From a virus: 50,906 bases of DNA. The position numbers were made by a program, and so were the translations under genes. Of this stretch, positions 1 through 50,906 are shown piece by piece (within the stretch, counting starts at the first letter, position 1; each line of letters starts with the position of its first letter). Under the pieces are notes generated by a model. That model had not been told where the DNA came from, ran no database searches, and saw only the letters and a list, made by a program, of their open reading frames with translations. The DNA lies in IMG/VR virus record IMGVR_UViG_3300005253_000221, positions 1-50,906 of that record. The stretch is one strand, 5' to 3'.

Positions 1-318
1 GGTCGAGACGTCCTGTCCAACCTTCGGGTTGACGACGGCGGAACTGTCATGATTAACCGCCTGCCTGGTGTCTACATTAACGAGCTGGATGATGTTACTG
101 ACCCTGTCACTGGTGATGCAACCGATCCTCTCTACTGTGTCGATTTCGCCAAGTTCGTTCCCGTTGTGCAGTCCGGCTACTGGATGGTTGAGTCCGAGCC
201 CATGACTGATAGGAGACAGCATACCACGTTCACTGTCTTCCTTGACGGCTCGCACAACAACCTGTGCACCAACCGGCGTAAGGCTGGTTTCGTGATTCAC
301 AAACCCATTACTTCCTAA
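1..318 (+). CDS. major capsid protein, C-terminal part (gene continues from 50115)
   Basis: The frame is open from base 1, so this is the 3' end of a gene and not a complete ORF starting at the internal ATG at 49. It encodes about 105 C-terminal residues. The N-terminal 264 residues are at 50115-50906, and both pieces are in frame across the contig ends. Its place directly after a scaffold gene and before a decoration-type gene identifies it as the major capsid protein by synteny. No downstream T-rich terminator is visible. Confidence 0.75.
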   Translation, partial: GRDVLSNLRVDDGGTVMINRLPGVYINELDDVTDPVTGDATDPLYCVDFAKFVPVVQSGYWMVESEPMTDRRQHTTFTVFLDGSHNNLCTNRRKAGFVIHKPITS

Positions 319-364
319 GCTAAATCTGTGTAGATTAGCATTGGATTAATAATAACAGGGCGGA

Positions 365-405
365 GACGGGTCAACCCCGTCCCGCACCATGGGGGTCAAC
401 CCCCC
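365..405 (+). promoter_or_regulatory. twin stem-loops before the decoration gene
   Basis: Two successive hairpins share the loop TCAAC. The first is GACGGG (365-370) with CCCGTC (376-381). The second is GGGGG (391-395) with CCCCC (401-405). They sit between the capsid stop codon and the ribosome binding site AGGAGG of the next gene. Neither is followed by a T-run, so mRNA stabilisation, processing or translational control is more likely than termination. The whole 319-417 gap holds nothing else. Confidence 0.5.
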
Positions 406-417
406 AGGAGGACAGAA

Positions 418-1689
418 ATGTCTCAAGTAACATACAACAGTGAAAAACACGACCTAAAGAAGGTCAAGCTCCAGAACGACAGCGGGTCTACCATTACCGT
501 TCGCGGTGGCCACCTGGTGGTCTACAACGCTAATTTCGGTACCGCAGCTGATTCCGATGAGAAGCGTTCTGTACGCGTTGAGGTCAACGCATCGGGCAAT
601 AGCGAGCATTTCGCTGGTGTTATCGATACCCGGTACGACGGGAAGCTGATTGAAGATGGAAGGTTCCTCCAGATGGAGGTTGCTGTGCCTGTTGCTCGTG
701 GCCAGCTTGTAGAGATTTGGACCGATCAGAACTGTACCCTTGGTGCTACTGTCCTCACTCTTCGCCCGACTAGTTTTGTTGCCGGGGGCATTGAAGATGG
801 TGTGCCCATCGCTGTCGCACAGCAAACCGTTGACCGCTCCAGCACCGCTGGTACCGTCCTCGCTCGTCTGCAGTGGCCCTTGCAGCCCCTGACGACCAGT
901 GGCTTTGTATCGACACGATCTCGTGCTGTCACAGCACTGCCTACCGCTGCGATCTGGGATAACATCCCCGTCACTGCGATGCTGACCAACCCATTCTTGG
1001 GTTCCGCACTGGTCACTGACTTTACCCATGGTTCAAGCTTCCCAGATAACAGGTTCGTAGATGCCACCTATGCGGCTACTGCCCTCGGCAAGACGATCCT
1101 TGAGGGTATCTACGGTGGCGTTACAGCCATTGGCGAGTTGAAACTATTCACCTCGGAAGACAATGGTGCTGCCGAAGCCCAATGGACCTGTCCTATCGAC
1201 ATCGACACGGCAGGGACCAAATGGGCGTTCGAGGCGAGGTTTAAGGTATCCAACATCACGACTGCGAAGATGTCGGCCTTTGTTGGCTTGGCCCTGGCTC
1301 AGAATCTAGGGGGCGATTTCATAGCCGATGCCGGTGCGGTGCCCACCACGGGCACCAGCTACGTCGGGTACTTCACGGATGACGCCGCAACCGCCGCCCT
1401 GGACCTCGACTATCTGCTCTCTGGGCAGACGCATGTCGAGCATAACGCTGCAATCAAGACGATGGTCGCGGACACCTACTTCACGGTCGGGATGTACTAC
1501 GACGGCACCGACATCCAGACGTACACGGATGGCGTGACTGACGCCGACCCGATCCTGGGTACGGGCGACATGGACGACGGTAACTTCCCCACCGGGACGT
1601 TCCTGGTGCCAACCATTGCCCTGAAGGGCGGACATGGGGACGATGCCATCCTCACCCTTGACTGGTTCCAGGTAGGCCAGCTTGCGTAA
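418..1689 (+). CDS. putative capsid decoration protein with C-terminal beta-sandwich domain
   Basis: A 423-residue protein immediately downstream of the capsid gene, with a strong ribosome binding site (AGGAGG) before the ATG. Residues about 1-165 resemble small capsid decoration or stabilisation proteins (DUF2190-like: repeated short strands with Gly turns and a conserved-looking region of alternating Val). Residues about 200-423 look like a ConA-like lectin/glucanase beta-sandwich of the kind found in environmental phage structural proteins. The fusion suggests a capsid surface protein carrying a glycan-binding module. The domain calls are inferred from sequence character and gene order. 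Confidence 0.5.
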   Translation: MSQVTYNSEKHDLKKVKLQNDSGSTITVRGGHLVVYNANFGTAADSDEKRSVRVEVNASGNSEHFAGVIDTRYDGKLIEDGRFLQMEVAVPVARGQLVEIWTDQNCTLGATVLTLRPTSFVAGGIEDGVPIAVAQQTVDRSSTAGTVLARLQWPLQPLTTSGFVSTRSRAVTALPTAAIWDNIPVTAMLTNPFLGSALVTDFTHGSSFPDNRFVDATYAATALGKTILEGIYGGVTAIGELKLFTSEDNGAAEAQWTCPIDIDTAGTKWAFEARFKVSNITTAKMSAFVGLALAQNLGGDFIADAGAVPTTGTSYVGYFTDDAATAALDLDYLLSGQTHVEHNAAIKTMVADTYFTVGMYYDGTDIQTYTDGVTDADPILGTGDMDDGNFPTGTFLVPTIALKGGHGDDAILTLDWFQVGQLA

Positions 1690-1696
1690 CACTATC

Positions 1697-1733
1697 GTAC
1701 GTGGAAGTATACATATAGTATACTTCCACGTAC
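1697..1733 (+). terminator. perfect 16-bp hairpin, terminator or processing site
   Basis: GTACGTGGAAGTATAC (1697-1712) is followed by a 5-base loop and its exact reverse complement (1718-1733). It lies in the 64-base gap between two structural genes. The downstream sequence has only a short T-run (TCTTTA) before the AAGGAG ribosome binding site of the next gene. It may be a partial terminator reducing transcription after the abundant capsid genes, or an RNase III-type processing site. Confidence 0.6.
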
Positions 1734-1753
1734 ATCTTTAAGGAGATACGATT

Positions 1754-2821
1754 ATGGCCGAGCCAACCAGTGCTTTGTCCTATCAGTCTCTGCTGTTGCG
1801 GGTAGCTGAGTTATATGGCATTGCCAGTTATGATTCAAATGGGCTGCCGTACATCCCCGTGGATAACGCGTTCAACTTTCACGAGTGTAAACGCCTCGTG
1901 ACTGAGGCGATTCGCATGTTCATCGCACGGCCTCCGAGTACCGGTAAATGGAGATGGATGCACCGTACCCATACCCAACTGCTTAATGTTCCAGGAACAG
2001 GGCCAGATAACATCAGCAGTGACGCTGCGAGATACTCTTTACCTGCTGACTTCGGTGGGTCCATCGCCGGTAACATCACTTATATATCTGATTCGCAGCA
2101 CGGGATCAGTATCGAGTGGCGCGACATCAACTTCATACATCAACATCGGGAGTTGAGCATCACGACTGGATACCCACAGTGGGCAGCAATAAGGCCCTAC
2201 CTTCCCGCAGGCACAGCACTGGGTGCGTCTCGTAGGTGGGAGCTGATATTCTACCCCACACCTGGCCATGCCAAGACTGTTCAGTTTCCGTACATTATGC
2301 ACTTCGATAACGTAACGGCTGAGGGAGGGACCGCATCAGCGGCCAATAGCACAACCCTTACGGATATTAGCTTGAACATATTTGCCGATGATCACTTCAA
2401 CGGGTACACGGCGACCATCATATCAGGGACGGGTAAGGGTAGCAGCGCGGTGGTGACTGACTTTGTTCAATCAACCGGTGTTGTCACCGTGGCAGACTGG
2501 CTGTTCCCCGGTGGGGCAGCTGGAGGAGTGGACCCGGCAGCCAGCAGTATATACCTACTCGAACCGGCAGGCAATGTACAGCCTTGTGGGTTCCAGTTCG
2601 ATGATGCGATTGAAGCAGCGTGCCTGGCGCGTTGCGAGATGGCAGCCGATGATTCAGAGCTAGGGTCAAAGTGGATAACCTATTTCACCAGTGAAGCGTT
2701 GCCGGTAGCATGGAAACTTGACGGCAACGCAGCCCCGCGGATGATGGGCAAGATGACTGACGGACGTCAATTTCAACACGCGCGTGTTCGAGAAAATGTC
2801 GCACACGATAACGCAATTTAG
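1754..2821 (+). CDS. putative head-tail connector / tail tubular-type protein
   Basis: 355 residues, ribosome binding site AAGGAGAT. The order (capsid, decoration, this gene, small structural protein, hub) and length match the neck or adaptor proteins of podovirus-like phages. The N-terminal 70 residues look helical, with a tryptophan-rich stretch near residue 60. A Gly/Thr/Ser-rich beta region lies at about 190-265 and resembles an inserted Ig-like or beta-barrel domain. The C-terminal part is helical. I cannot assign a named family with certainty. Confidence 0.5.
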   Translation: MAEPTSALSYQSLLLRVAELYGIASYDSNGLPYIPVDNAFNFHECKRLVTEAIRMFIARPPSTGKWRWMHRTHTQLLNVPGTGPDNISSDAARYSLPADFGGSIAGNITYISDSQHGISIEWRDINFIHQHRELSITTGYPQWAAIRPYLPAGTALGASRRWELIFYPTPGHAKTVQFPYIMHFDNVTAEGGTASAANSTTLTDISLNIFADDHFNGYTATIISGTGKGSSAVVTDFVQSTGVVTVADWLFPGGAAGGVDPAASSIYLLEPAGNVQPCGFQFDDAIEAACLARCEMAADDSELGSKWITYFTSEALPVAWKLDGNAAPRMMGKMTDGRQFQHARVRENVAHDNAI

Positions 2822-2832
2822 GAGATAACATA

Positions 2833-3393
2833 ATGGGTAAGGGTTTTGGACTAGGAGACTTCAATGTCCCTAATGGTCCTACCTCTTCGCGGAAGTGCAT
2901 CGCGGGTGTGGACATCAACTCGATTCGACTGCTGGGGCTTATTCCCACTGCATCTACCGAGCCGTCCAGGGAAAGCCTGGAAACTAATTTCGAGGGTTTG
3001 CGCGTATCGTCCAGTCAGACGACTGCGGGTGACCTCACGTTCTGTGTCCCTCGGGATTATGACAATCAGAAAGACAAGCTGTATGTGCGCTTCTTGGCGC
3101 AGATGAGCGGAGCAACTGACTCGGCTGTCACCATCGACGCCACCCTGTTCCGTAAGCGTGAGGGCGTTGCTCTCACGGCTGACCTCGATCCTACGATTTC
3201 GGCAGCCATCAACATCAGCACGACCATCGCAGGTTGGGTAGAGGTCAAGGTCGAGGGCCAGGCCCTCCTGCCCGGTGATGCAGTTACACTCGTGTTCACA
3301 ACCGCTGCGCATACGACTGACTCCGTGGATATTTACGCAGTCGAGGTTGTATACTTTGGCAACGATCAGTACAGCAAGATCACTGAAAGATAA
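2833..3393 (+). CDS. virion structural protein, unknown
   Basis: 186 residues, ribosome binding site AGGAGATAA, 11 bases after the previous stop. The sequence is rich in Val/Thr and Asp, with alternating polar and hydrophobic residues typical of a beta-sandwich or jelly-roll. There is no signal peptide or membrane segment. Position between connector and hub genes supports a virion role, perhaps a head or tail fibre-anchoring protein. Family not recognised. Confidence 0.5.
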   Translation: MGKGFGLGDFNVPNGPTSSRKCIAGVDINSIRLLGLIPTASTEPSRESLETNFEGLRVSSSQTTAGDLTFCVPRDYDNQKDKLYVRFLAQMSGATDSAVTIDATLFRKREGVALTADLDPTISAAINISTTIAGWVEVKVEGQALLPGDAVTLVFTTAAHTTDSVDIYAVEVVYFGNDQYSKITER

Positions 3394-3395
3394 TC

Positions 3396-3435
3396 AGGAG
3401 GCGGCCCCGGCTAATAACTGGGGCCGCATACTTTT
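3396..3435 (+). promoter_or_regulatory. Shine-Dalgarno separated from its start codon by a perfect hairpin
   Basis: AGGAG ends at 3400. GCGGCCCC (3401-3408), an 11-base loop and GGGGCCGC (3420-3427) follow directly, then ATACTTTT and the ATG at 3436. There is no usable Shine-Dalgarno between hairpin and ATG. If the hairpin folds, the effective spacing between AGGAG and ATG is 8 bases. Because of the trailing T4 the same element could also act as a weak terminator. Confidence 0.55.
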
Positions 3436-3663
3436 ATGAAACTACTATTCCCATTCAAGGGTTTCCATAAGGGAACAGCCGCCACTACGCAGCCACCCAA
3501 TACGACGCCCGATAGCCAGAACGTCCGTGTGTTCGACTCCCTGGATAACCGGGGTCGCGGTGGCCAACGTCCGGGTGTAGATAAGTGGTCCACAGTTCTG
3601 GTAAGTGACTCAGGTACCCCGTCTCCAGTGGTTGAAACGGTTCAAGTAACGGTGGTAAGCTAA
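3436..3663 (+). CDS. N-terminal segment of a tail hub protein, separate ORF
   Basis: 75 residues. The sequence resembles the conserved N-terminal tail of large phage tail-hub (gp12/tubular B-like or beta-propeller) proteins: a Pro-Pro-x-Thr segment, then a conserved-looking stretch ending in RGRGGQRPGVDKW. The ORF ends in TAA overlapping the ATG of the next gene by one base (TAATG), so the two are translationally coupled. I infer that the ancestral hub gene was one ORF and is now split at the site of a domain insertion. Translation start depends on the hairpin-spaced Shine-Dalgarno described separately. Confidence 0.6.
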   Translation: MKLLFPFKGFHKGTAATTQPPNTTPDSQNVRVFDSLDNRGRGGQRPGVDKWSTVLVSDSGTPSPVVETVQVTVVS

Positions 3664-5735
3664 TGGCGACTCTAAAAGTATCATACCATCCAGTAGATAC
3701 TGAGGTCAATTCGAATTTCTCAGCTCGTAGATGGAGGGGACAAACATTTATAACCCCGTCTGCGTTTACCTGCACGTCTGTGAAATTGAAGATGGGATCT
3801 ACTGGTGCAAAAAGTGGAGATGTGTACTTGCAAGCTGTAGACGGTAGTAGCCTACCGACAGGGTCGATATTGGCCACGGTAGCATTTGACTCCATAGACT
3901 TCACGGGAACGCAGGCCCTGTATGAGTTTACGTTCGTTACTCCTGTAGCATTAACAAATGCAACAGAGTATGCCATCGTCATGAAATCAGATACTGCCAC
4001 GACTGGGCTACGCATATACGCCGACATATCAACCCGCTACCCTGATGGTATAGCCCTTGACAGCACTAACGGTACATCCTGGGCTGAAACTACTGGCCTG
4101 GATAATTACTTTGAAGTTTACGGGGTAACTACAGCCGACTTTATCCCGAGTGACAAGAAGTACACCCGTAAACTGGTCACATTCTCAGCCAACAAGATAT
4201 TCACTGGCAGTACTCCAGCTACTATGACCGAACTCGCAGCGGCGGCTGATGACTTTGATACCGGCAATCCGTTGCAAGCCACCGAGGCATACGGCAAGGT
4301 GTTTGTCGCCAATGACACTGACCTCAAGGTAGCTGACTTCGTAAATATAAAACTAACCACCACTTCCTTAGGCTCTTCAGCCAATGCACCGAACCACAGC
4401 ACCATACTTACAGGCGGGTCCTCTGGCGCAAAGATGGTGTGTGATTACATAACTGCCAATACCGGGGCCACCACTCTATATGGCAACTCAATCACAACTG
4501 CCACCTTTACCAGTGGAGAGACAGTAACGGGAACTAATGTGGCGGGCAACGCGGTATCCTTCACACTGAGCGCCAACGAGGTCAGTGGTCCGCACTGGTA
4601 CGACTGGACCGTGTACGCGAACGACACCGCTACCTACGGTACTATGCCTACGACGGCTAACATAATCGAGCTGCACATAGGTTGCTTGTGGTTGATGGGT
4701 GACACTACACTTCCTCATCAGTGGTACAAGACTAGACAGAACAATCCATGGGATTTCCTGTATGCGAAGGATGATGCAGGATCAGCCGTGGCCGGCAACA
4801 ACACCGATGCTGGTGAAGTCGGAGATATTATCATTGACGCTATATCTTACAGTGATGACTTCATGGTATTCGGGTGTGCAGGATCTTTGCATGTCATGTC
4901 TGGCAACCCAGCCGCTGGCGGAAGGATAGACTTGCTCCGAAACACTGGACTAGTGGCGCCGAAGGCATGGACCTGGGATGATGAGGGCAACCTCTATATG
5001 CTGTCCACCGAAGGGTTGCTCAGGATAGCTAAGGGATTTGGGGAGGCAGAGAACATAACCAAGCTCACATACCCCGACTTCATTGAAGACCTGGCGGTTG
5101 ATCCGTCACTTCACCGGCTATCCATGGCTTACGACTCCGCAAATTTCGGCATACTTATAGCCAAGACCACTTTCTCTGACGGTACCAACATTGCCTGGTG
5201 GTTCGACACTCGCAGCGGTGGCCTGTTTAAAGAAGTCTATCCCGAGGAGGCCAGCATCTTTAGCATGTGGAAGTTTGTCGCCGATGATCCTTCAAACTCG
5301 GCGCTCATCCTTGGGTGCAACGATGGATACACACGCGAACATCTGAAGTCGGCCAAGAGTGACGACATTGGTGGGTCCGATGAACTGATAGACTCGTATG
5401 TTACGTTCGGCCCTATCGCCACGAGTAACTCGGTACGTAAAGCAGGGCGGGTGTCGAACATGGACCTGTTCGCAGGTGGTGCAGATGACGGTGCTTCTGA
5501 TGACTCTGATCCCGTATACGTAGAGACCTACGAATCAGAGAATCCGCAGAGTCTGATAAAGAAGATCATCGCGGGCACCGCGTACAAGTTCAGAAAGATA
5601 TTTAAAGTATCGGGTCACAAGAAGGGTAATGTAGACCGGCGTAAAGTGCGAGCGCGTTGGGTTGGATTTAAAATGGGAAACAAGACGGCTGGAGAATCGT
5701 TCTCGCTGGAAAGATTTGACGCAGAAGGGATATAA
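3663..5735 (+). CDS. tail hub-like structural protein with inserted jelly-roll domain
   Basis: 690 residues starting at the TAATG overlap. Residues about 15-155 look like a jelly-roll (carbohydrate-binding type) domain common in environmental phage structural proteins: the pattern TFITPSAFTCTSVKLK, then a PTGS turn, then PVALTNATEYAIVM. From about 165 onward the protein reads as the body of a beta-propeller-like tail hub, with repeated W/G-rich blades. The C-terminus is basic. Together with the preceding 75-residue ORF it would form one hub protein of ordinary size. Confidence 0.55.
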   Translation: MATLKVSYHPVDTEVNSNFSARRWRGQTFITPSAFTCTSVKLKMGSTGAKSGDVYLQAVDGSSLPTGSILATVAFDSIDFTGTQALYEFTFVTPVALTNATEYAIVMKSDTATTGLRIYADISTRYPDGIALDSTNGTSWAETTGLDNYFEVYGVTTADFIPSDKKYTRKLVTFSANKIFTGSTPATMTELAAAADDFDTGNPLQATEAYGKVFVANDTDLKVADFVNIKLTTTSLGSSANAPNHSTILTGGSSGAKMVCDYITANTGATTLYGNSITTATFTSGETVTGTNVAGNAVSFTLSANEVSGPHWYDWTVYANDTATYGTMPTTANIIELHIGCLWLMGDTTLPHQWYKTRQNNPWDFLYAKDDAGSAVAGNNTDAGEVGDIIIDAISYSDDFMVFGCAGSLHVMSGNPAAGGRIDLLRNTGLVAPKAWTWDDEGNLYMLSTEGLLRIAKGFGEAENITKLTYPDFIEDLAVDPSLHRLSMAYDSANFGILIAKTTFSDGTNIAWWFDTRSGGLFKEVYPEEASIFSMWKFVADDPSNSALILGCNDGYTREHLKSAKSDDIGGSDELIDSYVTFGPIATSNSVRKAGRVSNMDLFAGGADDGASDDSDPVYVETYESENPQSLIKKIIAGTAYKFRKIFKVSGHKKGNVDRRKVRARWVGFKMGNKTAGESFSLERFDAEGI

Positions 5736-5737
5736 AA

Positions 5738-6400
5738 ATGGCGCTATCGTACAGGCAATGGTTCAATGAGAACATGGGTCACATGGTGGGATCGACGAAT
5801 ATCCAACATGTGCAGCAACAATGGCGAGCGTACCAGAAACGCAACAAGCCCGCGCCAACTCCAGTAGCCAGGGCAGCAGCCCCGGCCCCTGTGGCAGCCC
5901 CGGCCTCTGCGGCAGCCCTGGATTTACAGGGATCACAGGATGCTTTCATAAAGTCCCAGAACGCTATGATCGACCGCAATGCAGAACGTGGCGCAGAGCA
6001 GGGACTTAGCAACATGATATCTTCCGGCTTATCTGGAACCACTGCAGTAGGTGGCATGAATGCGGCCGTTGCTGAAACAGCCGGGCTACAGAAAGCAAAT
6101 GTGGCTGCAGGAGCACAGCGGCAAACCGATCAACTTAGGTTGGGGTATTCTCAGCTGGCTTCTTCGGATTACAACCAAGGTCAGAATCGCGCCCAGGGAG
6201 CATCGCAGTTCACAGCGGGACAGGCCCAGCAGGCATCGCAGTTCCAACAAAATCAGCAGTTCGCGCAGCAGCAGGCAGCCTATAAACGACAACAATTTCA
6301 ACAGGACCTACGATTCAAGCAGCAGCAAGCGACGGCACCTGCGGGCACTAGTGCCAGTGCGGCAGCGGGTCAGTTGATGCAACGTCCAGTAGTGGGGTAA
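5738..6400 (+). CDS. Ala/Gln-rich virion-associated protein
   Basis: 220 residues, 2 bases after the hub stop. An Ala/Pro linker at about 35-60 is followed by helical sequence. Residues 125-200 are very rich in Gln and Ala, consistent with a long amphipathic helix or coiled coil. Such proteins next to tail genes in podovirus-like phages are often internal or ejection proteins, but no specific family is recognised. Confidence 0.5.
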   Translation: MALSYRQWFNENMGHMVGSTNIQHVQQQWRAYQKRNKPAPTPVARAAAPAPVAAPASAAALDLQGSQDAFIKSQNAMIDRNAERGAEQGLSNMISSGLSGTTAVGGMNAAVAETAGLQKANVAAGAQRQTDQLRLGYSQLASSDYNQGQNRAQGASQFTAGQAQQASQFQQNQQFAQQQAAYKRQQFQQDLRFKQQQATAPAGTSASAAAGQLMQRPVVG

Positions 6401-6405
6401 CGACC

Positions 6406-9009
6406 ATGGCCAATCAGAATATAGGTATTCGAATACCCCCACGGGGATCGGCTAGTGAGGAAGTGCGAAAGACCTTCCAACAGATTGTGCGGCGACTCGG
6501 ATCTAGTTCCACTGTCACATTTGGCAGCGTGACCCTGGCAGACTTGACCGCTACGCGCCTTGTACAGTCAGACGCCTCAAAGGTCTTGATATCGGTTTCC
6601 GATCTCACGTCGTGGATTGCTGGAACGACCAACCGGATAACTGTAACCGATGATGGTGACGGCACGGTGACACTGTCTACACCACAGGACACACACACGG
6701 GGGCCAGCCCTCAGTTTGCCGGAGGTACCTTTACGAACGCAGCAGTGCTGGGTTCTGACTCTGTGGTGTTTCAACCCAATGCAGATTCTACGACGTTCCT
6801 TCAAGTCCTAGACGCTGACGGCGGAACGCCTGTTTTAAATGTGGATACAACGAATGAGAGAGTTGGAATCGGGACGGCGGCAACACAAAAAGACCTGCAT
6901 GTAGAGAGTGTAGTTCCCACGATAAGACTGTCAGATTCAAATGCGGCAACTGACCAAGCGGTAGCAACTTTGATAGAGCTTTATCGTGGGAATAATACGA
7001 ATAGGGTTGGATTTTGGGGCATGGCCAGTTCTAGTAATGACGTAATGCAACTTGCTACTGATTATGCAGCGGGGGAGATAGTATTTTCTACAGGTTCTAA
7101 TGTCGCAGCGTTAAGCATTGACGCCTCTCAAAACGTTGGAATCAGCGGTGCTCTCACTGCGGTATCTTACGGTGGCATCGTCGAAGCGAACTTGCTAGAC
7201 AAGACTGCCGCTGAGACTATCAGCGGTGCTTGGGAATTTACGGCTGCTTCGACAACACTATCATCTACGCAGCCGATCCTAGATTTCAATGAAACTGACG
7301 GGCCTGTAGATGAAAAGTTTTGGCGTTGTACCGCCGCAATAGGGGATTTATACTTACAAACTAAGACAGATGCTTTGGGGACAGGCGCTAATGTGCTTCG
7401 CATAACTCGGACTGGTACAACTGTTGATCTGATTAGAGCCGTTGCAACCTCTGTAGATGTAGTGGGTGCACTCACAGCGACCTCCCACGGTGGAATAGTT
7501 GAGGCGAACCTAGTTGATAAGTCCGCTGTTGAGACTATCGGGGGGGCGTGGACATTTTCTAACGCGTTAACCATTAGCAGGTCAGATGCTTCTGCGGATA
7601 TTGTCCTTAAACGAGTTGATGCTTTCGTGGACTTCAACCAAGATGTTGGAACGATTCAATTTCAAGGAGGTGAAGATGGCTCCGAGGAAGTGGTGGCACT
7701 CATCCAAGCTGTGCCGTTTGATAATTGGACAAATACTTCATCTCCTACATCACTTGCCTTCCATACAACACCAGTTGGTGCAACAAATGCCACAGAGCGG
7801 GTCAGAATCAATAGAGACGGTAATGTCAGTATTGGTACCGTATCGTCAATTTCACCTCTTGCAGTAGAAGCAGGACTTACTACAACAGGCGCAGTATTCA
7901 CCCTTGGTACCAAAGAACCAACGGTAGCGGCAAATGATGTATTGGGAAGAATCAATTTTTATGCTCCTTTAGAAACCGGAGCTGATGCTATTTCTGTAGC
8001 AGCTTCTATTGTGGCTAGAGCAGAGGGAGCATTTGACGCCACTACAAATATTACTTCACTCTTGTTTCAAACAGGAGCTTCTGAAGTAGCCACTACCAAG
8101 ATGACAATTACAAGTGCGGGCAGAGTCGGCGTAGGTTTAACCCCGACAGCTAACATGGCGGGGTTGTCAATTGAGGCGGGAGTCCTTACGCTCAAGGAAA
8201 CCGCTACCCCCACCGTTGATTTTGGGTATGGGAAAATACTTACTAAGTCTGACAATCAGTTTTATTTCCAGAATGGCGCAGGCGTAGAAACGCAGGTTAC
8301 GCTAGGGATTATAGGAACTAATGTGCAGGCCTATGACGCTGGACTGAGCAACCTCGCGGGCATAACAATGGCAGCGGATAAGATGTATTACACTTCCGCT
8401 GACAACGTACACGTGGCCATTGACCTGCCGTCATTCGGTAGGACCTTAATTGCCAATACTACAGCGGCTTTGGCCAGATCCGATTTGGCGCTGGACACAG
8501 CCGACAGCCCCATATTTACCGGCATGACCGCGGGGACTGCCGTAGCTGCAACAAATGTAATAATGTCCATGAATGGCGTAGTAAACAAAGCCACAAGAAT
8601 AATCTTTAAACAATCCGGTTCAGATAAGTGGATGATGGGCAATGGCCCAGCGAGCGAGGACAATAAGTTTGCTATCTTCAATGCTGTAACTGGTGAACAT
8701 ACGATGATAGTGGATCCCGTAACAGACGATATCGCTCTTGCAGTCGTGGGAGGTAAAATCGGTATCGGGTTTACTGGCACCCCGTCAGCTAAAGTACACA
8801 TAGACCAATCCTCAGCAGGGGGGGCAATTCCCGTATTGACCTTAGATCAGGGTGATGTATCCGAAGAGATGATAGAATTCCTTTGCACGATAGGAACGGG
8901 AAATGCCATTGAAGCAGTTGCTGCAAAGGTGCTGACTACCACGCATTTTATTAAGATCACTATACAGGGTGGTCTGACGAGATATATACCATGTGGAACT
9001 ATTGCATAA
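6406..9009 (+). CDS. tail fiber / receptor-binding protein
   Basis: 867 residues of repetitive beta-rich sequence. It has trimeric-fiber features: short Asn/Gly/Thr repeats, two copies of a 32-residue unit containing GGIVEANL and ETI.GAW, and several segments ending in VGIG or IGIG that resemble beta-helical fiber turns. The C-terminus (about 815-867) matches a common terminal module of environmental phage fibers (conserved TTTHFIKITI and RYIPCGTIA). I see no Ser/Lys self-cleaving chaperone. This is the likely host-range determinant. Confidence 0.75.
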   Translation: MANQNIGIRIPPRGSASEEVRKTFQQIVRRLGSSSTVTFGSVTLADLTATRLVQSDASKVLISVSDLTSWIAGTTNRITVTDDGDGTVTLSTPQDTHTGASPQFAGGTFTNAAVLGSDSVVFQPNADSTTFLQVLDADGGTPVLNVDTTNERVGIGTAATQKDLHVESVVPTIRLSDSNAATDQAVATLIELYRGNNTNRVGFWGMASSSNDVMQLATDYAAGEIVFSTGSNVAALSIDASQNVGISGALTAVSYGGIVEANLLDKTAAETISGAWEFTAASTTLSSTQPILDFNETDGPVDEKFWRCTAAIGDLYLQTKTDALGTGANVLRITRTGTTVDLIRAVATSVDVVGALTATSHGGIVEANLVDKSAVETIGGAWTFSNALTISRSDASADIVLKRVDAFVDFNQDVGTIQFQGGEDGSEEVVALIQAVPFDNWTNTSSPTSLAFHTTPVGATNATERVRINRDGNVSIGTVSSISPLAVEAGLTTTGAVFTLGTKEPTVAANDVLGRINFYAPLETGADAISVAASIVARAEGAFDATTNITSLLFQTGASEVATTKMTITSAGRVGVGLTPTANMAGLSIEAGVLTLKETATPTVDFGYGKILTKSDNQFYFQNGAGVETQVTLGIIGTNVQAYDAGLSNLAGITMAADKMYYTSADNVHVAIDLPSFGRTLIANTTAALARSDLALDTADSPIFTGMTAGTAVAATNVIMSMNGVVNKATRIIFKQSGSDKWMMGNGPASEDNKFAIFNAVTGEHTMIVDPVTDDIALAVVGGKIGIGFTGTPSAKVHIDQSSAGGAIPVLTLDQGDVSEEMIEFLCTIGTGNAIEAVAAKVLTTTHFIKITIQGGLTRYIPCGTIA
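7141..7560 (+). repeat. two copies of a 32-codon repeat inside the fiber gene
   Basis: The segment starting near 7144 and the one near 7462 encode nearly the same 32 residues (G-A-L-T-A, GGIVEANL, DK, ETI.GAW). They are about 318 bases (106 codons) apart, in register. The nucleotide sequences have diverged at synonymous positions, so the copies are old and kept by protein-level selection. Confidence 0.7.
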
Positions 9010-9020
9010 AGGAGACGAAC

Positions 9021-9182
9021 ATGAAGATCCAAGCAGATAAAGAGGCACACGCATTTACCAACACCTTGATCGACATGGTGCTCACAGGCACCAAGTTTAA
9101 GCAACAAGAACTAGTAGCGGTGGTTATATTCCAGCAGAGCATCAAACCGATCCCAGAGGACGCGGGCAAAGAGGAGAAATAA
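9021..9182 (+). CDS. small conserved-looking structural-cluster protein
   Basis: 53 residues. The ATG at 9021 is preceded by AAAGGAGACGAAC, which fixes the start; an upstream in-frame start at 8991 lies inside the fiber gene and has no ribosome binding site. The sequence is helical and slightly acidic at the C-terminus, with no Cys or membrane segment. It lies between the fiber and internal virion genes. Function unknown. Confidence 0.6.
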   Translation: MKIQADKEAHAFTNTLIDMVLTGTKFKQQELVAVVIFQQSIKPIPEDAGKEEK

Positions 9183-9183
9183 T

Positions 9184-10113
9184 ATGGCAGCAGAGATGCA
9201 ACTAGAAGACGGCAGCTGGGTTCCTGCATCTTCCCTCGTCAACACATATGTAGAGCCGGAACCAGAGCCTGGTCAGGCACAGCTAGAATGGCTGTCAAAT
9301 GATTCAGCCACTCGACAAGCGGCGATCCGCAGTCACTTTAACCAGCAGTACGATCTGATTAGGCAACACTCCCCGTACATGGGGATCAAGGCAGCCAATG
9401 AGATGATCACGCAGGCGCATCTTAGTGCGCAGCAAGAGTACTCCCAGGTACAAGACCAGGCCAACAATAATATGAGCGCGTTCCGAAGGATACAGGCGCT
9501 GGCCAAGCAAGGTGCTATAGCCACTACTGGCAAAATGAATCCAGAAAAACTCATGTGGCAGATGGTGGGCGGCGAGGAACTGGCCGAGGCTATGTTCCCC
9601 ACCGAGCAACGTACCGATGACCAGCATACCCGATTCACCGAGTCTACCCGACAGCGCGACATCCTCGAGAAGGATCTTGAAGGTTACCAGGTCGTAGACG
9701 AAGGAAAGTGGAACCCGTTCAAGACCAACACACAAGCCTTGCAAAAGTACGACCCGATATCCGGGGAGTATAAGACAGTAAGCCGGAAGGACATGAGCGG
9801 CAATGTTCTGATGGGCGAGCAGGAACGCGGACAGTTCCGCGCGATCCAACAGGCGCTGGCTGATCTACAAGGCATACGAAGAAACAGTTTCCCGGGAGTC
9901 ACTCCACAACAGAGGGCCGCTGCCAAGCGCATAGCCAACAATCAATCGCGCATTGGTTCAACGATAGCCAGCACAATAAGTGCTCACGTTGCACTGAAGC
10001 AACCAACCATCACCAAGGCTGACTTGAAGAAACAGTATAAAGAGATTTACCAAACGCAGGGGCCGGAAGCAGCGGTGGAATTTGCCAATACAAACCCCAG
10101 CTTACTAGAATAG
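9184..10113 (+). CDS. putative internal virion protein
   Basis: 309 residues, mostly helical and Gln/Ala rich. The N-terminus is acidic with a Pro-Glu repeat near residue 25, and the rest is long amphipathic helices. It starts one base after the previous stop (TAATATGG) and ends 11 bases before the large internal protein gene. Composition and position resemble ejected core proteins of podovirus-like phages. No catalytic motif is visible. Confidence 0.5.
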   Translation: MAAEMQLEDGSWVPASSLVNTYVEPEPEPGQAQLEWLSNDSATRQAAIRSHFNQQYDLIRQHSPYMGIKAANEMITQAHLSAQQEYSQVQDQANNNMSAFRRIQALAKQGAIATTGKMNPEKLMWQMVGGEELAEAMFPTEQRTDDQHTRFTESTRQRDILEKDLEGYQVVDEGKWNPFKTNTQALQKYDPISGEYKTVSRKDMSGNVLMGEQERGQFRAIQQALADLQGIRRNSFPGVTPQQRAAAKRIANNQSRIGSTIASTISAHVALKQPTITKADLKKQYKEIYQTQGPEAAVEFANTNPSLLE

Positions 10114-10124
10114 AAAGGTGACTC

Positions 10125-13100
10125 ATGCCTACACTCGACGAACTCAACACAGAGCTTGGGCTGGGACAGGGTGGTCCGTCGCGCAGTTCGTTCTTAGACG
10201 ACAGACCAGACCCGATCTTGAAGCTCAACGACGAACTCGGGTTAACGAACCAGCCCATGTCTGACAAGGCGTGGTACCAGAGGTTCGGCGGGGAAGTTCA
10301 GAAGGGATTCAAAGCGGGCAAGCACCAGGCCAAAGCGTCATTCATGGACGCGTCATTGAACCGGGGAGTAGGTGCCTTTGGCATCCTCCCCACCATGGCG
10401 CTGAAGAAGTTGTCACCCACGTTCAAGAAGTACACAGACGCCGGTTCGCTGGCAGCCAAGCTGGAAGCCAAGAAAGCGGAGGATCCCGAGCTGCAGCGTG
10501 ACCCGACATCGGGGGCATGGGGATGGGTAGGTAGTGTCCTAGGTCAAGCCGCACCTGCTATGGGTGCGGCGGCTGCGGCTGGCGTATCTGCCGGTCCATT
10601 GGCTGGTATCATGTCCATCGGTATGGTCGAGGGATACGGTGGCTACACAGAGGCGAGGCAGAGGGGCGTGCCCGAGACGCAGGCACGGGTTATAGGCGAT
10701 ATCACAGGTATAATCAACGGGGCACTGGAGGCTCTTCAGTTCCGCGTCGGTGTCAAGCTGGGTAAGAAGGCATTCCAGGCACTGAAGGCCGGGGCTACTG
10801 CCAAAGTGGCGGACAAAGTGGCAGCATCGGGTGGCAAGGGCCTGGCGAAGGAGTTCGCCCTAGGGGGGGCCAAGGAATCTGTGATCGAGGCCCTACAGGA
10901 ACAAGCACCGATGTGGCTACCCATGCTGGCCGGTGCTGGGGCCCCCGAGGACCCGGTCGGAAGGACCGGCGGGTCCGCATTGGCAGGGGCTACGCTTGGG
11001 CTGCTGCCTGGTGGGGTACGTGGCGCTGTCCAGGGACTGAGGTCCAGTGGGAAGGGTAAGAATTTGGGCGCAGCAGAGGGCGACACAGCGGCTCCTGCGG
11101 TGGACAGGGTAAACCAGCCGGTTCCTGAGATCAAGGCCCCCGACGTGGTTGCCCGCCAGGCAGCCGAGGATGCCGCTAAGATGGAGTTCTTCGGGATGGA
11201 GGGGCCATCTGAGGATGCCAAGAGGATCGTGCGGGAAGGCATGGACACACAGACCCTTGCCTCTCACGAGCAGCTAAAGGTTGGTCACGATATACCCAAG
11301 GCCCTGGGAATGACTGACAAGGAGCGACGAGATTTTATGGTGGCAACCACGGGGCAGAAGTCCATGAAGAACATGAACCCCTTCCAGGCCCAGTTGCTCA
11401 ACGACGCATTGTATCTGCTGGCGGACGAGGCTGGTATAGTGGTTGACATGATGCCGTCAGAGAGGATCTTTCAGGACCCTGCACACGCTGGCACTCCGCA
11501 ATTATACAACGCAGAGATACAGGGAGTGACGTTCATAATTGAGCCCGCCGCATTGGGCAAGCAGAAGATGGACCTGGAATTTGGGAAAATGGACCTGGGA
11601 CTGAGGAAGATGCAAGGTGTGATAAATAAGCTGGGCGGCGAGTCGTTACGTTCGCGCATGGCCGCGCGGGCAACGAACAAACCTACCAAGTCAATGGAGA
11701 AGTGGGCTGGGATCATGGATCAGCATGAAGAGGCGCCGGAGTTTCTCAGCCCTGAAGAGGTTGATGTGTTCAACTACTTCAGGACCATGACACGATCCAT
11801 CTTCACTAGGGAGAACGAGACGCGCGAGCGTATGGGCATGGACCCGATACCTTATCGGGCGAGCTACCTGCGACACATTGCTGAGGGACTGGCCGATGAT
11901 GTGCAGAACGGTAAGTACGACATCTCAGAGGAGATCAAGTACTGGTCGACCAAGCAGCCGGGCAAGAAGATATTCAACCCGATGGAAATGCCGCGTGCAG
12001 AATTGGTAAACGGGCTGGTGGCTGACTTCTCGAAGGACGTCATCAAAGCGACCCGGGCCATGATGTGGACCGGGCTTCGAGAGATCCATCTTAACGAGCC
12101 GCTGGCTTTTTTCAAGCAACAGGTAGACTTGCACAAGGCATTCTTGCCAAAGAAGACAAGGGTGTGGATGGAGGAATTCATAGCTACGCAGATCAAGGGA
12201 CAGCAGACAAGAACAGATGAGGAATGGAATGACAGGGTGAAGAAGTCAACGCCTGGCAAGATGATCAATAACATCCTGCACAAGTTTGGGCGTGACCTTG
12301 GCAACAGGCCGCTGACCAGTTTCCTATCGAAGCTGAGTAGACTGCAGATCCATGGCGTGATGGGGTGGCGACCGCGTCAGCTCATACGTAATAAGTTCCA
12401 AGTGTTGCAGAACCTGGCCATATACCGTACGCGGTCAGTGATGAAGAGCTATTTCCACAGTGATGAGACCCTGAAAGGTTTGATGGCAGAGAGCACATTC
12501 CTGCAGACCTACGAGGGATTGGAAGGATTGGACGGTGTGTCACTGAAGAAGTTGGCCGACGCTAATCTCAAGGCATTTCAGTGGACAGCTACGGGAAACG
12601 TAAAGCGAGCCATGAAGGTGGCCTACTATGACGCGCTCGAACTAATCGTCAAACCCAAGTATCAAGAGTACGGGTGGGCCGATCCTCAGCGCACTTACAC
12701 AGAGGAGAAGGGCTTCCTATATGACAGCGAGAAGGCAGTGTTGATAAAAGAGATGGAATTCGGGGCGGGGGTGACGCAGTACCACTACATTCCAATGGCT
12801 ATGCCAGCAGTGTTCCGGTCTAGGGTCCACTTGCCATTCACTAGGCTGCAGTCGTGGTGGATGAATTACTTTTTCAAGTTCGCCCGTGAGGCGATGAATC
12901 GGACGTTCAAGGGAGAGACAGGATACGGCAAGAAAGTACCGTGGAGCAGGCGGGCAGGCATGGCAAGGTATCTGGTTATCGGTGGTGCGATACTAAACAC
13001 CTTTGGCTACGCATCCAGTTATGCTTTTGGTGCGGCACCTACTGGGATACCACCGTTGGCTCAACTGATGCTAGGTATGTACGCCCTCGCATTTTCAGAC

Positions 13101-13322
13101 AACGAGCGCGATGTTAATAATGCAAAGTACAGGATGTATAATGCACTGCTCACGTTCATGCCGGGCTTCATGACCTTTAAGGACTTCAAGAAGTTCTACG
13201 AGACGGGCGATATCTGGCAGCTTATGTTCTATAACAAGGGTCCATTGTTCGGAGAGGGCGGCAGCTTGTCATCGGATGAATCGAGCGAGGGACGAACGAA
13301 GGGCACGCGGAAGAAACCATGA
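10125..13322 (+). CDS. large internal virion / DNA-ejection protein
   Basis: 1065 residues, the largest gene in the window. The N-terminus holds two copies of a short motif (L-x-x-L-N-x-E-L-G-L) around residues 7 and 32. Residues 130-330 are Ala/Gly rich with glycine-zipper segments that could insert in membranes (for example GAAAAAGVSAGPLAG). The remainder is helical with many basic and aromatic residues. A hydrophobic stretch near 930-1000 may be another membrane segment. The long multi-domain layout after the fiber gene suggests an internal protein that forms the DNA-ejection conduit. A lytic transglycosylase motif was not found. Confidence 0.55.
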   Translation: MPTLDELNTELGLGQGGPSRSSFLDDRPDPILKLNDELGLTNQPMSDKAWYQRFGGEVQKGFKAGKHQAKASFMDASLNRGVGAFGILPTMALKKLSPTFKKYTDAGSLAAKLEAKKAEDPELQRDPTSGAWGWVGSVLGQAAPAMGAAAAAGVSAGPLAGIMSIGMVEGYGGYTEARQRGVPETQARVIGDITGIINGALEALQFRVGVKLGKKAFQALKAGATAKVADKVAASGGKGLAKEFALGGAKESVIEALQEQAPMWLPMLAGAGAPEDPVGRTGGSALAGATLGLLPGGVRGAVQGLRSSGKGKNLGAAEGDTAAPAVDRVNQPVPEIKAPDVVARQAAEDAAKMEFFGMEGPSEDAKRIVREGMDTQTLASHEQLKVGHDIPKALGMTDKERRDFMVATTGQKSMKNMNPFQAQLLNDALYLLADEAGIVVDMMPSERIFQDPAHAGTPQLYNAEIQGVTFIIEPAALGKQKMDLEFGKMDLGLRKMQGVINKLGGESLRSRMAARATNKPTKSMEKWAGIMDQHEEAPEFLSPEEVDVFNYFRTMTRSIFTRENETRERMGMDPIPYRASYLRHIAEGLADDVQNGKYDISEEIKYWSTKQPGKKIFNPMEMPRAELVNGLVADFSKDVIKATRAMMWTGLREIHLNEPLAFFKQQVDLHKAFLPKKTRVWMEEFIATQIKGQQTRTDEEWNDRVKKSTPGKMINNILHKFGRDLGNRPLTSFLSKLSRLQIHGVMGWRPRQLIRNKFQVLQNLAIYRTRSVMKSYFHSDETLKGLMAESTFLQTYEGLEGLDGVSLKKLADANLKAFQWTATGNVKRAMKVAYYDALELIVKPKYQEYGWADPQRTYTEEKGFLYDSEKAVLIKEMEFGAGVTQYHYIPMAMPAVFRSRVHLPFTRLQSWWMNYFFKFAREAMNRTFKGETGYGKKVPWSRRAGMARYLVIGGAILNTFGYASSYAFGAAPTGIPPLAQLMLGMYALAFSDNERDVNNAKYRMYNALLTFMPGFMTFKDFKKFYETGDIWQLMFYNKGPLFGEGGSLSSDESSEGRTKGTRKKP

Positions 13323-13447
13323 ATGACCACGACCTACTAATTGAATTGAAGAACGATGTGTTGTGGTTGAAACGATACGTGGGTGCAGTTGGTGTGCCTA
13401 TACTATTAGCGTGTGCAAAGTTTCTCTTATTTACCACGCCTAGCTAA
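13319..13447 (+). CDS. 42-residue single-TM protein, possible holin (XhlA-like)
   Basis: The ATG overlaps the stop of the preceding gene (ATGA). The protein starts MNDHDLLIELKNDVLWLKRY, a short amphipathic helix, then one hydrophobic segment (about residues 22-39) and a polar tail. The arrangement of a coiled helix followed by one membrane helix matches XhlA/haemolysin-type phage proteins. It is the last gene of the late block and the only holin candidate there. Its end overlaps the convergent leftward gene by 21 bases. Confidence 0.6.
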   Translation: MNDHDLLIELKNDVLWLKRYVGAVGVPILLACAKFLLFTTPS

Positions 13448-13720
13448 CTGAGCACCCACTTGATAATCTAGCGGCTCGCAATCTCCTTGTTCGATATCGA
13501 ACTCGAAGGTTCGGGCCGCTTTTTTATTTGCCCTGTTCTTGTACGCGTGCATCTTTGCAGTTACATGCTGTACCGGACACAGTAGATACATCCCCTCATA
13601 TCCCCACAGGATGTTGGTCGGCTTGACGTTCATCCTCACTAGGTAATCCATAGAAATACGCTCATTTGGAAACGCGGTTCGTATGAATGTCATCGGTATT
13701 GACATAAGAAATTTCTTCAT
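13427..13720 (-). CDS. hypothetical protein, last gene of the leftward block
   Basis: 97 residues, start supported by GGAGCTGGAGAG upstream. The C-terminal half is basic and Arg/Lys-rich, followed by an acidic patch. It lies tail to tail with the rightward late block, overlapping the 42-residue membrane protein. No family recognised. Confidence 0.55.
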   Translation of the reverse strand: MKKFLMSIPMTFIRTAFPNERISMDYLVRMNVKPTNILWGYEGMYLLCPVQHVTAKMHAYKNRANKKAARTFEFDIEQGDCEPLDYQVGAQLARRGK

Positions 13721-13731
13721 CTCTCCAGCTC

Positions 13732-13935
13732 CTATTCTCCGTCCCAGTATATAATGCTTTGTTGCTCGGATAAAGGGTCCCGGGGATGTACGGCTAATCC
13801 TCCCTTAACGCAAGTGAGTACCCCATCGATCTCTTGTGTATCTATCCCTGCAGCTTTTACTATGGCGATCAACTTTTCAAGCGAGGGAAATGATTCACCT
13901 TTAAGGTAGTCAACAGTAACAAGCGTGATTTTCAT
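13732..13935 (-). CDS. hypothetical protein, 67 residues
   Basis: The start ATG at 13935 overlaps the upstream stop as ATGA and has GGAGCTGGAGAA before it. A longer in-frame start at 13968 lies inside the upstream gene and is less likely. The sequence begins MKITLVTVDYLKG and has a single Cys. No motif recognised. The sequence GGAGCTGGAGA also precedes the next downstream gene (13720), so the two leaders are related. Confidence 0.55.
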   Translation of the reverse strand: MKITLVTVDYLKGESFPSLEKLIAIVKAAGIDTQEIDGVLTCVKGGLAVHPRDPLSEQQSIIYWDGE

Positions 13936-14228
13936 TTCTCCAGCTCCTGCATGAACCGTTCTATCCATGCTACCTTGGTGTACCAGGCGCCGAGCTTCTT
14001 CTCAGCGTGCAGAAACACCAACCGATTGGTATAGGATCTCTTGCCCTTGATGACCCAGGCTCGTGGTGTACTGGCAGCGACTTTGATGCCGCTCATCTGG
14101 TACACCACACTGGCCACGTCTTTCAGCTTGTACATGGTTTCAAGATTCATTGAACTATGCTCCTTTGAGATTATGAAGCCACACCTTCGGCCCCACGCAT
14201 TAGTATACTTATACACGCCCGGCTTCAC
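13932..14228 (-). CDS. hypothetical basic protein, 98 residues
   Basis: Basic protein with many Lys and aromatic residues. It overlaps its upstream neighbour by 20 bases and its downstream neighbour by 4 bases (ATGA), so translation is coupled. No Cys pairs or membrane segment. Function not recognised. Confidence 0.5.
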   Translation of the reverse strand: MKPGVYKYTNAWGRRCGFIISKEHSSMNLETMYKLKDVASVVYQMSGIKVAASTPRAWVIKGKRSYTNRLVFLHAEKKLGAWYTKVAWIERFMQELEK

Positions 14229-14568
14229 TGTTGATTCTCCTCCGAGCCTTGGCCCGGTTCATGGCATACTGCCGCGGATGGTCACCGCCGGACAGGCCAG
14301 TGCGGCTACCTGCCCAGTGTTCCCACGGTATGCCGTCGATGAGGTGACTATAGGCTGCCCCAGCATTGTGGGGATGAATCATTATAATCCATTCCTTCTT
14401 CCTGCCGGTTACGCGAAACAACCACGAAGGGCCGGGGTGGTGGCCGCATACCTCATTGAAGTGACCGAGGCATTCCACCTCTCCTTCCTCCATCAACCTG
14501 TCCACTACTAGGAGTGGACAGGTCTGAAGCATGTCAAGTAGATCTTCTCTACCCAGGAAGTGTCTCAT
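14209..14568 (-). CDS. hypothetical protein with His/Trp-rich core
   Basis: 119 residues from the ATG at 14568, which follows the stop of the 27-residue membrane protein by two bases and is preceded by GGCGGGG. A longer reading to 14640 would overlap that protein in another frame. The sequence has many His residues (around 34-75) and a basic C-terminus. No known catalytic pattern was recognised. Metal binding is possible but unproven. Confidence 0.5.
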   Translation of the reverse strand: MRHFLGREDLLDMLQTCPLLVVDRLMEEGEVECLGHFNEVCGHHPGPSWLFRVTGRKKEWIIMIHPHNAGAAYSHLIDGIPWEHWAGSRTGLSGGDHPRQYAMNRAKARRRINSEAGRV

Positions 14569-14570
14569 CG

Positions 14571-14654
14571 TTACACCCCGCCATACAGCAACTGCATCAT
14601 TATGATACCCAACATGGAAAGCATTGCGATTATCCACCAATCAAAATACTTCAT
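14571..14654 (-). CDS. 27-residue single-TM microprotein
   Basis: The ATG is 2 bases downstream of the primase-helicase stop (14657), with GGAGTAATC upstream. The product is almost entirely one hydrophobic helix (WWIIAMLSMLGIIMMQLLYG). It is one of three 27-residue membrane microproteins in the leftward block. Function unknown; small holin-like, superinfection-exclusion or membrane-stress roles are possible. Confidence 0.5.
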   Translation of the reverse strand: MKYFDWWIIAMLSMLGIIMMQLLYGGV

Positions 14655-14656
14655 GA

Positions 14657-16987
14657 TTACTCCAGTAAATTATTAATGGCCCACTCATTCAGCTTGACGC
14701 CAGTGAGTATAGTGACGCGCCTATGATTATTGTCTTTGAAAGATTTCTCAGCGTGGGGCACATGCCCCAATAGCCATTTAGCAAACTGCTCTGGTTGAAA
14801 CGCCTTGCGTCCGCTGTTTTTGCACCAGGTACACCAGGCGCTGAACAGATTGTTAAGCTCCTCATGTTCATGTGGATTCACCACGCAGCACTCATCAGTA
14901 AACGACGAGACTGGAGACGCTATTGTTCTGAACTGATCCATGACCGGCTTGGATGATGGCGGGTCAGTGAACTTGCGATTGGCGCGCAAACGTCGCAGCC
15001 CTTCCAAGGCATAGTTTATGAGCGATCCGGTCTCTGCCTCTCTGACTACCTCCTGTTTTATAAGGGGGTCACTGTCGTAAACATGGCCACGCGGGAAGTT
15101 GAGTATCAAGAGTCTTGACTCCATAGCCCGTGAGTGGTCAAGGAAAGCGGGCAGTTCATTCATCGCCATACAAAACCGAATCATCAACTGTACCCGTGGT
15201 GAAATAGCTATGCCTTTACGATTGACAGGTACAGAGTCACCACCCGCCACCTGCAACATAAGCTCAAGAGCCTTGCTCAGGATCTTGGCCTGCGGATTTC
15301 GTACGTCTCCGAACATGCAAGCTAACTTACCGACCAGTGGCTCAAGGCCAAAGGAACCAGTAAGTTGCTCTAGGGTCATGGCGCTACAGTTCTCCTTGCC
15401 CATCATGCCTGCCCACATGTCAAGTATGGTTCCCTTGCCAGATCGAGGAGCACCATGCAACAGCATTATCTTCTCGAAACCGATATCGGTTGTCATCATG
15501 TAGCCTATCCACTCCCACACCAAGCTCACACTCTCTGAGTCATCGAACGTCTCAGACATGAAGTCTTCAACGAACTCGGACCTAGCGTCTGGGTCAAAGT
15601 CATAAGGGCAACAGGTCAATGAGAATAACTCGGGCGACGGCAGATGTAGCGTGACCCTACCATGATTTACATAGTCGTCTATGTCCAGGGCGCCGTTGTT
15701 GAACATGATGAGGTTGTTAGGTGGTATACCGTTGCTGCCGGGTACCCACACTGGAGGGTCATGTGTCACGAGGCACCATTTATTGAAGGTGGCTATAATG
15801 TCCCCAACTTTAGATCGTTGAGCTTTGTATGGCAATACCTTCTCCCCACCGTTTGGGTCTCTGTGTATATACTGCTTCCCGGTGAGAAATTTATACAGCT
15901 CGCCGTGTAGAACATCCGAGGACAGCCACGCATAATGCTTGCCGTTCCATTCGTACCAGTCCTTGTTATACAGGCGCAGTGACAATGACCCGCCCTTGTT
16001 GAACTCCTCTTTAAGGAATCGACTGGCAATGTCCAGGGCCTGGTCACTATCCAGTATGTGGTCGCCTACCCCGTCATCTACCAGGCCGTGTTCCTCCACG
16101 TAGGTCAAGAATTCTTCCCTAGTCAGACCACCAGTTACCCACTCACGCATGTCCTTAACACCCTCCGGTGGATATACTCGTGTAACCTTGCACATCTCAC
16201 GCAGAGCAACGTATGTGCTGTCCATGCCATCCTTGCCCGGGTGTTGCCGCTGCCCTTTCTTGTTGAACCCAGCATCATTTTCACCGATGAGGTACACCGC
16301 ACGACCAGTTAACGGCATGTCCTTCAGCATTTGGTTACCCGCTATGTTGCCGGGCTTACCAATTGCATTGAGCCCTATGCTCATAGCAGCTGCAGTATCA
16401 GAGAATCCTTCGACAATCAAGATCGGCTGATCATCTTCTATCTTCATCACATGATTGAAGCCGCCGAGATTTCGTTCCTTGTCAAGTATATGTAGCCATC
16501 CCAGAGAAAACTGACGTTTGCTCTTGTTAGTGATACACATCACAGCTGGCGGGCTGTCCGGGTCATCCCTGCTGACCATGCACCCCTTTTTCTTTCCGCA
16601 TAGAGGGCAGCCGTCCTTGTTGCTGGGATAGTCTCGATCATCCACGCGCATCCATCCATGGTTGCCGGGATTGTACCGTTTCACTGTCTGATTGCTGTCA
16701 GTATTAAATGCGTAGTAGAGACCATGCTTAGAGCCTGTCACACAGAACTTCTGTCCATTCTGGAACCGCCGCATTAGACCTACAACTTCACCCTTGGCGT
16801 TGCGTTCAGGCAGTATCCACGCATTCTCAGTATGGGGCTCGCCGTTCTTCATGCTGACAGGGAGGTATCCGACGTCTAGTGTTTCGAGAGGCGTGGCGAT
16901 GATGCCAAGCTCCTCCGCAAAGGCGCGGTACAAGCCCGACGTCATGTTGTCTCGGCATGCCTCAAATAATTGAGTAAGGGTTTTCAT
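14657..16987 (-). CDS. primase-helicase (TOPRIM + D5-type SF3 helicase)
   Basis: 776 residues. A zinc-binding segment (CPLCGKKKGC with a further Cys) lies near residues 130-155. A TOPRIM domain follows with ILIVEGFSDTAAA and VYLIGENDAG (around 195-245). After a D5_N-like linker comes an SF3 helicase with Walker A GAPRSGKGT, Walker B LACMFGDV and sensor MNELPAF. This combination primes and unwinds DNA at the fork. The start ATG has only a weak ribosome binding site inside an unusual structured leader (16994-17062), suggesting translational control. Confidence 0.9.
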   Translation of the reverse strand: MKTLTQLFEACRDNMTSGLYRAFAEELGIIATPLETLDVGYLPVSMKNGEPHTENAWILPERNAKGEVVGLMRRFQNGQKFCVTGSKHGLYYAFNTDSNQTVKRYNPGNHGWMRVDDRDYPSNKDGCPLCGKKKGCMVSRDDPDSPPAVMCITNKSKRQFSLGWLHILDKERNLGGFNHVMKIEDDQPILIVEGFSDTAAAMSIGLNAIGKPGNIAGNQMLKDMPLTGRAVYLIGENDAGFNKKGQRQHPGKDGMDSTYVALREMCKVTRVYPPEGVKDMREWVTGGLTREEFLTYVEEHGLVDDGVGDHILDSDQALDIASRFLKEEFNKGGSLSLRLYNKDWYEWNGKHYAWLSSDVLHGELYKFLTGKQYIHRDPNGGEKVLPYKAQRSKVGDIIATFNKWCLVTHDPPVWVPGSNGIPPNNLIMFNNGALDIDDYVNHGRVTLHLPSPELFSLTCCPYDFDPDARSEFVEDFMSETFDDSESVSLVWEWIGYMMTTDIGFEKIMLLHGAPRSGKGTILDMWAGMMGKENCSAMTLEQLTGSFGLEPLVGKLACMFGDVRNPQAKILSKALELMLQVAGGDSVPVNRKGIAISPRVQLMIRFCMAMNELPAFLDHSRAMESRLLILNFPRGHVYDSDPLIKQEVVREAETGSLINYALEGLRRLRANRKFTDPPSSKPVMDQFRTIASPVSSFTDECCVVNPHEHEELNNLFSAWCTWCKNSGRKAFQPEQFAKWLLGHVPHAEKSFKDNNHRRVTILTGVKLNEWAINNLLE

Positions 16988-16993
16988 GTTGCA

Positions 16994-17062
16994 CCGTAAA
17001 AGTTATGGGTGAGATGGTCAGATCGCACACGTCTGACGATTTTACGGCTACACCTCACCCAT
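16994..17062 (-). promoter_or_regulatory. interleaved inverted repeats in the primase-helicase leader
   Basis: In the 83-base gap before the primase start, CCGTAAAA (16994-17001) complements TTTTACGG (17040-17047). ATGGGTGAG (17005-17013) complements CTCACCCAT (17054-17062). The pairs interleave, so they are either mutually exclusive hairpins or a pseudoknot. An inner hairpin GTCAGA/TCTGAC (17017-17022, 17032-17037) sits between them. On the mRNA the first pair covers the only Shine-Dalgarno-like bases (ACGGTG) of the primase gene. Confidence 0.65.
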
Positions 17063-17070
17063 TGTTGCAG

Positions 17071-17994
17071 TTAACTAGCGGACTGGATCTCGGCGATGGT
17101 GCGTACTGCTATCTCACCCCACTGCTCATCCGTGAAGGCGTTGTCGTCGAAGTCTTCTCTGCCTATTACTGCGACCTCTACGTCGTAAAGAATCTTCTCG
17201 GCTACTGTATCGTCCATGTCTGCTGCAGCCTGAGCCACACAAATCGCGGACCAGGCAGTTTCACCGTCAAGGGGAGAGAATGTTACTACTGTCTTGTCCT
17301 TCGCACCAGGACGAGGTCTAGCCGGCGGTGTTCCCCCCTCTTTGTCAGACTTATCCTTGTCATCTTTCTCCTTGGCGTCGCGATTTTTCTTGGCCTTGGC
17401 TGCCATGTTGATCTGCTTCTGTTCTTTGCTAACTACGACTGGTTCCTTGGGTGCCGGCTCTTGCTGTTTGAGCCTGGACGGTGCCGCTTTTGCGCTAGCG
17501 GACTTGGCAGCCACTGCCGTACCGCCCCTCTTAAAAACGAGGGCATACTTCTTATCCAAGGCAGCGAGACCACTGTCATCCAGCACGACAACACCCGATC
17601 CCGGGATGGCATCAGCTAGGTCCAACCACTCCACTTTGAACGGATGCTTGTCGGCATAGTCGGGGTTATTATTCTCTTCAATGCGGACTTGAAACTCGAC
17701 CTCACTTACGTCGATCCGAGCCAGCTCTGAGAAGGAAGGTCCCTCCCATCCGAAAATCTTGGCGATCTGTTTGCAGATGCGCAGCTCTTGATCCTTCTTG
17801 CCACGCAGGCAGAAGAAACCAGAGTGTGACTCATCCATCTCAGTATAGTCTTCCCACTCTTCAGTGTCGGGGTTCCACTTTGCGTGGATGATGAAATCTA
17901 GGAAATACTGGGGCAGGCCAGTACTTGACTCGGCGACACCCCATTCAGTGGCCCTAGCCTTATAGGTTCCGTCGCTTGATAGTTTTTCAGGCAT
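17071..17994 (-). CDS. putative ssDNA-binding protein (DUF669-like region)
   Basis: 307 residues from the ATG at 17994, preceded by GAAAGGATC. A longer GTG start at 18012 would place that Shine-Dalgarno inside the gene. The N-terminal 150 residues look like an OB-fold/DUF669-type single-strand DNA-binding domain. They are followed by a long Lys/Ala/Pro-rich, low-complexity linker (about 170-230) and an acidic C-terminal domain of about 75 residues. It sits between the ATPase/nuclease genes and the primase, the usual place for an SSB. Confidence 0.55.
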   Translation of the reverse strand: MPEKLSSDGTYKARATEWGVAESSTGLPQYFLDFIIHAKWNPDTEEWEDYTEMDESHSGFFCLRGKKDQELRICKQIAKIFGWEGPSFSELARIDVSEVEFQVRIEENNNPDYADKHPFKVEWLDLADAIPGSGVVVLDDSGLAALDKKYALVFKRGGTAVAAKSASAKAAPSRLKQQEPAPKEPVVVSKEQKQINMAAKAKKNRDAKEKDDKDKSDKEGGTPPARPRPGAKDKTVVTFSPLDGETAWSAICVAQAAADMDDTVAEKILYDVEVAVIGREDFDDNAFTDEQWGEIAVRTIAEIQSAS

Positions 17995-18412
17995 TTTTTT
18001 TGATCCTTTCACATTTGAAACATTTCATGTCATTGGGTAGCCAAACGCCACACTTGGGGCACGGCGCAAGGTCATCTTGTAGTTCACTCAGATTATCACC
18101 ACCCGCTGCTTCTTTCTCAGCCAGCTTATTGACCACTGACACAGGTGGCTCTACCACAACCTGATTGATCTCGATGGTTTCGGGTACTAGCCCGGCCAGT
18201 TTATCGGCCAGGGCCTTGACACCAGTAACATACGACTGATCATCGGCTTCCACTAACCCGGCCTCTAAGTGGCGCTCGGCTATGTGCAAGCCCATGATAG
18301 TCTGTGTTGCTTCCTTGGCAATGTTCTGCAAGACAACATCACCGTGGCACCTCTTCAGTTTCAGCCCACTCTTGCACGGACACGGTTCATTGCGGCCTAT
18401 CTTATTCGTCAC
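17987..18412 (-). CDS. SEC-C motif zinc protein
   Basis: 141 residues from the GTG at 18412, 7 bases after GGAG. The N-terminus GRNEPCPCKSGLKLKRCHG is a textbook SEC-C zinc-binding motif (C-x-C-x8-C-H). The C-terminus is a second zinc ribbon (CPKCGVW plus CFKC). The middle is helical. SEC-C is known from the SecA C-terminus and from stand-alone proteins binding nucleic acid or protein partners; the role here is unknown. It overlaps the upstream ATPase gene (stop at 18402) and the downstream SSB-like gene. Confidence 0.7.
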   Translation of the reverse strand: MTNKIGRNEPCPCKSGLKLKRCHGDVVLQNIAKEATQTIMGLHIAERHLEAGLVEADDQSYVTGVKALADKLAGLVPETIEINQVVVEPPVSVVNKLAEKEAAGGDNLSELQDDLAPCPKCGVWLPNDMKCFKCERIKKNA

Positions 18413-19253
18413 TATAATACTCCGGGAACAATAGTCTCCATATCGAATCGTCACTCTCCTCTGCGAACGCAACAACCGGGTACCCTTTCAGCAGCCGCCC
18501 TCGGGACTTGGCCTGATAAGAGAACTCCGGTTGTGTGAACAGGGCACGGGTACCTGATGTAACGCCGATCTTGCCTTCGATCTTCACCTGCTCATAGTCC
18601 AGCTTGAATACGAAGTTGGCCCAGGCATTGAATAAGCCGACCACTGGTGCGCTTTGCTTGTCATATAGTTCAGGCTGAGCGTACAGGTAAGAGCCAAAGG
18701 TGGTGTCGATTTTGGTTATATTGACCAACTGGGCCAGCAATACGACGTTCTTGTTCTGTCGCACCAGAACATCAAGGTCACCCTTGAGCAGGTTCATCGC
18801 ATCGTACACATGCTTGTAGCCCTTACCAAAGCCATAGTCTTCGATACTCTCGATCTTCTTACCGTGCTCATGCTTGACATTGGCAATAACGTGCGACTCG
18901 GCCATGCTCTGAACGAAGGTGATGGTGTCGATGATGATATTCTTCTTATTCTCGAACAGCGGGACATCCTGTAGTGCCAGACGTAGATGCTCGAACGTCT
19001 CGATACCGCTTATGATATCGGGTTGTTCACCAGTCAAAGGATTGACCAAGTCGGAAAGCCCTTCATCGGGTTGGATGAACACACAGTCGGGCAGCATACT
19101 AGCCAGCGTTGACTTACCCATGCCCGTCGGAGCGTATACCCCGATCTTCTCGCCGTTGTTCTCCTTGGAGAATTGAGTTATCGAAAAGATGGGTGGTGTC
19201 CTGGCGCCTGGCCTAGGTTTCGGTTTGAACTTTTTCACTGGCTTTCTCCTCAT
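18402..19253 (-). CDS. Sak4-like RecA-type ATPase (AAA_24)
   Basis: 283 residues from the ATG at 19253. Walker A GVYAPTGMGKSTL is near residue 40, Walker B NIIIDTI near 105, and a later sensor-like LLAQLVN near 170. The compact RecA fold without an extra N-domain matches phage Sak4-type single-strand annealing or recombination-mediator ATPases. The N-terminal 25 residues are very basic. It is clustered with the SSB-like protein and a Cas4-like nuclease, a combination typical of phage recombination modules. The start overlaps the upstream 70-residue gene by about 40 bases. Confidence 0.75.
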   Translation of the reverse strand: MRRKPVKKFKPKPRPGARTPPIFSITQFSKENNGEKIGVYAPTGMGKSTLASMLPDCVFIQPDEGLSDLVNPLTGEQPDIISGIETFEHLRLALQDVPLFENKKNIIIDTITFVQSMAESHVIANVKHEHGKKIESIEDYGFGKGYKHVYDAMNLLKGDLDVLVRQNKNVVLLAQLVNITKIDTTFGSYLYAQPELYDKQSAPVVGLFNAWANFVFKLDYEQVKIEGKIGVTSGTRALFTQPEFSYQAKSRGRLLKGYPVVAFAEESDDSIWRLLFPEYYSDE

Positions 19254-19425
19254 GATTTTCAACTCTACTTACAAGTTCCATGAACGCTTCGTTCATCTCG
19301 TCCATATGCGTGCCTAATTCCTCAGCCATATTCCCAGTTATTATCCCCATCCTTTCTAGGACGTGGTGGGTACGAAGAACTATGTCAAAGAAACGATCAA
19401 ATTTATTCTCCTCCGGATACATCAT
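19213..19425 (-). CDS. hypothetical helical protein, 70 residues
   Basis: The start at 19425 (tandem ATGATG) follows GGGAGAAAGACG inside the end of the upstream nuclease gene. The product is acidic and helical, with several Met and Glu repeats, compatible with a small coiled coil. Its 3' end overlaps the ATPase gene start. No family recognised. Confidence 0.5.
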   Translation of the reverse strand: MMYPEENKFDRFFDIVLRTHHVLERMGIITGNMAEELGTHMDEMNEAFMELVSRVENHEEKASEKVQTET

Positions 19426-20692
19426 CGTCTTTCTCCCATTTACACTCGAATCCATCGAGTATGTTGTCACTTGTAATCGGTTCCCTGTGCCAACAGTAGG
19501 CAATCATGGGACAGGTGTATGTACCCTTGGGTTTACACGCCCGCTCGTCTTGCCACCAGTGGTCGGTACGTCTCAAGTCTAGTATGACCCTGTAGATGGA
19601 GAACAGCTGGCCCTCGAACGCGGCCATGTCATCGATCGTCCTACTGATCTCACGCCTAGCAAAGTATTTGTCCGGGTCTGCGGTGATGTCACCGAATACT
19701 CGTGCACCGTACAGTACCTCGTTTTCATAAATAGCATTGTCGTCTCCATTGACGTTGGGCACCAGCGTCACAGGTACGCCATCTATCCTGGGCATATCAT
19801 TCTCAATGGGGCGGAGGAATCTCTTTGGCTTTCCCTTCCCTTTGACTTCCTCTACAATTTTCAGGCCCGCGATGCTAACACCTTCCCCGACGTACTCTTC
19901 GTCTTCCAATATTCTCTTGCTCTCAGCCATACTGAGCTTCTTCATCTTAATACCTGGTTTATGCCACACGTCGTACAATACGGTGGTTGCAATCGGGTCA
20001 TCCTTCTTGATGCCGTATCGTTCAAGTTCACCAGTCTGTTGCAACCTCCACATAGCATAGGGGTACAACAAGGTCTGTGTATCCAGGTCCATGTGGTCCC
20101 AGTACCCGCTGCCGTCGTCTATGGCACTGTCAGTTGACTTGGACTCCAGCACCGCAATAGTCCCGCTCTCCTTGATCCTGATCAACCGGTCAAGTTTTCC
20201 GCGCACTCGTCCGTCGCGGCATGGGCTACCTGTCTCCGGGTCAAGGATCTTTATGTCAAAGGGAACCTCGGTAGCCAGCACATCGTACTCGGGATTGTTC
20301 ACATCCCAGTGCCACATATAAGCAGCGATGGACATGTACAACTTGGACTTCATCTGTGCCTGTTTCTCATCCTCGTGAGCCATGGGGTATGACGCTTCGA
20401 GTAGCCTGGACACAACGGTCATGGCGTCGTCGTCTACCTTCCTGGTGCCGCCACATATCAGACAGTTCTCGTTGGTGCCCTCGAACGGAGCACACCGTGG
20501 ACAGTCGTCGCCCTCGTGACTCTCTGCTACCTCAAGCAGTGAACCCCAGTCAGTACCAGCCTGCATTCCCTCCGTGCGCTCGATGGGTATAATGCCCGCT
20601 ATGTACTTGGCCTTGAATAACATCGGGCACCGCTTGAACGCAGCGATAGCCGACGCGCTTAGGTATATGATCCGCTCATTTCTTTTTGTCAT
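19403..20692 (-). CDS. Cas4/RecB-like PD-(D/E)XK nuclease with Cys cluster
   Basis: 429 residues, start with GTGGAGTAAC. The core shows VRGKLDRLI with the catalytic Asp, then VLESKS (E-x-K) about 20 residues later. An N-terminal Cys (KRCPMLFK) and C-terminal Cys residues (GTYTCPMIAYC) fit the Cas4/AddB-type iron-sulfur cluster arrangement. An inserted zinc-like CxxC-x-CxxC segment lies near residues 60-80. Such nucleases process DNA ends and cooperate with Sak4-like ATPases. Confidence 0.75.
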   Translation of the reverse strand: MTKRNERIIYLSASAIAAFKRCPMLFKAKYIAGIIPIERTEGMQAGTDWGSLLEVAESHEGDDCPRCAPFEGTNENCLICGGTRKVDDDAMTVVSRLLEASYPMAHEDEKQAQMKSKLYMSIAAYMWHWDVNNPEYDVLATEVPFDIKILDPETGSPCRDGRVRGKLDRLIRIKESGTIAVLESKSTDSAIDDGSGYWDHMDLDTQTLLYPYAMWRLQQTGELERYGIKKDDPIATTVLYDVWHKPGIKMKKLSMAESKRILEDEEYVGEGVSIAGLKIVEEVKGKGKPKRFLRPIENDMPRIDGVPVTLVPNVNGDDNAIYENEVLYGARVFGDITADPDKYFARREISRTIDDMAAFEGQLFSIYRVILDLRRTDHWWQDERACKPKGTYTCPMIAYCWHREPITSDNILDGFECKWEKDDDVSGGE

Positions 20693-20693
20693 G

Positions 20694-20918
20694 TTACTCC
20701 ACTTTCACAGAAGTTACCTCGATGTGCGCGGTCACCCCATGTATCACCTTGAATGATTTCTCGGGGGTATGGGCAGTATACGATGTACCCCGCAATGCCA
20801 CCATGTCTTCGACATATCCATCCCGTATAAGCTTGGCTACCGCATCGTTTATCTTACTGGTCTCATATTGAGTAGCACAGGCTCCATTCTCATTTCTGGT
20901 TATCAGAAAAAACTTCAT
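20694..20918 (-). CDS. hypothetical protein, 74 residues
   Basis: The ATG overlaps the upstream VRR-NUC gene stop (ATGA). Mixed alpha/beta composition, no Cys pairs or membrane helix. It sits between two nuclease genes and is probably co-translated with them. No family recognised. Confidence 0.5.
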   Translation of the reverse strand: MKFFLITRNENGACATQYETSKINDAVAKLIRDGYVEDMVALRGTSYTAHTPEKSFKVIHGVTAHIEVTSVKVE

Positions 20919-21355
20919 AAGTATCCCTTCAATTTGTGTTCCAGTTCAGGCACGCCATGTACTACGATGTACAGGCCCTTGCCTCTATGTACACGGGCCA
21001 TTCGTTTCAGCTGTGACCTGCTGAGCCTGCCGCCCTTCCCTTTCTTATACTCCACCTCCAGGTGTTTGCCACATGGTAGCATGCCGACCATGTCACCACC
21101 ACCGATGATGCCGTAAGCCAGGAAACTGCGGCTGTAGCCCAGCATACCGGCACCGTTATTCAACCTATCCATCACGCAGCCGTGGCGTTCGAGCCAGCTA
21201 TTACACAGCTTGGTTACCTCGGACTCGGGGGCGTCCTCGTCGACCGGCACCACTGACTTGGTAGGCATGCCACCTTGTGCATCGGTCATTTTGTCTTGAC
21301 CGAGGATCTTAGCGGCTATCCGCTTGAACCGCACTTCTTTGGATGGTCGCCTCAT
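20915..21355 (-). CDS. VRR-NUC domain nuclease
   Basis: 146 residues. The C-terminal 90 residues show the VRR-NUC pattern: a conserved region with NNGAG, then GGGDMVG (catalytic Asp), then LEVEYKKGKGG (E-x-K) and a following LSRSQ. VRR-NUC enzymes are PD-(D/E)XK structure-specific nucleases that can act as Holliday-junction resolvases. The N-terminal 45 residues are basic. Translation is coupled to both neighbours through ATGA overlaps. Confidence 0.8.
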   Translation of the reverse strand: MRRPSKEVRFKRIAAKILGQDKMTDAQGGMPTKSVVPVDEDAPESEVTKLCNSWLERHGCVMDRLNNGAGMLGYSRSFLAYGIIGGGDMVGMLPCGKHLEVEYKKGKGGRLSRSQLKRMARVHRGKGLYIVVHGVPELEHKLKGYL

Positions 21356-21534
21356 TTAACGTGTCTCCATAAACGGGTGAAGTCATAACCCTGATAGCTG
21401 GACATCTTTTCCAGTTCCCCCGGGGTAATGGCTTCAATAGTAGACTTCAGTAAATCTTCTATACACCAATCGAACCACTTGTTGTATTTCTTCTTCAGCC
21501 GCCATGACCTACACTTGCGTCCGCCTATTCTCAT
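21352..21534 (-). CDS. hypothetical basic protein, 60 residues
   Basis: The start at 21534 forms an ATGA overlap with the upstream stop and has AGAGAGG about 10 bases before it; an alternative ATG is at 21543. Very basic N-terminus (RGGRKCRSWRLKKK-type composition) and a helical body. It could be nucleic-acid binding, but this is inference from charge only. Confidence 0.45.
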   Translation of the reverse strand: MRIGGRKCRSWRLKKKYNKWFDWCIEDLLKSTIEAITPGELEKMSSYQGYDFTRLWRHVK

Positions 21535-21731
21535 TTCGCGCATGCCTCTCTCATGTCCTCAAACGTCACTTCCTTGTGCCCTCTCGTGTACAGCTTCTGG
21601 CCTTTTTCTGAATATGTAGCTATTAGAAATGACCAATCTGAACTTGTAGCCATATAGTCAAGTACCTCCCCGTATATCCACTGGTCGTTTATCTTAAACG
21701 ATACATATTGTCCAACCAATGCTTTGCTCAT
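21531..21731 (-). CDS. hypothetical small beta-rich protein, 66 residues
   Basis: The start ATG overlaps the polymerase stop as ATGA. Alternating hydrophobic and polar residues suggest a small beta barrel. It lies directly downstream of the DNA polymerase and is co-translated with it. No family recognised. Confidence 0.5.
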   Translation of the reverse strand: MSKALVGQYVSFKINDQWIYGEVLDYMATSSDWSFLIATYSEKGQKLYTRGHKEVTFEDMREACAK

Positions 21732-23845
21732 TTTGCATATACCTCCCTAAGTTTACCTTCTGCTCCAAGTGGTAGGCCGTGCGACCAGTCAGGCCCTGTT
21801 TCCATGATTGCGATCTGTTCTGCAAGGTGAGTCTCTGCGCTCTCTGTTGGTACCGATGCTGTGATGTCATCGTAGCAGTGTAGCACTACGTTGAAGTCGA
21901 AGCCTGCCGCGTGCTCCAGCTTTTCTATCCACCACACCATGAGGTCACGGCTTATCGCCTGGCATATGTTCTCTGTGATCGTGCCGCCCCATAGTATGCC
22001 CCACCTCCACTTCAGGTCACCATCTGGTGTTACCCTGGCCTTGCAGTACCGTAGCTTGCGACCAGATGGTAATTCAATGGTGGTGATACCGTTGAGGTAC
22101 TTGTTCAAAGATTGATTCTCGTGATAAAACTTCAACGAGATACTGGTGCGGGGTATGGGGACACGGATTACATTACCGGGATGCCGGGTAGCTACCTTCC
22201 ATGCCTTCTCTACCTTCCTCCAGAATCCGGGGATACACCTGTACTTGCCTCGATACGTGTCGATGATGCCCTTACAGAATTTCAGGTCATACTCACCTCT
22301 ATCGAAGTACGGCCTCAGCTTGTCGTTCTGTAGACACCTGCTGTGAAACTTAGCGCCACCCATACCGTAGCCACCGCCAAGGATGGAATCCTTTCCGAAT
22401 CCACGCTGCAGGTCAACTATGGTCTGTTGTCCGGCGTACTCTTCAACGTCGTTGTCTTCGTCCCACTTCCATACCCTCGCCTTGAAGATGTCCGATGACA
22501 GAGTAGAGTACGGGTCACCGTTGTTCCTGAAGTCCTCGGTCAGATCATGTTGACCAGCCAACCACGATAGTATCCTTGCTTCTATCTGACATGAGTCCGC
22601 CATCGACAGCTTCCCACCCTTCCGAGCTTTTAGCACGCTACGCACCTGGCTTATGAGGGTATGAATAGGCGTCATTCTACCCTTGCCCCCCATGTTGAGC
22701 AAGTTGATGGCGTGTCCACCGGTAAACCGCCCAGTGTGTGCACCATAATAGTGAAGCGGTACATGCAGCCCGTCGAACTGCGACTGGTCAAGTATTCCTC
22801 TCACCTTATCAATGTGGGTAGGCCATGACTTGATGCCGATTCTTGCCATCATAAGGTCACGCACTTTTTGATCAGTGTGTGCCTGCATCCACTTGCAGCC
22901 ATCGTCTTCCTTGGCGAATGCCGGTCGGGCCTTGAGCAGCGGGACATCATCGGACGGGTCACCATATTTTTCAAGTAGCGGTATCATGTTCTTCGATGCG
23001 TCGGGATACTTTCCTTTCTTGTTCTTGTCGCAGTGCTTCAGTGGCACACGCTCATCATGCACAGCCAGCAGCTCACCCATCTCAGTGATCAGTTTGATGG
23101 GGCTACCCAACATCTTGGCGTCGTACTCGCGACACATTTTCTTGAGCTGCAGTGTCATGCCTGTCTTGATGCGGGTGGCTCGTGGCCGGTCAATATCAAA
23201 CTGAGGGTTGATGTACAGATCAAGCGTATGTCGCGCCATGAATGCTTCAAGCGGCGTGTATTCTACTCGCGGTAGGTACCTCTCGAACAGCTCACACTGA
23301 TTATCAATGTCACGCTTAGTGTACTTGATAAACTGATCAAGCGCACGCGGGGATGCGATCAGCTCGTTATACGTTGTGTTAGCGAACGACGTGGTGTCAC
23401 CTTTACCCGGCAGCCCCTCCATCTTCGACACGTCCTTCAGGTGGTGGCTCATCCGCGCATCATAAAACCTAAGCAGATCATCTAGATCGATGATATACTC
23501 GGGAACGATACCGTAGTGATGCTGAAGTATCATCATGTCGAACTTGGCGTTTTTGGCCACGACAGTGACGCGTTCAAATTTTCTGCCGTATTTATAAAAA
23601 AGCCCCAAAAGATGCTGGGAAATGTCCGGTCCATTTATGACATATGTCTCATGATTGCGTCGAGGGGTCATCAACTGAAACCCGCACCCCAAGAACTCCC
23701 ACTCTGGATGCCGAATGTACTCTATGTTGGACTGGTACTCGAAGCCCATCTCAAAACGCTTGCCGAATCTGGCCTCGAAGTCCAACATCAACACATCAGT
23801 CGGATACTTAATCTTATTCAGAGCTTGTATCGTCTTCAATCTCAT
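21728..23845 (-). CDS. DNA polymerase, family A, with 3'-5' exonuclease domain
   Basis: 705 residues from the ATG at 23845, chosen because GCGGAGG lies just upstream. Exonuclease motifs are present: DFEARFG (DxE), NAKFDMM, and YTKRDID (YxxxD). Polymerase motif A is SMADSCQIEARIL. Motif B is RGFGKDSILGGGYG, which puts Leu489 at the position of E. coli Pol I Phe762, with Lys485 and Tyr493 at 758 and 766. Motif C is LHCYDDI, so Tyr-Asp-Asp replaces the usual His-Asp-Glu. No 5'-3' exonuclease domain is present. It replicates the phage genome with the primase-helicase. Confidence 0.93.
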   Translation of the reverse strand: MRLKTIQALNKIKYPTDVLMLDFEARFGKRFEMGFEYQSNIEYIRHPEWEFLGCGFQLMTPRRNHETYVINGPDISQHLLGLFYKYGRKFERVTVVAKNAKFDMMILQHHYGIVPEYIIDLDDLLRFYDARMSHHLKDVSKMEGLPGKGDTTSFANTTYNELIASPRALDQFIKYTKRDIDNQCELFERYLPRVEYTPLEAFMARHTLDLYINPQFDIDRPRATRIKTGMTLQLKKMCREYDAKMLGSPIKLITEMGELLAVHDERVPLKHCDKNKKGKYPDASKNMIPLLEKYGDPSDDVPLLKARPAFAKEDDGCKWMQAHTDQKVRDLMMARIGIKSWPTHIDKVRGILDQSQFDGLHVPLHYYGAHTGRFTGGHAINLLNMGGKGRMTPIHTLISQVRSVLKARKGGKLSMADSCQIEARILSWLAGQHDLTEDFRNNGDPYSTLSSDIFKARVWKWDEDNDVEEYAGQQTIVDLQRGFGKDSILGGGYGMGGAKFHSRCLQNDKLRPYFDRGEYDLKFCKGIIDTYRGKYRCIPGFWRKVEKAWKVATRHPGNVIRVPIPRTSISLKFYHENQSLNKYLNGITTIELPSGRKLRYCKARVTPDGDLKWRWGILWGGTITENICQAISRDLMVWWIEKLEHAAGFDFNVVLHCYDDITASVPTESAETHLAEQIAIMETGPDWSHGLPLGAEGKLREVYAK

Positions 23846-24350
23846 CGGTATCCTCCGCCGCATACTTATCAGCCATGGCCTTCAACTCCGCATCGGTTTT
23901 ACCCTCAACCATCTTGTTGCTATTCTGTATGCGGTTGTTGACCAGACGATACCGGCATAGCGGCATTAGCGCTACCCTAATAGTATCACGATCACGCACG
24001 AGCTGATCGAAGTACTCGAACAGGTCACGTATCTCCTCCATGGCGGGGTCAGTCGGAGTGTCGTCGTACCTCCAGATGGCGGTGATCATACAAGACAGCT
24101 CAGCACCCAGGCACTGAGCCTTGATGCGTGACCTGGAACCAATGCCGTCGGACACATAGGGCAGACGAGACTGATCCCTGGACCCGTATGCGAAGATATA
24201 TTTGCGAACGAACTCTTCACACTGAGTATGGCCTTTAATAAACGGAAGATTCAAGGCTGAACCGAATACACCGTCCAACTCATCACGCAATTTCCTCATC
24301 ACCTGGTGGTGCTTGCGTTCGGCGAACTTACTCTTTTTTATCATCGTCAT
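23814..24350 (-). CDS. hypothetical protein upstream of DNA polymerase
   Basis: 178 residues from the ATG at 24350, preceded by GGAGACA; another ATG two codons later at 24344 is also possible. The sequence has a basic N-terminus and a helical core, with a cluster of acidic residues at the C-terminus. Its 3' end overlaps the polymerase start by 32 bases. Function not recognised. Confidence 0.55.
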   Translation of the reverse strand: MTMIKKSKFAERKHHQVMRKLRDELDGVFGSALNLPFIKGHTQCEEFVRKYIFAYGSRDQSRLPYVSDGIGSRSRIKAQCLGAELSCMITAIWRYDDTPTDPAMEEIRDLFEYFDQLVRDRDTIRVALMPLCRYRLVNNRIQNSNKMVEGKTDAELKAMADKYAAEDTDEIEDDTSSE

Positions 24351-24459
24351 TGTCTCCAAAGAAGCATGCTTCACACAGTAACGCAGGACAACTGAGGTAT
24401 TCCCCTGTCGACAAAGCTATAGTCCCCTCATTTTTCTTGCACTCATCGCACTTACTCAT
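24328..24459 (-). CDS. 43-residue four-plus-Cys zinc-finger-like protein
   Basis: Starts MSKCDECKKNEG and carries Cys4, Cys7, Cys24, Cys29 and Cys32, consistent with a small zinc knuckle. It begins 3 bases after the metallophosphoesterase stop and overlaps the next gene by 23 bases. The acidic C-terminal tail is encoded by the same bases that carry the next gene's ribosome binding site. No database family assigned. Confidence 0.5.
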   Translation of the reverse strand: MSKCDECKKNEGTIALSTGEYLSCPALLCEACFFGDNDDDKKE

Positions 24460-24461
24460 AA

Positions 24462-25166
24462 CTAACCACGTTTCCTTTCAAATCGTGACCGGTGCCACCT
24501 CTCCCCAACACCACACGGCATGATGAAGTGTTGCGGTGTGCCATCTAAGATCACGCCAGCCGATAGAACTGGTCGTTTCTTGTAGTACCTGCTGTAGTTA
24601 AACTGCGGTGCCTTGACGTCGATGCCGCATCCCGTATCCATCGCGAAGATTCTCTTGTCTGGGTTGCACGCCCACTTAATACCGGATGCTGAGTGACAGT
24701 GGCCCATCACCGTGGACATGAGCATGGCCTTCGTGGCGTTATATGCAGGGTGAATACCCGAGCAGCCAGTGCCGTGGAAGTAGTACACATCATCAATCTT
24801 TACGTCATTGACCCACTTCCAGGTCGGCGTATCCCACACCTTGTTGTAGTCGCCAAGATACGGGGTTGTAATGTTTACGCTCTTGGCCAATCGAACCACC
24901 CGCTCATCATGGTTGCCGATAGTGACCCACGCTTTGGGAAAGTCCTTATGCCACAGTCGAACTTTTTTCCTGGTCCGCTTGTATTCCTCACTGGGACCAG
25001 GACAATCGGGATCACGCTCATGGAAGCTGATGTTGTGGTGGTCCACGACATCACCGATGATCACGGTCTTGTTGCACTTGTACTTGTTGTGCAGCCATCG
25101 CATCCATGCCCGATAGGCCGGATGCGTAGCATCCTCATGTGGATCTCCAACGGCTAATACTTTCAT
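24462..25166 (-). CDS. calcineurin-like metallophosphoesterase
   Basis: 234 residues with all family motifs: GDPHED, GDVVDHH, GNHDE and GHCHS, which bind the two-metal centre. Start ATG overlaps the upstream stop (ATGA), with AAAGGATAC before it. Phage members of this family are protein or nucleotide phosphatases or nucleases; the substrate cannot be told from sequence. It lies among nucleotide-metabolism genes. Confidence 0.88.
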   Translation of the reverse strand: MKVLAVGDPHEDATHPAYRAWMRWLHNKYKCNKTVIIGDVVDHHNISFHERDPDCPGPSEEYKRTRKKVRLWHKDFPKAWVTIGNHDERVVRLAKSVNITTPYLGDYNKVWDTPTWKWVNDVKIDDVYYFHGTGCSGIHPAYNATKAMLMSTVMGHCHSASGIKWACNPDKRIFAMDTGCGIDVKAPQFNYSRYYKKRPVLSAGVILDGTPQHFIMPCGVGERWHRSRFERKRG

Positions 25167-25582
25167 TTGTTGTATCCTTTTAGGACGGTGGTGAAGTGTT
25201 GGTGAACCCAGGTGTAGAGGTCTTCCTTATTATAAAATACTGGTTTGTCCGCCGCTCGGAACCACTTTTCCTCCTCATCGGCCCCTCTCGACTCTGTTTG
25301 CTCATAGTTCAGTTCGGTGCAAATCGCAGGTATTCGCAGGAGGGCGTCATACAAGGAGAACATGGCCTCGTCCGCATTCATCCAATCCCGGTACCCCCGA
25401 GGGAACATCATGTGTTGGAAGTGGGTCCATAAAGGCGTCACCGGCCACACAACCCCATCGGTCAACAACTCATCCCACACCTTACAGGACGCTCTCACAT
25501 TCAAAGCCTGGTCTCCCCTCGTATAAGGGCTTGCAATGTACACTACTGGCTTATCTGGTCTCTTGCTTTTCGGATCTTGCAT
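25163..25582 (-). CDS. nucleoside 2-deoxyribosyltransferase-like protein (DUF4406 type)
   Basis: 139 residues. The N-terminus VVYIASPYTRGD, the later PLWTHF and RGYRDWMNAD, and the segment DALLRIP follow the nucleoside 2-deoxyribosyltransferase/DUF4406 pattern. The family cleaves or transfers N-glycosidic bonds of deoxynucleosides. Neighbouring MazZ-like and phosphoesterase genes support a role in nucleotide metabolism. Catalytic activity is inferred. Confidence 0.65.
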   Translation of the reverse strand: MQDPKSKRPDKPVVYIASPYTRGDQALNVRASCKVWDELLTDGVVWPVTPLWTHFQHMMFPRGYRDWMNADEAMFSLYDALLRIPAICTELNYEQTESRGADEEEKWFRAADKPVFYNKEDLYTWVHQHFTTVLKGYNK

Positions 25583-26009
25583 CGTCTAGTATCCTTTGTG
25601 TAAATGGTTCAACTCTCGCAGAGCACCTATCTAGTATTTCTCCGGCTAATACGCTTAGACCGGGCTTGTTAAGATTGCCAGGTAACTGTGGAGGTCTATC
25701 ATCTACCCAGTTTTCCATGTGTTGACCGTCGCGCAGCACGGCTAAAGTTGCCATGGCTTTGATAATATGAGGTAGGCCGCTGTCCGGGTCGATGTCCTCG
25801 CCTTCCCACCAACTCATTATGTGACCGATTGCTGCGTCGTAATACACCGACGCGAGCACACCGGCGACACGGTAGTTATGTCGCCCATATTTTGCAGATC
25901 CCTCCAACATTGCAAGCCCAATTTCAAGCATGACACGAGACGGCACTGTACTCATTGGTGCCTTGCGCGCCCCCACCGCGTCCTTGGGGTTTACCTCTTT
26001 CGTGGTCAC
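25551..26009 (-). CDS. dATP/dGTP diphosphohydrolase-like protein (MazZ/DUF5664 domain)
   Basis: 152 residues from the GTG at 26009, preceded by GAAAGGA at good spacing; an ATG at 26030 overlapping the upstream stop is the alternative. The core NPKDAVGARKAP, EGSAKYGRHN and the later helices match the all-alpha dATP/dGTP pyrophosphohydrolase N-terminal domain found in many phages. It removes pyrophosphate from dNTPs, shaping the pool. No PurZ gene accompanies it, so I do not infer a 2-aminoadenine genome. Confidence 0.75.
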   Translation of the reverse strand: MTTKEVNPKDAVGARKAPMSTVPSRVMLEIGLAMLEGSAKYGRHNYRVAGVLASVYYDAAIGHIMSWWEGEDIDPDSGLPHIIKAMATLAVLRDGQHMENWVDDRPPQLPGNLNKPGLSVLAGEILDRCSARVEPFTQRILDDARSEKQETR

Positions 26010-26023
26010 ATTTTTCCTTTCTA

Positions 26024-26398
26024 TTACCATTTGCGTGTCACTTCCCCGTCCATGGTACTGTCATACGATAACATGGGTTTACGATCATGCTTGGGGATTA
26101 GCCCCTTCTTACGCAGTGCCCTAAGATGATCCTTTACTGTGCTGCAGGACACGCCCGTTACCTCTGCTATGTCATAGATCCTCATATTTTCCATCATGTA
26201 TAGCTGAAGAATGTGTGCCTTTTTGCGTGACAGTATTGGGAATAGGTACGGGGCTATCTTCTCTGCCTTCTCAAGCATACGGTACGCTGTCGGTGTGCTG
26301 ATGTTCATCTCTCTGGCCGCCACTTCGACCGACTTTCCTTCGTGCTCGTGATGCACCTTGCCAATGAGGATGCCCATATTTTTGGTTATTTTCTCCAT
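26024..26398 (-). CDS. HTH DNA-binding protein with two helix-turn-helix segments
   Basis: 124 residues. Residues about 21-48 (SVEVAAREMNISTPTAYRML) look like an HTH of sigma-region-4 type. Residues about 72-100 (YDIAEVTGVSCSTVKDHL) look like a second, LuxR/winged-type HTH. It is a plausible phage transcription regulator. It overlaps its upstream neighbour by 13 bases. Target sites are unknown; the palindromes and repeated motifs in this window are candidates. Confidence 0.65.
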   Translation of the reverse strand: MEKITKNMGILIGKVHHEHEGKSVEVAAREMNISTPTAYRMLEKAEKIAPYLFPILSRKKAHILQLYMMENMRIYDIAEVTGVSCSTVKDHLRALRKKGLIPKHDRKPMLSYDSTMDGEVTRKW

Positions 26399-26709
26399 AC
26401 TTCATTCTCGTCAATCTCCCTGCCGATATCTCTATGCAGAGCTGCCGACTCCTTAACTTGATTGAACATTGCACCTACCCCTACTTCGGCAGATCTAAAA
26501 ACAAGCAACCACATTGTCTGTTCGACATCGGACATCTTGTTTTTGCCCGCATCGAATGAACGATGACAAACTATCAACGCATTAGTGACCGATTTCATAT
26601 CTTTTGACAAGGAGGCCATAATCGCATTCTTTCGACTGTTGATACGGATACCTGCCCTGGTCAATGGTGCGAACCCGCCCCCGGATTCGACCTCACCCTT
26701 GGCTGACAT
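26386..26709 (-). CDS. hypothetical protein, 107 residues
   Basis: Start with AGAGGTGATGA upstream, overlapping the RecG gene end by 17 bases. Helical with a Gly-rich N-terminus (SGGGFAP). No motif recognised. Probably co-expressed with RecG and the HTH protein. Confidence 0.5.
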   Translation of the reverse strand: MSAKGEVESGGGFAPLTRAGIRINSRKNAIMASLSKDMKSVTNALIVCHRSFDAGKNKMSDVEQTMWLLVFRSAEVGVGAMFNQVKESAALHRDIGREIDENEVWRK

Positions 26710-28582
26710 TCATCACCTCTTTCCTTACTTCTTTTATTAGATCAAAATCAGATACGAGATCCACCAACTTCAACTCTGAGAGCCCACTTTGGCGCTCACC
26801 CACCAGTTCACCCGGTCCGCGCATCGCCAGGTCTTGCTGTGCTATCTCGAAGCCGTCGTCATGTTCAACTAGGTACTGCAGTTTCTCCAGTGCAGCGGGC
26901 TCGTCAGTGTTGGCCATGAGATAACACACCGATGGCCGATCACCCCGACCGATGCGTCCTCGCAACTGATGTAGCTGGGATAAGCCGAACATGTGTGCCT
27001 CGTGAATGACCATGATGTTGGCCTCGGGCACGTCTACTCCTACCTCCACCATGGAGGTACAGAACAGAATGTTGCACTCGCCTGTCTTGAACATGTCCAT
27101 CTCATGCTCATTCAACTCAGTGGTCTGACTACCAGCCAGTACAGCTATACCGTTACTGTGCCTGTGCTTTAACGATAGTCCCTGGCATGCCTCGTTCAGC
27201 CCACCTGGTCCCTCTATGCGGGGGAACACCACGTACATCCTGTCGCCCTCTGACATGCGACACTCGTTCTCTGTAAACATCTCGTCTACCCGCTGCGGGT
27301 ACACTAGGTGGGTGAATCTCATCTTCCTCTTAGAGGGCATCGTCTTGATCGTTGTCACGTCTAGGTCACCGAACGCTGTCATGCACAGGACCTGGGGTAT
27401 CGGTGTTGCTGTCATGTACAGCCGGTGGATGCCCGGATATCTCTTCACCAGCAGTTCCTTCTGGTCACGACCGAACTTCTGCTCCTCGTCGATGATGAGG
27501 AGGCCAAGTCGGTCGAATGTTATCCTATCAGACAAAGCCGATGTAGTAGCGACAATCACATCTCGTTTGTGGCAATGTCCACTACTGTATCCCGATGTCA
27601 CCAGCCCAACGCCATACCCGCAGTCACCGATATATTCTCGCCACTTGCGATAGTGTTGCCGAGCCAGCACCTGCGTCGGGCATAGTACGATGGTCTGGTA
27701 CCCTGCATTGGCCACGGCCACTGATGCACCCACTGCCACCACCGTCTTCCCACACCCAACGTCACCTTGCAACAGACGGTACATGGGGGTGTTCAGGTCA
27801 AGGTCATGGAACACTTCGGCGAATGCTGTCAGTTGGCCAGTGGTGAGCGTAAAGGGCAGTGAATCTCTGAAGTGTCGTAAGCATCGAGTTGATTCGCTAT
27901 TCGCACCGTAGCCCATACCAATCGTCTGATAACCACCATGTATCAGTGCCCGATCCTTCTTGTTTCCCTCGAATAGACGCACCAGCTCGTCACGCTTTAA
28001 CGCCTGCTTGCCATCGCTGAGCATCCTCTTGTCCTTTGGCGTGTGTATCCATCCGTATGCACACATTAGCTCGGGGCTCAGACCCAACTCTCCGCGTTTG
28101 GCCAACACCTGTCTCATCAGCTTGGCTATGAACTCACTGCTTGCCTTGGCACTAGCCGGGTAGACAGCCATCGCTGTCTGCCCAAGGTCACCGGCCTCTC
28201 CCTTCTTCCATCGGGGGGATACCATCTGATCTAGCCCAGTGTACTCGGTTACCTTCCCCCATACTGTGACAGTCGGATGTCCCCGCAACGCCTTCATAAG
28301 GTACGGTGAATTGAACCATATCAGACTCATGACGCTGTCGTCGTTGGCAGTGATCGATGCCCTCACTGCCCCACCCCGAGTTATGGGATTAGACAACTTT
28401 CCTGTCAGTATGACTGTGTCCCCTACACCTGCACCTATAGGTGTCGTCTGTCTCGCGAATACCCATTCCCGAGGGTAATATCTCAATAGGTCCTGTATGG
28501 TATCCAACCCAAGCTCTCTTAAGGCTTCTATTCTCTTGGGCCCTACTCCTTTTAGGAATCTTACACTGTCATACAATTTCAT
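26693..28582 (-). CDS. recG: RecG-like ATP-dependent DNA helicase
   Basis: 629 residues. An N-terminal LKGVGPKR segment and OB-type wedge domain precede an SF2 helicase core: Walker A QGDVGCGKT, Walker B-like IIDEEQKFG, and QLRGRIGRG (motif VI). The C-terminal TRG-like MRGPGELVGERQSGL is characteristic of RecG. Bacterial RecG regresses stalled forks and branch-migrates Holliday junctions; here it likely supports recombination-dependent replication together with VRR-NUC and the Sak4-like ATPase. Length is slightly below bacterial RecG (about 690). Confidence 0.9.
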   Translation of the reverse strand: MKLYDSVRFLKGVGPKRIEALRELGLDTIQDLLRYYPREWVFARQTTPIGAGVGDTVILTGKLSNPITRGGAVRASITANDDSVMSLIWFNSPYLMKALRGHPTVTVWGKVTEYTGLDQMVSPRWKKGEAGDLGQTAMAVYPASAKASSEFIAKLMRQVLAKRGELGLSPELMCAYGWIHTPKDKRMLSDGKQALKRDELVRLFEGNKKDRALIHGGYQTIGMGYGANSESTRCLRHFRDSLPFTLTTGQLTAFAEVFHDLDLNTPMYRLLQGDVGCGKTVVAVGASVAVANAGYQTIVLCPTQVLARQHYRKWREYIGDCGYGVGLVTSGYSSGHCHKRDVIVATTSALSDRITFDRLGLLIIDEEQKFGRDQKELLVKRYPGIHRLYMTATPIPQVLCMTAFGDLDVTTIKTMPSKRKMRFTHLVYPQRVDEMFTENECRMSEGDRMYVVFPRIEGPGGLNEACQGLSLKHRHSNGIAVLAGSQTTELNEHEMDMFKTGECNILFCTSMVEVGVDVPEANIMVIHEAHMFGLSQLHQLRGRIGRGDRPSVCYLMANTDEPAALEKLQYLVEHDDGFEIAQQDLAMRGPGELVGERQSGLSELKLVDLVSDFDLIKEVRKEVMNVSQG

Positions 28583-29012
28583 CGCTCACCACCCCCACAT
28601 AAATGTCTCGCAGTCGCACACCCCTGTAAATGGATATCTGCTTGCCCTCGACCCACTTGCGTGCCCACGTGATGTGCGGGAACCGACCGCTGATTAGTCT
28701 GCCGAATCTACCCGATGACAAACCACCCTTATAGTCAGACCGGAAGGTGCACCATATTCTGAACAGCCTGGAAGACTCGACCCAATAGTCTGACCGAACG
28801 TCGCAACACTCCCACATAAAGTTCTCTATGTTCGATCTAAACCTGACCTCTTGTATGATGGTGGCTTTAACATCCTCTGGACACACGACGTGATTACGAT
28901 CTCCCAGTTTTTGGACTGTCATCTGCAGACCCATGTGCAGTATGTCCTCGGTCATCTCGAACCCATCCTGAATCAGGTGGTCTGCCACCTCTAGCTCTAC
29001 TCTATATTTCAT
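28569..29012 (-). CDS. hypothetical protein, 147 residues
   Basis: Start at 29012, formed by a TAATG overlap with the upstream membrane protein and preceded by AAGGGGAAG. A longer in-frame start at 29183 would run through that membrane gene and is rejected. Arg/Ser/Trp-rich, mixed alpha/beta. It overlaps the RecG start by 14 bases. Function not recognised. Confidence 0.5.
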   Translation of the reverse strand: MKYRVELEVADHLIQDGFEMTEDILHMGLQMTVQKLGDRNHVVCPEDVKATIIQEVRFRSNIENFMWECCDVRSDYWVESSRLFRIWCTFRSDYKGGLSSGRFGRLISGRFPHITWARKWVEGKQISIYRGVRLRDIYVGVVSDEIV

Positions 29013-29221
29013 TACTTCCCCTTCTTGCACATAAAGTACAACAGAGCCCCGACAAAGACGAAAAAAAGTATCGCACCCGGCAGTACGATGCCGATCCATA
29101 GCGGAGCTGTCACCCACCACCAGGACCATGTGATCACGCTGCATAACTTTAGGGTTATGAAGACCACTGTTAGCAGCCCGCAAAATCCGATACTGCCACT
29201 GCTTGAACTTGGTTTACTCAT
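29012..29221 (-). CDS. small two-TM membrane protein (Fragile-X-F type)
   Basis: 69 residues with two hydrophobic helices joined by a Trp-rich turn (ITWSWWWVTAPLWIG). This pattern recurs in phage proteins annotated as transmembrane Fragile-X-F proteins. The C-terminus is basic (CKKGK). It could be a holin or membrane modulator, though it sits in the early block. The start overlaps the upstream stop as ATGA. Confidence 0.6.
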   Translation of the reverse strand: MSKPSSSSGSIGFCGLLTVVFITLKLCSVITWSWWWVTAPLWIGIVLPGAILFFVFVGALLYFMCKKGK

Positions 29222-29343
29222 AGGATTATCCCGCTATCATTCCACTGATTCGTTATGAAGGGATAACTGCCGCAGATCCCAACTATCAATGTCACTTCGT
29301 CGGCGTCATAGTCGTCTATTATCACATTGCCGTTCTTCGTCAT
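29218..29343 (-). CDS. hypothetical 41-residue protein
   Basis: Begins MTKNGNVIIDDYDADEVTL. Preceded by GTGAG and GGAAAG, and ends in an ATGA overlap with the membrane protein gene. Acidic N-terminal half, no motif. Support comes from the tight packing and overlap pattern. Confidence 0.45.
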   Translation of the reverse strand: MTKNGNVIIDDYDADEVTLIVGICGSYPFITNQWNDSGIIL

Positions 29344-29364
29344 AACTCACGTCACTTTCCTTTC

Positions 29365-29970
29365 TTACAACGCGGTAACTTTGTTTATTAATTTAACCAG
29401 GTCAATTCCGCGTCCTTCTGCTGCTGCTGCTGCTGCTGCCCACGCTGCTGCCTCTGCTGCCCACGCTGCTGCCTCTGCTGCTGCCCTTGCTGCCCTTGCC
29501 CACGGTGCTGCTGCTGCTGCTTCTGCTGCTGCTGCTGCCTCTGCCCTTGCTGCCCTTGCTGCCCTTGCTGCTGGTGCCGTGTCTTTTCCACTTAACCAGT
29601 CGCTAGACCACGAAACATAGTCTTCGCTTTGGTCAACTTCTAGGGAACAAAGTATAGCAAACCTAACCCGCTGATTTGTGGATACTCTTATACCATGAAG
29701 GTCTCTTATCACCTTCATGTGTTTGTGCCCTCTTTTCAAACCATTGTCGTTTAGCGACGCTCCCTGCGCCTTAACCTCGCACACGATAGGATCGCATATA
29801 TTGGCGTGTATAGGATTCATGACAATAGCGAGATACGGATCGTCGTAGCTGTGAAGGTATCCGCCGCTACATAAACCGCCGCCACCAACGGCCTCGTTCC
29901 ACGTGCCAATAGGCCACTTCATCCCGCCGTGTGATGTCCTGTCTTGATTCAATAGTTTATACTGTTTCAT
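29365..29970 (-). CDS. Ala-rich repeat protein with DUF7666-like N-terminus
   Basis: 201 residues from the ATG at 29970, preceded by AGGAGAAAAAAG and overlapping the upstream stop (ATGA). The N-terminal 100 residues (MKQYKLLNQD, then GLCSGGYLHSYDDP) resemble the DUF7666 head found on repeat proteins. Residues about 130-190 are nearly all Ala with spaced Trp, Arg and Glu, encoded by GCA/GCAG triplet tracts. Trp occurs in AAWAA contexts about every 8 residues. The region could form a long helix or a solenoid. Function unknown. Confidence 0.55.
   Translation of the reverse strand: MKQYKLLNQDRTSHGGMKWPIGTWNEAVGGGGLCSGGYLHSYDDPYLAIVMNPIHANICDPIVCEVKAQGASLNDNGLKRGHKHMKVIRDLHGIRVSTNQRVRFAILCSLEVDQSEDYVSWSSDWLSGKDTAPAARAARAARAEAAAAAEAAAAAPWARAARAAAEAAAWAAEAAAWAAAAAAAEGRGIDLVKLINKVTAL
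29418..29576 (-). repeat. CTG/CAG-type triplet and 21-24 bp tandem repeats
   Basis: Low-complexity tract of imperfect (CTG)n on the + strand with the recurring unit GCTGCTGCCTCTGCTGCCCA. It codes for the Ala-rich segment on the minus strand. All copies are multiples of three, so length changes would keep the frame. The opposite and shifted frames read as polyalanine or polyglutamine ORFs but are artefacts of the repeat. Confidence 0.75.
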
Positions 29971-30134
29971 TTCTTTTTTCTCCTGCAACCGCATTGCATG
30001 CGTGGTTTATCGCATTCTTTACACCATCCACAGTATGTGTGCCTACTACCCTCCTTGATGCAGTTCACCCGCCCCATGTCATCATACTTGGGCCACTCTC
30101 CCATCGCCTTCCTGAACTTGAACCGGGTGATCAT
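29967..30134 (-). CDS. 55-residue Cys-rich zinc-ribbon-like protein
   Basis: Starts MITRFKFRKAMGEWP and has Cys25, Cys35, Cys38, Cys41, Cys48 and Cys50, ending in a basic RRKKK tail. ATGA overlaps link it to both neighbours. The Cys spacing suggests one or two zinc sites. Function unknown. Confidence 0.5.
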   Translation of the reverse strand: MITRFKFRKAMGEWPKYDDMGRVNCIKEGSRHTYCGWCKECDKPRMQCGCRRKKK

Positions 30135-30343
30135 TGCACACGCTGCCCGCTGCCCGGCATTAGAAGGTCATTCAGATAGTCAGGCTCCAGTCCGAAGTGC
30201 TCCTCGCAGAAGGTGTCTGTGTCCAGGATGCCGCCCGTTATAAGCAGCAGGTTTAGCTCATACTTGGCCTCAGAGAACTTCTCTCTGGCATCCTCTTCAG
30301 ACATGTTGTCACGCTCCACCAAGATCTTCACTATCCGTTCCAT
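30131..30343 (-). CDS. hypothetical protein, 70 residues
   Basis: Strong GGAGGTGAG ribosome binding site. Acidic helical protein, MERIVKILVERDNMSEEDAR at the start. ATGA overlap with the next gene. No family recognised. Confidence 0.55.
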   Translation of the reverse strand: MERIVKILVERDNMSEEDAREKFSEAKYELNLLLITGGILDTDTFCEEHFGLEPDYLNDLLMPGSGQRVQ

Positions 30344-30581
30344 CGCTCACCTCCAGAGTAATTGGGTCAATGGTCTGTTCTCCAGATTCGCCACTCTCAT
30401 TATCTTGCACCCCGTTAATCGTGCCTTGGAGAGCCCGGTAAGACCCGTAGGTGCACATGGATGTATCGTTCAGAAAGCCGCCATCGTCGATTAGTAAATC
30501 AAGGGCCTTCATGAGCTGTAATGCGTTGTATTTCATTACTTGTCCTTTCACGAATTCCGCAGATATGATGTACTTGTTCAT
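30309..30581 (-). CDS. hypothetical acidic protein
   Basis: 90 residues from the ATG at 30581, which overlaps the upstream stop (ATGA). An internal ATG at 30536 has a better Shine-Dalgarno (AAAGGAC) and would give 75 residues starting MKYNALQL. The C-terminal third is rich in Asp/Glu/Gly/Ser. No motif recognised. Confidence 0.5.
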   Translation of the reverse strand: MNKYIISAEFVKGQVMKYNALQLMKALDLLIDDGGFLNDTSMCTYGSYRALQGTINGVQDNESGESGEQTIDPITLEVSDGTDSEDLGGA

Positions 30582-30820
30582 TCAATGTCTTCCAGGCTTC
30601 CGATTTTTCGCAGGTCGTTCAGAACCTTAGTTCCATACACCCTCAGAGTGAATGGTGTATCGTCGCTTGTCGTCCCCAAGACCACCCAACAGTGCCCGTC
30701 GGAGCATTTCGCTATGACATACCGCGTTCCCGACCTGTTCTCGAACACCGTAGAAAGCGGGTAATTGTCGCAGTTTGGGCATTCATATTCGTTGTGCTCA
30801 CTCACTACTTGTAGCCTCAT
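30578..30820 (-). CDS. small zinc-knuckle-like protein, 80 residues
   Basis: Start at 30820 chosen for GGAGACAAC at good spacing; the longer start at 30859 has none. CPNCDN near residue 14 and a later C-x-x-x-HC pattern (KCSDGHCW) suggest a zinc site. Beta-rich middle. Function unknown. Confidence 0.5.
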   Translation of the reverse strand: MRLQVVSEHNEYECPNCDNYPLSTVFENRSGTRYVIAKCSDGHCWVVLGTTSDDTPFTLRVYGTKVLNDLRKIGSLEDIE

Positions 30821-30848
30821 TAGTTGTCTCCACATACAGTATTCATGC

Positions 30849-31034
30849 TTAGGGTACAATCTTCAACAGTTGTCCGCAACTGTTTATCTGGTCATCTGCC
30901 CAGTCTATCTTGTTTTGAAGCTCGTCCCGATCCCGCACAAGTTCCAATCGGTACTGTTGCAGGTCGCCCTTGTATGACGCGATGTTATGAATCGTTTCAT
31001 TACTCAAAAACGGTATCTTTTCATGAACCATCAT
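30849..31034 (-). CDS. hypothetical coiled-coil protein, 61 residues
   Basis: Starts at tandem ATG codons after CGGAGC. Residues about 20-50 are a heptad-like amphipathic helix (QQYRLELVRDRDELQNKIDW). A single Cys lies near the C-terminus. No family recognised. Confidence 0.5.
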   Translation of the reverse strand: MMVHEKIPFLSNETIHNIASYKGDLQQYRLELVRDRDELQNKIDWADDQINSCGQLLKIVP

Positions 31035-31046
31035 GATTAGCTCCGA

Positions 31047-31493
31047 TCAATATTTTTCCAACTCGTCTATGCGTGCAGATAATGTCTCGGTTGCAAGGCG
31101 GTATGCCCGGAGCGACCGTTTATGTCGTTCCACCTCCTGTTTATGGCTGTAATTCTCCGCATCCAGATTACGCTCAACCATGGCTATCTGGTTCTCCAGT
31201 TCCTCTATGCGTTCCTGGGCTTTATGCTTTCCCGTCTTATCGCAAGACTCCCAACAGTCGCGTTGCGGGCCGATATCCACGCCAGTTTCGGGTGCTCCAT
31301 CAGGCCACGGGTCACTGTCAAGCTCTGGCTTGCGTTCACCAGTTACCGCGTCGGTCACCTTTCCAGTTTCAGGATCAATACAAACCCCGTTTGGATCAGC
31401 GTGTTCTGGATCAAACGATGTATCCTTCACGCCGTCCGGGGCTAGTTCACCCGTGTCCCGCGAGGGATCGAAATTCTCGTCATAGTCACGCAC
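31047..31493 (-). CDS. hypothetical protein with acidic N-terminus and coiled-coil C-terminus
   Basis: 148 residues from a GTG at 31493, preceded by AAAGGAG. The first 75 residues are acidic and Pro/Gly-rich with an Asp-rich repeat-like segment (DPETGKVTDAVTGE), which may bind Ca2+. Residues 88-148 form a predicted coiled coil. Role unknown. Confidence 0.55.
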   Translation of the reverse strand: MRDYDENFDPSRDTGELAPDGVKDTSFDPEHADPNGVCIDPETGKVTDAVTGERKPELDSDPWPDGAPETGVDIGPQRDCWESCDKTGKHKAQERIEELENQIAMVERNLDAENYSHKQEVERHKRSLRAYRLATETLSARIDELEKY

Positions 31494-31494
31494 A

Positions 31495-31668
31495 TTAATC
31501 TCCTTTCAGTTTTAGTACATGTTTCCACTTCACGTTTATGCGTGCAGAGTACGCTATCGTTTCATCGGTCACATAGGCCGTTCTGGCAATCTTGCACATG
31601 ATTTTTGCCATGTTGTTGATGGGCATCCTTTGCCCATCGTCACTAATATAGTAGGTAGCCTCAAACAT
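31495..31668 (-). CDS. hypothetical protein, 57 residues
   Basis: ATG overlaps the upstream stop as TAATG. Begins MFEATYYISDDGQRMPINNM. Mixed basic and aromatic composition. Its last codons AAA-GGA-GAT-TAA carry the ribosome binding site of the next gene. No motif. Confidence 0.5.
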   Translation of the reverse strand: MFEATYYISDDGQRMPINNMAKIMCKIARTAYVTDETIAYSARINVKWKHVLKLKGD

Positions 31669-31838
31669 TAGTCCATGCCTCCGCCGTGTTTGCTATACCA
31701 TTTGTGCGATTCATTGTTGTGCCGTTGATGCAACGTCTCCGAGCGTTTAACGCCGCTCTTATCACGCCAGTGGGTAACTATCATTCGTCGGTCACTTTTT
31801 CCACTGATGACCTTTACAGTTAGTTTTTCCATATTCAT
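31668..31838 (-). CDS. hypothetical basic protein, 56 residues
   Basis: ATG shares a base with the upstream TGA (TGATG) and the stop overlaps the next gene's ATG. Very basic and His-rich (HQRHNNESHKWYSKH), suggesting nucleic-acid or metal binding. No motif. Confidence 0.5.
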   Translation of the reverse strand: MNMEKLTVKVISGKSDRRMIVTHWRDKSGVKRSETLHQRHNNESHKWYSKHGGGMD

Positions 31839-32155
31839 CACAGTACCCTGCGAATACTGGACTCCGACCCTTCGGATAGCTCGACCGTGTGCCCGTTGAC
31901 GCGGAGTTCGATTTTGGGCTCACGTGTCCAGTCTGGGTTTCCGATTTCCGAGATATCTTCTGGCAATTGCCGCGTCCTTTTCCACACCTTTACAATGTCT
32001 AATTCTACAATATCGATATTAGTCAAGTCGTCGTGGTACTTAACGAGTTTGGAAAACGAGGGCCAAACGCCCCACAACTCATCGTTTATGACAACACGCC
32101 TATCACCGTACCTATACTCAATTATGAATCCCGTTTCCAGATCATTCTTTCTCAT
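31838..32155 (-). CDS. hypothetical protein, 105 residues
   Basis: Start after AGGGGACCC. Beta-rich with many Asp/Glu/Arg, resembling a small barrel, with no Cys or membrane segment. A structured inverted repeat lies directly upstream (32185-32283), between it and the next gene on this strand. Confidence 0.55.
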   Translation of the reverse strand: MRKNDLETGFIIEYRYGDRRVVINDELWGVWPSFSKLVKYHDDLTNIDIVELDIVKVWKRTRQLPEDISEIGNPDWTREPKIELRVNGHTVELSEGSESSIRRVL

Positions 32156-32184
32156 TATTGGGTCCCCTAGAAGAAATTAGTTTA

Positions 32185-32283
32185 TGTGACATAAACCGGG
32201 CGACAGAATGCCAGTAGCTCTACAGCCTTTTCAGGGGCTTACGGGCTATGGTCCTTACGACTTGCCGCCCGGTTTATGTCACA
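32185..32283. repeat. 18-bp perfect inverted repeat around a 63-bp structured loop
   Basis: TGTGACATAAACCGGGCG (32185-32202) is the exact reverse complement of 32266-32283. The left arm also starts a second palindrome, TTTATGT-G-ACATAAA (32181-32195). The loop holds AGCC/GGCT and other short pairings. On the leftward transcript it would fold into a long stem downstream of the 173-residue gene, whose stop codon lies in the right arm. It could be an attenuator, protein-binding operator or stable RNA. Confidence 0.6.
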
Positions 32284-32800
32284 CACCGATTACAGTATCA
32301 GAATCGGCGAGTCGTTTCTCTGCTTTTTCCCAGATTTCACGCGGCAAAATGTACATTCGTTCCTGTGCGTCAAGTACAGCAGTAGCCTTGCACATTTTGG
32401 CGTTAACGAGATAGTGACACGCGATAGCCACGCGTCCCTCGGGCCTACTGTCATTCATGGCAACATCTCCGATAATAAGGGTTGTAAAGTAGTTCCGCCC
32501 CGGCTCTAAGAGAGTATCGATTCCGACACCGTGCAGCGTCCCACATGTGGGACGCCGGTCACCTTGCGGCGACACACAGCTTAGAGCCTTTCTGTCACTG
32601 GTCTCATCGGTGTTTGAGTTACGAGCACGTATCACCATGCCGCGGTATCGGAATCGATACTCTCTGGGTGACATCGCAGAGAGACGACCCCTGGGTGAAT
32701 TGTTGGCCATCCGGCCTGCCAGTGCCTCACGTTGGACTTCTTGCTGCTGCGGGATCGTGTCTCTACGGTGTCTGTTCCCACCTAGGCTCTCGCATACCAT
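32279..32800 (-). CDS. hypothetical protein, 173 residues, first gene after the strong leftward promoter
   Basis: The open frame begins at 32800. A weaker in-frame ATG at 32710, with AGGCCGG before it, is another possible start. The C-terminal 60 residues look like a normal folded protein (ILPREIWEKAEKRLADSD). The coding region also carries an inverted-repeat pair and a perfect 20-bp palindrome, which is unusual. It follows the leftward promoter at 32926-32954 by about 120 bases. No family recognised. Confidence 0.55.
   Translation of the reverse strand: MVCESLGGNRHRRDTIPQQQEVQREALAGRMANNSPRGRLSAMSPREYRFRYRGMVIRARNSNTDETSDRKALSCVSPQGDRRPTCGTLHGVGIDTLLEPGRNYFTTLIIGDVAMNDSRPEGRVAIACHYLVNAKMCKATAVLDAQERMYILPREIWEKAEKRLADSDTVIGV
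32509..32665. repeat. 18-bp inverted repeat pair inside a coding region
   Basis: TCGGAATCGATACTCTCT lies on the + strand at 32648-32665 and on the minus strand at 32509-32526, an inverted pair 121 bases apart. The + copy extends to the left into a GTATCG-GAAT-CGATAC palindrome (32645-32660). It is related in core to CCGATATCAGTATCGG at 32807-32822. Confidence 0.65.
32536..32555. repeat. perfect 20-bp palindrome
   Basis: GCGTCCCACATGTGGGACGC is its own reverse complement. It lies between the arms of the 18-bp inverted repeat pair, within the 173-residue ORF. It may be a protein-binding site. Confidence 0.7.
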
Positions 32801-32806
32801 GTAACC

Positions 32807-32822
32807 GATATCAGTATCGGCT
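32807..32822. promoter_or_regulatory. 16-bp inverted repeat in the early leader
   Basis: CCGATATCAGTATCGG: six-base arms with a TCAG spacer. It lies in the 5' leader between the leftward promoter and the first gene, so it could be an RNA hairpin or operator. Confidence 0.5.
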
Positions 32823-32925
32823 GTTGACAGGCTTTGCCGTTGCCACCATCCTAGTGGCGTGTCAGAATTCCTAGGATACTTATTCAGTTTTTTTTTTTAA
32901 ACGTGCTTCCAAACCTTACACTTAT

Positions 32926-32954
32926 AGTATACAAGCAAAACTATCGTTTGTCAA
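32926..32954 (-). promoter_or_regulatory. strong sigma70-type leftward promoter
   Basis: On the minus strand TTGACA (32954-32949) is followed by a 17-base spacer and TATACT (32931-32926). This matches the sigma70 consensus in all but one base. The start of transcription would be near 32919. The leader contains an A11 run (32898-32888). It is a strong candidate for the main early promoter of the leftward block. Confidence 0.85.
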
Positions 32955-32958
32955 ACGA
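32944..32958. promoter_or_regulatory. palindromic operator over the -35 box
   Basis: TCGTTTG-T-CAAACGA is a perfect palindrome with a central base and overlaps the TTGACA -35 hexamer. A repressor bound here would block the leftward promoter. It also overlaps the stop codon of the preceding gene. Confidence 0.65.
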
Positions 32959-33292
32959 AATCTCGGCTTTTTATGAAAGAATCTACAGATTGTTGCCAGA
33001 CGCTCTTTCTCCCGGGCTTGGGCTTCTTGACAGGTTTGGGCTTAAGTTTTAAGCCCTCCCAAACATCATTGAGCTGACCGATCCTTGCGGCTGTGGCTCG
33101 TATCATGCTTTTGTTGTTCCCAAGCTCGCCACGTGTGAGCCTATTGTGGCACGTTATGGCCGCCCCTCTCTTGGCCGCTAGTGTATCAAAACTATCTAGG
33201 CCATACGCGACATCATTGGCCATCAGAGCGTCAAGTCTCTTCTTCAGAGCATTGGGAATCTTTATTTTATACTTGCGTTGTGTTGTTCGAAT
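32951..33292 (-). CDS. hypothetical basic protein, possibly starting at an ATT codon
   Basis: The frame is open upstream of the first ATG (33223), which has no ribosome binding site. A strong AAAGGAG (33306-33300) lies upstream, with in-frame CTG (33298), ATA (33295) and ATT (33292) after it; ATT has the best spacing (7 bases). This would give 113 residues with a basic N-terminus (RTTQRKYKIKIPNALKKRLD). The C-terminal part holds a Lys/Pro-rich linker. It may be DNA-binding. A perfect hairpin GGGCTTAA/TTAAGCCC lies within the gene at 33038-33056. Confidence 0.5.
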   Translation of the reverse strand: MRTTQRKYKIKIPNALKKRLDALMANDVAYGLDSFDTLAAKRGAAITCHNRLTRGELGNNKSMIRATAARIGQLNDVWEGLKLKPKPVKKPKPGRKSVWQQSVDSFIKSRDFV

Positions 33293-33333
33293 TATCAGTC
33301 TCCTTTCGAGTAGATGAATTGACGAAAAACTGG

Positions 33334-33406
33334 AAAGACCACAAGATTTTCGGTGTCTACCCTCTTTGTTCAGGGTAAACTAGGTCTACGTCACCTTGTG
33401 GTCTTT
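33334..33406. repeat. 12-bp inverted repeat with nested hairpin
   Basis: AAAGACCACAAG (33334-33345) complements CTTGTGGTCTTT (33395-33406) exactly. Inside, TACCCT (33358-33363) and AGGGTA (33372-33377) form another stem. The right arm is followed by TTTC on the + strand. It is in a gap between two leftward genes and may be a terminator, processing site or stable RNA. Confidence 0.6.
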
Positions 33407-33417
33407 TCATCGTTCCG

Positions 33418-33501
33418 TTAGCACATTGCTGCGTACGCCCATATTGCTAGTCCGATGATCGGTCCCATCTCTACGGCCATATCTGCTAGTAGATGTTTCA
33501 T
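33418..33501 (-). CDS. 27-residue single-TM microprotein
   Basis: Begins MKHLLADMAVEMG and continues in a hydrophobic helix ending WAYAAMC. It starts just downstream of the PP-loop gene (stop at 33508). GGAG lies 13 bases upstream, a long spacing. It has the same length and layout as the microproteins at 14571-14654 and 36022-36105. Confidence 0.45.
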   Translation of the reverse strand: MKHLLADMAVEMGPIIGLAIWAYAAMC

Positions 33502-33507
33502 GGTGCA

Positions 33508-34347
33508 TTAAACTCCGCATAGCCCTTCACATTCATTCCCGAAAAGATCAGGATGAGAATTTTGTAGGTTCGCTTTAAAATCGATGGTGTCCAATGGAAC
33601 GCGGGAACTATGCAGATACGGGACACCCCGCATATTGTCGGTCTGTGCCTTAGTGTTCTGCAAATCTTTCTCGAATTGCACGGCCTTAGCGAATTCAACT
33701 GGTTCATCAGTCTTCAACCTCAGCCATTCCGTATCGTCGTGATACGGGCAATACACGCAGGCCGACCGCGGCGGCTTCGGGTAACCGTGATTCTTCATCC
33801 ATCGGAAGCAATCCTGCCGGGATATACCCATATCTATCAATGGCCATTCATGCTCACACCACGGCTCTCGGCTAGGCTTCATTCGGTGACTTTCATCTGT
33901 GGATATTCCGATCCAGCCTATCACACCCACCGTTTTTTGCCCCCGTTTTATGCCCCCAATTCGGCGTTGTGCTTTTATGAGTTCTCGTACTTTATAGTCA
34001 TATGTGCAAGCCCGTTGCATATGGCCCTTTTTACCGTTGGGTTCAAGCGTGAAACAGGGTATAAGGGATTTTGTCCATTGACCCTCTCGATCAGGCCGGT
34101 CACGCAACAGCAATGCCATATCGGTCAAACTCCCTTTGGTTACCTGAATAACCGGGTAGGGATACTTACTGCGTTGGATTTCACCAACAAGCCAGCCGAG
34201 CCATTTATACACACTCTGTGGCTCGGCTTGCGTGTCCGCGAATATAGCCGCATCTAAACGATGTTCGGTCTCGCCAGTGGCAGCCATTAGTGCCAATGTA
34301 GAACTTTGTACGCCAGCACCTAATGATAAGATTCGTGTGTGTTCCAC
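33508..34347 (-). CDS. PP-loop ATPase, PAPS reductase-like
   Basis: 279 residues from a GTG preceded by AGGAGACACC. The N-terminal SLGAGVQSSTLALMA is a PP-loop that binds ATP, followed by DAAIFADTQAE, as in phage PAPS reductase/DndC-like proteins. Cys residues at about 187-205 (CVYCPYHDD) may bind metal or sulfur. Members adenylate substrates for sulfur transfer, nucleobase or RNA modification. The specific reaction is unknown; no dnd operon is present. Confidence 0.75.
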   Translation of the reverse strand: MEHTRILSLGAGVQSSTLALMAATGETEHRLDAAIFADTQAEPQSVYKWLGWLVGEIQRSKYPYPVIQVTKGSLTDMALLLRDRPDREGQWTKSLIPCFTLEPNGKKGHMQRACTYDYKVRELIKAQRRIGGIKRGQKTVGVIGWIGISTDESHRMKPSREPWCEHEWPLIDMGISRQDCFRWMKNHGYPKPPRSACVYCPYHDDTEWLRLKTDEPVEFAKAVQFEKDLQNTKAQTDNMRGVPYLHSSRVPLDTIDFKANLQNSHPDLFGNECEGLCGV

Positions 34348-34375
34348 GGTGTCTCCTGTCTAAAACATACGCGAA

Positions 34376-34795
34376 TTAGTCGGTTACATGTACTGCCTCT
34401 ATGTATCCACGTAAGTCGCCTTTACTTATTCGTTTGGTCGCCGTAAATCCTTCACATTCCATCGGGTAATCTTCCGCTTGAATAATCTCGGCAGGGATGC
34501 AAATTTCTGGATCAAAATGACCACAGGACAGGAGACAATCGGCCAGACAATGTTTTCTCGCGTCTGAGTCCATGGACAATAGGTCGGATGTTGTGAGGCC
34601 ACAGCAGTCCAATGCCGATTTCCAACGACCCTTGTACAATAGGATGACGACGTGTTCAATCATGACCATCCCATCGGCTCCACACCCCGAGTCCAGGTCA
34701 GTAACCTGGACACATTCACAATATTCATCCTCCCAACTGGACAGGTCAATGTATGATCCGCCGTACTCAATATTACAATCGCCGTTGTACAACAT
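34376..34795 (-). CDS. Cys-rich hypothetical protein, 139 residues
   Basis: AAGGGGGAG ribosome binding site. Contains 12 Cys residues spread through the sequence, including CEC near residue 26, CC near 64 and ADCLLSC near 86, so disulfide or metal binding is likely. Acidic overall. No family recognised. Confidence 0.5.
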   Translation of the reverse strand: MLYNGDCNIEYGGSYIDLSSWEDEYCECVQVTDLDSGCGADGMVMIEHVVILLYKGRWKSALDCCGLTTSDLLSMDSDARKHCLADCLLSCGHFDPEICIPAEIIQAEDYPMECEGFTATKRISKGDLRGYIEAVHVTD

Positions 34796-34811
34796 GGTAG
34801 TCTCCCCCTTT

Positions 34812-34835
34812 CGACAATGCCTTCCGTGGCGTGCC
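34812..34835. repeat. 24-bp direct repeat, copy 1
   Basis: Identical to 35130-35153 and 318 bases away. It begins CGACAATGCCTTCCGTGG and ends GCGTGCC-like. Copy 1 lies in the leader before the Cys-rich gene; the in-frame sequence around it also resembles the small peptide encoded by copy 2 (RHGRHCR). Confidence 0.75.
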
Positions 34836-34925
34836 CTAGTGACTCGTGGTCCTAGTTCGGCGAATCCATTCGGCTTCTGGCTTAAGTATACGCAACAGAT
34901 TGTGACAGTGCAAATGTTGTTGCTG

Positions 34926-35102
34926 CTAAACCGATATGTTCTTGTACTGGTCCGTTCCCGTCATCCAACTATACCACAATCCCGTGGGTGTTTCCATAAT
35001 CACAGCCCCTTTGCGTGTGGGGTCAAGCATGATGCGCTTGTCCCTGTCCGTGTCCAGTACGGTTCGTTCTTGCGTCTCATAGTTGTAGAGTGGTCCTCGC
35101 AT
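34926..35102 (-). CDS. hypothetical protein, 58 residues
   Basis: Start ATG at 35102 with an excellent AGGAGGAT ribosome binding site. Begins MRGPLYNYETQERTVLDTD. Beta-rich, aromatic C-terminal half (GLWYSWM). No motif. The 90 bases after its stop, up to the next gene's leader, hold copy 1 of the 24-bp repeat and nothing else recognised. Confidence 0.6.
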   Translation of the reverse strand: MRGPLYNYETQERTVLDTDRDKRIMLDPTRKGAVIMETPTGLWYSWMTGTDQYKNISV

Positions 35103-35104
35103 GA

Positions 35105-35179
35105 CTAATCCTCCTGCTCAAAACATACACGACAATGCCTTCCGTGGCGTGCCATTGTTTTTGCTACTCGTCGATCCAT
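35105..35179 (-). CDS. 24-residue peptide with CxxC motif, encoded by repeat copy 2
   Basis: Begins MDRRVAKTMARHGRHCRVC and ends FEQED. It contains the 24-bp direct repeat (35130-35153). The start is 2 bases after the upstream stop but has no well-placed Shine-Dalgarno. Tentative. Confidence 0.3.
   Translation of the reverse strand: MDRRVAKTMARHGRHCRVCFEQED
35130..35153. repeat. 24-bp direct repeat, copy 2
   Basis: Identical to 34812-34835. Here it is within the possible 24-residue peptide ORF. The conserved translated core (ARHGRHCR) suggests coding origin rather than an operator. Confidence 0.7.
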
Positions 35180-35181
35180 AA

Positions 35182-35367
35182 TTAACAGGCTGGATCTCCC
35201 GTCCAGCCGCAAGCTACAGCGTGTTGATGCGACGCTGTAGAGGACGATCGCGCAATTTTATCAAGGCACCTCCTACACAAGTACTTCTCGCCGGCCTTTA
35301 ACGTCTCTTGGCTGTGTGTGGCGAGGGGAAGTTGCCCCCCGCATTTACTGCATTTTATAATACGCAT
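35182..35367 (-). CDS. zinc-ribbon protein, 61 residues
   Basis: AGGAGACTTT ribosome binding site. CSKC at residues 6-9 and CRRC at 31-34 form a treble-clef or ribbon zinc site. The C-terminal 25 residues carry two further Cys. It is the first gene of the leftward block after the control region. Confidence 0.6.
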   Translation of the reverse strand: MRIIKCSKCGGQLPLATHSQETLKAGEKYLCRRCLDKIARSSSTASHQHAVACGWTGDPAC

Positions 35368-35612
35368 AAAGTCTCCTATGATTTTAGATGGTCAACACCG
35401 CCTGAGCCAGCGTCAATTGATGTATTCCCTTTCGTTTATTTTAAGCATACCCAATGAATACACGAGATGCAAACACCTAAATGTCACGACTAGTAATGTA
35501 AATAAAGCCCTTAAGGGGTCAAAAACGCTACATTACTTGAATTATTATGTTGTAAGTGTTTATGCAGTAAGTGTTTAGCATTTCAAGTCTAGTGATAAGT
35601 ACTTGTTTCTCT

Positions 35613-35626
35613 ATTAGACTATAGGG
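35613..35626 (+). promoter_or_regulatory. ATTAGACTATAGGG element
   Basis: Followed by GAGA, giving ACTATAGGGGAGA. This resembles the initiating half of T7-type promoters, but no phage RNA polymerase gene is in the window. An inverted 13/14 match is at 35955-35968 and a shorter CTATAGGGA match lies on the minus strand near 35690. Confidence 0.4.
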
Positions 35627-35954
35627 GAGAAAGTATATAGGTAACGTATATGTAATAGGTTTACGTATATGTGTATTCCCTATAGAGAACAATGTAAAAA
35701 CCAATACTCGTCACTCGCCTTAGTCAGGTAGCCTGATTATAAATGCTTAGTGGAGCTTAGTTTAAGTGTTCACCTAGCTTAAGTAACGTAGCGTTTCTGG
35801 CCCAATAATGGCGAATACTCCTACCTTGAAGTCTAAGCGTGTGACATGTTAGCCGAGGGAAACATTGTTGTCCGGGCCCCAACATTGTTAGGCTAGCACC
35901 TAAGCAGAGGGGTAATTGACCTTCAGTCACCGATTCCACATATGCCGCACAAGG

Positions 35955-35968
35955 CCCTATAATCTAAT
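35955..35968 (-). promoter_or_regulatory. ATTAGATTATAGGG element, inverted copy
   Basis: Differs from the 35613 copy at one base and points leftward, toward the leftward genes. The complementary strand reads TATAAT, a consensus -10 hexamer. Whether it acts as phage or host promoter is unresolved. Confidence 0.4.
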
Positions 35969-36021
35969 TGGCCACCCAATACCCGATTTCTGAAGATCGT
36001 GGCTCCTACCCTATGTTACGG

Positions 36022-36105
36022 TCAGCACAGGGCAACGAACGCAGCGATGGCAAGTACAATGATGCCGGGCCAGTCCGATGCCCTGTACTTGAAGTAGATG
36101 CTCAT
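36022..36105 (-). CDS. 27-residue single-TM microprotein
   Basis: Begins MSIYFKYRASDWPG and ends in a hydrophobic helix (IIVLAIAAFVALC). The ATG is 1 base downstream of the preceding stop, with GGGA upstream. Length and C-terminal Cys match the microprotein at 33418-33501. Confidence 0.45.
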   Translation of the reverse strand: MSIYFKYRASDWPGIIVLAIAAFVALC

Positions 36106-36106
36106 C

Positions 36107-36265
36107 CTAATATCCCAGCCATCGGTAGAGTTCCACCCAACTCATGTCGGGTGTCTCGTCGTATCTGTCGATCAGTTGGTGTTCTGCCAAGATCGCCGCG
36201 TTCCGCTGAGCAGTGCGGGGTGTTCCGCACATGTCCAGCACCATTGCTCGTTCTAATGCGTCCAT
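36107..36265 (-). CDS. 52-residue protein, paralog of the next gene
   Basis: Starts MDALERAMVLDM and ends MSWVELYRWLGY. It shares the AIL-x-EH motif and the C-terminus with the protein at 36268-36429, showing a tandem duplication. Start is 2 bases after the upstream stop. Function unknown. Confidence 0.6.
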   Translation of the reverse strand: MDALERAMVLDMCGTPRTAQRNAAILAEHQLIDRYDETPDMSWVELYRWLGY

Positions 36266-36267
36266 GA

Positions 36268-36429
36268 TCAGTATCCCAGCCATTTGTAGAACTCTACCCA
36301 AGTCATGCCCTTTGTGGCGTCCCAGTCCTCAACGTCCGTATGACAATGTTCGCTCAATATGGCTACTCGGCTGGATTCACTTAATGGCCCTAGTTTGTCC
36401 ATTTCAGCACAGTGGTCTAATGAGTCCAT
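36268..36429 (-). CDS. 53-residue protein, paralog of the previous gene
   Basis: Starts MDSLDHCAEMDKLG and ends MTWVEFYKWLGY. Ribosome binding site AAAGGGG. It is the first gene of the leftward block. The paralogs have diverged strongly in the middle but keep the ends, implying selection on the helical C-terminus. Confidence 0.6.
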   Translation of the reverse strand: MDSLDHCAEMDKLGPLSESSRVAILSEHCHTDVEDWDATKGMTWVEFYKWLGY

Positions 36430-36547
36430 GGTGTAACCCCTTTCAGATTCTTAAGAGTACAATTGGCTACCCTAAGTCTGCGTAACAGTGGGTGAGTATG
36501 CAAACAAAATGTGCAAATACGCCTAAAAATCGCTGCAAATGGGGCTA

Positions 36548-36624
36548 TTATCGGGCCTATGTCGTTATCGGTCCTGCCCTGTACGCGAGGGATGACGACG
36601 TCCGATAACGCTCCTGTCCGATAA
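36548..36624. repeat. four TTATCGG sites, two direct and two inverted
   Basis: TTATCGG on the + strand at 36548-36554 and 36565-36571 (17 bases apart) and CCGATAA at 36602-36608 and 36618-36624 (16 apart). The halves form an imperfect inverted repeat with the pattern ATTATCGG-x-C...GTTATCGG. This is typical of an operator or origin iteron array bound by a dimeric protein. Confidence 0.65.
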
Positions 36625-36735
36625 TATCGCGACCCCCGGGGTACCACCCTCGGCATTATGGGACCCGCGGCGGGGTGAGTCCGTAACTGGACACCGCTCG
36701 TCTTGATGAAATTTTTATTTTTCCGGCCCAAGGGT

Positions 36736-36765
36736 GAGAAAATAGCCATATATTGATCGGTAGTA
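36736..36765 (+). promoter_or_regulatory. promoter-like motif, copy 1
   Basis: GAGAAAATAGCC then, with its first base 24 bases downstream of the motif start, GTAGTA; followed by TAGAAAGG. A second copy with identical spacing is at 37942-37971. Copy 1 lies 18 bases upstream of the start of the rightward block, so a promoter or regulator site is likely. Confidence 0.5.
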
Positions 36766-36782
36766 TAGAAAGGCGGTGTGAA

Positions 36783-37001
36783 ATGTTTGTGCACTCGAAT
36801 GAGGTGTTGTATCCGAGACCGAAGCATAGGTGGGGGGCGTTTAACGCCCGGCTGGACGCGGGGTTCAGGAGAAGGAAGCCCTCTGATTTCTGCACGATGT
36901 TCGGAAAGCCATTCTATGCCATGGACCGCCAGGAATTAGAGAAGGTGGCGTATATATTGGCCGACTCGATAATCGAGCGCGATAGTCACACAATATGGTA
37001 G
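36783..37001 (+). CDS. hypothetical basic protein, first gene of the rightward block
   Basis: 72 residues from the ATG at 36783, preceded by AAAGGCGGTG. N-terminal basic and aromatic segment (RPKHRWGAFNARLDAGFRRRK), C-terminal helix. No motif recognised. Confidence 0.55.
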   Translation: MFVHSNEVLYPRPKHRWGAFNARLDAGFRRRKPSDFCTMFGKPFYAMDRQELEKVAYILADSIIERDSHTIW

Positions 37002-37020
37002 AAAGGTAGGGGGCAGAATC

Positions 37021-37197
37021 GTGGATAATCGATTGTACGAAGATATTTGCGGGTTTACATACGTGTATGCGAAGATCTATTTGAAGTCGGTGGGCCTGTG
37101 GGATCGGAATAAGGATTATGACGGTTACACGATCGTAGAGACGGCGCGCCGCCATAGAGCGAAACAGTTCGGTATTGAAAGGCAGAGCGATGAATAG
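37021..37197 (+). CDS. hypothetical protein, 58 residues, GTG start
   Basis: GTG start after AGGTAGGGGGC. Begins MDNRLYEDICGFTYVYAK. Tyr-rich and basic at the C-terminus. Overlaps the next gene by 8 bases. No motif. Confidence 0.5.
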   Translation: MDNRLYEDICGFTYVYAKIYLKSVGLWDRNKDYDGYTIVETARRHRAKQFGIERQSDE

Positions 37198-37612
37198 CCG
37201 TTGCATAACCTGCGGTATGGAGGCACCGTGTGCGTGTCTTTATACCAGAAGGAAGCATAAACCTCGTGAGGAGGGCAGACAGATGAAGGTGATCAAAAGA
37301 CCCCGGCATTCCGGGAAAACGACCATATTGCTACATGCCATGGTAGCAGACGACGCAGCAGTTATGGTATGCCGGACGCGCGCAATCGCCCACGGCAAAT
37401 GGATAATGTCACAGGAGCTGGGATTGAAGCTGCACACAGATCGGTTTATCTCATTGGCCCATCTGCCATTAAAGGTACAGAATGAACGACTCTTCGTCGA
37501 CGACTTCGATTACATAAGTAGGTGCCATCCTCGGGACGCGGACAGATTGGCGCGGCGGGTTTCGGTCGTGACGGTATCAGATCACACCTCGAAAGGTAGG
37601 AGACATGAATAA
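37190..37612 (+). CDS. P-loop-like ATPase fragment with N-terminal Cys cluster
   Basis: 140 residues from the ATG at 37190 (AAAGGCAGAG upstream). CITCGMEAPCAC suggests a zinc site. A P-loop-like HSGKTTILLHAM follows at about residue 40, preceded by RPR instead of the usual Gly, and RLFVDDFDY (Walker B-like) at about 100. It resembles the first domain of a helicase or NTPase with the later motifs missing. Whether it hydrolyses NTP is uncertain. Confidence 0.5.
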   Translation: MNSRCITCGMEAPCACLYTRRKHKPREEGRQMKVIKRPRHSGKTTILLHAMVADDAAVMVCRTRAIAHGKWIMSQELGLKLHTDRFISLAHLPLKVQNERLFVDDFDYISRCHPRDADRLARRVSVVTVSDHTSKGRRHE

Positions 37613-37868
37613 ATTTGTTGATAGGCTGAATGGGTTGAGGGATCATGAGCGTTTGCCATTGCTCTATGAGGACTGGGTGGATAACTCTAGCAGGCACCCT
37701 ATGACAGCGACAGGTGAAATACTGTTGTACGCGTGGGTGGACGAAAGGGAAGCTAAAGATTTGGATGACGAGCAGCTAGTAGATCTCTTAAAGAGACGTG
37801 CAATATCAGTATTTGAGGACAAGATATTGATGTTGCGCGAAGAATGGTCGAACGATACGCCCCGATAA
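37605..37868 (+). CDS. hypothetical acidic helical protein, 87 residues
   Basis: Start overlaps the previous stop by 8 bases, ribosome binding site GGTAGGAG. Helical and acidic (EREAKDLDDEQLVDLLKRR). Codon use is like its neighbours. No motif. Confidence 0.55.
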   Translation: MNKFVDRLNGLRDHERLPLLYEDWVDNSSRHPMTATGEILLYAWVDEREAKDLDDEQLVDLLKRRAISVFEDKILMLREEWSNDTPR

Positions 37869-37931
37869 AAAATTATTTTTGCGGGAAATCACCCCTTAGA
37901 TAGACTTTTTGCAGAAAAAATCCATAAATGC

Positions 37932-38162
37932 GTGGATAAGCGAGAAAATAGCCCCCCATCGAAGGGTAGTACAGAGGGATACCAGTTTGAGCGGTTAGTC
38001 ACCGAGGAACTGGCCTTGACCAGGAAAACCTCTACGGTACGGCAGATAGGGGTTGATAGCCCACGAGGTAGGGTCATGATCCCGAGGACCTCGGATCTGC
38101 ACGGCCGAAAGGCCCACCCGAGCCTATACAAAATTGGGAAAAAATGGCCGGACGCGGGATAG
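37932..38162 (+). CDS. doubtful ORF over a possible structured RNA
   Basis: 76 codons from GTG at 37932, with no ribosome binding site. The second copy of the promoter-like motif (37942-37971) lies within its start, and hairpins fill the rest. The C-terminal part is basic. It may be spurious; see the ncRNA candidate. Confidence 0.25.
   Translation: MDKRENSPPSKGSTEGYQFERLVTEELALTRKTSTVRQIGVDSPRGRVMIPRTSDLHGRKAHPSLYKIGKKWPDAG
37942..37971 (+). promoter_or_regulatory. promoter-like motif, copy 2
   Basis: GAGAAAATAGCC with GTAGTA starting exactly 24 bases downstream, as in copy 1 at 36736-36765. The surrounding bases AT and AGA/GG are also conserved in position. Confidence 0.5.
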
Positions 38163-38221
38163 CGCATTGGTGGGCGGGGTGAATAGGATCAGCACCGAAA
38201 ACCCTGCCCGCCCCATTTTTT
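37972..38221 (+). ncRNA. candidate structured small RNA
   Basis: About 250 bases lie between the promoter-like motif and a terminator-like hairpin with T6 (38172-38221). Hairpins include GGG-TTGATA-like pairing at about 38050-38062 and nested CGAGGT/ACCTCG (38064-38069, 38088-38093) with GGG..CCC inside. No well-supported ORF occupies the segment. This is inferred from position and folding potential only. Confidence 0.35.
38172..38221 (+). terminator. Rho-independent terminator candidate
   Basis: GGGCGGG (38172-38178) pairs with CCCGCCC (38207-38213), followed by CCA and T6 (38216-38221). The 28-base loop is long for a terminator, so efficiency is uncertain. The next gene starts 15 bases later. 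Confidence 0.6.
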
Positions 38222-38235
38222 GAAGGGGGAACCAA

Positions 38236-38556
38236 ATGACTGATCACGAGAGGGTGAACCAGAGAGTTGAAGATGCGAATGCTCTGGTAGAAGCCAAGAA
38301 ATTGGTCCACGGGGTTGCGACACACAACGTAAATTTAGGGCCAGAACCCAATACGCCTTTGGGGGATCTCCTGGCGCGTGTGAATATAGAGATCGATCTG
38401 GCGCTGATCCGAATGGTCGGAATGACATCTGGAAAGATCAGGAGGAAACGACATGATCATAAGCGCAATGCTCTACGACCTGATGGACGCCACGACTGGG
38501 GATCTTCTTCTTGGGAACCGAGAACTTGGACAATACGAACGTATCGAGATAAGTGA
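38236..38556 (+). CDS. hypothetical protein, 106 residues
   Basis: Start after GAAGGGGGAACC. The N-terminal 70 residues look like a real helical protein. The last 35 are very basic and overlap the next gene by 104 bases in another frame, an unusually long overlap. No motif recognised. Confidence 0.5.
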   Translation: MTDHERVNQRVEDANALVEAKKLVHGVATHNVNLGPEPNTPLGDLLARVNIEIDLALIRMVGMTSGKIRRKRHDHKRNALRPDGRHDWGSSSWEPRTWTIRTYRDK

Positions 38557-38671
38557 CCGGATGCGAAGAGACATCATCATTCTGTGCACCAAGGAAAACC
38601 TGTCTGATGTCAAGCTGTTCTATGAAAAGTGTGCCGAGCGATATAAAATTCATCTGGAGGCCGTGACATGA
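38453..38671 (+). CDS. hypothetical protein, 72 residues
   Basis: Strong AGGAGG ribosome binding site, start inside the preceding gene. Mixed alpha/beta. Ends in an ATGA overlap with the Tat-like protein gene. No motif. Confidence 0.6.
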   Translation: MIISAMLYDLMDATTGDLLLGNRELGQYERIEISDRMRRDIIILCTKENLSDVKLFYEKCAERYKIHLEAVT

Positions 38672-38835
38672 ATAGGAGACAGCTGCTTAAAACGATCTGC
38701 GCGGCTCCACTCATCGGGTTAGTAAAGCCGAAAGACATCATCGAGCCAGTGAAATGGGTTAAGTATTCAACGCCGTGTGATACCACGAGCAATGTTGGTA
38801 TAGAGTGGTTTAGGTACGATATGGGCATCATCTAG
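38668..38835 (+). CDS. 55-residue protein with Tat-like signal sequence
   Basis: Begins MNRRQLLKTICAAPLIGL: a twin-arginine motif RRQLLK followed by a short hydrophobic core. Preceded by GGAGG; ATG overlaps the upstream stop. It might be exported through the host Tat system, or the segment may be a plain membrane anchor. The mature part has one Cys and aromatic residues. Function unknown. Confidence 0.55.
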   Translation: MNRRQLLKTICAAPLIGLVKPKDIIEPVKWVKYSTPCDTTSNVGIEWFRYDMGII

Positions 38836-38847
38836 GAAGGTGGAGAA

Positions 38848-39006
38848 ATGACAGACCAAGAACTCATAGACAACGGCACGATATGCCGCATAACTCAACA
38901 TTACTGGGCAACAGGTGACGGGAAGCACTATCATTGTGACCCATATCGGTATTGCATGACCTGTGGCCTTGTCGAAGAGCAGACCTGGACCAAGGTGGCC
39001 AGATGA
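38848..39006 (+). CDS. 52-residue zinc-ribbon-like protein
   Basis: Starts after GGTGGAGAA. Cys13, Cys30, Cys36 and Cys39 with nearby His suggest a zinc site (YCMTCGL). The stop overlaps the RNA ligase start (ATGA). Function unknown; co-translated with the ligase. Confidence 0.5.
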   Translation: MTDQELIDNGTICRITQHYWATGDGKHYHCDPYRYCMTCGLVEEQTWTKVAR

Positions 39007-39539
39007 TCGAGTTCCAAAAGTTTCCAAAGATACCCAGATACAAGCGCACTGTCATCGTGACCGAGAAGATCGACGGCACCAATGCGCAGATTTTTATCGG
39101 CGAGGATGGCCAAATTCTGATCGGTAGCCGGAATCGGTGGATTTCAACAGAAGATGATAATTATGGATTCGCAGATTGGGTCCGTGGACACGAATATGAA
39201 CTTCTGAAGCTCGGACCTGGTCGCCACTTCGGCGAATGGTGGGGCAGCGGAATTCAGCGCGGTTATGGCCTCGACCACAAGCGCTTCAGCCTGTTCAACG
39301 TAGGCCGGTGGAAAGAGCCCGCTACCCTACCCGAGCGCGTACATGTCGTTCCGATCTTGTGGCAGGGACAGGTTGAAGATCTGAATGTCCCCCACCTTAT
39401 GGCGAAATTGAAACTGGGCGGCAGTTGGGCAGCACCCGGGTTCTATAATCCAGAGGGAATCGTCGTCTATCACACTGCGGCGAAGCAGTGCTTCAAAGTG
39501 ACATATGACCACGACGAAAAAGGGAAAGAAAGCCTATGA
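39003..39539 (+). CDS. RNA ligase (T4 Rnl2-like nucleotidyltransferase)
   Basis: 178 residues from the ATG at 39003. Motif I VTEKIDGTN carries the lysine that is adenylylated. SRNRW, HFGEWWGSGI, motif IIIa FSLFNVGRW, motif IV PEGIVVY and motif V CFKVTYDHDE follow in order. It is a minimal ligase without a large C-terminal domain. RNA ligases seal nicked RNAs such as cleaved tRNA anticodon loops. It lies 1.5 kb upstream of the tRNA cluster. Confidence 0.85.
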   Translation: MIEFQKFPKIPRYKRTVIVTEKIDGTNAQIFIGEDGQILIGSRNRWISTEDDNYGFADWVRGHEYELLKLGPGRHFGEWWGSGIQRGYGLDHKRFSLFNVGRWKEPATLPERVHVVPILWQGQVEDLNVPHLMAKLKLGGSWAAPGFYNPEGIVVYHTAAKQCFKVTYDHDEKGKESL

Positions 39540-39700
39540 CTGGGGAGGAGTTCGAGTACAAATCAGGCGCTTATTTAAAACAACATAGGGTGACGGAATT
39601 CCCCGGGACACAACGGAGCACGTCTGACCGACCTCCAGTGACCCAAAGCCCTATGTACACGGAGGGAAACCATGGATGCAGAATTCAAGGAACTTCTTAA
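39536..39700 (+). CDS. hypothetical protein, 54 residues
   Basis: The ATG overlaps the ligase stop (ATGA). Begins MTGEEFEYKSGAYLKQHR. Polar and Pro/Ser/Thr-rich, likely disordered. Tentative, supported by the overlap pattern. Confidence 0.4.
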   Translation: MTGEEFEYKSGAYLKQHRVTEFPGTQRSTSDRPPVTQSPMYTEGNHGCRIQGTS

Positions 39701-39719
39701 TGTAGGTGGAAAGGCATGA
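39672..39719 (+). CDS. 15-residue micro-ORF
   Basis: MDAEFKELLNVGGKA, with an excellent GGAGGGAAACC ribosome binding site and an ATGA overlap with the next gene. It may be a leader or a coupling element rather than a functional peptide. Confidence 0.35.
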   Translation: MDAEFKELLNVGGKA

Positions 39720-39955
39720 TTATGCCAGAAGACAGAGGCTGGATATCACAGCGTCTCAAGATTGATCGAGATCGTTTGATTCACAACACTCTCATACGTA
39801 TGGGCGATATTGACGGTATGGGGCAGTGGAATGGGACCGATGATCCCCGATTTATAACGTACGCCAAGAACCGATACGGATACTGGGGCTATATCATGAG
39901 ACTATGGCGCTCGCTGTTTGGCCGGAGGAACTTAGTATGGATCGAAAGGAAATAG
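39716..39955 (+). CDS. hypothetical protein, 79 residues
   Basis: Start after GGAAAGGC, coupled by ATGA. The C-terminal third (YGYWGYIMRLWRSLFGRR) is an aromatic, basic amphipathic helix that could bind membrane. A second possible start is two codons later. No family recognised. Confidence 0.5.
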   Translation: MIMPEDRGWISQRLKIDRDRLIHNTLIRMGDIDGMGQWNGTDDPRFITYAKNRYGYWGYIMRLWRSLFGRRNLVWIERK

Positions 39956-40344
39956 ATGTGCACGCAGATGAGGCGAATGAAGAGGGGTGTGGAGCCCGCG
40001 CGCAAGAATTTGTTATGGAAGCGTCGGTTGAATTTCTGGTTAAAGCAGTTAGAGACTGCGCACAGCGTTGTGTCGAAACAGGTGGCCCACTTGAAGGCGC
40101 AGATTGCAGGACTATAACCACTGAACGATTCTTTGAACTTATCGAGAAAGGACTTACTCTTGAGACCATTGAGAAACAACGTGGCGTTGGTACTAGAAGA
40201 CGAGACACTGGACGGCAGCCTCGTACTGCCACAGAGGTACACGAAGAGCAACGACGCCATGAGAGTACTGCTTGTTGGTCCTGCGGTAAAGGACTTGGTC
40301 ATTGGCGACATTGTCCAGAAGCCCGCGATGATCAAGGCTGCTGA
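39937..40344 (+). CDS. hypothetical protein overlapping the GroES-like gene
   Basis: ATG at 39937 after CGGAGGAAC. The first 75 residues read like a normal helical, Cys-containing protein (EFVMEASVEFLVKAVRD). From 40160 on it overlaps the GroES-like gene by 185 bases in another frame and becomes Arg-rich. A lost stop or frameshift is likely. Function unknown. Confidence 0.45.
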   Translation: MDRKEIDVHADEANEEGCGARAQEFVMEASVEFLVKAVRDCAQRCVETGGPLEGADCRTITTERFFELIEKGLTLETIEKQRGVGTRRRDTGRQPRTATEVHEEQRRHESTACWSCGKGLGHWRHCPEARDDQGC

Positions 40345-40501
40345 GAAGCGCAACGTCCTTGAAGACTTGACCGTGGAGATCAGCGGCGTTAAGTGTGTGA
40401 TCGTCGAAGATGAAGACGTACACTTCGTTCTGCGGGACTGCCTAGACGACTATGTCGAAGAGGCGGGCGATATCTCTAAATGTTTTGGTGGGGGCGACTA
40501 A
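40160..40501 (+). CDS. GroES-like co-chaperonin (gp31-like)
   Basis: 113 residues from a TTG start with AAAGGA 7 bases upstream. It opens with RPLRNNVALVLEDE, like the start of GroES, then GSLVLPQ, VLLVGPAVKDLVIGDIV and the closing VIVEDEDVHFVL. The order of strands and turns fits the GroES fold; a mobile loop could lie around residues 20-30. It may help fold the capsid protein with host GroEL. No GroEL gene is present. Confidence 0.7.
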   Translation: MRPLRNNVALVLEDETLDGSLVLPQRYTKSNDAMRVLLVGPAVKDLVIGDIVQKPAMIKAAEKRNVLEDLTVEISGVKCVIVEDEDVHFVLRDCLDDYVEEAGDISKCFGGGD

Positions 40502-40671
40502 TGGCCGGTAAATGGAAGTACGCCTTGTCCTGCCCGAAGTGCAGGTGGACTAAGGACTGCCACCCGCTTATGATCGACGGCGTGTTGTTGACCGACTTTG
40601 GAAAGATGCAATGCACGACGTGCATGTGCGTCTTGCATTGCGAGGCCAAAGAAGATAGAGGGGGCGACTAA
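40501..40671 (+). CDS. zinc-ribbon protein, 56 residues
   Basis: TAATG overlap with the GroES-like gene and GGGGGCGACTA upstream. CPKC and CTTC with another Cys form a likely zinc ribbon. The same GGGGGCGACTAATGG leader recurs before the next gene, so the two leaders are duplicated. Confidence 0.6.
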   Translation: MAGKWKYALSCPKCRWTKDCHPLMIDGVLLTDFGKMQCTTCMCVLHCEAKEDRGGD

Positions 40672-40886
40672 TGGTGATATACAAGGGAAGACCGCTACAC
40701 GAGTTCTCCAGGTGGGAGCTATTGTCGTTTGCCGAGAATATGGCGTCTATGCATATGCTAAGGCAGGACATAGTAGACCGGCTGGAGGCAGATGGCATAG
40801 ACCTAGTGGCGGACGACGTTGATGAAAAAGCCTTTAAACATTTTTCAAAGAGCATTAAGTGCTTACGCTCTTTGAAAAGTGAATAG
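40671..40886 (+). CDS. hypothetical protein, 71 residues
   Basis: TAATG overlap. Begins MVIYKGRPLHEFSRWEL. Its last 15 codons are encoded by a perfect 12-bp hairpin (40842-40878). The end of this gene is part of a 118-bp tandem duplication whose second copy lacks the gene body. No motif. Confidence 0.55.
   Translation: MVIYKGRPLHEFSRWELLSFAENMASMHMLRQDIVDRLEADGIDLVADDVDEKAFKHFSKSIKCLRSLKSE
40842..40878 (+). terminator. 12-bp hairpin at the end of the 71-residue gene
   Basis: TTTTCAAAGAGC (40842-40853) and GCTCTTTGAAAA (40867-40878) with a 13-base loop. The hairpin overlaps the coding sequence and is repeated in unit 2 of the duplication. It may separate the mRNA from the tRNA cluster by processing or partial termination; no T-run follows. 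Confidence 0.5.
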
Positions 40887-40914
40887 CCTGGGAGCCCATT
40901 GGCGACCCAGGTGC

Positions 40915-40945
40915 GCGGGAGTAGCTCAGTGGTAGAGCATCACGT
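40915..40945 (+). pseudogene. 5' fragment of tRNA-Gly
   Basis: Identical to the first 31 bases of the tRNA-Gly at 41033 except one base, ending after the first half of the anticodon stem. It was created by the 118-bp duplication and cannot form a full tRNA. Its D stem (GCTC/GAGC) is perfect whereas the intact gene has GAGT. Confidence 0.8.
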
Positions 40946-41032
40946 AAGCCTTTAAACATTTTTCAAAGAGCATTAAGTGCTTACGCTCTTTGAAAAGTGA
41001 ATAGCCTGGGAGCCCGTTGGCGACCCAGGTGC

Positions 41033-41104
41033 GCGGGAGTAGCTCAGTGGTAGAGTATCACGTTGCCAACGTGATTGTCGCCGGTTCGAGTCCGGCCTCC
41101 CGCT
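41033..41104 (+). tRNA. tRNA-Gly (anticodon GCC)
   Basis: Acceptor GCGGGAG/CTCCCGC, D arm with GCTC/GAGT, anticodon stem TCACG/CGTGA with loop TTGCCAA, T arm GCCGG-TTCGAGT-CCGGC. 72 bases. The CCA end is not encoded. It is directly followed by a CCCGC-TTTAT-GCGGG hairpin. Confidence 0.9.
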
Positions 41105-41108
41105 TTAT

Positions 41109-41235
41109 GCGGGTTCATCTTGTGGTGTATTCGGTAGCACACGCGCCTTCGCGGGACCTGGGCTCGAAACCCAGGCAAGGTTAAGAGCAAGCATGGTCGT
41201 GCAGCCCACGGTGAGTTTGTGCAGAACCCGTTTTT
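41109..41235 (+). ncRNA. tRNA-like structured RNA inside a closing stem with T-run
   Basis: GCGGGTTC (41109-41116) pairs with GAACCCGT (41224-41231), followed by T5. Inside is a tRNA-like fold: ATCTTG/CAAGGT (41117-41122, 41176-41181), a D-arm-like GTGT-ATTCGGTAGC-ACAC (41125-41142), a 4-bp tetraloop hairpin CGCG-CCTT-CGCG (41142-41153) where the anticodon arm should be, and a T-arm-like CCTGGG-CTCGAAA-CCCAGG (41157-41175). Then about 42 more bases. It cannot be a normal tRNA. Confidence 0.5.
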
Positions 41236-41315
41236 GGTGAAGTAGCTCAGTCCGGCAGAGCACAGGGGAACGTCGAGAGGCGCCCTGGTCGCTGGTTCGA
41301 CTCCAGCCTTCACCC
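41236..41315 (+). tRNA. abnormal tRNA with 15-base anticodon loop
   Basis: Acceptor GGTGAAG/CTTCACC, D arm GCTC/GAGC, T arm GCTGG-TTCGACT-CCAGC are all perfect. The anticodon stem CAGGG (41263-41267) and CCCTG (41283-41287) encloses 15 bases instead of 7, so no anticodon can be assigned. An 8-base insertion in the loop would explain it. It is either a pseudogene, an intron-bearing tRNA or a specialised RNA. Confidence 0.6.
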
Positions 41316-41317
41316 TT

Positions 41318-41389
41318 GGACCGGTCGTCTAACGGTTAGGATGCGCGCCTCTCAAGCGCGCGATGGGAGTTCAATTCTCCCCCGGTTCA
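41318..41389 (+). tRNA. tRNA-Glu (anticodon CTC)
   Basis: Acceptor GGACCGG/CCGGTTC, anticodon stem CGCGC/GCGCG with loop CTCTCAA, T arm GGGAG-TTCAATT-CTCCC, discriminator A. The D arm TCTAACGGTTAGGA is typical of Glu tRNAs. CCA not encoded. Confidence 0.85.
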
Positions 41390-41390
41390 T

Positions 41391-41417
41391 ACGTGGGTTC
41401 GATTCCCACCGTCGTCT
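41391..41417 (+). pseudogene. 3' fragment of a tRNA
   Basis: GTGGG-TTCGATT-CCCAC followed by CGTCGTC-T looks like a T arm plus the 3' acceptor strand. The 5' part is missing, as the preceding 2 bases belong to tRNA-Glu. Probably a deletion remnant. Confidence 0.65.
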
Positions 41418-41421
41418 TTAC

Positions 41422-41493
41422 AGACCCATCTTCTAACGGTTAGGATACTAGGTTTTCACCCTGGTGACGGGAGTTCAATTCTCCCTGGGTCTA
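41422..41493 (+). tRNA. tRNA-Glu (anticodon TTC)
   Basis: Acceptor AGACCCA/TGGGTCT, anticodon stem CTAGG/CCTGG (with a wobble pair) and loop TTTTCAC, T arm GGGAG-TTCAATT-CTCCC. The D and T arms match the tRNA-Glu(CTC) gene, so the two are related by duplication. CCA not encoded. Confidence 0.85.
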
Positions 41494-41495
41494 TT

Positions 41496-41570
41496 GTGGC
41501 CATAGTGTAATTGGCAGCACGGCAGGTTGTGATCCTGTCGGTGTGGGTTCAAGTCCCACTGGTCACCCCA
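41496..41570 (+). tRNA. tRNA-His (anticodon GTG)
   Basis: Acceptor GTGGCCA/TGGTCAC, anticodon stem GCAGG/CCTGT with loop TTGTGAT, T arm GTGGG-TTCAAGT-CCCAC. The sequence ends CCCCA, so the CCA end is encoded. The best-formed tRNA of the cluster. Confidence 0.9.
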
Positions 41571-41682
41571 TTTCGTAGAGGAACTGTTGTAGCACTGCGG
41601 CGCTAAAAGCTACGGCAATCAGAGCGATAATCTGTCCTTCTGCCGTAGCCAGGCGGCCCATTTTTCGTTTCGGGGGTGCGCA
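41571..41682. other. gap between tRNA cluster and late block, with inverted repeat
   Basis: GCTACGGCA (41609-41617) and TGCCGTAGC (41641-41649) form a 9-bp inverted repeat. A T5 run lies 15 bases after it. A minus-strand ORF of about 32 codons with a hydrophobic helix overlaps it but runs into the tRNA-His gene and is not listed as real. A late promoter could be here, but I see no consensus match. Confidence 0.45.
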
Positions 41683-41952
41683 ATGTCACGGTCTTTTAAG
41701 AAGTTCTGCTTCTTCACCATATCCAAACCATGGTATCGCTCCAACGAGAAAGCACTGCGCCGTAAGGTAAAGCAGGCATGCCACGAGGTAGAGATTGACT
41801 TCGATCCCGACCAGGACTGGATAGACCTGCAGGCCACACACAAGGAGGGAGCCGATTGGGGAACCAAGTATGGGTATCCTGTGAAACCAAATCCCGATGA
41901 CTCAGTATGGGGCGATGACTATAACTGGTACACGAAAGGATTGAGGAAGTAA
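41683..41952 (+). CDS. hypothetical protein, first gene of the late block
   Basis: 89 residues after GGGGGTGCG. The N-terminal half is basic and the C-terminal half acidic with many Asp, Trp and Tyr (DDYNWYTKGLRK). Its stop is followed 1 base later by the SPFH gene. No motif recognised. Confidence 0.55.
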   Translation: MSRSFKKFCFFTISKPWYRSNEKALRRKVKQACHEVEIDFDPDQDWIDLQATHKEGADWGTKYGYPVKPNPDDSVWGDDYNWYTKGLRK

Positions 41953-41953
41953 C

Positions 41954-42439
41954 ATGGGATTCTGGGCGAGGATGTTCGAGTTAGTATCTCAGCTCAAGTG
42001 GGCTGAGTCCACGCACCATAACGAAGCAGCTGTTAGACTTAGGTTCGGTAGGTATACCGCGACGTTGGAGCCCGGGTTACACTGGCGCGTGCCCTTTGTC
42101 CACACAATAATTACGTGCGTCAAGAAAGAGAATACCGTGTACCTCCCCACTCAGGTCATCAACGGTACAGCATTTGCCGCTGTATTCCGCTATGAAGTGG
42201 AGGACGCGTTTCTGGCGTTGCTGGAAACTGAGGACTACAACGAGTCCATAACGTCCTTCGCCATGGGTCAGCTGGGAGATCGTATGCTGATAGCAGATGA
42301 CGTGTCAACGGTTGAAATGATGAACGACATCTCTGAAGACGTGCGGTTGGAAGCCAAGGGGTGGGGGCTCCATCTCATTGAATTAAAATTAGCGACTTAC
42401 ACCGATGCTCGGGCGTTCCGGCTGTTGGGTGACGGGTAA
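41954..42439 (+). CDS. SPFH/Band 7 domain protein (stomatin-like)
   Basis: 161 residues. The segment RFGRYTATLEPGLHWRVPFV matches the start of the Band 7/SPFH fold, and the C-terminal GWGLHLIELKLATYTDARAF fits its conserved end strand and helix. The usual N-terminal membrane helix is missing or reduced to a short hydrophobic stretch (residues 1-12). SPFH proteins scaffold membranes and bind membrane proteases (HflK/C, stomatin). In the late block it could affect the host envelope or virion assembly. Function inferred. Confidence 0.65.
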   Translation: MGFWARMFELVSQLKWAESTHHNEAAVRLRFGRYTATLEPGLHWRVPFVHTIITCVKKENTVYLPTQVINGTAFAAVFRYEVEDAFLALLETEDYNESITSFAMGQLGDRMLIADDVSTVEMMNDISEDVRLEAKGWGLHLIELKLATYTDARAFRLLGDG

Positions 42440-42457
42440 ACTACCAGGAGAATAATC

Positions 42458-43672
42458 ATGCAAAGAGGAAGTTGGATACCACTAGAGGGTGAGATCACCG
42501 TAGCCCATGCTGCGCTTACGAATGCACAGCGCAAAGTGTCAGCTATTGGAAACGTGTTGGGGTCGACCAATTCCCTAACCGTTGACTTATCACATCGCAC
42601 CGAAGAGTTCCTGGAACTGCGCGCGTACGGTACAGGAATCGATGCCGACAGCAATATCCTTGAGGTATACGCTGCGCGCGGAGAGAATGATGACTATACT
42701 CACGTAGGTACTCTTACCTGCACTACAGGCACGATGGTCGTTCGCGGTGGATCTGATCTGTACATTGATACCTTTTCCTGGTCCGCCACCGACGATGCTT
42801 TTGAACTGTTCACCGTGAACGGCGGAAATAATGACGTTGCCAAGGCGTGGCTCAATACCAATGGTTATGACAGATTGTTGTTCGTTGTCTCGACCCTCGC
42901 CAGTACCGATTTTCGTATAGAGGTGGCCTTCGTTCATCGTATAGAGATGCCAGGTACCAGTGTCGAACTGGTGGGACAGGGAGTGTCCCTTGATACGATT
43001 ATTACTGAGCAGACGGCACAAGGTCTTTCGTTGGATTCTATGGTTACTGATCTGGCTGCTCTTGAGGTATTGGGGACAGTCACAAAGGCGGTGGAGGTGG
43101 TCGACGATTGGACCGCTGTTGCACAGAACACTATCGTGGAATCGTCAGAGATTGACGTGTCAGCTAACAAGTCTACCACATTGATGATTCAGGCGTTTCT
43201 CGATACTACGACCGTACAGGATGCGAATGGTGCAGATTTTATCATACAGGGATCGGCGGCGGCATCGGGAGATGAAGACTGGCACGACATTTCAACGGTT
43301 GCTGCTCAGCTCGTAGGAACCGCTACTACGGATCTGATTGAGGATAATCCGCTCGCGGCGGCTGCGACGTCGCTGACTCTAACGGGTCATGCGTTGACGG
43401 TGGAGGGCATATGGATCGGTATTGAAGACGGAACATTGGCGAATAGTGAGTTAATATTCGTGAAAAGTCAGAGCACGAACGCAGTTGTAGCACTTGACGG
43501 CACCACAAATTCGCACGCGCTGAATACCGCTGTGTTCAATGTCGCGCTTTCCCGTGTTGACAAGATTGACAATGACTCTTATCAGAGGCTGAGGGTGTTG
43601 TTCGACAACACGCAAGACCCAGATGGATCTTCGTTCAATTACAAATTGAGTGTGACAAAGCGGACCTTTTGA
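42458..43672 (+). CDS. large putative virion protein, unknown
   Basis: 404 residues after CAGGAG. The sequence is Thr/Ala/Val/Asp-rich with no membrane segment, and looks like serial beta-sandwich domains (about 1-170 and 210-404). It lies upstream of the terminase genes and overlaps the TerS start by one base (TGATG). It may be a decoration, spike or tail-associated protein. I do not recognise the family. Confidence 0.5.
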   Translation: MQRGSWIPLEGEITVAHAALTNAQRKVSAIGNVLGSTNSLTVDLSHRTEEFLELRAYGTGIDADSNILEVYAARGENDDYTHVGTLTCTTGTMVVRGGSDLYIDTFSWSATDDAFELFTVNGGNNDVAKAWLNTNGYDRLLFVVSTLASTDFRIEVAFVHRIEMPGTSVELVGQGVSLDTIITEQTAQGLSLDSMVTDLAALEVLGTVTKAVEVVDDWTAVAQNTIVESSEIDVSANKSTTLMIQAFLDTTTVQDANGADFIIQGSAAASGDEDWHDISTVAAQLVGTATTDLIEDNPLAAAATSLTLTGHALTVEGIWIGIEDGTLANSELIFVKSQSTNAVVALDGTTNSHALNTAVFNVALSRVDKIDNDSYQRLRVLFDNTQDPDGSSFNYKLSVTKRTF

Positions 43673-44139
43673 TGTCTCCGAACAAAGAATTGATCGAGTT
43701 CCTACAGAAACAGGGCGACAGCATGCTCCCCCGTGGGTCAATATCCCATTGGGAGGCTCTCGCCCAGACTGTGTGGAAGAAGGCCCTGGGTTACGATGTC
43801 GTCGATAACGAGGGAAAGGTCGTTGAGTATGTTCCGCCTGACAAAGCGTCCATCGACAAGCTGTTCGATCACATGGTCGGAAAACCCAAGGCGGCGCCAC
43901 CCCCCAAGAAGAGCGACAAGAAGGCGGAGGCAGTTCCGTTACATAAACGAGTAGGGAGCGCCTTGACTGGTCACGTCAAGCAGAAGGAGGACAAGGATGC
44001 TGACGCTAGAGGAAAAGATCAAACCCGTTCTGAGGGCTCCCTTTCCAAACGTGTGCGAGATATGGCGATGCGAAGAAACAGGAATCGAAGTCCCGAAGGA
44101 CCCGATCAAGAATCTGGAGTTCAGACAGGATCTACTTGA
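43672..44139 (+). CDS. terminase small subunit (TerS)
   Basis: 155 residues. The N-terminal 75 residues are helical and include the pattern ALGYDVVDNEGKVVEYVPPD and a helix ending GKPK, as in phage small terminases. A Lys/Pro-rich linker (75-125) precedes a basic tail. It overlaps the large subunit gene by 143 bases in a different frame. It recognises the genome for packaging. Confidence 0.7.
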   Translation: MSPNKELIEFLQKQGDSMLPRGSISHWEALAQTVWKKALGYDVVDNEGKVVEYVPPDKASIDKLFDHMVGKPKAAPPPKKSDKKAEAVPLHKRVGSALTGHVKQKEDKDADARGKDQTRSEGSLSKRVRDMAMRRNRNRSPEGPDQESGVQTGST

Positions 44140-45913
44140 GAGAGCAGAGAATGACCCTGGCCTTCAGAAAGACTGGCTGTACGCATGTTCGCAGTCTAAG
44201 ATCCTATGGATAAACTCCTTTGTGTGGACATACCATCAATGGGACGTTGAACCGTTAACCGGTCAGCGTTCGCAGGCTAAGGTTCAGCACGCACCGTTCA
44301 TAACCTGGTGCGTGCAGGATGAAGCGGTAAAAACGCTAGATTGGTGCCTCGAGAATGGCGAGGACATACTGATTAATAAGTCTCGTGATATGGGTGCCAG
44401 CTGGATATGTCTTGCGTATATACACTGGCATTGGTTGTTCACCCCAGAGGCTCAGTTGTTGGAAATGTCACGTACCAAGGACTACGTGGACAAGACCGGC
44501 AACATGAAGGCACTGTTTCAGAAGCATGACTACATAAATAGGTGGTTGCCCTGGTGGATGCTCCCAGAGGGTTGTCATGTCGGTGGGAAATATCGACAGA
44601 ATATGCACCTGTACAATGAGTTAAACGGGGCATGTATCGATGGAGAATCAACTACAAAACATGCTGCTTCTGGTGACCGTCGTCATATTATTTTGCTCGA
44701 CGAGTTCGCCAAAGTAGAACATGGGGCAGAGATGCGATCAGCAACCCGTGATGCAGGGCTACTGCGCATCGTGAATTCAACCGTAGCCGGGCCTGGAACT
44801 GAGTATTCAAAATGGAAGGGTTCGGGACAGATAAAGGTGTACCCGCTCATGTGGTGGGATCACCCCGAGAAAGGGGCCGGGCGCTATGTCGAGAAGGAAG
44901 AAGTCACCGACAAGTGGAAGATTCGGTCACCCTGGTACAATCATGAGGAGAGTGTCCGCTCACCGATTGAAATGGCCCGAGAAGTGGACGCTGATGACGC
45001 TGGAAGTGGGGATCTATTCTTTTCTCCCGCCAGTATTGACGTGCACGCCGCCTTATTCGCTAAACCAGCTAGGATGTCGCTCGATATAACTCTGAATAAG
45101 TCAGTCGCTTCTTCAGTGATACCATCATTACTTCGCACACGCAGTCGCAAGAACCTTAAAATACGTAGAATTAGAAAAGGAAAATTGCGGCTGTGGTGCG
45201 AACTTATTGGAGGGCGCCCAGATCAGAACTTCTCCTATACATGCGGGATCGACGTATCTAAGGGACACGGGGCGTCTAACTCTGTAGTCTCCATCAAGTG
45301 TAACGAGACTGGAGAAAAGATCGGAGAGTGGGCGTGCGCGCTCACTGTGCCACATGAATTGGCGAGAGTTGTGATCGCCCTGGCCCTATGGGTCGGTGGA
45401 AGGGACCGGTGCAACTTGCCGTTTCTCATCTGGGAGAAAAATGGGCCTGGCCTCGACTTTGGTCGGCGGGTAGTGAAGGAGTTCCACTACCCGAAGTACT
45501 ATAAGAACATACCAATAGGCAAGACGCATGACGTTAAATCCGACTCTTATGGTTGGCAGAATACACGCGATGCGAAGGAAGAGCTGCTGACCAGATACGA
45601 TGCGGCTATTACTCACGGCACGTTCGTCAACCGATCCATCGAGAGTCTAAATGAGGCCCGGCTATATGTGCGGTACGATGGCGGTGGTATAGGGCCAGGC
45701 GAATTGGTGGAAGAGAGTGAATCAGCGAAGAAGACGCACGGTGACCGTGTCATGGCCGACGCTATGACACTGCTGAGCAAGAGGCAGCCTCGTAGAAAGA
45801 AGGAGCACGATATGCAGATGGGCAGTCCTGCTCATCGACGTAAACTCGCACGTGCCAAGAAAAGTCGTGGCGGTGCTGATAAACCAGTGGACGGATGGAG
45901 GCATAAGTTATGA
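43997..45913 (+). CDS. terminase large subunit (TerL)
   Basis: 638 residues from the ATG at 43997 with AAGGAGG upstream. INKSRDMGASW is the Walker A-like motif and IILLDEFAKV the Walker B plus catalytic acid. The nuclease domain begins at YTCGIDVSKG with a metal-binding Asp and ends with THGDRVMADAM. It is the packaging motor and headful or site-specific nuclease. Residues about 330-400 contain a stretch poorly matching other terminases. Confidence 0.9.
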   Translation: MLTLEEKIKPVLRAPFPNVCEIWRCEETGIEVPKDPIKNLEFRQDLLERAENDPGLQKDWLYACSQSKILWINSFVWTYHQWDVEPLTGQRSQAKVQHAPFITWCVQDEAVKTLDWCLENGEDILINKSRDMGASWICLAYIHWHWLFTPEAQLLEMSRTKDYVDKTGNMKALFQKHDYINRWLPWWMLPEGCHVGGKYRQNMHLYNELNGACIDGESTTKHAASGDRRHIILLDEFAKVEHGAEMRSATRDAGLLRIVNSTVAGPGTEYSKWKGSGQIKVYPLMWWDHPEKGAGRYVEKEEVTDKWKIRSPWYNHEESVRSPIEMAREVDADDAGSGDLFFSPASIDVHAALFAKPARMSLDITLNKSVASSVIPSLLRTRSRKNLKIRRIRKGKLRLWCELIGGRPDQNFSYTCGIDVSKGHGASNSVVSIKCNETGEKIGEWACALTVPHELARVVIALALWVGGRDRCNLPFLIWEKNGPGLDFGRRVVKEFHYPKYYKNIPIGKTHDVKSDSYGWQNTRDAKEELLTRYDAAITHGTFVNRSIESLNEARLYVRYDGGGIGPGELVEESESAKKTHGDRVMADAMTLLSKRQPRRKKEHDMQMGSPAHRRKLARAKKSRGGADKPVDGWRHKL

Positions 45914-46554
45914 AGGAAGTACTGGGGCATGTCGCGGCGTGGATGTGCGTTTTGCTGGTGATTTTTAGTGCGCCGTTTGTAATATCAGAGTTCGCGCCAT
46001 CCACGCGTAGCATACAAGAGTGTGTAGAGTCCACAGTGACTGTGCACATAGGTGAGTTCGGACATGGGTCTGGCGTTTATATATCGCCCAATTGCATACT
46101 CACTGCGGGACATGTAGCTGACAATGATGAAAGCCTGTCGGTGGAGTTGAATGACGGCACGATACTCGAAGTTAAGCAGGTGTTACTCGACTCAGATGAC
46201 GACTTGTGCTTCCTTTACACAGAGGAGTCGTCAGATATGTGGATTCCAATGGGGTCTATTGAAGATGTGAGCGTAGGCGACGAGGTTTACCTCATAGGCA
46301 CACCCCTCACAAAGAAGCTGCGTCTGTCTGTTACGAAGGGGGTACTGTCACATAATGACAGGTTCGAGTTTGAATACTGGAAAGACGTATTTCAGGTGGA
46401 CGCATATGCAGCACTTGGTAACAGCGGCGGGCCGCTGATATTCAAAGGAAAACTGGTGGGGATCTGCGTTGGTCTTGTGGGCTCACGCGCGGGATCGGGT
46501 CTCATCCTATGTGAACCGGTCGATGACATAGACCCCTGGTTAAGGAGCAAATAA
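45910..46554 (+). CDS. membrane-anchored trypsin-like serine protease
   Basis: 214 residues, ATGA overlap with TerL. Residues 7-28 form an N-terminal signal or membrane anchor. The catalytic triad is visible: His in TAGHVA (about 67), Asp in SDDDLCFL (about 96), Ser in GNSGGPL (about 172). The fold is of trypsin/HtrA type without a PDZ domain. Its position between TerL and portal is where prohead proteases often lie, but those are usually of another family. It may act in the periplasm or on capsid assembly. Function inferred. Confidence 0.8.
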   Translation: MKEVLGHVAAWMCVLLVIFSAPFVISEFAPSTRSIQECVESTVTVHIGEFGHGSGVYISPNCILTAGHVADNDESLSVELNDGTILEVKQVLLDSDDDLCFLYTEESSDMWIPMGSIEDVSVGDEVYLIGTPLTKKLRLSVTKGVLSHNDRFEFEYWKDVFQVDAYAALGNSGGPLIFKGKLVGICVGLVGSRAGSGLILCEPVDDIDPWLRSK

Positions 46555-46555
46555 C

Positions 46556-48337
46556 ATGAAGCGAATCACCCCGGAGACACTTTCTGAAGCGGCCAAGATG
46601 GGGATGCAGCGGGTACAGGTTCACCGGAAGAATAGAGCTATGCTGATTCGTGCCTACGTTGGGCAGTACTTTGCAGAGCGCGAGGGCCTGTCGGGTAAGT
46701 ATCCAATCAATCTGGTGTACAACGCAATTCGTTCTATAATACCGCAGTACGTCATGAAGAATCCTGTGACCGAAGTGTCTTCGGACATTGTCGACTACTC
46801 AGACTACGCCTTCCTACTGGGTAAGGCACTGGACCAGAACAACAAGCGGACAAAGAAGATGCATACACTACGGGTCGGGCTGGTCGACGCCATGTTCGGC
46901 CTGGCTATTTTCAAGACGTCGCTGTGTGCCTCCGGCTCTACTGTAAAGAACGGTGACAGGCGGGTAGATAACGGCGTCATCTTTACTGACAACGTCAGCT
47001 TGGACGACTTCGTCCCTGACCCCGATTGTCGGTCGTTCGATAAGGCTACGTTTCTCGGTGACCGCGTCCGAGTGGCACGGCAAGACCTGTTGGATAACGA
47101 GTCCTTCGATCATGACGCAATCGTTAGCCTTCCCCGGTCGTCTCCCCCGCAGAGTCACATGAGCGCGGAGAAGTTGAGCAAGCTGGGCGTCAATCGCAAT
47201 GTGGTCGAGGACATGCAAGACTTCGTGGACATTATCTACCTTTACGTGCCAGCTGCCGATGCCATTGTTGTGATACCTGATCCCTATATACAGGTGCTAC
47301 CAGACTTCCTAGCGGTCCACGATTACTACGGCCCGAAGGACGGGCCATACACATTCATGGCCATGTCACAACCTGTACCAGACAATCCGTTCCCGGTCGC
47401 GCCTGCGGCTATGTGGTACGACCTGAACGAGATGGCCAACCAGATGATGCGTAAGCTAATGGAGCAGGGCGCGCGACAGAAGTCCATCGGCGTCTATGAC
47501 CCAACCATGGCCGACGAGGTCGAGGACATACGGCAGGCCGAGGATGGTACCCTGGTACAGGGAGACCCCAAAAGCATCAGTGTTCTAACTTTCGGAGGGC
47601 AGAATCGTGACAGCGAGCAGTTCGTACAATCTCTGAGTACCTGGTTCAACTACATGGCGGGGAACCCTGACCAGCTTGCAGGACTGTCCCAGAACGCCAA
47701 GACGGCCACCCAATCTCAAATCCTGGCGTCTAATGCCTCTGTTGGTCTCGAAGACGGGAAGTACGTGCTATACGAAACCGCCAGTGAGCTGAGCCGCAAA
47801 GAGTCGTGGTACATGATTCACGACCCACTGATTAACATACCGATTCCTCATCGCAGGCAGGACGGCAGCACTATCCAATTACATCTCACACCCGACCAGC
47901 GACAGGGAAATCCTGAGTCATATATTTACAAGATCAAGTCCAGGTCCATGGAAGTGCGGGACCCCAACCTGATGTCGAAACTCATGATGGAGTTTGTGAA
48001 GTCAGCGCTTCCAGCCATTGCGCAAACGGCACAGGTGCTGTTCCAGATGGGGATACAGTTCAACGCTCAGCGGGCCATAAGTGACTCGGCCAGGCAAATG
48101 GGAATCATGGATGAGGTTCACGATTGGTTCAATGACCCGGAGTTCCAACAACGCATGAACCTCATGCAGATGATGGGTCCACAGGGTCCAGTTAAAGCCG
48201 GGGTTAACAGCATGGGCGCCATACAACAGAACGGTGGGCCAGCTAACGTAAGCCAGAAGGGTGTGACCAGTCCCATGCAAGATCAGAAGGCAAACGAGCA
48301 AGAAACTGCTAATCTAGGACAGATGGGAGGATACTAA
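46556..48337 (+). CDS. portal protein
   Basis: 593 residues, helical core with a Gln-rich C-terminus (about 530-593: QMMGPQGPVKAGVNS). Length, position after TerL and before the scaffold, and the absence of a signal peptide fit portal proteins of podovirus-like phages. It forms the ring through which DNA is packaged. The stop overlaps the next ATG (TAATG). Confidence 0.8.
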   Translation: MKRITPETLSEAAKMGMQRVQVHRKNRAMLIRAYVGQYFAEREGLSGKYPINLVYNAIRSIIPQYVMKNPVTEVSSDIVDYSDYAFLLGKALDQNNKRTKKMHTLRVGLVDAMFGLAIFKTSLCASGSTVKNGDRRVDNGVIFTDNVSLDDFVPDPDCRSFDKATFLGDRVRVARQDLLDNESFDHDAIVSLPRSSPPQSHMSAEKLSKLGVNRNVVEDMQDFVDIIYLYVPAADAIVVIPDPYIQVLPDFLAVHDYYGPKDGPYTFMAMSQPVPDNPFPVAPAAMWYDLNEMANQMMRKLMEQGARQKSIGVYDPTMADEVEDIRQAEDGTLVQGDPKSISVLTFGGQNRDSEQFVQSLSTWFNYMAGNPDQLAGLSQNAKTATQSQILASNASVGLEDGKYVLYETASELSRKESWYMIHDPLINIPIPHRRQDGSTIQLHLTPDQRQGNPESYIYKIKSRSMEVRDPNLMSKLMMEFVKSALPAIAQTAQVLFQMGIQFNAQRAISDSARQMGIMDEVHDWFNDPEFQQRMNLMQMMGPQGPVKAGVNSMGAIQQNGGPANVSQKGVTSPMQDQKANEQETANLGQMGGY

Positions 48338-48663
48338 TGCCACACAACAAAGCGGCTGCATCAGTGAAAGCATATGAGGAAAGCAAGAAAGGAAAGTATG
48401 CCAAGTCTCATGAGTATTTGGCTAAGGCCAAACGAATAGCTACAGCGAGTGCCAAAGTCAAGAAAGCGAGGGCCGCACAGAAAGCTGCGCAAGCCAAGTT
48501 GAGCCCGAGGCAGAGCCTGCTGCAAAAAGTCGGCAAGTCTCTTTCCAAGTTCAGGAAATCAATGAGCGGCGATAGTGCAAGTACTAAGAAAACGAAGTCG
48601 GGTTTGAAAGCCGCTGGTGTGCGCAAAAGCGAGACCAGAAAATTAAGAGGAAAGGGTTACTGA
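48337..48663 (+). CDS. Lys-rich basic protein, 108 residues
   Basis: Very rich in Lys and Ala (KKARAAQKAAQAKL), so highly positively charged. TAATG overlap with the portal gene and TGATG with the next gene. It may bind DNA in the capsid or be a packaging accessory. No family recognised. Confidence 0.5.
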   Translation: MPHNKAAASVKAYEESKKGKYAKSHEYLAKAKRIATASAKVKKARAAQKAAQAKLSPRQSLLQKVGKSLSKFRKSMSGDSASTKKTKSGLKAAGVRKSETRKLRGKGY

Positions 48664-48920
48664 TGGACGCTGTAAAAAGAAGCCAAAGGTATTCATTCCG
48701 GGTTCATGCGGACTCGTATCACAAAGACATTCACTCAGACGCACTGGCGATTCACTCGTCCCAGAGAGAGGAGCATGAGCGCCTGTACCCCGACATCAAG
48801 ATTGATGAGAAGAACAGGCCAGTATTCGACAACTTCAAAAAACATGACAAGTATCTGGACGACACGGGGCATGTAAAGAATCGCGCCCCCAACCAGCCGA
48901 GAACCGTGAGAGCCACTTAA
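48663..48920 (+). CDS. hypothetical His-rich protein, 85 residues
   Basis: His- and Asp-rich (HADSYHKDIHSDALAIHSS), likely folding around metal or acting as a small assembly factor. Start overlaps the upstream stop by one base. No motif recognised. Confidence 0.5.
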   Translation: MDAVKRSQRYSFRVHADSYHKDIHSDALAIHSSQREEHERLYPDIKIDEKNRPVFDNFKKHDKYLDDTGHVKNRAPNQPRTVRAT

Positions 48921-48959
48921 CCTACCCCCGGGATACCGGGCAGCTTAATGGAGAACACA

Positions 48960-50111
48960 ATGAGTAACGAGCAAGAGATTCCCCTGCGCCAAACGGATGA
49001 GGCGGAACTACACAGCGACGACCTTCTCGCCAAGGTAGCAGCAAGCCTAAGAGAAGCCGGAGCTGGTGACCCGACAGATGTGCCGAAGCCTGATGAGAGC
49101 CAAGACCAGGACGACGCGCTGGATTACGCGGATGCTGACGAAGACGCTAATCTGGAGGCGGACACTGAGGAAGCTGATGATGGTGAAGGTGACCCTACCT
49201 CGGGTGACGACGAAGGTGTAGATCAAGATGATGACACGGACGAGGAGAAGGACGCCAGAAAAGGCAAGGATTCACCCGGCATTCCCGATGCGTACATGCG
49301 CAGTGCGGTGGGTGTGGGGTGGACGCCAGAAGCTGTAGACAAGATGGTCAAAGACCTTGGTCACGAACATGTAATGACCATGCTACAGAATCTTCATCAG
49401 AAGAATAACGAGTTGACTAACACGTTTTCTTCACTAGGTCGAAAAGCACAGGAGCTTGACCAAGGTCCCCCGCGGGTTGGGCCATCGGACTCTGCGCCAG
49501 TGACCTCACATCCTGGACCAAACATCCAGGCCCTCAAGCAGCAGTATGGCGACGATCACGAACTCATCCAATTCTATGAAGTACAGCAGAAGCAGATGAA
49601 TGCCATGCAGCAGAAGCAGCAAGAGACCAGTGACGCACTGGTCCGCACTAACACCCAGGTAGAACAGCATAGGCTGTCGCAGATAGATGAAACCAGGAAA
49701 ATTGTAGGTGGGTTCTTCTCAGCTGACGGCCTTAAACAATTCGGTGGATTCTATGGTAAAGTAGACGGGGACACTGGAGCATGGACCTCCCTGTCTGATC
49801 AGCAGATGCGCAACCGTGATAGTGTGTGTCAACTGGCCGATGAGATTAGGGTCGGTGCGCAGATGCACGGGTCAGCGATGAGTCTCCCCGAAGCTATGGA
49901 GAGAGCACATCTGGTTGTTAGTGAACCAATCTCCGCTTCTATTATCAGACAGGACATAATGAAGACAGCGGAGAAACGCCATAAGAGTCGGGTGGTCAGA
50001 CCGTCTGACGGGAAGAAACCTAAAGCGCCCGTTAACACTGGAAGGCCGACTACGCGCAAAGAACTAGAGGCGAGAACGAAAGACCGTCTTGCCAATATAT
50101 TTGGGAGTTAA
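48960..50111 (+). CDS. scaffold protein
   Basis: 383 residues from the ATG at 48960, preceded by TGGAGAACACA; an earlier in-frame ATG at 48948 has no ribosome binding site. The first 110 residues are very acidic (Asp/Glu-rich, many D-D and E-E pairs). The centre is helical and Gln-rich (QQKQMNAMQQKQQ), and the C-terminus is basic. This charge pattern and its place just before the capsid gene are typical of capsid scaffolds. Confidence 0.75.
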   Translation: MSNEQEIPLRQTDEAELHSDDLLAKVAASLREAGAGDPTDVPKPDESQDQDDALDYADADEDANLEADTEEADDGEGDPTSGDDEGVDQDDDTDEEKDARKGKDSPGIPDAYMRSAVGVGWTPEAVDKMVKDLGHEHVMTMLQNLHQKNNELTNTFSSLGRKAQELDQGPPRVGPSDSAPVTSHPGPNIQALKQQYGDDHELIQFYEVQQKQMNAMQQKQQETSDALVRTNTQVEQHRLSQIDETRKIVGGFFSADGLKQFGGFYGKVDGDTGAWTSLSDQQMRNRDSVCQLADEIRVGAQMHGSAMSLPEAMERAHLVVSEPISASIIRQDIMKTAEKRHKSRVVRPSDGKKPKAPVNTGRPTTRKELEARTKDRLANIFGS

Positions 50112-50114
50112 ATT

Positions 50115-50906
50115 ATGGGAGTTAAAAACTCTGCCTTAACCGACCTTATCGCAACCACGCTCGAAGACTTGCCCAAGCAAGAGTTCGAGGTAATGTGGGA
50201 CAACACCGAGTATGAGTTCTGCAGGATTTACCAGAAGGAGCGCACGGAGATCGACGGCGGCACAGCCATCAGCCGCAGAGTCATGCTCGACAATACCGGT
50301 GCTGCTAAGTACCGTCGCCTGTACGACGTTGACGAGCCTACTGTCAGCGACGTTATGGACACCATCACCGTGCCCTGGACTCAGATCGGTACGGACTATA
50401 GCTGGGAGAAGCTGGAGATCCTGCGCAATGCAAACAGCGCAGCTGGCTTTGTTGACCTGCTCGACACTCGTCGGATCGACGGCCTCTGGTCGCTCGCCAA
50501 TCTGATCGAAGAGAGAGCATGGAAAACGCCCACGAATTCAGGCGATGACTTGTATCCTTACGGGGTACCTTATTACTTGAATTACCTGAACGCAGACATC
50601 ACCGCGTCCGGTTTCAGCGGCCAAACTATTCGTTTTCAAGACGCGACGACCGGTACGGTTTGTGCGGGCCTTGACGCCAGTACGAACCCCAAGTGGCGTA
50701 ACTATGCGGCCACTTACGTGGACGTTGACGCAGCTATGATCGACACGTTCCGCGAGGCGTTCATGCGCACGAATTTCAAGGTGCCCCTGAACGTCAAGGA
50801 CCCCAGCAAGAACGCCTCTAGCGCCAAGCGGTTCTACGGTGGATACGACGTTCTTACCAAGTTAATGCGACTGGCTGACGCAAAGGACGATAATCACAGT
50901 GGTCGA
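50115..50906 (+). CDS. major capsid protein, N-terminal part (gene continues at 1-318)
   Basis: 264 residues to the contig end, start after GGGAG. Position after scaffold supports the call. The frame continues without a stop into positions 1-318. The reading ends in codons GGT CGA and the contig starts GGT CGA, so either 6 bases are a duplicated overlap (367 residues) or they are real (369). I cannot assign the exact capsid subfamily. Confidence 0.75.
   Translation, partial: MGVKNSALTDLIATTLEDLPKQEFEVMWDNTEYEFCRIYQKERTEIDGGTAISRRVMLDNTGAAKYRRLYDVDEPTVSDVMDTITVPWTQIGTDYSWEKLEILRNANSAAGFVDLLDTRRIDGLWSLANLIEERAWKTPTNSGDDLYPYGVPYYLNYLNADITASGFSGQTIRFQDATTGTVCAGLDASTNPKWRNYAATYVDVDAAMIDTFREAFMRTNFKVPLNVKDPSKNASSAKRFYGGYDVLTKLMRLADAKDDNHSGR

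Follow-up and report, generated by a model that had tools for sequence, protein, structure and literature searches.

A tRNA-like element with a shrunken anticodon arm in a phage tRNA array, and a recurrent group of anticodon-altered tRNA-like genes in phages

What is the role, if any, of a gene that keeps the acceptor, D and T arms of a tRNA but has a short hairpin where the anticodon arm should be? The question is raised by an element found in a linear IMG/VR virus record of 50,906 bases, analysed over its whole length and referred to below as the window. Its genes are of bacterial-phage type and include those for terminase, an SU10-like portal, RecG, DNA polymerase A and an RNA ligase (PF09414/phrog_548; 38952–39539, + strand) that lies upstream of a tRNA array. 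The array (41033–41570) is found between a putative GroES-like gene, read as such from its sequence and without a Pfam hit, and the virion genes. The GroES-like gene, DNA polymerase A, RecG and RNA ligase suggest a bacterial host for the phage; profiles of the terminase and virion proteins found no relative in bacterial genomes. The normal tRNA genes of the array, all on the + strand and recognized both by ARAGORN and by Rfam, code for tRNA-Gly(GCC) (41033–41104), tRNA-Glu(CUC) (41317–41390), tRNA-Glu(UUC) (41422–41493) and tRNA-His(GUG) (41496–41570). The element is located between tRNA-Gly and a second anticodon-remodelled tRNA-like gene (41236–41315, + strand) that has perfect acceptor, D and T arms. 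This second gene, which folds into a cloverleaf as its minimum-energy structure and scores 45.1 bits with RF00005 and 46.8 bits with the R1 model described below, features a 5-bp anticodon stem (CAGGG/CCCTG) closed by a 15-nt loop, because of which it is not called by ARAGORN. It is a cleaner example of anticodon remodelling than the element itself.

The element (41117–41182, + strand) has a cloverleaf of 65 nt (41117–41181), or 66 nt with the discriminator T41182. Its acceptor pairs ATCTTGT (41117–41123) with GCAAGGT (41175–41181) through seven pairs, two of them G-U. The D arm (41125–41140) joins GTGT (41125–41128) to GCAC (41137–41140) across the loop ATTCGGTA; the T arm CTGGG-CTCGAAA-CCCAG (41158–41174) is preceded by a 4-nt variable region, GGAC (41154–41157). 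The acceptor of 7 bp, the D stem of 4 bp and the T stem of 5 bp all have canonical tRNA lengths. The mini-arm CGCG-CCTT-CGCG (41142–41153), made of 4 bp and a 4-nt loop, stands in place of the 5-bp stem and 7-nt loop of an anticodon arm and offers no readable anticodon. This shape is real and beyond chance, for three reasons. A shape score that counts the acceptor, D arm and T arm and leaves the anticodon out was 21.0 for the element and 22.0–23.0 for the five other array genes, while none of 4000 dinucleotide shuffles exceeded 17. The covariance model R1, built from 39 anticodon-poor tRNA-likes of other phages with the element left out of training, matched at exactly 41117–41182 (10.1 bits, E 0.016, 1.5 kb searched with filters off). 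The cloverleaf is also the minimum-energy fold of the element, alone or with 0–5 nt of flank (−21.1 to −21.7 kcal/mol); with that flank acceptor pairs 1–6 form at probability 0.56–0.91, and the seventh is given up for a sixth T-stem pair. The tRNA-like order of arms around a 4-bp tetraloop hairpin, proposed in the earlier note, is confirmed by this anatomy, by the score and by the model.

The element is at the same time the weakest example of its group, having two G-U pairs in the acceptor, C54 in place of U and T/C at positions 15/48, which do not form a Levitt pair; the GG of the D loop, C56 and A58 are present. It is not called by ARAGORN, and RF00005, whose gathering cut-off is 29 bits, gives no match at 41117–41182 even at E 5 (901 bases searched). 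The earlier view that no described family of tRNAs, tmRNAs or ribozymes accommodates it stands. A search of IMG/VR with the exact element pattern and a blastn search of phage genomes found no match and no homologue of this copy, so that covariation is absent for the element itself.

The same kind of remodelling recurs in many unrelated phages. IMG/VR was scanned for the commonest D-arm core with the T-arm core after it at an abnormally small or large spacing, and neither the acceptor nor most of the T stem was specified. The short scan yielded 84 stretches with 65 distinct sequences (mismatch-free 7-bp acceptor in 38/65, intact T stem in 60/65) and the long scan at least 120 matches; among those listed were 112 distinct sequences, with a perfect 7-bp acceptor in 83 of 112 and diverse arms. 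By arithmetic, the chance that seven random pairs are all standard or G-U is about 0.1%. Among the short forms the commonest has 8 nt between the D and T stems (e.g., CTT-GGGTC), just enough for a variable loop of the normal 5 nt and three linker bases, which means a clean absence of the anticodon arm. Other short forms carry a hairpin of 3–5 bp with a 3–4 nt loop like that of the window, as in AGCG-GATA-CGCT (L170), AGCCG-TGA-CGGCT (L112) and GAGGG-TCG-CTCCC (L161), all with perfect acceptors. With its acceptor, D and T arms present and its anticodon arm shrunk, the element at 41117–41182 belongs to this group. A strong fold in the upstream 60 nt, found for 41% of short-arm elements versus 26% of isolated normal phage tRNAs, was dropped as a defining part since it is not distinctive enough. 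E. coli genomes and plasmids gave no match to two armless sequences, a weak control in which a single sequence was tried in each.

The enlarged forms are varied. Locus L173 carries on its minus strand three tRNA-like genes (7580, 8091 and 8982) with 70–75 nt between the D and T stems, two of which share the motif AATGTGTCTAG..ATACAGCAA; in a fourth gene this distance is 18 nt. A tRNA-like family found in L219, L263, L285, L253, L258 and L237 has a conserved insert of ~49 nt as its anticodon arm (AGGAACC..TTCATGGTGAAGGACCAAATGC..GGTAAACCAAGCC), often with an encoded CCA, and in L220 (6026, minus strand) the arm is replaced by the near-perfect palindrome ACCATCTTCGATGG/CCATCGAAGATGGT. Small tRNA introns of archaeal type were rejected as an account of the enlarged loops: the window genes suggest a bacterial host, the inserts share neither site nor length, and splicing could not give the armless forms an arm. 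Note that a 7-bp acceptor stacked on a T arm, with a body unlike that of a tRNA, is found at L058 16690–16801 (112 nt), L012 3270–3356 (87 nt) and L008 15192–15241 (50 nt).

Several observations bear on selection. When 39 sequences were aligned to the cloverleaf minus its anticodon arm, 98.9% of cells were paired; the covariation score was 0.787 versus 0.164 for shuffled and at most 0.166 for slid alignments, a result partly due to the choice of acceptor-intact sequences for the set. Close homologues that have the same altered arm show compensatory acceptor changes: C-G to G-C between L105 and L157, T-A to G-C between L186 and L268, T-A to C-G between L219 and L285, and two pairs between L224 and L270. 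Seen in other members and not in the element at 41117–41182, these changes show that such anticodon-altered forms can be maintained. Departures from the tRNA norm fall mainly on the anticodon arm. Genes identified in the fetched loci by acceptor and T arm only, pattern hits being left out, comprised 201 normal tRNAs and others in which the alteration was confined to the anticodon arm (78), was confined to the D arm (16) or affected both (24), under a criterion stricter for the anticodon arm than for the D arm and in loci picked for holding such genes, so that these counts are not population rates. When the D stem had to be a strict 4 bp and the anticodon criterion was relaxed, 44/212 were still without a standard anticodon arm. 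Neither the acceptor pairs nor the discriminator are conserved from member to member. This free variation disfavours a dedicated role in aminoacylation, and an aminoacylation identity was rejected as an account of the group.

Our preferred but tentative reading is that the element descends from a tRNA and mimics one without decoding, as a member of a recurrent phage group, and that it is probably a decoy for enzymes that grip the elbow and acceptor. Its transcription would go along with that of the phage tRNA array, and the RNA would be trimmed as tRNAs are and given a CCA tail. By keeping the acceptor and both the D and T arms it would preserve the L-shaped elbow and the end used by RNase P and CCA addition, while the cut to a 4-bp hairpin would make codon reading impossible. 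As a decoy or competitor, the product could engage host enzymes or defence effectors that recognize elbow and acceptor and not the anticodon; candidate targets are tRNA-processing enzymes and toxins by which the 3′ CCA or acceptor end is modified. Lacking an anticodon, the mimic would never be consumed by the ribosome. Among the mechanisms considered, decoy or competitor is judged most likely and processing signal second, because the kept parts are those seen by RNase P, CCA addition, elbow-modifying enzymes and tRNA-body toxins, the discarded part is that needed by the ribosome and by anticodon nucleases, and acceptor identity is free. Apart from this logic, the decoy role draws on two gene adjacencies. 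An abiF RNA (RF03085) is found ~5 nt upstream of an anticodon-less or remodelled tRNA-like gene in L132 (1866–1903; 39.9 bits) and in L009 (5088–5140; 35.8 bits, just below the cut-off). The abiF RNA is the antitoxin against AbiF, an abortive-infection toxin (PMC12373285), and its position in these two contigs hints at anti-defence, but neighbours in general, compared with PHROGs and PADLOC, reveal no shared gene or system that would point to a pathway. The suggestion in the earlier note of a decoy or novel tRNA-like element is plausible, given the same remodelling in many phages with compensatory acceptor changes.

The most serious rival, only slightly less probable than the preferred reading, is that the element is a relic. 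In this view a small deletion, or recombination within the array, removed part of the anticodon arm of a phage tRNA, which is now decaying without function. The array does show recombination damage. A 118-nt tandem duplication (98%; 40828–41063, + strand), which carries a boxA-like CGCTCTTTGAAAAGTGAATAG, the hairpin CCTGGG..CCCAGG and the 5′ half of tRNA-Gly, ends inside tRNA-Gly and leaves a 5′-half remnant in its first copy (40915–40945); a further remnant (41392–41418, + strand) consists only of a T arm and a 3′ acceptor strand. Departure of the element from several conserved tRNA positions and its escape from RF00005 agree with decay. These remnants, together with an acceptor, T loop and tertiary contacts weaker than those of other members, indicate that the earlier judgement of the element as too orderly for a decayed tRNA was overstated. 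Against decay, the three remaining arms are all intact, the shape score is near that of the neighbours, mini-hairpin forms with perfect acceptors recur (L170, L112, L161) and the compensatory changes show that such forms can be maintained.

Relatives of the phage weigh on both sides of this choice. Five terminase relatives (L003, L009, L011, L012 and L013) have the same order of GroES, boxA-like leader, tRNA and virion genes, and in four of these five the site includes tRNA-like genes that lack the anticodon arm or have it shrunken or enlarged. In the one tRNA-like gene of L003 a 12-nt stretch stands where the anticodon arm and variable loop would be; the arm of L012 has 5 bp and a loop of 5 nt; two genes are found in L013, with loops of 18 nt and 6 nt; L009 combines a normal tRNA-Ile with a further gene whose anticodon arm contains a 30-nt insert; L011 has a normal tRNA only. 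The L013 region is identical in the independent contig L096, which argues against an assembly error. The acceptor of the armless L003 copy is identical to that of the normal tRNA-Ile in L009, so that this copy likely arose by loss of the anticodon arm. This speaks for a relic, and it answers in part to the observation that the earlier note had named as counting against its view, namely relatives that carry a normal tRNA with the middle merely deleted. Just 3′ of the tRNA or tRNA-like gene, L003 (1033–1100), L011 (~3213–3275) and L009 (~5250–5315) share a conserved RNA of ~60 nt made of a closing stem, GATAAATNGGAA, a short variable hairpin and AACCCCAAAACC; it has no Rfam hit, and a pattern scan matched those three contigs only. 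The boxA-like leader is common to the window (40866–40915 and 40984–41032), L003 (931), L009 (4852), L011 (3107) and L012 (3161), and a variant is found in L013 (6186). The leader, GCTCTTTGNNAANTGAATA, lies directly before the first tRNA and is followed in several cases by a GC hairpin. It resembles nut/rrn antitermination sites and perhaps guards the untranslated array from Rho.

An unlikely alternative is that the tRNA shape is kept only as a processing signal, for RNase P and 3′ enzymes to cut a polycistronic transcript, the anticodon being dispensable. Punctuation of transcripts by tRNAs is known from mitochondria. Conservation of the acceptor, T and D arms alone would suit such a signal. 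So would gene context: most group members lie in same-strand intergenic gaps, with co-directional neighbours upstream in 31/39 and downstream in 32/39, and several are found among late structural genes. In the window, however, the normal tRNAs flanking the element would already provide cuts, and some elements of cultured phages are not placed mid-mRNA. In Lactococcus P335-group phages (bIL309, bIL286, P335, TP712, ul36 and others) an unannotated element, GGTTCTT...AAGAACC with a 12-nt middle, is located downstream of the lysin gene and adjoins the integrase gene where the map shows one; in bIL309 it is preceded by a promoter-like sequence. The element of Polaribacter phage Danklef (GGGGAAG-TA-D arm-TTTAGGTC-T arm-CTTCTCC), annotated as tRNA-OTHER, is found just 3′ of a terminator-like hairpin. 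Further cultured carriers are Vibrio phage K476 and its relatives and Alteromonas phage PT15-A5.

The element is also enclosed by a longer stem, which the earlier note had described as a terminator-like wrap. The stem does exist: on the + strand, GCGGGTTC (41109–41116) pairs with GAACCCGT, found within 41224–41235 and ending at 41231, through seven Watson-Crick pairs and one G-U, and T5 follows. In a 284-nt context it is predicted to pair at a probability of 0.88–0.97 and the cloverleaf acceptor falls to ~0.15, so that in the model the two compete. A stem of such length between such flanks occurred in 1.3–1.6% of null trials, a marginal significance. As a design the wrap fares badly. An intrinsic terminator needs a short-loop, GC-rich hairpin and a T run; the loop here is ~107 nt, a terminator scan listed nothing at 41109–41235, and no counterpart was seen in relatives. 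On the grounds of chance level, loop length and relatives the stem is not counted as a terminator. That the functional fold is this long hairpin (41109–41231 plus T5) with a regulatory or terminator role, the tRNA shape being incidental ancestry, is therefore very improbable despite the strong pairing in context, the whole-segment fold z-score being only −0.40.

The main interest lies in the group, of which the element at 41117–41182 is a plausible but weak member that may be a relic. Extended to many kinds of phages, the non-decoding mimic would be a class of small RNAs in which elbow and acceptor are under selection, while the anticodon arm is discarded or replaced by anything from a 3-nt stub to structures of tens of nt, and which act as decoys in trans or as natural tRNA scaffolds versus host systems that recognize the tRNA body; two of them would be present in the window. 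This wider proposal is possible yet doubtful. The group is widespread and apparently undescribed: in the open-access literature, subscription papers and preprints being outside the scope, no description of anticodon-armless phage tRNAs was found. tRNA finders call such genes “undetermined” or pseudogenes, or miss them, which hides them in phage genomes. If they are maintained non-decoding mimics, phage “tRNA genes” in part serve something other than codon supply, and a testable link would exist to tRNA-directed immunity (3′ CCA-modifying toxins, tRNA nucleases, tRNA processing). Their presence in cultured phages (bIL309, TP712, ul36, Danklef, K476, PT15-A5) makes expression and knock-out tests possible. 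There is also a resemblance between what naturally replaces the anticodon arm and the tRNA-scaffold trick used in the laboratory.

Among known systems, the element shares with phage decoding tRNAs (RF00005) its origin, cloverleaf, acceptor, D and T arms and its place in a phage tRNA array, but it is without their 5-bp stem and 7-nt anticodon loop, and both ARAGORN and RF00005 are silent. The tRNA-like domain of tmRNA likewise keeps acceptor and T arm with the anticodon arm absent or replaced, whereas the element has 66 nt, an intact D arm and neither an mRNA-like domain nor pseudoknots; no tmRNA was found in the window by ARAGORN or Rfam. Note that permuted tmRNA genes share loci with anticodon-altered tRNA-likes in L127 (1739–2052) and L248 (552–840). 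The bacterial Y RNA YrlA (RF02553), a type known in phages, is also a non-decoding tRNA mimic with T and D arms. YrlA is permuted, with the T arm before the D arm, and has a Ro/TROVE partner, while in the element the D arm comes first; a Ro/Y RNA identity was rejected on this normal arm order and on the lack of a TROVE gene in the record. A candidate permuted, YrlA-like tRNA mimic is found at L013 6451–6523 (identical in L096), directly after the two anticodon-altered tRNA-likes: its T arm comes first, followed by the hairpin GGGGA-GTTA-TCCCC and then the D arm, closed by GGGTGGA/TCCACCC (fold z −2.72). HDV-like theta ribozymes are trimmers of tRNAs (PMC10879173); no Rfam ribozyme had a hit in the window. 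The AbiF antitoxin RNA (RF03085; PMC12373285) is like the group in being a small RNA borne by phages and lies directly upstream of members in L132 and L009; its fold is unrelated, and a functional link would follow from the adjacency in those two contigs only. Finally, armless mitochondrial tRNAs, such as those of Romanomermis culicivorax (PMC12221289), are maintained despite missing arms, as the group appears to be, but in them it is the D and/or T arm that is lost and the anticodon that stays, which is the reverse of what is found in the element.
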